Below, piece after piece: positions 1-27,271 of a stretch of 27,271 bases of DNA. The stretch covers positions 1-27,271 of the IMG/VR virus record IMGVR_UViG_3300031741_000015; one strand, given 5' to 3'. Numbering within the stretch: position 1 is the first letter of the stretch; every line of letters starts with the position of its first letter. The DNA is from a virus. Below the pieces are notes generated by a model. It worked only from the letters and a program-made list of their open reading frames with translations, searched no databases and was not told where the DNA came from. Position numbers and translations under genes: made by a program.

Positions 1-47
1 GTAACTTCTAAAATAATATCATGTATTTCGTCATCTTCTATTTTCAT
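1..47 (-). CDS. Partial acidic protein, N-terminus only
   Basis: Only the first 15 codons are in the window. They read leftward from an ATG at 47 as Met-Lys-Ile-Glu-Asp-Asp-Glu-Ile-His-Asp-Ile-Ile-Leu-Glu-Val and then run off the left edge. The ribosome-binding site is weak (GAAAGA about 9 bases upstream), so the start is uncertain. A TATATTAC box on the same strand at 110-117 lies about 65 bases upstream and is a plausible promoter, which supports a real gene here. No function can be given from 15 residues. Confidence 0.4.
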   Translation of the reverse strand, partial: MKIEDDEIHDIILEV

Positions 48-109
48 AATAATTTGGATCTTTCTTTAAGATTGTTTATTTAGTATGCGAAAATATACTT
101 TTCTAGAAA

Positions 110-117
110 GTAATATA
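110..117 (-). promoter_or_regulatory. TATATTAC promoter-like box upstream of the left-edge gene
   Basis: The minus strand reads TATATTAC here, between the end of the polymerase gene and the partial gene at the left edge. The same or nearly the same octamer precedes several other small minus-strand genes in this window. From memory, an AT-rich TATATTAC-type element is reported for early promoters of phiKZ-like phages, so early-promoter function is an inference. An imperfect inverted repeat at 96-112 overlaps it and may help end polymerase transcription. Confidence 0.45.
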
Positions 118-137
118 TGTCTATTATTCATTCGAAT

Positions 138-2195
138 CTACCCACAGTATAAATCACTCATCAATAATTTCTGCTTATCGAAACTTATTCCAAGATGTAA
201 TCTTTCTAACGTTATATGAGCAACTCTAGCATTAAAATAAATTACATGTCTTAAGTCTATCAATGGTAGTATCTCTTTAGGTATCTTCTTAAGAGCAGGA
301 GGTATGATAATGTAAGATGGAAACTTATTATACTCATCAAAAAATTTAATAAAATTATTATAAACTTTATTATTTATTTTCTTCACATCTAATAGAATCT
401 CTAGTGTTATTTTAATCAATGGAATAACAGGAGTTTTAAAAGGAGGTAATACTTCCCCATACTTATAAGATAAGATATTAGAATAAGCCGTATAGTAAAA
501 ATACGAGGTACTTAATATATTATCATAACTCTGTAGCGGTTTAATACTGCAACGTTTAAGAAATTTAACTTCTCCTTTTAAAATACTAGCTCTTACTTCA
601 TTTTCAAAATTGATAACTGTCGTTAAAAGAAATCTACCTGATATTTTTGATGTCATTGCTTTTTTAAGTATTTTCTCTATAATCAAATCTCTATTGAATA
701 AAGCTGTTGCTTCAGGTATATCTGAAGATCTTAAAACAGCTCCTTTTATTTCCGGCATTATCTCTGGAAGTAAAACCCCCTCTTGCATATTTATTATATT
801 AGCATAGTTCTTTTTAAGGTTATATAGAATTTGGCATATAAAAAGTAATTCATTTTTCATTTTTATAGTATTAGAAAACTCCCCCACTGCACCATGGGCT
901 ATACTAAACTTCTTAAGGGTTGCTTTTATTATTTTAGTAAACCAATAAATACATAGAGCTACTATCTGATAACTCTTATCTTGAGTCTCAATAATGTCCC
1001 CAACATACCATTTAACCCAAGTTGCTAATGTTAAACTTATACTATCGGTATCTGAAAACGTTGTTACTTTCCTATCCATATCTTTAATTTCTAAAATATT
1101 AGAATTCAATGGAGCATCGTTTATGAATACTTTAAAAAGTAAATCTAATTTCGTTAGTTGAGTTTCAATCTTTTTAGCAACCGATACAAATAATCTAGCT
1201 TTTTCGGGATCTTTAACTGGTAGTTCGTAAGCTTGCATTCCATTAAGAAGAGATTTACTAAACGCTAATGAAACTAATGCTATTAAGTCTGGATCTAATT
1301 TAAAAATATCTTCAGGTTTTCCACTAGGTCTTATTTTTGAAATATCTAAAACATCTTGGATAAACTGTTTGAACTTAGTAGAGTTTTCTTCCATGATTCT
1401 TTTAAGATTATTCTGGTAATATAAAAAAATAACTTCTTCATCATCTAAACTTTCAATGATTTTTTTAACATTTAAAAGTCCACTAGAACTGTACTTTTTG
1501 ACTACCCTAAGGTAGTCGGTATAGAGCTCCTTTTTCGACGGGATTTTAAGCGAATAACGTTGAGCTGCGAGCCTAATATCGGCCTTTTTTATTCCATCTA
1601 GACAATCTAGGATTCTATCGACTAGGACAGATTCGTTAAAATAAGAGAAGTTATTTCCTAAGATATTCTCCGCTTCTATAATTGAATGGTATATGAGACT
1701 TCTACCTATAGAGGTAATTGCATTATAATTTCCTTTATCGTAAAGAAAACTATATTCGAACATACAAGCTCCTGAAAATGAATTATTAATTATTTTCTTG
1801 AAAGTCTGTAAACAGTAATTCATCTGCTCTTCTGCCTCGTTACCTGACGATACCGCTTCCATCATTCTTTTTTTAAAAACTTTTCTTTTTTTTGTATTCC
1901 CATCTATGAACTGTGAAGTGAAAGCTCTTTTAATATCAGCTCTAATATAAACACTCCCAGACGGACTAATGCTATTCCCTATAGTTTTAGTTTCTATAAG
2001 ATTTAATAGATCTGTTTTTTGCATAGTTACCGATTCGAATTTATCTGTACCGACAATAGTTATATTATCAGGTCTATACTTATCTTTAATTATAGCTGAA
2101 AGTTTAGAGTTAATGTCTTCTTTACTTAAATTAGTAGTCGATAGAAGGAATCTTTCCATCTTATATCGGTATGCTTCAATCAATTTACTTTTCAT
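138..2195 (-). CDS. Family-B DNA polymerase palm protein, truncated jumbo-phage type
   Basis: This 685-aa protein probably copies the phage genome. Motif B (KxxxNSxYG in family-B polymerases) is seen at residues 134-142 as K-I-I-N-N-S-F-S-G, with Ser in place of Tyr. It is followed by a conserved-looking TSIGRSLI at 161-168. Motif C (YxDTDS) is seen at 380-385 as F-S-D-T-D-S. There is no recognisable 3'-5' exonuclease domain and no clear motif A (DxxSLYPS); the stretch SPSGSVY at 77-83 is the only candidate for its tail. Family-B polymerases usually carry several hundred residues before motif B, here only about 130, so the N-terminal part is either encoded elsewhere or missing. Split or truncated polymerases of this kind are known in phiKZ-like phages (family knowledge). 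The start at 2195 has TAGGAG a few bases upstream. Product name fairly sure; exact partner unknown. Confidence 0.7.
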   Translation of the reverse strand: MKSKLIEAYRYKMERFLLSTTNLSKEDINSKLSAIIKDKYRPDNITIVGTDKFESVTMQKTDLLNLIETKTIGNSISPSGSVYIRADIKRAFTSQFIDGNTKKRKVFKKRMMEAVSSGNEAEEQMNYCLQTFKKIINNSFSGACMFEYSFLYDKGNYNAITSIGRSLIYHSIIEAENILGNNFSYFNESVLVDRILDCLDGIKKADIRLAAQRYSLKIPSKKELYTDYLRVVKKYSSSGLLNVKKIIESLDDEEVIFLYYQNNLKRIMEENSTKFKQFIQDVLDISKIRPSGKPEDIFKLDPDLIALVSLAFSKSLLNGMQAYELPVKDPEKARLFVSVAKKIETQLTKLDLLFKVFINDAPLNSNILEIKDMDRKVTTFSDTDSISLTLATWVKWYVGDIIETQDKSYQIVALCIYWFTKIIKATLKKFSIAHGAVGEFSNTIKMKNELLFICQILYNLKKNYANIINMQEGVLLPEIMPEIKGAVLRSSDIPEATALFNRDLIIEKILKKAMTSKISGRFLLTTVINFENEVRASILKGEVKFLKRCSIKPLQSYDNILSTSYFYYTAYSNILSYKYGEVLPPFKTPVIPLIKITLEILLDVKKINNKVYNNFIKFFDEYNKFPSYIIIPPALKKIPKEILPLIDLRHVIYFNARVAHITLERLHLGISFDKQKLLMSDLYCG

Positions 2196-2255
2196 TTAAT
2201 TCTCCTAATTTATAATAGTATTATTTTCTTATATTATATTAGGTAATAGTTTAAA

Positions 2256-2345
2256 TTAACTAAAAAAAATAAGGGATCTTACAACCCCCAATGCGATTAC
2301 TAGTCCGCCAATAACTACTTCAAAAACATCACCTAACTTGATCAT
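2256..2345 (-). CDS. Hidden 29-aa hydrophobic membrane peptide
   Basis: A short minus-strand frame reads Met-Ile-Lys-Leu-Gly-Asp-Val and then a nearly unbroken hydrophobic stretch (residues 7-23, rich in Val, Ile, Gly, Leu), one Arg at 24, and a Leu-Ile-Phe-Phe-Ser end. This predicts a single membrane-spanning peptide of the inner membrane. TGGAG precedes the ATG. It has its own promoter and leader (2351-2408) and sits after a strong terminator, so it is expressed separately from the helicase gene upstream. The leader is almost the same as that of the gene at 23037-23417. Function unknown; tiny phage membrane peptides can be holins, lysis inhibitors or superinfection-exclusion factors, and nothing here decides between these. 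Confidence 0.6.
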   Translation of the reverse strand: MIKLGDVFEVVIGGLVIALGVVRSLIFFS

Positions 2346-2350
2346 CTGCT

Positions 2351-2408
2351 TCTCCAAAAATTAATTATTAATATATTGAATCCAAATTAGATTCAATGAA
2401 ATAATATA
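2351..2408 (-). promoter_or_regulatory. Promoter plus 5' hairpin leader, copy 1
   Basis: Read on the minus strand, the order is TATATTAT box (2401-2408), an 8-bp stem-loop ATTGAATC / GATTCAAT with a 7-base loop (2375-2397), an AT-rich spacer and TGGAG before the ATG at 2345. A nearly identical element is found at 23423-23480 in front of a different gene. The box at the upstream end and the hairpin shortly after it suggest an mRNA that begins with a stem-loop, which commonly protects 5' ends from decay (inference). Confidence 0.65.
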
Positions 2409-2411
2409 TAA

Positions 2412-2447
2412 CTTAAATGAGATGATCCGTAGATCATCTCATTTAAG
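2412..2447 (-). terminator. Terminator after the helicase gene, 16-bp perfect stem
   Basis: CTTAAATGAGATGATC and its exact reverse complement flank a four-base CGTA loop, beginning two bases after the helicase stop codon. There is no long T-run after the stem on the minus strand, so release may need a factor, or the hairpin may mainly stabilise the 3' end. It insulates the helicase operon from the promoter at 2401-2408. Confidence 0.65.
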
Positions 2448-2449
2448 CT

Positions 2450-4324
2450 CTATACCATTGATTCAAACATGTCTTTACTCCATTGAGTAATATCGTCAGC
2501 TGACGTTGAGAGATTGGGGGAATCTCCTGTATCTAAAAGTATCGTGAAAATAAAAACAGGAGTATCCTGCCCTATTCTGTAAATCCTATCAGATGCTTGA
2601 GCATATTCGGTATATCTAAAAGGTCTATTTAAAAATACCATAGTATTGGCTTCAACTAAAGTAACCCCTGTAGAAATAGTTTGAAGTGATGCTACTAAAG
2701 GATTCTTCTTTGATTCTCTAAAACTTTTTAGAATACTACTAACGTTTTTACTGTTCTTCCCATAAATACTTATAGGATCAAAACCTATTTCTTTAAGCCA
2801 GTCATAAGCTACTTCTATAGTGTCAACATATGATGTGAAAATAATAGTTTTCTTTGACGCATCGTTTATAATTTGTCTAAGTCCAGCATGAGCTATTAAA
2901 GAAGTAGTCATTTTAATCCTTAACCTCATTAGAAGAGCTCCGATTACTTCCCCTCTTATTTTAAGATTAAGATATTTGACTGCCGACTTGACTTCAGTAT
3001 ATTGTTTTTTTAAATCTTTAGGTAATGATGGTATTAAAACTTCTTTCTCAAATCTATTAACAAAAAAGATCTTTTCCCTATCCTGTTCGTTCATTAAACT
3101 AACAACTTTGTTTCTAAGATACTCTATATCCAAAACGAACTTAGCAAAATCTCTAGTCTTACCTAAAGAACTCTTATCGGCATAGTCAATAACCTTATCG
3201 AACTTTTCATTATATTCTATATATTTAGATTTATGATATCTTTCTCTTTCTTTAACAAAAACAATAACTAATTTTTTAATATTCTCTAAAGTGAATTCGT
3301 TTCCATTTGGAGTTTTAATCCTTATAGTTTCTTCAGTCTTTTCTGGAAGAGATAATACTTCTGTTTTCATTTTCCTATGCATCATCATATGAAGTCTATT
3401 TCTAATAATATCCGTTCCGATAATCGTGTTGACTCCCAATGCCTTTTTGAAAATATCCATAGCTTCTACATTGAAAAACCTATCTAGAATAAAAAGCATT
3501 GGAATAATCTCAACACCTAATGCTTTAATCGGAGTTCCACTCATAAGTAAAACATCTTCGCAGAATATAGCTTCTCTAAAATCTATTAAGAATGAAGTTC
3601 TATTAGAACTCTTCCTTAGAAAGTTATGGCTCTCATCTACTATTAACCCTACTCTCTCGGATATCTTAGCAAGATCATTTATAATAGGTGTTATTTTATC
3701 CATACTCTCATAATTAAAAATAAAGAAATCGTAATCCATAGAAAGTTTATCTCTATTTACAATAAATACTCTCTTCTTCTTTTTATAGAAGCCGTCTATA
3801 TGATCTTCCCATACAGCAGCTAGAGTGCTTTTAGGAGCGAATATGATGATTTTCTCTTTACCCAATGCTGTCATCAGAGCTAAGCTAGTAAGTGTCTTAC
3901 CGAGCCCCTGATCGAAAGCTAGGAGTGCTCCATAAAGCTGCATTGTGTTTTTAATAATATCATACTTCAAAATGAATTCTTCTTGATGTTTCTTCAAGGT
4001 AAGGTTCATTTCTTTTTTGATTCTATCCATCTTTACATTATTAGGAAATAACTCAGGATGTAATGTGGATCTATACCAGGTTTCTTCTGTTAAAGTATCG
4101 GCAAGTTTATAATATTTAAATTTATTAAGTAAAAATACTATTTCAGGTATAAAGAATTTATTTATCTTAATGTCTTTATGTTTTTTAGAAAACCAATTCA
4201 TCCCAACAACGTTGTATAGTTTCTGGAGTTTGTTTGTATTATAAAACTTTTTAAGTTTTTTATTAAATGCTTCTACTGGGAATCCATTTATTCGATAACT
4301 ATCACCATATGGTTTTATTTTCAT
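2450..4324 (-). CDS. SNF2/superfamily-2 DNA helicase or translocase
   Basis: A 624-aa ATPase of the SNF2 group that probably moves along double-stranded DNA during phage replication, repair or packaging. Counting from the ATG at 4324, it has a Q-type motif around 110-119, Walker A D-Q-G-L-G-K-T at 138-144, motif II D-E-S-H at 230-233, motif III S-G-T at 262-264, and near the C-terminus a motif V/VI block with ISTGVTLVEA and ASDRIYRIGQ, the latter typical of SNF2 proteins. The longer frame has an ATG at 4336, but 4324 is chosen because GGGAG lies five bases before it and because this ATG overlaps the stop of the small gene upstream (ATGA), a sign of coupled translation. No extra DNA-binding or nuclease domain is visible. 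A phage recombination or repair helicase role is likely but unproven. Confidence 0.88.
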   Translation of the reverse strand: MKIKPYGDSYRINGFPVEAFNKKLKKFYNTNKLQKLYNVVGMNWFSKKHKDIKINKFFIPEIVFLLNKFKYYKLADTLTEETWYRSTLHPELFPNNVKMDRIKKEMNLTLKKHQEEFILKYDIIKNTMQLYGALLAFDQGLGKTLTSLALMTALGKEKIIIFAPKSTLAAVWEDHIDGFYKKKKRVFIVNRDKLSMDYDFFIFNYESMDKITPIINDLAKISERVGLIVDESHNFLRKSSNRTSFLIDFREAIFCEDVLLMSGTPIKALGVEIIPMLFILDRFFNVEAMDIFKKALGVNTIIGTDIIRNRLHMMMHRKMKTEVLSLPEKTEETIRIKTPNGNEFTLENIKKLVIVFVKERERYHKSKYIEYNEKFDKVIDYADKSSLGKTRDFAKFVLDIEYLRNKVVSLMNEQDREKIFFVNRFEKEVLIPSLPKDLKKQYTEVKSAVKYLNLKIRGEVIGALLMRLRIKMTTSLIAHAGLRQIINDASKKTIIFTSYVDTIEVAYDWLKEIGFDPISIYGKNSKNVSSILKSFRESKKNPLVASLQTISTGVTLVEANTMVFLNRPFRYTEYAQASDRIYRIGQDTPVFIFTILLDTGDSPNLSTSADDITQWSKDMFESMV

Positions 4325-4476
4325 CCGATCTCCCATTTTTCTGTTTCTTCTGGATCGTTTTCTAAACCTAAATCGTCTAATAATTCTAAATCTAAATCGT
4401 CTAATAATTCTAAATAGTATCCATATTCTTCTGCAGTAACGGTAGCCCTATCTTTATTCGAATTTAAAATATTCAT
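4321..4476 (-). CDS. 51-aa acidic peptide with a tandem repeat, coupled to the helicase
   Basis: This small frame starts at 4476 behind AAAGGA and ends in an ATGA overlap with the helicase start, so the two are probably co-translated. The peptide is strongly acidic. Its middle holds a duplicated block, L-E-L-L-D-D-L-D followed by L-E-L-L-D-D-L-G (about residues 22-37), matched at DNA level by a 21-base tandem repeat. It could be a small acidic partner or regulator of the helicase; the coupling is seen, the role is inferred. No known family recognised. Confidence 0.6.
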   Translation of the reverse strand: MNILNSNKDRATVTAEEYGYYLELLDDLDLELLDDLGLENDPEETEKWEIG

Positions 4477-4500
4477 AATAGTTTCCTTTCGAAAAACATT

Positions 4501-4509
4501 TTATATAAC
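4501..4509. promoter_or_regulatory. AT-rich promoter region between divergent genes
   Basis: TTATATAAC is nearly palindromic and is the only promoter-like sequence in the 60 bases between the minus-strand gene starting at 4476 and the plus-strand gene starting at 4537. It may serve both directions. Assignment rests on position and similarity to other TATATAA/TATATTA boxes in the window. Confidence 0.35.
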
Positions 4510-4536
4510 AACATAACCTAAAAGGAGAAAGCAATA

Positions 4537-5031
4537 ATGAATCTAGATACAAAATCGTTAGTTGAAAATGCAAAAGATGATATTAAAACGATTAATAGTA
4601 AAATACCCAATGAATTAAAAGATCTATTGGAATGTACTACCCGTAGAAGTATTATTAAAAACTTCGTTACTGACTTGAAGCTTAATAATAAAAGCGAGGA
4701 CGAAGTATCTGAAATATGTTCTAAGTTGGTTAGTGCTGGAATGGATCGTGGTGAATTATCAGTAAATGATTTTGGGTATGTTAAAGACGTCATAGCTAGA
4801 AATTTCAAAGATACTAGTAGAGAAATTCGGATGGATTCTATCCTTGAAGTTATTTTAGAAAACGGTTTCGATGATAGAGTTTTTGCTGATAAAGATATTT
4901 CTGACTATATTGAATTAAATGATAATTTACATTCCCTTAGAAAAAAAATAATTAATAAGTTCGATAATCTTTCTAAAAAGACATCTGGTGATTTCTTAGA
5001 TAAATATAAGAAACTTTTAGAAATTAAATAA
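4537..5031 (+). CDS. Unrecognised 164-aa charged helical protein
   Basis: The start is supported by AAAAGGAG seven bases upstream of the ATG. The protein is rich in Lys, Asp, Glu and Leu with few prolines, and it looks mostly alpha-helical; the C-terminal 45 residues (from about 120) have the heptad-like Leu/Ile pattern of a short coiled coil. There is no signal peptide or membrane segment, and two Cys residues (33 and 61) form no metal motif. It is a lone plus-strand gene between the minus-strand helicase block and a non-coding region, and it ends just before a strong hairpin. I do not recognise a family. Confidence 0.75.
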   Translation: MNLDTKSLVENAKDDIKTINSKIPNELKDLLECTTRRSIIKNFVTDLKLNNKSEDEVSEICSKLVSAGMDRGELSVNDFGYVKDVIARNFKDTSREIRMDSILEVILENGFDDRVFADKDISDYIELNDNLHSLRKKIINKFDNLSKKTSGDFLDKYKKLLEIK

Positions 5032-5076
5032 AAAAAAAATAAAAAAAAGTAGAGTTCCAATTAATTGGAACTCTAC
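5032..5076 (-). terminator. Very strong leftward intrinsic terminator, 28-bp palindrome
   Basis: Bases 5049-5076 form a perfect 28-base palindrome (half-site GTAGAGTTCCAATT). On the minus strand it is followed by eight Ts, an A and a further T-run, the classical intrinsic terminator layout. On the plus strand the T-run after it is poorer (CTCTTTTTTG about 10 bases on), so it can also end the gene at 4537-5031 but is best suited to transcripts coming from the right. This implies a leftward transcript across 5077-5880. Confidence 0.8.
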
Positions 5077-5277
5077 TATAAAATACTCTTTTTTGAGCAA
5101 AAAATGAAAAGTGAAAATTAGAATGTCGGTCCAGTGTGCTGTAGTATGACTTGTAGTAATGGAGAAATCATCTTTCTAAGAGAGTAGGCTTAAAAAGTGT
5201 GAATTATATTACCTAATTTTTACTAAGCTTTCTTGAAAGAGTATTTTTGAAAATACTATTTTCTAAATATTGGAGTA
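5077..5277. other. Non-coding stretch with nested inverted repeats
   Basis: No credible gene is seen. AAAATACTCTTT at 5080-5091 is the exact reverse complement of AAAGAGTATTTT at 5236-5247, so the 144 bases between could be closed into one RNA domain. The right arm also forms a local hairpin AGTATTTT-TG-AAAATACT at 5240-5257, so two structures compete. A plus-strand TATATTAC occurs at 5205-5212 with no plus-strand gene after it. The leftward transcript from 5880 should cross this part as a 3' untranslated region or small RNA. A 17-codon minus-strand frame exists here but lacks a good ribosome site. Confidence 0.35.
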
Positions 5278-5763
5278 TCAACGATATGACATTTGTTCAA
5301 AAAGGTTTTTATTCTCATAGCCAGGTCTCAATCCAATTAGAGTAACTTTAATCCCCTTATAGCTTAATTCTTTAAAAGAAGACCATTCTGGAAAAATGAA
5401 CACAATTCCAACTGTATGCACGTATACCATTATTCGTTTCTCTTGAAATTCTAAAAGAAGCGATCCTTTTATAGGATATTTAAGCACATCTAAAAATGAT
5501 TTATAATTCCTACATCTTTATAATATTGATTAAAATTTCCTTCTGCTAATTGAATTACTGACGTATCGCTTAGTTTCTCAGAGTATCCAATATTTTTTAA
5601 AAAGTCTTTCATCTCGGAAGATAATTTGTATTCTAGAACTTTCTCAAGAATTTTAATATTTTTAGGAGGAACAGGATAACATTTGGAGTTCGATTTTAAG
5701 TTTTTTAGAACTATCGGAACCATGACTCAGGTAGATACTTTCAAGACCTGTTAAATTATACAT
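5278..5763 (-). pseudogene. Frameshifted gene, SUKH-like N-terminal half possible
   Basis: Three overlapping frames read as one protein if two single-base changes are made. The well-placed start is the ATG at 5763 behind TGGAGG, reading M-Y-N-L-T-G-L-E-S-I-Y-L-S. Removing one A from the A-run at 5701-5706 joins it to the frame ending at 5490 (77 codons when read from 5723), and adding one T to the T-run just before 5490 joins that to the frame ending at 5278 (69 codons, GTG start at 5487 with no ribosome site). The joined protein would be about 160 aa. The segment P-P-K-N-I-K-I-L-E followed by L-S-S-E-M-K-D-F-L resembles the start of SMI1/KNR4 (SUKH) immunity-type domains, a weak match by eye. 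It could be a decaying gene, a sequence error at homopolymers, or programmed slippage. Confidence 0.5.
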
Positions 5764-5879
5764 TTTCCTCCAAAGATTGAATGATTTTTTTAAGTTCGAA
5801 CGATGACGCTCAGCTTGTCTGAGCACAATAGTTCAGGCTTAAAAAATCTTATTGTGAACTTTGAAAATTTATTTGTTAT

Positions 5880-5887
5880 ATAATATA
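5880..5887 (-). promoter_or_regulatory. TATATTAT promoter-like box for the frameshifted gene
   Basis: The minus strand reads TATATTAT here, 117 bases upstream of the ATG at 5763. The leader between contains a small hairpin, GCTCAG and CTGAGC around a five-base loop (about 5804-5820). The box matches the group found before other accessory genes. Confidence 0.4.
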
Positions 5888-6302
5888 TTCTTTAATTTTT
5901 AAATCTTTTTTTTTTATTTAATTTTAATGCAAAATCGAGTTAAAAGTTTTTTTATATATTATGATTGGTCTGAGTTTTTAAAAACTCTTTTTTCTAAATT
6001 TTTAGTTTTGTCCGTACCGTCTGGTTCCGTCAAAACCTTTTTCTTTTTTTTTCTTTTTATATATTTTCTTTTTTTTTTTTTATTAAAAGTTTAAACTACA
6101 GTATATTTTCTTTTTTAGTTTCACAAAAAGAAAAATACAATATCTTTCTTTTTTTTTGTTCAATAGCTTTCTTTCTTTACACCACTTTCTTTCTTTAACT
6201 TTTTTTTTCTTTAACTTCCTTTTTTCTTTTGATCTAAACTTTTTTCTTTTGCTAGAAATTAATTAAAATCTGAGCGGTTAAATTTTAGCTAACCCAACGA
6301 TG
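5888..6302. other. Gene-free poly-pyrimidine tract
   Basis: No gene, RNA gene or clean hairpin is seen in over 400 bases. The plus strand is dominated by T-runs broken by single C residues, strongest from about 6040 to 6260. It includes short direct repeats such as TTTCTTTAACTT (twice near 6190-6215) and CTTTTTTCTTTTG (twice near 6222-6252). Such a strand-asymmetric tract could be an unwinding element of a replication origin, a protein-binding array or a spacer left by gene loss. No iterated origin-type motif could be proven by eye. A TATATAAATA box at 6304-6313, just after the tract, may be the promoter for the next gene. Confidence 0.5.
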
Positions 6303-6332
6303 ATATATAAATAAAACCTGGAGACCAAAAAC

Positions 6333-7424
6333 ATGAAACTTATCCCAACCGAGATTGAAGCCACCAAGACTTTTTTCTCCACCCTTTTTGCAAGAAGAAT
6401 CCCAAATGTTATTTTATTTAAAGATCGAGATTTTCAAGTTTTCACTACGGTGACTCTGGAAAATATTTCAAGAGATTTTTTAGAAATTAATGATGTGGTG
6501 CACACTGTTTTCATAGATAAAAATAAGACAAAATATTTTTCGACTATATTATGGGAAGACCTACTTTTACCTCTTAAAAATCACGATTGTTTTCTCCTTG
6601 GAATTAAACTAATGACGTTTATAAATAAGTGCAGAAAGGAGAAAAAACAAACACTCGAATTAAAAATTATTAATAATAAAATATTTGCAATTTCAGAAGA
6701 ATCTAGGTTCGAATGTGGGTATATTTTATCAGGTCTTAATGCTGAAAAGTTTTTCAATTTAGCTATCTCTGAGAAGCCCGATAAGATCTTCCTAACCGAA
6801 GAGATTTCGTTAGCGAATATTGATAATTCTAAACTTTCATTTTTGAAGATATCCAGTCGAGATTTAGCTTTTAACATAGCTGTTGTCAATGGATATAACA
6901 CGATAAATAAAAAAATAATTTGCGATGATAGTAAGATAACTTTTCTAGCCCAAAGAGACCAGCAACTTTTTAGATATATTATAAAAAGCATAACCCCAAC
7001 TGTTAGAGTTTTTACATATTTACCTAAAAATATTTTTGTTGCTTTTAAGGATATTCCTAAAGAAAAAAGACTCATGGTTTCGGGATCTAGAACCTTTAAC
7101 GATAGAGAATTATTGTTTAAAGAATTAGATAAATTAGATTTTGATATACTAGTGAGTGGTGGGGCTAAAGGAGCAGATAGGTTAGCTGAAGATTACGCTG
7201 AGAGTCATAATAAAAAAATAGAGCAATATCTTCCGGATTGGGATACTCACGGTAAGAAAGCTGGTATTCTAAGAAATGTAGAGATGCTTAAAAACTGTGA
7301 TAGGTTTATTGCGTTTTGGGAAAATAAAAGTCCTGGAACCAAACATGCTATAGAAACAGCTAGAAAAAATAAAGATAGATTTAAATTCATTAAAATAATA
7401 AATGTTGGAGGAAACAATGTTTGA
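6333..7424 (+). CDS. SLOG (DUF2493/YspA-like) protein with unknown N-terminal domain
   Basis: Residues about 246-355 form a SLOG-superfamily Rossmann domain of the DUF2493 type. Signature positions are V-S-G-S-R-T-F at 249-255, S-G-G-A-K-G-A-D at 275-282, D-W at 302-303, R-N at 314-315, A-F-W at 327-329 and G-T-K-H at 335-338. SLOG domains bind nucleotides or nucleotide-derived ligands and are common in phages and in defence loci (family knowledge). The first 240 residues are not recognised; they look beta-rich, and their length is that of a sliding clamp, a resemblance too weak to call. TGGAG precedes the ATG. It is the first gene of the plus-strand operon and overlaps the next gene by eight bases. 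A ligand-sensing or modifying enzyme is the best guess. Confidence 0.8.
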   Translation: MKLIPTEIEATKTFFSTLFARRIPNVILFKDRDFQVFTTVTLENISRDFLEINDVVHTVFIDKNKTKYFSTILWEDLLLPLKNHDCFLLGIKLMTFINKCRKEKKQTLELKIINNKIFAISEESRFECGYILSGLNAEKFFNLAISEKPDKIFLTEEISLANIDNSKLSFLKISSRDLAFNIAVVNGYNTINKKIICDDSKITFLAQRDQQLFRYIIKSITPTVRVFTYLPKNIFVAFKDIPKEKRLMVSGSRTFNDRELLFKELDKLDFDILVSGGAKGADRLAEDYAESHNKKIEQYLPDWDTHGKKAGILRNVEMLKNCDRFIAFWENKSPGTKHAIETARKNKDRFKFIKIINVGGNNV

Positions 7425-8853
7425 AAAAACAGATGATGATTGGGAAAAAACGATTTACGATGCTAAGAAAAAAGAAGACTTATTATCTCAAAAGAATATT
7501 ACTAAAAACCTCCCTACTGAGAAAGCTTTAAATATTTCTAAGTTCTGTAAGGTTTTTACTGGGGACCTAGAAGAAGTTCTACAGACAATAGAATCAGAAA
7601 CTCAAGACGATGAAGGTTTGGAAGAAGCTATTAAAGACAATAACTCGTATACCAATAACCTGTTGTATTCTTTATACCACGGGCTCCATACAGCTCAATG
7701 CGGCTGGTTAAAAGAAACTTTAAAACTCATTAAGGCTGATAACGTAAAGTTAATCAAAAGTATCGAAGGTCTCACAGACACTATAACTAGAGGAACTTCT
7801 TTTAATAATTCTCCAGAGCTAAGTGGGGCTAGAGCAAAGGAAACTTTGATTGCTAGAACTGGCGGAGTGATGAAGGTCTATCTTTTCAATAGTGGGTTTT
7901 GGATAAACGTTAGATCTCTAAATTTATCAGAATTAAATTCTTTTTACGATACTGTCGATATCAACGGCAAAGAATTCGGTAAGATATTAGGAGGTCATTC
8001 ATACCTACTATATGACAATTTCATTAAGCAGCAATTCTGTGATTTTATTCCAAAAATGGTTTTGAGTAGTAATCTTAAAGACTGGCATAAGAAGTCTAAT
8101 CTTCTTAATAAAATATCATTTCACGACTACCCAACTATCTTATGGGCAGCCTGTTGTATGCTTTTCAAACGAGGTTTAGAAATAGGTGTCGTGTGTTCTA
8201 ATCAAGAATGTAAACATATTGAAAATAATACAAAACTCGATATTAAAAAAATGAGAGTGACTAACTTCGACGCTTTAAGCGAAACTGCCATCACAATGCT
8301 AAGATCTGATGATGAGAAATCGACTAAAGACATTGAAGCATATAAGAAAGAGTTAAACTTAACTGAAGAATTTAAACACTCTAATTTTAAAATAACAGCC
8401 AGCGTCCCATCTATAGGGGAATATCTAAAGATCTCTAATGAATTAACAAGCTCATTAATAAATGCTCTAAGAGGAGAACCTAATTTAGATAATAAAGAAA
8501 TTATTTCAATGATAGCCATATATTTCTATCCGACTTTAGCTCCATGGATAAGTAAGTTGACCTTTCTTAAACCGGACGATTCAATTGATTTCTTCACTAA
8601 GGACACGTCAGTTATCTTGAATTTTTTAGTTGGGTATAAAAGAACAGAAGAGAAAGATGTAGAAGATCTATTCGTGGATAAGTTTCAAGACTTTATTAAG
8701 AGATCTAGATTATCTTTAATATGCTCACAGCCTCTCGAATGTCCAAAATGTCATAAAGGGATAGAAACGGAAGATGATCTTTTTCCACTGGATTTACATG
8801 AATTGTTTTTTATGATTACCTGTCGTCAATTAGAGATCGGGGGTTCGCTCTAG
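7417..8853 (+). CDS. Zinc-binding baseplate-type protein, zero-frame product
   Basis: The start at 7417 is chosen over an in-frame ATG at 7402 because TTGGAGGA lies just before it; it overlaps the previous gene by eight bases. The 478-aa product has two Cys pairs that could hold zinc: C260-x4-C265 within RGLEIGVVCSNQEC and C442-x2-C445 in a CPKC. The second is followed by L-D-L-H-E-L-F-F at 458-465. A Cys-rich ribbon followed by an acidic/Phe-Phe segment recalls the T4 gp26-type baseplate hub proteins of myophages; this is a pattern resemblance, not a proven match. The last 13 zero-frame residues after F465 look unlike the rest, and the natural continuation lies in the -1 frame (8802-9206). 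It therefore probably makes a short and a long form, or the sequence lacks one T. Confidence 0.65.
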   Translation: MFEKTDDDWEKTIYDAKKKEDLLSQKNITKNLPTEKALNISKFCKVFTGDLEEVLQTIESETQDDEGLEEAIKDNNSYTNNLLYSLYHGLHTAQCGWLKETLKLIKADNVKLIKSIEGLTDTITRGTSFNNSPELSGARAKETLIARTGGVMKVYLFNSGFWINVRSLNLSELNSFYDTVDINGKEFGKILGGHSYLLYDNFIKQQFCDFIPKMVLSSNLKDWHKKSNLLNKISFHDYPTILWAACCMLFKRGLEIGVVCSNQECKHIENNTKLDIKKMRVTNFDALSETAITMLRSDDEKSTKDIEAYKKELNLTEEFKHSNFKITASVPSIGEYLKISNELTSSLINALRGEPNLDNKEIISMIAIYFYPTLAPWISKLTFLKPDDSIDFFTKDTSVILNFLVGYKRTEEKDVEDLFVDKFQDFIKRSRLSLICSQPLECPKCHKGIETEDDLFPLDLHELFFMITCRQLEIGGSL

Positions 8854-9206
8854 AAGAGTACAAAGCTAGGTTCGGAAAATTCACCAAGCTGCTAAATACA
8901 TCGACAGGTTTCCTTAAAGATTTGGGGTTTAATATTTTTAACGACACTCACGACAACGGCGAGATTCGTGATGACGCTTCCCCTTATCGACATATTAAGT
9001 TTTATGAAAAAAATATAAGTAGAGATATTTTCTCATTTAGAAACATTATAGAACTCTGCGCGAGTGAGGAAAATATAGAATTTTTTAAATTCTCACCGAC
9101 TGACGTTCTTAAAATGGATTTCGATACGTACGTATTCTTACAAGAATTAACTGAAGAATATTCAAATATAAGAAAGAACCTTAAAGACGAAGGAGAAGAT
9201 GGATGA
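8802..9206 (+). CDS. C-terminal part of the baseplate-type protein in the -1 frame
   Basis: This frame is open from just after a stop at 8799-8801 to the TGA at 9204-9206 but has no ATG or GTG start and no ribosome site; the first TTG (8922) also has none. Reading from the T-run it continues naturally as Tyr-Asp-Tyr-Leu-Ser-Ser-Ile-Arg, then a charged helical segment, with the upstream 62 bases overlapping the zero-frame gene. The simplest reading is one protein of about 600 aa made by a -1 shift at G-TTT-TTT (8805-8811), or by slippage in the six-T run. About 130 residues are encoded after the shift point. The end overlaps the next gene as ATGA. It has no domain that I recognise by itself. 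Confidence 0.65.
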   Translation: MVFYDYLSSIRDRGFALEEYKARFGKFTKLLNTSTGFLKDLGFNIFNDTHDNGEIRDDASPYRHIKFYEKNISRDIFSFRNIIELCASEENIEFFKFSPTDVLKMDFDTYVFLQELTEEYSNIRKNLKDEGEDG

Positions 9207-9763
9207 AGATTTTTTTCGATACCGAATTTACCGGGTTAACTAAAGATACAACTTTAATATCTATAGGGTGTGTCTCTGAAAACCTTAAAAAATTCTATGC
9301 TGAATTTACAGATTATAATAAATCGCAATGTAGCGATTGGATTAAAGTAAATGTTTTAAATAACTTAATACTAACTAAAAATAAGAGGGATAATTACCAA
9401 GGGTGTAACGCGGTAACTGTTCTAGGCAATACTAAAAAGGTAGTTGATGCTTTTAAAGAATGGTTAGATCAGTTTGAAGCCATTCAATTTGTTTCAGATG
9501 TTTCGCATTACGATTTCGTCTTACTGGCAGATTTATTCGGAGGAGCACTAGAGCTACCTAGTAATATTTCTCCAGTATGCCACGACATAAGTCAAGATAT
9601 AGCTAAGCATCTTAATATATCAGATGCTAAAGCTTTTAACGTCAATAGGGAAGAATTCGCAGGATTCTTTGACACGCTGAAGCATTTGAAACATAATGCA
9701 TTATTCGATGCCGAAGTTATTAAACAGTGCTATACTAAGATGGAAAACTTACCAAGATTTTAA
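9203..9763 (+). CDS. DnaQ-fold DEDDh 3'-5' exonuclease, Rv2179c-like
   Basis: A 186-aa nuclease that would trim single-stranded 3' ends of RNA or DNA with two metal ions. Acidic ligands are visible as F-D-T-E-F (D6, E8), H-Y-D-F (D104) and H-x4-D in KHNALFDAEV (H164, D169), the complete DEDDh set. The early F-Y-A-E-F and later D-W-I-K-V-N segments match the small Rv2179c-like exoribonuclease group better than polymerase proofreading domains. It starts in an ATGA overlap with the baseplate-type frame, with AAGGAG upstream. The polymerase at 138-2195 lacks an exonuclease domain, so a proofreading role in trans is conceivable, but RNA processing or salvage is more typical for this group. Confidence 0.8.
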   Translation: MKIFFDTEFTGLTKDTTLISIGCVSENLKKFYAEFTDYNKSQCSDWIKVNVLNNLILTKNKRDNYQGCNAVTVLGNTKKVVDAFKEWLDQFEAIQFVSDVSHYDFVLLADLFGGALELPSNISPVCHDISQDIAKHLNISDAKAFNVNREEFAGFFDTLKHLKHNALFDAEVIKQCYTKMENLPRF

Positions 9764-9777
9764 AGAGGAGTAAAATT

Positions 9778-11541
9778 ATGGACAGTGGGTTATTAGTTTT
9801 AAATTCTAATGTTGGGTTAACTAACGTTATCGAAGGAAAAAAATTAAACAAATTAATGATATCTACATTTAAAGATATTAAGAAAAAATTATCGGATCAT
9901 TGCGGGCCTTATGGTAACTTCGCTATTTTAACTGATCCTACAGACCCTACCAATACGGCTGTCCATACTAAGGACGGAATAAATATAGTAAGAAACATGT
10001 ATTACGCTAGCCCTATACAAGAATTCATTAGAAGAACTATAATGTATCTTGGGACAAAAGCTGAGAATTTAGCTGGGGATGGAACTACAGCATCTATGAT
10101 CTTTGCGGTTTCCGCTTTGGAGTATATTTTAAAGAAAAAATCCTTAGATAAATATACTTTTAATGAACTTAAAGATCTATTCGAAGATTTTTTAGAAGCT
10201 CTAGCTTGGTTATATACGGATGAAATAGTTACACTTAATGAATACTCACGCTTCTCTAAAAAGGGAGACTCTGCTGATATTGACGATATTGCTTTTTCTC
10301 AAGCATACACCTCGTCACACGGTAATGAGAAAGTTTCTAGGATAGTAGCTGAATGTTTTAGTAAAATGCCTAAAGAGACTTGGGGTTTTATTTCATGTGA
10401 AAGATCTAGATTAGAAACAACAAAAGATATATCTCTAGAGTGGGACGATTCCCAATGTTCTTTCCCTGCTTTAGCACTTAAGAATTCAATGATGAATTGT
10501 TCACAGAATTCTGCTTATGTAAGTTCTGAATGTGACTTATTGATACTCCCATTCGAACCTACCGAAAGACAATTCATATATTCTTATTTTAATAAGTTTT
10601 TAGACGATTATGATAACGAAAAAGATTTAGTTATTATAGTACCCACAGCGACTAGTTGTCAATTACAAACTAAACTAGATGCTTTTTCAGAAAAAAATAA
10701 TAAAGTAGCTATTTTTAAATATTTCATTTCTCATCAGGAACTTCCAGAGTTAGAATGCCTTACTCTTTTAAGCGGATTCGAAAAAAAGGATATGTATTCT
10801 AAACTCTTAATCAAAAGAGGTGTTGATGTATCTTATAGGGATAAGACAATTAGATTTAAGAATCTATACCCAGGTACTGATGATATTATAAATCCGCTAA
10901 GTAAAGTTGGAGATATAGCAGAAACTCTTAAGGACATTACTCAATGTATAGAGTTAGAGCAGATGGATAACGCTAATGTTGGAAATAGTAAAAAAGTTAT
11001 TAGTCTTAAAAAATATTACCTTAAGTTATTCCTACAGAAAAGATGTAAGATAATCATAGGTGGAGCAGCTCACGATAATAGCGCTCTAGTTGATCCGGTT
11101 CAAGATACTATAATAGCTGTTTATAATACTCTCACTAACGGCTTTGTATTTTCTCAAAATTATAGCTTAAGAAGAGCTTTAACTAGAGTTAAAACTACCA
11201 ATCCCGAATTTAAAGTTTTCGCTAAAGCTTTCCTATATTCCATAGACGAGTATAGAAAATGTTTATTCAAGTTCAGCCCTAATGATAGCTTTAAGAAAAA
11301 GTTTAACCGTCCATTTACTATTTTTAACTTTCTAGAAAAAGAAAGTAAAAACAATATTGTAGTAAATGAGTGGAAAAAAAGAGGGACTTCTAAAATAATA
11401 GAACAGTTTTCTAAAACAAACGAACCTCTAATAATTCAACCTTCTAATATAGATTTAGCCATCCTAAAAAGATTTGCTGAAATCTCTTTGAAGTTTATTA
11501 AAAGCTCCAGAGTTTTAGTCCCTAATAGCGTAGTAAAATAA
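9778..11541 (+). CDS. groEL-like: Phage group I chaperonin (GroEL homologue)
   Basis: A 587-aa chaperonin subunit expected to form an ATP-driven folding ring for phage proteins. Key parts of the equatorial domain are present: G-P-Y-G at 43-46 (GroEL GPKG), T-K-D-G at 64-67 and A-G-D-G-T-T at 99-104. Near the C-terminus, I-I-G-G-A-A at 426-431 is followed by V-Q-D-T at 441-444, which aligns with the GroEL segment holding Asp398. All three catalytic Asp equivalents (D66, D101, D443) are thus kept. The middle, apical part (about 190-380) is hardly recognisable. The GGM-repeat tail of bacterial GroEL is absent. GroEL is about 548 aa, so this one is longer. AAAGAGGAG precedes the ATG. No co-chaperonin (GroES) gene is seen. 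Chaperonins are known in the jumbo phages EL, OBP and AR9; its place in a structural operon suggests virion clients. Confidence 0.9.
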   Translation: MDSGLLVLNSNVGLTNVIEGKKLNKLMISTFKDIKKKLSDHCGPYGNFAILTDPTDPTNTAVHTKDGINIVRNMYYASPIQEFIRRTIMYLGTKAENLAGDGTTASMIFAVSALEYILKKKSLDKYTFNELKDLFEDFLEALAWLYTDEIVTLNEYSRFSKKGDSADIDDIAFSQAYTSSHGNEKVSRIVAECFSKMPKETWGFISCERSRLETTKDISLEWDDSQCSFPALALKNSMMNCSQNSAYVSSECDLLILPFEPTERQFIYSYFNKFLDDYDNEKDLVIIVPTATSCQLQTKLDAFSEKNNKVAIFKYFISHQELPELECLTLLSGFEKKDMYSKLLIKRGVDVSYRDKTIRFKNLYPGTDDIINPLSKVGDIAETLKDITQCIELEQMDNANVGNSKKVISLKKYYLKLFLQKRCKIIIGGAAHDNSALVDPVQDTIIAVYNTLTNGFVFSQNYSLRRALTRVKTTNPEFKVFAKAFLYSIDEYRKCLFKFSPNDSFKKKFNRPFTIFNFLEKESKNNIVVNEWKKRGTSKIIEQFSKTNEPLIIQPSNIDLAILKRFAEISLKFIKSSRVLVPNSVVK

Positions 11542-11551
11542 GGAGTTTTAA

Positions 11552-11962
11552 ATGATTGACTTACCTACAATATCGATAAATAAAACCGTGCAGTTTACGT
11601 CGATTAACCCATACGATACTCAACTATACAGCGGAAAGATAATATCTATCTGTAATAGTAATATAGCTAGAAACTATGGGGATATCGTAAAGTATAATAA
11701 TCAAGTTCAAGGTATAGCCCCAACAACAGGAGATATTTCAACATTAGATTTTTTTATTATTCAGAATAGTAAACAGAATTCCCCAGCTCCATTCGCAACA
11801 CAGTGGATTTTGGCAGGATCGCTTAAAATAATTACTGTCCCGGCGGTAGGGACTATAGAGATCTATAACACAACCTCCGAATTACTATCATCGGCAGTTA
11901 GGTTGCTAACAGCGAACGGGTTTTCAGCTAAGCTTATTGTATCAGCTACAACTGAAAATTAA
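11552..11962 (+). CDS. Small beta-rich putative structural protein
   Basis: A 136-aa protein starting 10 bases after the chaperonin stop, with AAGGAG before the ATG. It is rich in Ser, Thr, Ile and Asn, has alternating hydrophobic residues typical of beta strands, and has no catalytic motif, signal or membrane segment. Its centre has Q-W-I-L-A-G-S-L-K-I and the end has L-L-T-A-N-G-F. Last gene of the plus-strand operon. Its position after a chaperonin and near tail genes suggests a virion or baseplate component, possibly a chaperonin client. No named family can be supported. Confidence 0.7.
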   Translation: MIDLPTISINKTVQFTSINPYDTQLYSGKIISICNSNIARNYGDIVKYNNQVQGIAPTTGDISTLDFFIIQNSKQNSPAPFATQWILAGSLKIITVPAVGTIEIYNTTSELLSSAVRLLTANGFSAKLIVSATTEN

Positions 11963-11989
11963 AAAAAAAGAGATCTTAATCGATCTCTT
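11961..11989 (-). terminator. Leftward intrinsic terminator at the end of the hairpin region
   Basis: AAGAGATC and GATCTCTT (8 bp) enclose a six-base loop at 11968-11989, and on the minus strand the stem is followed by an eight-T run. On the plus strand there is no T-run, so rightward transcripts from the chaperonin operon probably read through. It ends leftward transcripts that carry the 44-aa gene at 12331-12465. Confidence 0.65.
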
Positions 11990-12299
11990 CTGGTTCTAGA
12001 TAGAATCTATCTAGTTACCTTTTTAGGATGTAAATTAAATAATTCATTGTCTTCCTCCCTACCATGAGAGTATTTCCTCTACTCACATGATAACATATTG
12101 AGAAACTTACCTAACTCCTACTCTTGAGAGTAGGAGTCGGGTTAAGTTCTCTTAAACTAAAAAATTTTACGCCTTGACCTAGGAAGATCCTCATGAGTGA
12201 GAACATAATCAGTGTCTATCAACCCTGTTGATAAAACCCTCGTGTCGACGAATGCTATAGTGCATCAAGCTCCCTTAGCTAGAGGGATATTGTTTTTTT
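11990..12299 (+). ncRNA. Candidate structured RNA or long 3' untranslated region
   Basis: No gene fits here, but stem-loops follow one another: CTAGATA/TATCTAG (near 12000), CATGAGAGTA with one mismatch (near 12063-12090), CTCCTACTC/GAGTAGGAG with a TTGA loop (12116-12137), which is extended outside by GAG-AACTTA/TAAGTTCTC with a bulge (about 12100-12152), TATCAAC-CCT-GTTGATA (12217-12233) and the final T-tailed stem at 12271-12299. That gives a terminated rightward RNA of about 300 nt, either a separate small RNA or the tail of the chaperonin operon. The stems read equally on the minus strand, where they would be the 3' part of the transcript of the 44-aa gene. No known RNA family or tRNA is recognised. 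Confidence 0.35.
12271..12299 (+). terminator. Rightward intrinsic terminator
   Basis: TCCCT and AGGGA pair around a seven-base loop (12271-12287), and a seven-T run follows at 12293-12299. This is the first T-tailed hairpin downstream of the plus-strand operon that ends at 11962, so it is its likely end point. Confidence 0.55.
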
Positions 12300-12330
12300 G
12301 ATTACGGGATAACAATCAACCCACTAAACA

Positions 12331-12465
12331 TTATCGACTGCGAGATAAATCATCACGGTCAGTAGGAGGTCTTGCCTTTGGACGGCATTTTCCTCGCAAC
12401 GCTCTTTTAGAACCTTTAGGTTTTCTAAAGATTGAAAAAGTTTTATTCGATGTTGTCCTAGACAT
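12331..12465 (-). CDS. 44-aa arginine/lysine-rich peptide
   Basis: A short minus-strand frame with an excellent ribosome site (AAAGGAG, seven bases before the ATG). The 44 residues contain nine Arg and six Lys against three Asp, with one Cys at 27; the C-terminal third reads R-P-K-A-R-P-P-T-D-R-D-D. Such a charge suggests binding to nucleic acid, for example RNA, ribosome or phage DNA. It is alone in a ~1 kb gene-poor spacer, has a TATATTAC box 258 bases upstream and a long structured leader between. Small basic proteins with a Pro-rich acidic tail do occur in other large phages, but I cannot name a family. The start and coding nature are well supported; the role is unknown. Confidence 0.6.
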   Translation of the reverse strand: MSRTTSNKTFSIFRKPKGSKRALRGKCRPKARPPTDRDDLSRSR

Positions 12466-12477
12466 AATAGTCTCCTT

Positions 12478-12663
12478 TAGAAATATCTTTGTTTATAACA
12501 GAGGAGAGTCCCTAACATTAGGGTTGCCGTGCTCTAACTCATTTTCTACCTGAAAATGAAACTCTCTTGTTAAGTATTAAGATAAATCTTTTATTGATTC
12601 ATAGTAGTAATGTATAACTCAAGTGGTATGATCTACACCCATTCCGATCGGGTGATTCTACTG
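12478..12663 (-). promoter_or_regulatory. Structured leader of the 44-aa gene, possible SD switch
   Basis: Reading leftward, the first domain (12617-12666) has an outer stem AACTCA/TGAGTT and an inner stem CACCC/GGGTG. The second (about 12504-12566) is a multi-branch fold with closing stem GAGAGT/ACTCTC, arm CATTTTC/GAAAATG and arm CCCTA/TAGGG. The 3' strand of that closing stem runs into TCTCCT, which is exactly complementary to AGGAGA of the ribosome site of the 44-aa gene. Forming the closing stem or pairing with the ribosome site are thus competing options, the layout of a translational switch. No known riboswitch class is recognised. Confidence 0.4.
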
Positions 12664-12722
12664 AGTTTTAATTATAAGATTTAATCCTTTAGAGTCGGTT
12701 AAACTTTTGTTTAATCATATAA

Positions 12723-12730
12723 GTAATATA
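12723..12730 (-). promoter_or_regulatory. TATATTAC promoter-like box for the 44-aa gene
   Basis: The minus strand reads TATATTAC inside a wider AT-rich patch. It lies 258 bases upstream of the ATG at 12465, and the hairpin-rich leader lies between. It is identical to the octamer at 110-117. Confidence 0.45.
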
Positions 12731-12891
12731 TAAGTAAAAATCTTCAATCTCCACTTTTGTAATTTAAGAGACGAAGGATTTAAAAGGTGCTAAAACGGCT
12801 ATCAGAAAGACTTTTTAACTACTTATTATGGGTCAAATACATAGTCCCAATACAGATGTATTGGGACACCATTGTTAACATGAATAAAGGC
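12731..12891. other. Gene-free spacer with a 24-base near-perfect palindrome
   Basis: No gene with a ribosome site is seen. GTCCCAATACA and TGTATTGGGAC (11 bp, exact) flank only two bases at 12844-12867. It may be a protein-binding site or a second hairpin behind the terminator at 12892-12930. A 20-codon minus-strand frame crosses it but has no ribosome site. Confidence 0.45.
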
Positions 12892-12930
12892 ATTTAGACT
12901 ATCTTACTCTTATAGTAAGATAGTCTAAAT
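12892..12930 (-). terminator. 17-bp perfect hairpin after the minus-strand virion operon
   Basis: ATTTAGACTATCTTACT and its exact reverse complement enclose a five-base loop, beginning eight bases after the stop of the gene at 12938-13918. On the minus strand there is no long T-run downstream, so termination may be factor-aided. It resembles the stem at 2412-2447 in length and lack of a T-run. Confidence 0.6.
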
Positions 12931-12937
12931 TTATGTT

Positions 12938-13918
12938 TTAATAATTAGAATCTATAGGTACTCCGGAAGAGAACTCGCTCTCATCAAAATCATTATCGTA
13001 AATCGGAATATTGATTTTAGAAACGTTATCTAACTCAAGTCTAATTAGATTGAAAGCAACTAAATTTTTAACATTCTTTCTATCGATGGAAAGATTATAT
13101 TTGCGTTTGGGGTTAATGCATATTGAGGTGGTTAGATCTATATATTGATAATCTAAAACATTCATCTTTGAGAATATTTCTGAATCCGGTAGTCCTGTAA
13201 AACCACTCAATCGATTTCCATTACCAAATTTAAAAAGATCGTGAGATTGTTTAATGACATCTCTAGCTTTTAAATTAGAAGCACTGATATTAGATATCGC
13301 GTATAGATACAGTAAAGAAATTATCCCATCGTAATTACTTGAGAAAGTAAACTTATCTTCAACTACTTGAGTGTCGATCAATTTTAATATGATATGTTTA
13401 AGTTGTATTTTCTCATCTAAAGATAACGCAGTCCTGTTTGTAGTTATTTTAGGTCCTAGACTTAATCCTCTAGGATCGTAGTCTAAAATGCCATTAGCGA
13501 ATAAAGATCTCTTTGCGTTATTAGCATATAGGATTCTATCATCGTCGGTAGTGCTTTTAAGAATAAGGCAAATATCTTCATATACCACACTATCAAACTT
13601 ATAAAAAGCGTTAGTGACTGGAATTAAAATTTTAGATATTTTTTTAGCGATGGAGAATGTGATAAAGTTATCTAATTCGTTTTTATAAACTTCAATCAAT
13701 TTTCTATGGTGTATATTGATATTTTCATAATATAGACCACCAGCAATATTATAATTTTGAAGATATACTTCTAAAAGAGTATTCGATATCTGCGGTCTAA
13801 AATTAGCAAGAGCTTGAACTGTAAAAATATTGAGAAGAGCTTTAGTGTCTGTTATTTCTTTGTAGTTAGTCTTACTATCTTTTTCTATAAGATCTCCTAG
13901 AATTCGTAAATTGAACAT
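12938..13918 (-). CDS. Unrecognised 326-aa virion-type protein
   Basis: The last gene of a three-gene minus-strand operon that starts at 16006. AGGAG lies before the ATG. The protein is a mixed alpha/beta soluble protein without membrane segment, signal peptide or catalytic motif. The N-terminal 110 residues look helical, and the C-terminal 60 have the Asn/Ile-rich beta character of tail proteins. It starts 10 bases after the upstream stop. Placement with two other large proteins, facing a wedge-like gene across a shared promoter, suggests a head or tail component. No homologue can be named. Confidence 0.7.
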   Translation of the reverse strand: MFNLRILGDLIEKDSKTNYKEITDTKALLNIFTVQALANFRPQISNTLLEVYLQNYNIAGGLYYENINIHHRKLIEVYKNELDNFITFSIAKKISKILIPVTNAFYKFDSVVYEDICLILKSTTDDDRILYANNAKRSLFANGILDYDPRGLSLGPKITTNRTALSLDEKIQLKHIILKLIDTQVVEDKFTFSSNYDGIISLLYLYAISNISASNLKARDVIKQSHDLFKFGNGNRLSGFTGLPDSEIFSKMNVLDYQYIDLTTSICINPKRKYNLSIDRKNVKNLVAFNLIRLELDNVSKINIPIYDNDFDESEFSSGVPIDSNY

Positions 13919-13928
13919 TTAACCTCTC

Positions 13929-14921
13929 CTATATTTTCTGTTCGAATGCTGCTATTTCGCGTTTGCGTTTAGAAATCATTTCTTCGTATGCTTTTATGAC
14001 TTTTTTAAGTTGGATTATTCGAGGATCGTCATCTGGAATATCAGCCATCTGTAATTTATATAATTCTATTTGAGAATCTAACCAATCTCTTTCTTCCACC
14101 TGAATATTATAAAAGAAATTCTGCATCCTGTTCCATCCGCTACCTAGAACTTTGAAAGGATTAGGTACAGCAACAAAAAAGTCTAAATACTGAACTAGAC
14201 CTTTAGTATCAGGTCCTGTTGAGACATAATCTAAATTGGACTTATCATCGCTGTTGAGTAAAAGATAATCAGTATTGAGAGCTTTCATTTTAGCTATGGT
14301 CTGAAAGAACGACACAGGTCCCGTGTTATTAAAAATATCATTTACCATTCTAGCGAACTCATCTAGATTTCCTTTAAGGAAGAAGCTTTTATACTTAGGC
14401 TGTTTTATTATAGCTTCTATCTTATCGTTTAAGATAAGATTGATTAGATAAGTACTAAATGTCGATATGATTCTACTCTCATCAAGTAGCCCTAAGAGAA
14501 CAATATACGATAATTTTAAATTATGGATGTTTATTGTTTTTACAGGTATCAGGGTGTCTATTTTAGAATGGAAAGTGTCTAGTAAGTTTACGAATATTTT
14601 ATTAATTTCCATAACAGAAGATAATGGGGAATTACCTTCAGCAGCTTGAGGTTTTCTATCTAACTTATTAAGAAGAGCTTTGTATATTTTTTCTCCTTCT
14701 CCACCAACCCCTGGAGTTTTTAATCTTTTTTTAATTTCTTTTATTATACTAGAACCTTCAAAAGGCTCATCTAACTTTTCATATGTGGAAATAACTAATC
14801 TATGGAAATTTATTCTAGTTCCAATATCCTCTTTGATATTAGACTTTGTAATAGTTCCATTAAGAAGTCCTTCTTTATATTTATCAATGAATTTTTTATT
14901 AACTGTATTTAGTGAAGCCAT
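13929..14921 (-). CDS. Unrecognised 330-aa virion-type protein with C-terminal coiled coil
   Basis: Middle gene of the minus-strand operon, starting 11 bases after the upstream stop, with AAAGGA before the ATG. Most of it looks alpha-helical. Residues about 135-170 form a hydrophobic helix pair that could be buried core rather than membrane. The final ~50 residues are charged with repeating Leu/Ile and look like a coiled coil, often used for assembly. A Gly-rich turn, P-G-V-G-G-E-G-E, lies at 70-77. No family recognised; a structural or assembly role is inferred from the neighbourhood only. Confidence 0.7.
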   Translation of the reverse strand: MASLNTVNKKFIDKYKEGLLNGTITKSNIKEDIGTRINFHRLVISTYEKLDEPFEGSSIIKEIKKRLKTPGVGGEGEKIYKALLNKLDRKPQAAEGNSPLSSVMEINKIFVNLLDTFHSKIDTLIPVKTINIHNLKLSYIVLLGLLDESRIISTFSTYLINLILNDKIEAIIKQPKYKSFFLKGNLDEFARMVNDIFNNTGPVSFFQTIAKMKALNTDYLLLNSDDKSNLDYVSTGPDTKGLVQYLDFFVAVPNPFKVLGSGWNRMQNFFYNIQVEERDWLDSQIELYKLQMADIPDDDPRIIQLKKVIKAYEEMISKRKREIAAFEQKI

Positions 14922-14932
14922 GATTTCCTTTC

Positions 14933-16006
14933 TTAATACCTTGGTAGATTATTTCTTGCTAAAGACGTGACTATATCTTTTAAGCTATCGTCTTTTCCTT
15001 GAGTATCCGCTCCTTTAGAAATAGCGTTAAACGTATACTCCCCAACTTCATCTAATCCGCTGAAATATATTTTGACTAGATTATACATACTGTCCACGAT
15101 AACCAGCATCATGGTGAATGATTCTTTAAAGAATTTATTTCTAACTGCAGTATTATTAAAATTTAAATTAAGAGACCTGCATGTTTCCGAAAAAGTAATA
15201 TCACTCATTACAACTAGAGTATTGGCGCTATTGGCATGGCGTTCTCCACCAGCTAGGAATTTAATATTACCTTTCACCCAAGTACTTAATGAACTATGTT
15301 TTTTTCTTACCAATCCAGCTAGAACTCCACTTCTATCATTTACGATAGCTTTTTGTTCTTTTTTAAGAAGGTCTACTGCCATTATATAATCTTTAAGGTA
15401 TCTAATAGATCCCGATTTCGCTTGTAGTCTTCTTATATGAGTAGGTAGCTGTAAATTAAGATTGATGAATCCTCTCATAGTTTCGGATGTTAATATATAA
15501 GGAACTAGTTGAACATATAGAATTACCGGAACTTGTTGTACTTTACCATCAGTGCCCCCAGGGACAGTTATGTTAACTTCTATAACTCTACCAGCGAATA
15601 GTTTTTGAGCTTTCGGTTCTAGGGTTATGACAGACGCTTCCATACTAACGATAGGCGCGTCTAGATCTCCAAAATACTTATCGACGTCCGATACGATATC
15701 GACATATGATTCAGTAGCTACTACACTTAAAAGATCTCTAACTGACCTAGTAGAACTTATATAGTTTTGCATATTGAGAGCAACTAATATATAACCAATA
15801 CACATCTGATTTAGAAACGTAGCTAAGTTCTCAGTTATTTCTTCATTCACTAGAGTATCTTCAACATAAAGCCTATTACTTACTATAGTGTCTTTAACGT
15901 ATTCGGGTAAGCTAGTCATTGCACCCTGTTGGACTAAGTTTACTACTTTCGCAATGCCGGCTAAAGTATGCCCCGTTCCCCTAACCGCTCCTTTTACGCT
16001 TGCCAT
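14933..16006 (-). CDS. Unrecognised 357-aa virion-type protein
   Basis: First gene of the minus-strand operon. The frame is open up to 16039, but the ATG at 16006 is chosen because AAAAAAGGAG lies just before it. The N-terminus (MASVKGAVRGTGHT...) is basic and Gly/Ala-rich, like phage structural proteins that interact with other virion parts. Residues about 130-190 are beta-rich (I-T-L-E-P-K-A, V-P-V-I-L-Y-V-Q-L-V-P), and the C-terminal third is helical. No enzyme motif is seen. It is transcribed divergently from the gene at 16093, from a shared AT-rich region, so the two blocks are probably expressed at the same stage. Confidence 0.7.
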   Translation of the reverse strand: MASVKGAVRGTGHTLAGIAKVVNLVQQGAMTSLPEYVKDTIVSNRLYVEDTLVNEEITENLATFLNQMCIGYILVALNMQNYISSTRSVRDLLSVVATESYVDIVSDVDKYFGDLDAPIVSMEASVITLEPKAQKLFAGRVIEVNITVPGGTDGKVQQVPVILYVQLVPYILTSETMRGFINLNLQLPTHIRRLQAKSGSIRYLKDYIMAVDLLKKEQKAIVNDRSGVLAGLVRKKHSSLSTWVKGNIKFLAGGERHANSANTLVVMSDITFSETCRSLNLNFNNTAVRNKFFKESFTMMLVIVDSMYNLVKIYFSGLDEVGEYTFNAISKGADTQGKDDSLKDIVTSLARNNLPRY

Positions 16007-16040
16007 GGAAAAACTCCTTTTTTGATTTAAAAAAAACATA

Positions 16041-16066
16041 TTATATAATATTTTAATATATAAGAT
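16041..16066. promoter_or_regulatory. Divergent AT-rich promoter region between two structural operons
   Basis: Between the starts at 16006 (minus) and 16093 (plus) lies a run built from ATTATATAATA and AATATATAAG. Both strands therefore carry TATA-type boxes at suitable distances (about 35 bases to each gene). These boxes differ from the TATATTA(C/T) group of the accessory genes, so a different, perhaps late, promoter class is possible. Confidence 0.4.
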
Positions 16067-16092
16067 GTTTAATCATAAATAGGAGGAAAGCT

Positions 16093-17196
16093 ATGAGTGA
16101 GGAAACAGTACCGGATCTAACTAAGAAACAAAAACTAGATCTCATGAAGGAAGCCGTTAAGAAAATAGGAGAATTTTCTTTTAGATCTAGCGGTAGTGGA
16201 GGGTTGAATAATCAATTTCAAAACTTTTTCACCGGAATAGATAAATTTAAAAGGAATATGCTTTCTCCAAACTCAGAGCATAGTGGAATGACTTTTATTA
16301 CTAGACCTAAACTCAACCTCACATCGTCAGCTTTGAGACAATCTAGTAAGATGTTAGCTCTAGACACCCAGGATGTCTCAGACGTACAGTTTATGATAAG
16401 ATGCCTTTTAGATACTAGATTCGCTAGAAAAGAACTTTTAAGTAAAGCTGGACAATCACCATTGTTAGATATGAGAAATCCATTCAATATACCTTTATGT
16501 AACGCTCTAGTGGGAGTATCGGGATGGCCCGATATAGTATTAGAAACTAACACAACAGAAGGTGGTTTCCATAGCGAGGACCAGACAGTACCTATAGGAT
16601 CTGATAATCTAAATAAGACTTATGATTTAACTTTAACTTTCGAGGATATTCAAGGTGGGGTGATAGCGTCGATATTTGACTTTTGGTTAGAGAGTATGAG
16701 GTGTCTCGTTAAAGGAATAATGATCCCTTATAAAGAAGATATAGATGAGAATAGATTATGCTTTACTGTTTCTATTTACCGATTCGTTTTAGATCCAACT
16801 CTAAAATATGTTGTTAAGTATGCTAAAGCTACTGGATGTTATCCCATATCTCTCCCAACTGGAGGATTTTTTAATGTTAATGAGAACGAAGTAACTAAAG
16901 CCGATTGCGCTAAATTTTCTATTCCATTCAAAGTTAATAAAATAGAATATAACAAACCTGAAGTATTAAGAGATTTTAATACCTTAGTTGAAAGATATAG
17001 TCCAAGAGAAGCTACCGAGGATACCATGGAAGCTAGTATTTCTTTATTAAATGCTACAAATATAATCCCTATTGCACCACAATGGAATTGGATAGGTGTT
17101 CCTTACATCTATACATCCGAAAAAGAACGCGGTATTCAATTACAATATAGACAACTTAGAACCGAAGAAGAAAGAGATATAGAGGACGGATTATGA
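16093..17196 (+). CDS. Putative tail or virion structural protein, 367 aa
   Basis: Starts behind TAGGAGGAAAGCT and overlaps the next gene by four bases (ATGA). The N-terminal ~60 residues are Ser/Gly/Asn-rich and probably flexible. A central beta-rich part (about 150-290) includes L-T-L-T-F-E-D-I-Q-G-G at 180-190 and an I-S-L-P-T-G-G-F-F-N segment near 255. A tail-tube-like or baseplate fold is possible from this pattern, but I could not match a named family. No catalytic or membrane motif. Its translational coupling with the wedge-like protein strongly suggests that both belong to the tail or baseplate. Confidence 0.7.
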   Translation: MSEETVPDLTKKQKLDLMKEAVKKIGEFSFRSSGSGGLNNQFQNFFTGIDKFKRNMLSPNSEHSGMTFITRPKLNLTSSALRQSSKMLALDTQDVSDVQFMIRCLLDTRFARKELLSKAGQSPLLDMRNPFNIPLCNALVGVSGWPDIVLETNTTEGGFHSEDQTVPIGSDNLNKTYDLTLTFEDIQGGVIASIFDFWLESMRCLVKGIMIPYKEDIDENRLCFTVSIYRFVLDPTLKYVVKYAKATGCYPISLPTGGFFNVNENEVTKADCAKFSIPFKVNKIEYNKPEVLRDFNTLVERYSPREATEDTMEASISLLNATNIIPIAPQWNWIGVPYIYTSEKERGIQLQYRQLRTEEERDIEDGL

Positions 17197-20100
17197 CAAC
17201 ACCTATAAACTACTTAGAAAAATATAGAGACCCTCTTAATATACAAACACTCTATTTATCAACTCTAGAAGAGAAGATTACCAACGGAGCATCTATAGGA
17301 GACACTAATAACGTTTTTTCATTCTGTGTTGAGATGAATTCTTACTTATCTGGGCATTTTATGAATGAAATAGCAAATAACTTTGCCCCACTTTATTCCA
17401 GCAGAGCTCAAACATCAGAAGATTTATATAAGCATTTAGCAGATAATGAATATATTGGATTATTCTATACTCCAGCGTCTTGTTCTTTAGAGATAGTTAT
17501 GGATGCCCAATATTTAATAGCGAATGCCGAATCGTTTAACGAGTATTATAAAAAAGTTGTTATTCCCAAAGAATCTACTTTTAATTTAAGCGAATTTAAG
17601 TTCGGAATATACTACCCTATAGAGATACGAATTAATAAATTCACCAATACTTTTCAAATAGCTTATGATGGAGTCACTTATGGGGTTAATCCTTTACACA
17701 CACTATCTCAAAACACCATCAATCACAAAATTATAAATTTTAAAGGACTAGAGTTACTATCTTTCAATATACCAATATACCAATTTGAAACAGAAACTAT
17801 TATAGAAGAGCTAATTTCTCAAACTGGTTTCGTTAAAGCTTTCGATTACACTACTAATTTCTACGCTATCCGTATTTTTAATTTCACGGCTAACTCGTGG
17901 GTCGAGATCAAGAAAACTTTTTCAGATCAGATCTATGACCCAACTACATTAACCGCTAAGGTATCTCTACAGATACAGCTCAATAAAGTTAATGTAATCA
18001 TTCCGCAGATTTATTTTACAGAGGGGTTGATAGGGACTAAATTGAAAATAGTCATATATTCTACATTAGGAGCTATCGATGTAGATACTACTGAAATACC
18101 ACTGAACGACGTGTCCGTACTATTCCAGAGTACAGATGCTTCAGTGATACCATACTCATCTATTTTCAATACTATTCAAACTCTAGATGTTTATCCAGCT
18201 TCAACTAGAATACTTGGAGGAGCTAATGGATATACTTTTGAACAGCTTCAGGAAAGAGTTGTTAATAATAGTTTCTATAATAAGGTTTTAATAACCCCTA
18301 AAGATATAGATGTTTGGTTTGGTAGTAACGGATTTAAATCTTTTCAATACCAGAACGGTATGTTAAATAGGGTTTATTACTGCCTAAAGAATTTTACAGA
18401 CACCTTAGGGGAGACTATTCCAGCAGCGATGCTACCTGCCTATTTTACAATAGAGAATTTAACTAATACTAAGACTATAATGAATAATGGAGATGGTACA
18501 TATACGGTCTTGCCTAATACATTATATCTATATAGTGTAGCTAACAATACAACTATCCCACTAACCAATGCTGAACTAGACGCTTTCTCAAAATTATCTA
18601 AAACTCAGCTGGTTTCTGCTTTGAATAATAATATTTATTTAAGGTCTACGTTATTTACTAAAGTCAATACTAATAGTCAATTCCCATATGCCAGCAGCTA
18701 TAGTCTAGATAGTCCAGAAATAACAGAAACAACATTGATAGCTGAGAATATAGAAATGAATACTCAGTTAACTGTCGTGTCAAGTGTTATTGCGAATAGC
18801 CCTAACTATACAGGATATCAAATTACACTTACAGTGCAGAGAACCGAAGATTTAATAAAAATAGCTCCAAACAATTTTGTAATTTATATATGCATCAATT
18901 ATCAAAATAAGACTTATTATACTACAGCTACCCATATTGGAAAAACAGCAACTGGTTTAGATCTTTACACGGTAGATCTAACTACTCAATTTATAATAAA
19001 CGAACGGAAAGAGATTCTGATTAATAACTTATCTGTTAAAAACAAAGGGACTTTAGGACCGATCCCTTTAAGTTTCACAATAGATATCGTTTCTCTTATT
19101 AATAAGCGGGTTCTACCAAAAGGGTATGTTAGTAATGAGGGAGGGATGAGGCAAGATCTTCCAGCGAATCAATATGTCGATTATATTGCTTTAGCCGAAC
19201 AATCGTTAAATATTGAATTAGGACAATCAGTAACTGCTGTTTTCAATAAAGTAGACCTATCGTATACCGATTTGATATACGCAACCTATCAGACAACCAC
19301 GTATGGAGTCTATTCTGAGAACATCATTAAGGAAGATAGTAAAGGGATCCCAATATATACAAGATCAGTTGTATCAATAGGTTCGCAAGTTTTCACATGC
19401 GTTTTAGGAAGCTCAATAGCCACACCTAAGAACATAGCTATACTTAAACCTGGGTATATAATAACAGGATCATCTTTTAAAGATTACACTTATATAACAG
19501 AAGTCGGCACCACGACTGTAACCTTAAGCGCACCATCGTCAGCGACTGGAAGTTTTACAGTTGCTATCAGTAACGTTGTTATTACTTTAGAATATTCACA
19601 CCTGATAGGTGAATGGGTTTTTGGAAAGACTGAAGTCAATACATATCAAGCTACGTTAATATCAGGAAATGCTATTATAAATCTTAATAGTGTAGTCGGT
19701 ATTGCAGTCGGGATGAAAATATCAGGACAGAATATTCCAATTAACGCATCGGTTCTGACAATAACCTCTACTGGAATAACGGTAAGTAATGCTCCGAAGT
19801 CATCTGGGTCTTTCCCAGTTCAGATAGGTATCCCTCTAGTGGTGCATGCCAAAGGAGACAACATTCTAGATAATGAGGGAAATCCTATTATTACGGGAAA
19901 ACGTAATGAAGTATTCTATGTTGATAAAATTTTAACAGATGCTAAGTTGTATTATCTAACCGGATTCTCCTCAATGAACTATACTAAAATCGTTGGAGAT
20001 CTTTTAGAGACTTACTGTACCGTAACTGCTACTCTTAAGAGTCAGTTATTAGAAAACACAGAAGTTTATTACCAACCGATTAGATCTTTAGGTAATGCCA

Positions 20101-20483
20101 ATTTTTTAATAGACGGAACCACAACAGTTTCGCTACCTCTAGAATTAACTTTACAATTAAAGATATATGTATTCGACTTCGTCTATGAAAACGCAATACT
20201 TCTAGAAAGGATAAGTAAAACCTGTATTACTCTAGTGGGGAAAGCTCTAGAGCAATCTCCATTCTCATTAACTGATATATCTAATATCATTAAAAAAAAA
20301 CTACCAGAGTATATTAAATATATCGATGTGTTAGGTATCGATAATAACATTACGCTACAGACAATCATAAGTAGTGAAGATAATACTTTTCCAATAATAA
20401 AAAGAGTTTTAGAATTAGATAGTGAAGAAAATATAATAATGACAAAAGCTCTAAAAATTGAATATATTTCTATTCAGCAATAA
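17193..20483 (+). CDS. Putative baseplate wedge protein (T4 gp6-like)
   Basis: A 1096-aa protein, by far the largest here, overlapping the upstream gene as ATGA. It is beta-rich throughout. The C-terminal part from about 960 (long helical segment, then S-L-T-D-I-S-N-I-I-K-K-K-L and a final strand) is of the kind seen at the end of T4 gp6/gpJ-type wedge proteins; this is a resemblance by architecture and context. Between about 735 and 880 it carries two related ~60-residue units. Each has the pattern x-G-x-x-I-(T/S)-G-x-x-(I/F)-x, a T-V-T-L-S- or T-V-S-type strand, and a Ser/Gly turn followed by F-(T/P)-V. Such units are common in tail fibres. T4 gp6 is 660 aa, so this one is much larger. Confidence in virion role high, in wedge identity moderate. 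Confidence 0.6.
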   Translation: MTTPINYLEKYRDPLNIQTLYLSTLEEKITNGASIGDTNNVFSFCVEMNSYLSGHFMNEIANNFAPLYSSRAQTSEDLYKHLADNEYIGLFYTPASCSLEIVMDAQYLIANAESFNEYYKKVVIPKESTFNLSEFKFGIYYPIEIRINKFTNTFQIAYDGVTYGVNPLHTLSQNTINHKIINFKGLELLSFNIPIYQFETETIIEELISQTGFVKAFDYTTNFYAIRIFNFTANSWVEIKKTFSDQIYDPTTLTAKVSLQIQLNKVNVIIPQIYFTEGLIGTKLKIVIYSTLGAIDVDTTEIPLNDVSVLFQSTDASVIPYSSIFNTIQTLDVYPASTRILGGANGYTFEQLQERVVNNSFYNKVLITPKDIDVWFGSNGFKSFQYQNGMLNRVYYCLKNFTDTLGETIPAAMLPAYFTIENLTNTKTIMNNGDGTYTVLPNTLYLYSVANNTTIPLTNAELDAFSKLSKTQLVSALNNNIYLRSTLFTKVNTNSQFPYASSYSLDSPEITETTLIAENIEMNTQLTVVSSVIANSPNYTGYQITLTVQRTEDLIKIAPNNFVIYICINYQNKTYYTTATHIGKTATGLDLYTVDLTTQFIINERKEILINNLSVKNKGTLGPIPLSFTIDIVSLINKRVLPKGYVSNEGGMRQDLPANQYVDYIALAEQSLNIELGQSVTAVFNKVDLSYTDLIYATYQTTTYGVYSENIIKEDSKGIPIYTRSVVSIGSQVFTCVLGSSIATPKNIAILKPGYIITGSSFKDYTYITEVGTTTVTLSAPSSATGSFTVAISNVVITLEYSHLIGEWVFGKTEVNTYQATLISGNAIINLNSVVGIAVGMKISGQNIPINASVLTITSTGITVSNAPKSSGSFPVQIGIPLVVHAKGDNILDNEGNPIITGKRNEVFYVDKILTDAKLYYLTGFSSMNYTKIVGDLLETYCTVTATLKSQLLENTEVYYQPIRSLGNANFLIDGTTTVSLPLELTLQLKIYVFDFVYENAILLERISKTCITLVGKALEQSPFSLTDISNIIKKKLPEYIKYIDVLGIDNNITLQTIISSEDNTFPIIKRVLELDSEENIIMTKALKIEYISIQQ

Positions 20484-20512
20484 AAAAAAGAAGGATGAGC
20501 CAGGAGACTCAT
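20483..20512 (-). terminator. Leftward terminator of the HD-domain gene
   Basis: ATGAGTC and GGCTCAT (7 bp with one G-U) enclose a four-base loop at 20495-20512 on the minus strand, followed after CCTTC by a run of seven to eight Ts. It lies two bases after the HD gene stop, between two convergent genes. The T-run overlaps the end of the wedge-like gene. Confidence 0.5.
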
Positions 20513-20513
20513 T

Positions 20514-21089
20514 TTACGATCCAAGAAACTGGTCCAACTCCGACACATCCGATTCAATGATCGGGTTAAATTTGTCATCTAGGGTTTTTTCAGTCTCAGG
20601 GAAAAAGGTACGGCGTCCATACATTCCGATGCTGTACTTGTTTGACAAGTGAGCGTGAGCTTCCGTTAGAGCTTCGGCATGAGGTGATCCAAAGACTTCT
20701 CTTTGATACTCATACGATCTCTTGAACGGGTTCTCGGAGGAAGCCCTATCAGCATCGGATATTATCTTTGCTAATAGTGTGCGAGGTTGTCCATTGCTTG
20801 CGCGATGCTGTTTTACGGCATGAGCAACTTGTAGAACCTGCGAGGGCGATAGCGCTAATGAAAGACTTTTATCACTGAGTACATATCTAGCAGATGCGGC
20901 TTCGTGCCCGTCTCTACCGAATAGTAAACCAATATCGTGATAGATAGCCGCTATCTTTACAAGGACAATATCTTTTTTGAGATATATGTTTCCAAGCATG
21001 ATAGCATATTTCAAGACAGCTAAAGCGTGTACCCTATTATGGGCGGCGTCGAACGTATCGTACGTCTTTAATACTCTTTCAAAGTCCAT
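20514..21089 (-). CDS. HD-domain phosphohydrolase
   Basis: A 191-aa HD-superfamily protein, expected to be a metal-dependent hydrolase of nucleotides or other phosphate esters. Ligand residues are visible as H-N-R-V-H (H17 or H21), the H51-D52 pair within I-Y-H-D-I-G, H62, H90, H95 and S-D-A-D (D112/D114). Substrate cannot be told; nucleotide pool changes or degradation of signalling nucleotides are both possible. The start at 21089 has AAGGAG. The gene stands alone, with its own promoter-like region and terminator. Base composition differs from the neighbours: a sampled 60-base line (20761-20820) has 27 G/C, against 13 in a line of the next gene (22081-22140). This fits recent gain from a less AT-rich genome. 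Confidence 0.85.
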   Translation of the reverse strand: MDFERVLKTYDTFDAAHNRVHALAVLKYAIMLGNIYLKKDIVLVKIAAIYHDIGLLFGRDGHEAASARYVLSDKSLSLALSPSQVLQVAHAVKQHRASNGQPRTLLAKIISDADRASSENPFKRSYEYQREVFGSPHAEALTEAHAHLSNKYSIGMYGRRTFFPETEKTLDDKFNPIIESDVSELDQFLGS

Positions 21090-21130
21090 AAATAGTCTCC
21101 TTAATTGTTATTAATATAATTATACAATAG

Positions 21131-21141
21131 AAGAATATATA
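21131..21141 (-). promoter_or_regulatory. AT-rich promoter-like box for the HD gene
   Basis: The minus strand reads TATATATTCTT 42 bases upstream of the HD gene start, directly after the T-run of the preceding terminator. It resembles but does not match the TATATTA(C/T) boxes. Confidence 0.35.
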
Positions 21142-21144
21142 TTT

Positions 21145-21200
21145 AAAAAAAAAAGAACTACACACTAAGAGTATCCTCTATATTGAGGATACTCTTAGTG
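21145..21200 (-). terminator. Terminator of the 517-aa gene, 16-bp perfect stem
   Basis: CACTAAGAGTATCCTC and its exact reverse complement enclose a six-base loop at 21163-21200, three bases after the stop of the gene at 21204. On the minus strand a ten-T run follows after eight bases. Strong stem and nearby T-run make this a convincing intrinsic terminator. Confidence 0.75.
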
Positions 21201-21203
21201 ATT

Positions 21204-22757
21204 TTAATTAGATATGAAACGATCTTTCAAAAACCCAACAACCATTTCAGTAAATACAGAACTTCCAACCAACGTTAAATCTTCAGTCGAGATATTTTCT
21301 ATAAATTCAAAATGTTTACTGTATGCATTTCCTAGACGGGTGTAGACACTCCCTATAAATTTATCTTTATAAATATTTTTAATTATAAAATCATAGAGCA
21401 TATTCTCTACTGGTTCATTACCTAAAGATCCAGCATCGCTTAATGAATTTATAGATGTTCCCATTATGGTAGAGTCTAAACTAACATTAGGATTATTCTG
21501 AGAGAGATCTATAATATAACCATTGAGGATAGTTTTAATAGAATCTCTATTAGCAGAGACAGTTTTCTTTTTAAGGAAAAGTCCATTCGTCGCATTTTCC
21601 AAATTCATTTTCTTTTCAACCGACTGCATCTTATTTAGAATAGTTATAGACGCTATGCCATTCATCGGTATCTTAACGTTATGAGTAGTTGGATAATTCA
21701 AATGTAGATATTGACTTAGTAATAATTGAGAACCTCCATCATCTTCGAACTCTTTCCAATTATCGGAATTTATTACTTTATTTGGAAGTAGAATAGCTTT
21801 ATTAAAAATATTCTGTCTCTGAAATAATGTCCAATATGACATGAATAAAACATACTCGTCAACTAAATTCATATTAGAAATAAATTCACTTCGGATAACA
21901 TCAGGGAATAAAGAATCAGAAACCTGAGTTAGTATATTTTTAACTTTAGAAATAGTTTTGATGTCGAAAAGGAAATTGATAACCACTTCACCTTTTTCTC
22001 TAACTCTAGAAGATGACGAGGAGACTGACTTCATGAACTTTAAAGCTTTTTTACTATCTGTTAAAAGACCTAGTACATTTTTAATATCAGAATCTAATAA
22101 ATCGATATTGCTATTTTTAACAATAACTGTAATGTCTTCAATTTTATCTTGCGATAGATTAAGATTATTAAATTTAGACTTAGTATCTCCAAGTTTCAAT
22201 AGAGGAAGGTTGTTGTGCAACTTCAATAAATTATGAGCCGTGACTATATTCCGGTGACCGTTAACTTTAGCATTGACGGAGCTTAAAATATAAGCATTAC
22301 TACCATAACTATCTACACTATCCCAAAGTACAGATGATAAATGCTCATCCTCGATAGGACCATTTACCAACTTAGCTGTTCTAGGATCTCTAGATAGAAT
22401 AGCGTTAGTCTTTGCATTAATATCTGACGACAGACTCTCAACTGTACTTTGAATAACTTTTAAAGATCCTTTAGTTTCTAGAATCTTTTGAGCCATAGAT
22501 TCGGCAACATCGTCCAAAGCGGTAAAAGCTTTATCGAAGAATTCGGTATCTTCCTGAGCATCTTCGAAAGATTTTAAAAGGTTTTTAATCCTATTTCTAT
22601 CTGAAGTCGCCGGACTATCGGTATCGATACCGCCATATAGAAAAGCATCAAGAACATCTCTTAATGATGAGTTTTGAAGTATTTCAACTTCAGGTATTTT
22701 TCTATTAGTCTTATAGTATTCCAAAAGTAACTTCTGGAAATTTTCCATATTGAGCAT
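21204..22757 (-). CDS. Unrecognised 517-aa virion-type protein
   Basis: Starts at 22757 with AAGGA seven bases upstream; a second in-frame ATG three codons later is less well placed. The N-terminal ~130 residues are helical with a short coiled coil (about 70-115). The middle is mixed, with a Ser-rich stretch S-V-S-S-S-S-S-R near 243-250. The C-terminal half has no catalytic motif. No membrane segment or signal. It follows the 58-aa gene by ten bases in the same operon. The size, the lack of enzyme motifs and the genome context suggest a head, internal or tail protein, but this is inference. Confidence 0.7.
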   Translation of the reverse strand: MLNMENFQKLLLEYYKTNRKIPEVEILQNSSLRDVLDAFLYGGIDTDSPATSDRNRIKNLLKSFEDAQEDTEFFDKAFTALDDVAESMAQKILETKGSLKVIQSTVESLSSDINAKTNAILSRDPRTAKLVNGPIEDEHLSSVLWDSVDSYGSNAYILSSVNAKVNGHRNIVTAHNLLKLHNNLPLLKLGDTKSKFNNLNLSQDKIEDITVIVKNSNIDLLDSDIKNVLGLLTDSKKALKFMKSVSSSSSRVREKGEVVINFLFDIKTISKVKNILTQVSDSLFPDVIRSEFISNMNLVDEYVLFMSYWTLFQRQNIFNKAILLPNKVINSDNWKEFEDDGGSQLLLSQYLHLNYPTTHNVKIPMNGIASITILNKMQSVEKKMNLENATNGLFLKKKTVSANRDSIKTILNGYIIDLSQNNPNVSLDSTIMGTSINSLSDAGSLGNEPVENMLYDFIIKNIYKDKFIGSVYTRLGNAYSKHFEFIENISTEDLTLVGSSVFTEMVVGFLKDRFISN

Positions 22758-22767
22758 AGCCAGTTCC

Positions 22768-22944
22768 TTATTTTTTAAGTCCAGATACTAAAGCATTAAA
22801 CACTATGGTATCTTGTTTGTTTTCATCGATGTCCGCTTCTTTATTTATAATATCATTTACTTTTTTTGCCACATAGAATAACGCGGCTAGTGAGAAAACC
22901 TGAGTTTTAGAAATCTTAGATTCTCCGGTCTTAGCTGTCTTCAT
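22768..22944 (-). CDS. 58-aa small protein upstream of the 517-aa gene
   Basis: A short frame with AAGGAG six bases before its ATG at 22944. It ends ten bases before the next gene, whose ribosome site overlaps its stop codon. The 58 residues are Lys-rich, with a hydrophobic helix V-F-S-L-A-A-L-F-Y-V-A at about 16-26 flanked by charged residues, so it may be an amphipathic helix or a small membrane-associated peptide. Promoter-like CTTATATAAC lies at 22964-22973. Operon position suggests an assembly helper of the 517-aa protein. No family recognised. Confidence 0.65.
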   Translation of the reverse strand: MKTAKTGESKISKTQVFSLAALFYVAKKVNDIINKEADIDENKQDTIVFNALVSGLKK

Positions 22945-22963
22945 AAAAATCTCCTTGTTATAA

Positions 22964-22973
22964 GTTATATAAG
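22964..22973 (-). promoter_or_regulatory. TATATAAC promoter-like box
   Basis: The minus strand reads CTTATATAAC about 20 bases upstream of the 58-aa gene, with AAGGAG in between. Placement fits a promoter for the two-gene operon 22944-21204. Confidence 0.4.
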
Positions 22974-22995
22974 ATGGTCAGATTAGATAATAAAC

Positions 22996-23023
22996 AAAAA
23001 AAATAGATGTCCGAAGACATCTA
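22996..23023 (-). terminator. Intrinsic terminator with a UUCG tetraloop
   Basis: On the minus strand an 8-bp stem TAGATGTC/GACATCTA is closed by a TTCG loop and followed by eight Ts. UUCG loops closed by C-G are exceptionally stable, so this is a textbook intrinsic terminator for the gene at 23037-23417. Confidence 0.85.
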
Positions 23024-23036
23024 AATGGTTAGAAAA

Positions 23037-23417
23037 TTAATTGACTAGATGACAAACTTCTTTGAAAATCTCTATGGCTTGAGCTTCTGAAAACTCTCTT
23101 CCTCTAGGAGACCCACACGCTTTAGGATGACCTGCGAACAGAGTTTCGGCAATAACCGTATTAGCAAACTCATATTCGCTTTTTGGATTGGCGTAGATCG
23201 AGACAGAAGCATAATGCTGTCTATATACAACTACGACATCTACCCCGTCTTTATACGGCCTTGACGGATCAAACGCATCATTCGGACCTATAGACCATAG
23301 GCCTACTTTCCGATCCAAGTCATGTTTGCAATCGACGTATGCTTTCTCCCCAGCTTCGATCGTCGCGGTCACGGTTAAATCAGTAGCGAAATCTTTTCCT
23401 AATAGTACTTTAAACAT
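23037..23417 (-). CDS. Small protein with a DHHA1-like C-terminal motif
   Basis: A 126-aa protein. The segment around 60-102 reads as strand (V-D-V-V-V-V-Y), strand (A-S-V-S-I-Y), helix (E-F-A-N-T-V-I-A-E-T) and then G-H-P-K-A-C-G at 96-102. This is the order seen in the DHHA1 substrate-binding domain (GGGHPxAAG) of DHH phosphoesterases, but no DHH catalytic part is present. It could be a stand-alone binding domain; the match is by eye only. TGGAG precedes the ATG. It is a single-gene unit with its own promoter-leader and terminator. Base composition is unlike the neighbours (27 G/C in 60 at 23281-23340), suggesting transfer. A catalytic DHH protein is encoded 1.4 kb away at 24855-26156, so a functional link is possible. 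Confidence 0.6.
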   Translation of the reverse strand: MFKVLLGKDFATDLTVTATIEAGEKAYVDCKHDLDRKVGLWSIGPNDAFDPSRPYKDGVDVVVVYRQHYASVSIYANPKSEYEFANTVIAETLFAGHPKACGSPRGREFSEAQAIEIFKEVCHLVN

Positions 23418-23422
23418 AATGT

Positions 23423-23480
23423 TTCTCCAAAATTAATAATTAATATAATGAATCCAAATTAGATTCATAGAAATAATATA
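23423..23480 (-). promoter_or_regulatory. Promoter plus 5' hairpin leader, copy 2
   Basis: Minus-strand order: TATATTAT box (23473-23480), stem-loop ATGAATC/GATTCAT with the same seven-base loop as copy 1 (23448-23468), an AT-rich spacer and TGGAG. It is nearly base-for-base the element at 2351-2408. The stem has compensating differences at its base: one copy has an A-T pair more than the other, but both remain paired. Confidence 0.65.
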
Positions 23481-23498
23481 TATCTTAGTTTTTTTGAC

Positions 23499-23702
23499 CT
23501 ACGGTTTGATTTCTGCGTATAATTCGTCAACCGATATCCAGAATAGATAATCTTTATCATCTCGCTTATAAGTTTTTTTATGAATTGGATTATTACATAA
23601 GTTATTATCGCAAGTGGATACATACCAAATACCATCGCTAGCTAAGCAAGTAACTAGATTTCGATAGTTATTAGCATTGCTATACGCTTTGCAATTCCGC
23701 AT
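23499..23702 (-). CDS. 67-aa Cys-containing small protein
   Basis: Starts inside the 3' end of the DUF5662 gene (23-base overlap), with AGGAG before its ATG. The protein has Cys at 4, 19, 31 and 36 (C-D-N-N-L-C between the last two), which might bind zinc, though spacing is not a standard ribbon. It begins with an Asn/Tyr-rich segment and ends with an aromatic, acidic tail. No family recognised. It is the last gene of the accessory operon before the promoter at 23473-23480. Confidence 0.6.
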   Translation of the reverse strand: MRNCKAYSNANNYRNLVTCLASDGIWYVSTCDNNLCNNPIHKKTYKRDDKDYLFWISVDELYAEIKP

Positions 23703-24168
23703 CGGATACTCCTAACATTTTTTCAAACTTTTCTCTACTTATTGGGTGTAAAGTTATGTTACCTCTATTTTTTATATAATGTTCTCGAGGGCTTCCGCCA
23801 AACTTTCTAGACATGCCAGCAAAATCACAAACCATCTGCTTAAGATATCTCTCAGGCATCTCTATAGTTTCTATTTTACCATCAACTATTACTGTCCAGA
23901 ATGTATTATGATGCTTGTTTCTTTTCTGATGTAAAGAAAATCCATCTTTAAAAAATTTTTTATCTTTAGTCTTATTAACATTATTCTCATACTTCTTAGT
24001 ACGATTATTTGAATAGAAGAATTTAGCATATGGGATAAACTCACTCGGTCTAAATTTAGAAAGATCATGGGTGAAAGCGTGGATATATAATCCTCTTTTA
24101 AAACACTCAATAAAAACATTCTTCTTATGTTCTACTACATACTTAAAATAACTAAAATATTTATTCAT
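23680..24168 (-). CDS. DUF5662 family protein
   Basis: A 162-aa protein that fits the DUF5662 pattern well. It has K-Y-V-V-E-H-K-K-N-V at 9-18, H-D-L-S-K-F-R-P-S-E-F at 34-44, H80 and N-K-H-H at 84-87, M-P-E-R-Y at 104-108 and M-V-C-D-F-A-G-M-S at 112-120. The conserved His/Asp residues suggest a metal-binding, possibly hydrolytic protein distantly like HD domains, but the family has no established function that I know of. It occurs in many phages and bacteria. A weak purine-rich site precedes the ATG. It overlaps the following small gene. Confidence 0.8.
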   Translation of the reverse strand: MNKYFSYFKYVVEHKKNVFIECFKRGLYIHAFTHDLSKFRPSEFIPYAKFFYSNNRTKKYENNVNKTKDKKFFKDGFSLHQKRNKHHNTFWTVIVDGKIETIEMPERYLKQMVCDFAGMSRKFGGSPREHYIKNRGNITLHPISREKFEKMLGVSDAELQSV

Positions 24169-24226
24169 TTTATTTCCTTTTTTATTTTTAGATCAATTCA
24201 TCGCTTTATAATTTACTAAAATCTTT

Positions 24227-24640
24227 TTATATTCTATAACTATAGTGGGTGTATGCGGTAGTGAGATCCAATGAGGCTACTAAATTTAATTCTTTAGAAA
24301 ATAACGAGTGACGTTCTCCTAATAGAACAACCTCAAACCCGCTATCTGCTAATATAGCTCCGCTTCGATTACACTTTTCATTCTTTAAAAATTTTTTATG
24401 ATTTTCTTTAAATAGAGTTATGTAATTAGATCCTAATCTAATACATCCCTTATCCATCTGAGGTATTATCAATGCCTTACCAATATGGTTGTCCGGGATG
24501 ACAGAGTCTACAACCATCCCACTAAGTTTAACGAAAAGATCAGAATGGGTAAATTTATTTTTTCTATTATAATTGTAGATGTTTTCTTCGGTGAATTTCA
24601 CCCAATTTTTGAATAGAAGATCAGCTCTTAATTCTGGCAC
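24227..24640 (-). CDS. Unrecognised 137-aa protein, GTG start
   Basis: The start is a GTG at 24640 behind AAAGGAG, which is a better choice than any internal ATG. The protein is basic in the first third, then has short strands (G-M-V-V-D-S-V-I, G-K-A-L-I-I-P) and a Gly/Ser-rich loop. Two Cys residues (66 and 90) form no motif. No membrane segment, signal or known domain is seen. Part of the accessory minus-strand run. Confidence 0.65.
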   Translation of the reverse strand: MPELRADLLFKNWVKFTEENIYNYNRKNKFTHSDLFVKLSGMVVDSVIPDNHIGKALIIPQMDKGCIRLGSNYITLFKENHKKFLKNEKCNRSGAILADSGFEVVLLGERHSLFSKELNLVASLDLTTAYTHYSYRI

Positions 24641-24696
24641 AAGACTCCTTTCTTTAAGTAATAGTATCTATTATCTGTTTGGATTTAATTTCTTAG

Positions 24697-24858
24697 TTAG
24701 AATTCCTCGGCGGTTATTATACAAGGTATTGGTTCATACTCTTGAGCTAAAGCTAGTATTGTTTTATCTTTTTTATAGAAAGTCTCATTAACTTTAACTT
24801 TCCTTAGTTCAAGAAGCTCATATAGAGTCTCTCTTTTCTTTTTACGAATTACTCTCAT
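24697..24858 (-). CDS. 53-aa basic/acidic small protein coupled to the DHH gene
   Basis: The ATG overlaps the stop of the DHH gene (ATGA), and AAAGGA lies five bases upstream. The first 30 residues are strongly basic (R-K-K-K-R-E near the start), the last 20 more acidic and hydrophobic, ending I-I-T-A-E-E-F. This could be a small nucleic-acid-binding helper of the DHH enzyme. Translational coupling is seen; the role is inferred. Confidence 0.6.
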   Translation of the reverse strand: MRVIRKKKRETLYELLELRKVKVNETFYKKDKTILALAQEYEPIPCIITAEEF

Positions 24859-26156
24859 AAGTTTCCTTTAAGCCATTTAGGATTTTTAATAAAGAAAGTT
24901 AATGAACCATCTTCATTATACTCGGTTTTATATTTATCTTTAATCTTATCTAGGTTAACATCCATTACACACTTGTGAATAGTCACTCTCCATAGCAAAT
25001 TTTTACATAAGGCATATTGGATAAAAATCTGATAGCCAGTAACGTCATAGTCTAATAGCATATCTGTAGTCGTATGTAGAGTATTACATAAGATAGCAAC
25101 ACGGTCTTCTATAACAGCATCAGTTGCTACGGTTTTAATGCTAATATTTTGACTTTTAATAAACGCGTGATTAGAACTAGGAGATCTTTTTAAGAAATTA
25201 TATACTTTCTCCATAGTTGGTATTTTACTTACATCGGCTTTAATCGGAATGAATCCAAGAGGTAGATTCTTTAAAGCAAAGCCAGCTACTCCTTTTCCTC
25301 CACCCCCACCTAAGCTAGAAGCTATTTTACCCACATCGCAACTGCCCCTAAACGATTCGTAGATAGAGAATCTCCATTTCTTAATATTACCAACAAAAGC
25401 AAAAGTAACTAAAGCTTTAATGCTCTGCTTAACTTCCGTCGGAATATTATTAAAAATAAAACTATTCCCTGTCTTAGCGTTCATAGCTATAACATCTATT
25501 CCATTAATCTTAGTTTTAAAAGGAAAAGCTCCACTACAATATTCATTTAAAATACTATTGAATAATTTAATTTCTTTCCCTCTACCCAATATCGATTTAA
25601 AATAATCTAAAGCTGTTTTAGTTCTACTTTCATATTCGTTATCCGACTTTGTAATTTCAAGTAAGTTTTCCCACAGTTTATGTTTACTATCGTAGGGTCT
25701 TACATCTATATTCTGTATAGCCATTCTAAACGCTAAAGTGTCTTCCATTCTAAATTCAAATCTCTCGTAGTCTAGAATCAGTTCTAGAACTATAGGCAAA
25801 GGGTCAGTTTTAAAACAGAACTTCCAAACTAACTCTAAAGATAACCTTTCAGTGCTCCTCCAACCTTTAGGATTAAAATCATCAGACATACTCTTCTCAA
25901 TAGGGGTGAGGTGGTGATCTATCCAAAACAGATCACATCTCTTATCTAAACTTTTCATTACGTTTATGGGCAAGGAGAAGTTTAAAATATAAACAGTATC
26001 ATCATTTTCTATATTATGAAGATAGTCTTTACTCTTGTGGTAATTTGTTATTACTAGATTTACCGGGACGTAGTTTAGAAATTTCTTTAGAATTATAGCG
26101 CATGCATGGCTATGGATATCACAATATGTGATTATCCAAATATTTTTATTATTCAT
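24855..26156 (-). CDS. DHH-DHHA1 phosphoesterase with altered metal ligands
   Basis: A 433-aa protein of the DHH family, whose members cleave short RNAs, cyclic dinucleotides or single-stranded DNA (RecJ, NrnA, GdpP). Motif III is clear as W-I-D-H-H at 78-82, and the DHHA1 glycine motif is G-G-G-G-G-K-G-V-A-G-F at 283-293. Motif I, usually D-x-D-G, reads D13-I-H15-S16, so the second Asp is His. Motif II reads Y-I-L-N59-F-S where Asp is usual. D129 in L-I-L-D-Y-E may be motif IV. Two of the usual ligands are thus changed, so the enzyme may use another metal arrangement or be inactive. The last ~130 residues after DHHA1 are an extra domain without recognised family. The ribosome site is weak (TAGG). 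Confidence 0.8.
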   Translation of the reverse strand: MNNKNIWIITYCDIHSHACAIILKKFLNYVPVNLVITNYHKSKDYLHNIENDDTVYILNFSLPINVMKSLDKRCDLFWIDHHLTPIEKSMSDDFNPKGWRSTERLSLELVWKFCFKTDPLPIVLELILDYERFEFRMEDTLAFRMAIQNIDVRPYDSKHKLWENLLEITKSDNEYESRTKTALDYFKSILGRGKEIKLFNSILNEYCSGAFPFKTKINGIDVIAMNAKTGNSFIFNNIPTEVKQSIKALVTFAFVGNIKKWRFSIYESFRGSCDVGKIASSLGGGGGKGVAGFALKNLPLGFIPIKADVSKIPTMEKVYNFLKRSPSSNHAFIKSQNISIKTVATDAVIEDRVAILCNTLHTTTDMLLDYDVTGYQIFIQYALCKNLLWRVTIHKCVMDVNLDKIKDKYKTEYNEDGSLTFFIKNPKWLKGNL

Positions 26157-26193
26157 TATTTAACCTATTATTTGGAACTCGTTTTAACTCCAC

Positions 26194-26529
26194 TTATAAC
26201 TTTGTTTTTACACACTCTTCCATGATATAATCGTATATTATTTTATCTTTAATAAAATATTTTTTATTTTTACAAAAAGCCTTTATGAAGAAATTATTAT
26301 GACGCACGTTGAAACACCCATATAGGCTAAGATTACCATATTTTTTATTTTCATTATCTTTAAAGGTCTCGTATACTAAATCGTCATGTGTTAATTGTAG
26401 TTGATTTAAATATGGTGTTTTTACATAACGCATATAGAGACCTAATACCAAATGGGTATACACTAATATTATAATCACTAATATGATTACAAAACTAATA
26501 ATTCGCAACATTAATATTATACTATCCAT
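26194..26529 (-). CDS. Membrane-anchored small protein
   Basis: A 111-aa protein with a long hydrophobic helix at about 4-33 (Ile/Leu/Val-rich), then a soluble, Lys- and Asn-rich domain with Cys at 72, 86 and 106. Only one Arg lies in the first part of the helix; the positive residues after it (R34, K37) suggest the soluble domain stays in the cytoplasm. Its ATG overlaps the stop of the zinc-ribbon gene as TAATG, and TGGAG lies inside that gene. A role at the host inner membrane, such as exclusion or lysis control, is possible but not shown. Confidence 0.65.
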   Translation of the reverse strand: MDSIILMLRIISFVIILVIIILVYTHLVLGLYMRYVKTPYLNQLQLTHDDLVYETFKDNENKKYGNLSLYGCFNVRHNNFFIKAFCKNKKYFIKDKIIYDYIMEECVKTKL

Positions 26530-26657
26530 TATTTAAACCACTCCATTTTAGGTTTTTTATCTCCTTCTAATTTAACATTACACTTTTTACATTTTTTATT
26601 AGTGGCGGGATTTGTTCGCCCGCAATGTTTACATGATATTAATTGTTTAATAGGCAT
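26529..26657 (-). CDS. 42-aa zinc-ribbon peptide
   Basis: A short frame behind AAAGGA, six bases of spacing longer than usual to the ATG at 26657. Residues 9-26 contain C9-x2-C12 and C23-x2-C26 separated by ten residues, a classical zinc ribbon, followed by a basic tail. Small zinc ribbons often bind nucleic acid or mediate protein contacts. It is start-stop coupled to the membrane protein that follows. Confidence 0.7.
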   Translation of the reverse strand: MPIKQLISCKHCGRTNPATNKKCKKCNVKLEGDKKPKMEWFK

Positions 26658-26677
26658 GGGAATATTTCCTTTTTTTT

Positions 26678-27142
26678 TTAAATCTTATTCTCATTGAAGT
26701 CTTTTTCTAGAGTTCTATCTAAAGCATCGTAAAAGTTTTCATCTGATATGTCTAAATCTTTCCATATCGGATTTTTCACACCTATGAATCGATCACGAAT
26801 GTCTATACCGTTGTAGATATACATGCCATAAAGTTCTGTCCCCAATTCCTCATAGGAACATTCAAACGAAACAACTTTCATTTCTTTTAAATAATTATTA
26901 GTAAATTCTTTTATAGATGACGGATCCAAAGCCCACTTTACCCATCCTACAACCGTAGAGCTTTCATCACTTTCATTATCCATAGAGATATCAAAAAGAT
27001 ATTTTTCTTCTGCTATCTTTATCCCATCTTCTTTTTTCTGTTTAGACATTTCCATTTTAGAATTGAAATCTTTTTTAAAAACATCATTATCTTTTTTTAT
27101 TTTAAATTCTAAAGTCAATATTATACTACACATGTTAGCCAC
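26678..27142 (-). CDS. Putative Api92/YubB-like ferredoxin-fold protein
   Basis: A 154-aa protein. A GTG start at 27142 is chosen because AAAGGAG lies eight bases upstream and because it gives M-A-N-M-C-S-I-I-L, like the M-A-N-x-C-x-N-x-L start of Api92-like proteins of phages and plasmids. Further hints are G-W-V-K-W-A near 66-71 and Y-E-E-L-G at 96-100, then G-M-Y near 105-107, matching the family's K-W and Y-E-x-x-G positions. The family has a ferredoxin-like fold and no firm function. A Lys/Asp-rich insertion at about 15-50 is unusual. Confidence 0.5.
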   Translation of the reverse strand: MANMCSIILTLEFKIKKDNDVFKKDFNSKMEMSKQKKEDGIKIAEEKYLFDISMDNESDESSTVVGWVKWALDPSSIKEFTNNYLKEMKVVSFECSYEELGTELYGMYIYNGIDIRDRFIGVKNPIWKDLDISDENFYDALDRTLEKDFNENKI

Positions 27143-27232
27143 GGTGTTTCTCCTTTTAATAATTTATTCGTCAATACGGGCATTTCCATTCCATCGAGAT
27201 CCTATTCTCTCTTTTATTTTATTATCTATATC
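27143..27232. other. Short gap with a possible broken small frame
   Basis: On the minus strand an ATG at 27236 follows AAAGGA and overlaps the stop of the edge gene (ATGA), but reading it gives only four codons before TAA. In a neighbouring frame the sequence continues as Asp-Asn-Lys-Ile-Lys-Glu-Arg-Ile-Gly-Ser-Arg-Trp-Asn-Gly to a stop just before the next ribosome site. One base less near 27227 would join them into a 23-aa peptide. Confidence 0.25.
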
Positions 27233-27271
27233 TCATAAATTTCCTTTTATGATAGACGATACTCCATCGTC
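27233..27271 (-). CDS. Partial gene, C-terminal 12 codons
   Basis: The minus strand from the right edge reads Asp-Asp-Gly-Val-Ser-Ser-Ile-Ile-Lys-Gly-Asn-Leu and stops at TGA (27233-27235). The end, AAAGGAAATTTATGA, has the same start-stop overlap layout as the end of the DHH gene, which supports this reading frame. Function cannot be told. Confidence 0.35.
   Translation of the reverse strand, partial: DDGVSSIIKGNL

Follow-up and report, generated by a model that had tools for sequence, protein, structure and literature searches.

Does the broken reading frame at positions 7417-9206 of the viral fragment studied here represent one gene whose two frames are joined by a -1 frameshift, two genes translated independently, or a single frame interrupted by an error in a run of Ts? 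The fragment is a 27,271-base virus record from IMG/VR (IMGVR_UViG_3300031741_000015), and we refer to its whole length as the window. The original prediction read the locus as a probable -1 shift, arising from ribosomal or polymerase slippage, that joins two frames of a baseplate-type protein, and kept a missing T as the alternative. We compared the locus with its relatives in phage genomes and metagenomes, and examined the codon choice, the selective constraints and the predicted fold of the encoded proteins.

The two frames in the window

The features of the locus are as follows:

7417..8853, plus strand: short-product gene (zero frame); PHROG 4585, phiKZ gp77-type; predicted short tail assembly chaperone
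8740..8751, plus strand: CPKC motif shortly 5' of the slip site, aligning with the CPxC of relatives
8805..8811, plus strand: slippery heptamer G_TTT_TTT, coding for the conserved Phe-Phe
8811..9206, plus strand: -1 frame, 131-aa C-terminal extension of the predicted long product (~596 aa), ending at TGA 9204-9206
9203..9206, plus strand: ATGA, in which the -1-frame stop overlaps the start codon of the following, RNase H/Rv2179c-like gene

The zero frame spans 7402-8853 and opens at ATG 7402, though the better start is ATG 7417, which has GGAGG upstream and yields a product of 478 aa. At the site it reads GAA TTG TTT TTT ATG, with TTG TTT TTT at 8803-8811, placing the G-TTT-TTT at 8805-8811 in the zero frame just as had been described; after the heptamer 13 more zero-frame codons precede TAG 8851-8853. 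The -1 frame is open over 8802-9206 and overlaps the zero frame, again in agreement with the earlier coordinates. Translated from the slip, it gives the 131 residues FF-YDYLSSIRDRG..., and a slip at codon 465 gives a long product of ~596 aa, close to the 600 aa foreseen alongside the 478-aa form. The claim that the -1 frame lacks a start codon and ribosome site of its own stands for the latter: no clear ribosome site is seen, but two in-frame start codons do exist 3' of the slip, TTG 8922 and ATG 9114, the second of which would leave only 30 aa.

A 131-codon open stretch did not arise in any of 20,000 dinucleotide-Markov simulations, and thus the openness of the -1 frame exceeds chance. Its codon use is gene-like, with log-odds over 8856-9203 of +0.148, as compared to 0.214 +/- 0.045 for true genes of the window and -0.099 +/- 0.071, with a maximum of 0.093, for off-frames.

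The gene lies in a neighborhood of SLOG-like, RNase H-like and GroEL-like genes, and genes for a divergent DNA polymerase, a SNF2 helicase and a putative tail tube protein also neighbor it, which is consistent with a phiKZ-like origin of the gene. No tape-measure gene was identified in the 27,271-base window. The chaperonin GroEL-like gene (9778-11541; PHROG 5725, E 1.4e-19; PF00118 just under the cut-off) is situated shortly downstream of the broken gene and the RNase H-like gene. Further along, about 975 bases (11963-12937) contain no ORF of at least 60 aa and fold far better than shuffled sequences on both strands (z -6.9 and -6.3); this region has no Rfam match at the gathering threshold and a weak group I intron-like match (E 0.13), and its minus strand carries an apparent small basic ORF behind an AGGAG site.

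Conservation of the frame break across phiKZ-like phages

The zero-frame protein matches PHROG 4585 over residues 86-477 (E 3.6e-35). A tblastn search with it recovered 51 phage records, mostly of large-genome phiKZ-like phages, at ~18-24% identity, and a search with one of these relatives as the query recovered 197 phage records; phiKZ itself is among them, its version of the protein being PHIKZ077. In each of the first 12 relatives the ORF annotated downstream occupies the -1 frame, as an open frame that overlaps the gene before it, with the T run at the homologous Phe-Phe. We then assembled 94 homologous loci, comprising 22 phage entries (phiKZ included), 71 IMG/VR loci and the window; one further, truncated locus was kept outside this set. 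As a few loci represent the same phage in two collections, statistics were computed on non-redundant sets (87 loci).

The zero-frame stop lies 8-44 codons after the homologous Phe site, and the -1 frame is open for 131-192 codons past it, in all 94 loci; not one of the 93 related loci is a single continuous frame at the site. An error in the length of the T run, which would make the gene one uninterrupted frame with a missing T, is natural to suspect in an IMG/VR record at a typical error site, but is exceedingly improbable given that the same break occurs at the same residue in all 93 other loci, drawn from isolates and many metagenomes.

The heptamer at the site is T_TTT_TTT in 52 loci, T_TTT_TTC in 24, G_TTT_TTT in six (among them the window and Burkholderia phage FLC9), G_TTT_TTC in four, A_TTT_TTY in two and other sequences in six. 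Thus, 88 of the 94 loci display [T/G/A]_TTT_TTY, and the remaining six are of the form T_TTT_NNN. These six retain T_TTT while the second slip codon has changed (to TTG, ACC, ATT, ATC or TCC), from which it appears that slippage on the first Phe codon alone may suffice. The T run itself varies from five to nine bases, with five Ts in nine loci, six in 14 (window included) and seven to nine in 71.

In all annotated relatives examined the zero frame and the -1 frame are listed as two separate genes. For instance, in phiKZ the products are annotated as two proteins, PHIKZ077 and PHIKZ076.4, with the same frame break. The extensions of the relatives correspond to PHROG 7580/12109/13274.

Codon choice at the slip site and selection in the -1 frame

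All 87 non-redundant loci use TTT as the first Phe codon, where the Phe usage of the individual genes predicts 32.2, and in 76 of them a T precedes it, where third-position T use predicts 24.5. As the loci share ancestry, these figures measure constraint and do not represent independent trials. The excess of TTT is most marked in phages of high GC content, which elsewhere use TTC; in one example the smoothed share of TTT among the remaining Phe codons is 0.06.

For close pairs of relatives we examined only those -1-frame codons that follow the zero-frame stop and precede the first ATG, GTG or TTG of that frame. Among seven such pairs, three of them from one trio, 44 codons changed synonymously versus 19 non-synonymously, and the substitutions fall 23/8/53 on codon positions 1/2/3. 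By this pattern, purifying selection acts in the relatives on -1-frame sequence upstream of every usable start codon. Single-protein and helicase-based searches of IMG/VR found no close relatives of the window; hence, selection was measured in pairs from other phages, outside the window's own lineage.

Ordinary initiation at an ATG, GTG or TTG of the -1 frame cannot translate the codons upstream of it, and this bears directly on the view, implicit in the annotation of the relatives, that the -1-frame ORF is a separate gene initiating at its own start codon. The listing of this ORF as its own gene, and the 201phi2-1 record, where the annotated start overlaps the upstream stop, speak for such initiation. 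On the other hand, the first possible start lies at least 30 bases past the zero-frame stop in 58 of the 94 loci, the TTG and ATG of the window (+68 and +260 past the stop) have no clear ribosome sites, the relatives show purifying selection in the -1 frame upstream of any start, and independent initiation would leave the codon choice at the slip site without explanation. The conserved break, the choice of TTT and the selection in the -1 frame thus make a sequencing error as well as a separately initiated gene very unlikely. In contrast, the -1 frameshift proposed originally gains strong support from the 93 related loci, in which the site and the two frames are conserved, from the Phe codon choice and from the purifying selection.

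Ribosome or RNA polymerase

Slippage of the RNA polymerase in the T run, offered originally alongside a ribosomal shift, would instead produce mRNAs translated in the other frame. The runs of seven to nine Ts in 71 of the 94 loci would suit such a process, and these phages encode their own RNA polymerases according to their annotations. However, runs of five or six Ts are short for polymerase slippage, and nine loci have only five and 14, including the window, only six; moreover, what is conserved tracks the codon phase, with TTT in frame and usually a T before it. We accordingly prefer ribosomal slippage, and regard the polymerase-based version as improbable.

Stimulators such as a downstream RNA structure or an upstream Shine-Dalgarno-like site are common in -1 frameshifting but not obligatory. 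In pseudoknot-free folding, no RNA structure downstream of the site was common to the loci (the average z was close to background, and that of the window 0.41), and we found no upstream Shine-Dalgarno-like stimulator, the motif occurring in two of 87 loci. The G_TTT_TTT of the window also departs from the ideal X_XXY_YYZ.

Predicted fold and function of the protein pair

To the extent that the frameshift yields two products, these share their N-terminal part, i.e. short and long isoforms are present at the sequence level. The AlphaFold2 model of the zero-frame protein is confident (pLDDT 81.0, pTM 0.82). Foldseek searches against viral models with it recovered first the phiKZ-like relatives and then the "baseplate hub assembly" proteins of T4-like phages (E 3.6e-5 and 8.9e-4; TM ~0.5-0.6 on the target). 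Against the PDB the same approach gave no significant match; when the PDB matches were revisited, the tail assembly chaperone of HK97 (2ob9) ranked second, with 99 of its 107 residues aligned over model residues 305-433, at a weak Z of 3.8 similar to that of unrelated entries, making this likeness of the model suggestive only.

The alignment of all 13 first members of the gp77-type family was too diverged for use as a search query. None of the 13 has a sequence match to PF12322, and hhalign of the family against T4 gp26 gave a probability of 25.7. As there is no match to the sequence model, we do not assign the zero frame to PF12322, and propose by analogy that it would work like the T4 gp26/gp51 proteins. 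Since the predicted fold resembles that of gp26/gp51-type proteins, the best reading of the pair is as a putative short and long tail assembly chaperone comparable to lambda G/GT.

It is also conceivable, though unlikely, that the frameshift is real and the protein is no chaperone but a baseplate or hub component of the virion. Names annotated in relatives do include "baseplate hub", "baseplate protein" and "baseplate hub assembly protein", and the label "baseplate-type" given to the window's protein is valid in the old T4 nomenclature of gp26/gp51; tail assembly chaperone describes it better by predicted fold and literature. Proteins of the gp26 type from T4-like phages are now seen as tail assembly chaperones, according to a passage of PMC10885494 citing Vladimirov et al. 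2022, and the HK97 chaperone is among the fold matches. Further, the 201phi2-1 record marks two neighboring gene products as found by mass spectrometry, while this protein and its downstream ORF carry no such mark.

We conclude that 7417-9206 is, with high probability, a single gene in which a programmed -1 frameshift of the ribosome gives a short and a long form of a putative tail assembly chaperone. Most ribosomes would read TTG-TTT-TTT in frame and stop at 8853, producing the 478-aa short form, while a presumed minority would slip back by one base on the T run, where the Phe-tRNA can pair anew with the overlapping triplets, and would then read the -1 frame as far as 9206, producing the ~596-aa long form with its extra C-terminal domain. 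By analogy with lambda G/GT and T4 gp26/gp51, and by fold, the part common to both forms may bind the tape-measure protein, and tail-tube subunits may be recruited by the extension that the rare long form carries.

The extension of the window

The window's extension was not recognized by the profile HMM of the family extension (1.3 bits, E 4.5), a shuffled-alignment test against the relatives' extension gave it no support (score z 1.5), and on its own it had no tblastn match and no PHROG match above chance, with PHROG 7580/12109/13274 among those searched. Its structural model is of modest confidence (pLDDT 69.8, pTM 0.44); a search with this model returned several phiKZ-like proteins of ~110-171 aa (from RP12, Psa21, Phabio and ctLnO19) in the top ten, weakly (E 0.5-3.2), and nothing useful from the PDB. 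A rather doubtful scenario is that the slip site and the short form were kept across the phiKZ-like jumbo phages while the frameshifted domain of the window was replaced by an unrelated one. If true, the frameshift would be a fixed junction that takes different tail-recruiting modules.

Implications and comparison with known systems

Among nucleus-forming jumbo phages, phiKZ and its relatives serve as main models. Within the open literature searched, we found no paper on PHIKZ077 by name, and none of the papers that pair phiKZ with tail assembly chaperones or with frameshifting appeared, mostly on the basis of title and abstract, to describe this site; the frameshift in this group has apparently not been described before, though the mechanism is ordinary and its kind already known. 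The split annotation hides a probable tail assembly chaperone and its long form in phiKZ-like phages, and recognizing the frameshift would correct gene calls across the group (197 matching phage records by tblastn), single out two proteins that would control how the tails of these phages are built, and provide a frameshift site that lacks obvious stimulators and is conserved between highly diverged sequences.

The direct relatives of the zero frame are phiKZ gp77 (PHIKZ077), together with PHIKZ076.4, and their equivalents in phiKZ-like phages, which display the same break. Lambda G/GT (PMC5009743) is alike in being a tail gene whose short frame is left by a -1 shift close to its end, with a common N-terminal part in both products; it differs in its slippery site and protein, gpG being far smaller than the 478-aa short form, and the gene described here adjoins no identified tape-measure gene. 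T4 gp26 and gp51 both match PF12322 (strongly) and PHROG 150, with gp51 bearing a C-terminal extension (PHROG 634). Besides the predicted fold match to the T4-like hub-assembly proteins, the end of T4 gp26 (...CPECGK...EFFELL) resembles the CPxC...FF of the gp77-type family just before the slip site. In T4, however, the short and long forms are separate genes, and the phiKZ-like protein is about twice as long. The codons for the Phe-Phe near the end of T4 gp26 are TTC TTT and form no long T run, which fits the use of two genes. PMC10885494, again citing Vladimirov et al. 2022, reports distinct genes for the short and the long chaperone in some T4-like phages.

The tape measure chaperone of the Felix-O1-like phage Moogle has an annotated join over AGT TTT TTC, i.e. 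T_TTT_TTC at a Phe-Phe; its short form is 133 aa and it adjoins the tape-measure gene, whereas the gene in the window has no identified one beside it, and the likeness we draw is one of slip site, with no sequence similarity claimed. Finally, the chaperones of the Vandenendeviridae use a conserved -1 frameshift with an invariant GTTTTT motif (PMC12846349), which resembles the G_TTT_TTT of the window.

Follow-up and report, generated by a model that had tools for sequence, protein, structure and literature searches.

The window, by which is meant the whole stretch of DNA that was analysed, corresponds to an entire virus record of 27,271 bp; this record is a 27-kb genome fragment, and the genome is known within it alone. 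The polymerase, tail tube (PF23971) and hub encoded here belong to divergent families that place the source virus among the phiKZ-like jumbo phages, with less than about 34% identity to any phage isolate in the collection compared. A run of same-strand genes extending from 6333 to 11962 contains a chaperonin gene, which is separated by 14 nt from the gene before it and by 10 nt from the gene after it. The features of this run are as follows:

6333..7424, plus strand, first gene of the run, a fusion with a YspA-like SLOG domain (PF10686, E 9e-16)
7402..8853, plus strand, putative baseplate-hub gene of the phrog_4585 / phiKZ gp77 family (phrog_4585, E 3.6e-35; phiKZ gp77, E 9e-63)
8922..9206, plus strand, small protein of 94 aa between hub and chaperonin (a profile from 17 loci also matches the loci L114, L131 and L184)
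9203..9763, plus strand, RNase-H-like 3'-5' exonuclease (phrog_2259, E 1.3e-45)
9765..9770, plus strand, Shine-Dalgarno sequence GAGGAG of the chaperonin gene, read directly from the sequence
9778..11541, plus strand, chaperonin gene encoding protein P0001 of 587 aa (family matches, AlphaFold fold and VIA superposition)
11540-11545, plus strand, Shine-Dalgarno sequence AAGGAG of the SH3DP gene, seen in the sequence
11552..11962, plus strand, SH3DP of 136 aa, PF20287, phiKZ gp49 family (profile matches PHIKZ049 in PDB 9xqs, E 9e-9)

Two further stretches of the record lie outside this run. The stretch at 11963-12937, which lies between convergent genes and holds no sizeable ORF over its ~975 nt, folds far better than shuffled sequences (z -6.7 on one strand and -6.6 on the other, against -1.0 for a control gap at 5100-6030); locally, the minus strand usually has the lower z, and this strand ends in an intrinsic terminator at 11991-11966. 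Neither an Rfam match nor a convincing similar sequence in isolate phages was found for this stretch, which is a candidate for a large structured non-coding RNA. On the minus strand at 5278-5723, two adjacent small ORFs (77 and 69 aa) lie in an AT-rich stretch of 1.3 kb, and the first has a weak SUKH/SMI1-KNR4 match (E ~0.01); the pair may represent a SUKH gene that is broken or frameshifted.

The chaperonin ORF and its coordinates were given correctly in the preliminary description, and the good ribosome-binding site GAGGAG supports the gene. P0001 is matched by the phrog_5725 groEL family (E 1.4e-19) and by Pfam Cpn60_TCP1 at E 4e-8, with 32.8 bits against a curated cut-off of 34.3; this cut-off is passed by several of the relatives described below, and all 19 members of the clade match at E <= 0.01. 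The best PDB match of P0001 is the phage EL chaperonin 6tmt (E 6.5e-7), which is also matched by a profile of the clade at E 1.3e-24, and the N-terminal third is the main region in which sequence searches detect a chaperonin. At the level of sequence, the homology of P0001 to chaperonins is thus beyond chance. An AlphaFold2 monomer, predicted from an alignment of 19 sequences, has a pLDDT of 81.5 and a pTM of 0.80, with low confidence confined to residues 1-13 and 502-535. In VIA, the model superposes on GroES-bound GroEL with Z 29.4 (rmsd 3.5 A over 487 residues) and on group II chaperonins with Z ~25-27; no EL chain is among the 50 matches listed, which are therefore uninformative on EL. In Foldseek, chaperonins match the model over ~600 columns at E ~3e-20. 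The model therefore has the three-domain fold of chaperonins (equatorial, intermediate and apical), the lack of which had been named beforehand as grounds for rejecting the identification.

Relatives of P0001 have been found by alignment-based searching. Full-length ones were first detected with an alignment that included the chaperonins of AR9, of EL and of Staphylococcus and Listeria phages, and a second search seeded with those hits led to about 20 loci; when viral contigs were searched with one sequence at a time (the chaperonin, the tail-tube protein and a 1096-aa protein), nothing was found. After removal of duplicates, 18 distinct relatives were kept, which are 582-700 aa long, have 18-30% identity to P0001 and lie on contigs of up to 319 kb. 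A further member of the clade, L184, lies on a 6.4-kb contig of a Clostridia MAG from sheep colon, perhaps a misbinned phage contig. In a tree of 48 rows (P0001 and the 18 relatives, 20 reference proteins and nine additional viral contigs) and 534 columns, calculated under LG+C20+F+G4, P0001 and its 18 IMG/VR relatives form one clade with support of 100/100; its stem measures 1.73 substitutions per site, more than any other inner branch.

Across the loci of this clade, the genes follow the order phiKZ-gp77/phrog_4585 hub, small protein, chaperonin, SH3DP. None of the 23 related loci, of which 18 are distinct, lacks a hub homologue one to three genes upstream of the chaperonin gene, and L184 has one as well. 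BLAST detects SH3DP downstream in 16 of the 18 distinct loci, to which PF20287 adds a further locus; this domain is present in 15 of 18 members of the SH3DP family. In 8 of the 18 relatives, the chaperonin and SH3DP genes share a 4-bp ATGA overlap. In the relatives examined, the small gene is followed immediately by the chaperonin gene, and the exonuclease is inserted between them only in this record. The N-terminal region of the gene at 6333..7424 is conserved in the lineage, with homologues in L026 and L028. SH3DP, the phiKZ gp49 protein, has been described as an SH3 protein that interacts with the phage DNA polymerase and whose silencing leads to strong plaque phenotypes (PMC12571901), and its link to the polymerase has also been reported elsewhere (PMC7824862). 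The chaperonin had been said to be embedded in a structural operon; this agrees with the putative baseplate-hub gene upstream but not with the exonuclease and the DNA-polymerase-associated SH3DP, which directly flank the chaperonin, and the operon is a mixed cluster, not a purely structural one.

This arrangement bears on a first alternative, in which P0001 would be an assembly chaperonin dedicated to tail and baseplate proteins, above all to the adjacent phiKZ-gp77-like hub, as had been suggested when it was described as dedicated to virion proteins. Besides the hub gene found near the chaperonin gene throughout the related loci, the chaperonin genes of AR9, Machias, Madawaska, L038 and L061 likewise have a hub homologue one to three genes upstream (hhalign P 4e-7), the GroEL-like chaperonin gene of Vibrio phage pv27 (L016, 1480-3060) is situated between the tail sheath and tail tube genes, and an AR9-type chaperonin with similar neighbours has been detected by mass spectrometry in virions of Staphylococcus phage DC4, on which its authors were cautious (PMC10638138). 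The hub family is annotated as baseplate hub or baseplate protein in phages MJ359 and AH06, but it has no PDB match, so that its baseplate role rests on annotation, namely two depositors' names and the gp25-like neighbour in AR9, where gp231, a remote hub homologue (hhalign P 4e-7) three genes upstream of the chaperonin gp228, adjoins a gp25-like wedge gene; in the literature searched, no papers on phiKZ gp77 were found. Against such a dedication, the gene next downstream encodes an SH3 protein associated with the DNA polymerase, an exonuclease gene intervenes between hub and chaperonin, and phiKZ-like phages have the hub gene with no chaperonin beside it. The local gene order is moreover conserved as a whole, so that adjacency is unspecific and weak evidence for a client. 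As the fixed neighbours are a putative baseplate protein on one side and a partner of the DNA polymerase on the other, and the operon is mixed, dedication to virion proteins is unproven and the earlier claim is not borne out; we regard this alternative as possible but doubtful.

A second question is how far the ATP site has been kept, for which the following positions are relevant:

9898..9915, plus strand, phosphate-binding loop HCGPYG, residues 41-46 (GroEL T30-G35; His stands at the T30 position in 18 of the 19 clade sequences)
9973..9975, plus strand, codon of D66 (GroEL D52; an Asp in each of the 19 clade sequences)
10078..10080, plus strand, codon of D101 within GDGTT (GroEL D87; kept in 19 of 19)
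11104..11106, plus strand, codon of D443 (GroEL D398; kept in 19 of 19)
11152..11160, plus strand, S459-Q460-N461 replacing the GGG nucleotide loop (GroEL G414-G416, by alignment to GroEL)
11437..11439, plus strand, Q554 replacing GroEL D495 (17 of the 19 clade sequences have Gln here, within the signature I[IV]QP)

The identification of D66, D101 and D443 as the three catalytic aspartates agrees with this alignment, and the motifs GPxG (43-46), TKDG (64-67) and GDGTT (100-104) are present as described; all through the clade, TKDG keeps its Asp-Gly and GDGTT its DGTT core. The ATPase site had been called complete, which applies to the phosphate/Mg half but not to the nucleoside half, where GGG has become SQN, D495 has become Gln and T30 has become H41. 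The GGG position is variable across the clade, and the NAA motif, as mapped on GroEL, is lost. Judged from the alignment, T30 to His and D495 to Gln are signatures of the branch, and the Mg/phosphate half of the pocket is intact while the nucleoside half is rebuilt.

As the nucleoside half is unconserved, ATP turnover is not to be assumed, and P0001 might be an ATP-binding or slow-turnover holdase or scaffold, in which the Mg/phosphate residues are kept and the nucleoside contacts lost, and not a cycling foldase. The clade-wide loss of the GGG loop and of D495 would fit such a role, as would the replacement of K51 by Thr in the relatives L116 and L130 and of P33 by Lys in L130. The invariance of the Asp triad speaks against it, as does the dN/dS of 0.12-0.24 over the whole chaperonin gene in three pairs of relatives, which indicates purifying selection on the gene in these relatives, and we consider this reading improbable. 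It is less probable still that the rebuilt pocket marks a branch whose cycle is coupled to its fixed partners, for example a chaperonin for the polymerase/SH3DP complex or for the hub, with SH3DP serving as an adaptor or co-chaperone.

The apical domain, which had been described as hardly recognisable, is so in sequence, but its chaperonin fold is retained in the model:

10393..10905, plus strand, apical domain, about residues 206-376 (fold kept in the model; no lid insertion)

Identity to GroEL, averaged over the clade, falls from 17% in the equatorial domain to 15% in the intermediate and 13% in the apical; among the clade members themselves, the values for the three domains are 29%, 33% and 19%. 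Of the eight hydrophobic residues of GroEL that contact substrate and GroES (helices H and I), three are kept in P0001 and in OBP, five in AR9 and six in EL, where single assignments are uncertain because they come from sequence alignment at low identity, and these positions are unconserved even inside the clade. A built-in lid of the kind formed by the apical helical protrusion of group II chaperonins was considered and rejected, because there is no insertion at the apical tip of P0001. The largest insertions are instead equatorial loops after residues 477 and 502, near whose corresponding region the ring-ring interface of EL differs (PMC7185714). The GGM tail is indeed absent, P0001 ending in SRVLVPNSVVK, but it is also absent in EL, OBP, AR9 and the other aligned jumbo-phage chaperonins, so that its absence is not distinctive.

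The statement that no GroES is encoded nearby holds for the 27-kb record, in which a Cpn10 HMM finds no match. It also finds none in 15 related records of unstated completeness, including clade contigs of 235,559, 235,833, 238,219, 249,638, 265,480, 307,821 and 318,604 bp, and it detected Cpn10 in 12 of 14 control genomes, although T4-gp31-like proteins could escape it. The 136-aa downstream protein was considered as a cryptic GroES homologue and rejected, since its profile matches the SH3-fold PHIKZ049/SH3DP family. An adjacent groEL-groES pair is seen in Flavobacterium phage elemoF (L019, 1444-3257), unlike in the case of jumbo-phage chaperonins. The chaperonins of EL, OBP and AR9 have been shown to work without a co-chaperonin and to stay open (PMC7185714, PMC9598537). 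For P0001, the same had been proposed, and the Cpn10 result together with the loss of five of the eight GroES-site hydrophobics makes it plausible, within the limits that the unstated completeness of the records and the possible escape of gp31-like proteins set.

That P0001 instead uses the GroES of the host as a group I chaperonin is very unlikely. The AlphaFold2 monomer does superpose best on closed, GroES-bound GroEL and not on the open state expected of phage chaperonins, but a monomer prediction is not decisive between open and closed states; the GroES site is poorly kept in P0001 and unconserved in the clade, the GGM tail is absent, and EL, with six of the eight hydrophobics in the same alignment, does not bind GroES (PMC7185714).

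With respect to its position among chaperonins, the clade shares a node supported at 100/99 with the AR9 group and a few contigs without affiliation, and P0001 falls outside the AR9 clade (99/96), where the long branches call for caution on the deep order but not on the clade itself. The slightest chance is left to P0001 being an ordinary, merely fast-evolving member of the EL/OBP group, because, although EL is its best single PDB and BLAST match, the tree sets it apart from EL/OBP (100/100), which form a clade of their own, grouping the P0001 clade with them is rejected (AU p 0.002), and EL/OBP-type genes mostly adjoin a thymidine/thymidylate kinase gene. The suggestion of a new branch is thereby upheld: P0001 and its 18 distant relatives, set off by the longest inner branch, form a clade for which no description was found in the literature searched, and this is a previously unrecognised and very divergent branch, nearer to the AR9 group than to EL/OBP. 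Chaperonins of 617-636 aa also occur on the contigs L037, L042 and L101, with another neighbourhood (a gene of ~230 aa before and one of ~265 aa after), and that of L037 lies near the AR9 group in the tree.

Taken together, P0001 is probably a bona fide, very divergent phage chaperonin, with the predicted function of a lidless, ATP-hydrolysing ring that works without GroES. In this mechanism, subunits with equatorial, intermediate and apical domains would assemble into a heptameric ring, which may be single as in AR9 and OBP or loosely paired as in EL; ATP hydrolysis and movement of the apical domains would then drive the binding, holding and release of non-native phage proteins, so that aggregation would be prevented and folding aided without a GroES lid or encapsulation. 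Ring formation, ATPase activity and an aggregation-preventing or folding activity without encapsulation are inferred from the model and from the precedents of EL, OBP and AR9. The linked hub protein and SH3DP, the partner of the DNA polymerase, are the first candidates for clients.

Only the phage chaperonins of EL, OBP and AR9 have been described experimentally in the literature searched, to which a new and far more divergent branch of about 20 members is now added, occupying one constant place in the genome and altered in its ATP pocket throughout the clade. This branch offers natural variants for asking which parts of the nucleotide site and apical surface of GroEL a lidless chaperonin needs, and the hub and SH3DP are two concrete candidates for what phage chaperonins fold in vivo.

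Among known systems, phiKZ and its relatives share with the source virus the same divergent DNA polymerase and the families of the phiKZ-gp77-like hub and gp49-like SH3DP, but no chaperonin is annotated beside the hub gene in phiKZ, MJ359, LucasX, AH06 and Phobos. Bacterial GroEL is like P0001 in its three-domain fold (Z ~28-29) and in the equivalents of D52, D87 and D398, but the two proteins have only ~18% identity, and P0001 is without the GGM tail, GroES site, GGG loop, T30 and D495, with no GroES gene seen in the 27-kb record. EL gp146 and OBP gp246 are likewise divergent, with a kept catalytic core, a remodelled apical domain and no known co-chaperonin; EL, however, keeps GGG, NxA and D495, which P0001 does not, and the neighbours of EL/OBP differ from those of the clade, being mostly thymidine kinase. 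The nearest characterised group is formed by AR9 gp228 and its relatives in Staphylococcus and Listeria jumbo phages (Machias, Madawaska and LPJP1), and the clade profile aligns over its full length with the AR9 and Machias chaperonins. As in P0001, the Asp triad is kept in this group, the GGM tail is absent and D495 is lost (Asn in AR9), and in AR9, Machias and Madawaska the hub gene lies a few genes upstream, as in the clade. The group differs from P0001 in that identity is only 18-21%, in that AR9 keeps G414-G415 (AR9-type proteins have GGN here and show the pocket changes in milder form) and has Ser at the T30 position, and in that the nvRNAP gene lies two genes downstream of the AR9 chaperonin, whereas in the clade SH3DP is next door.
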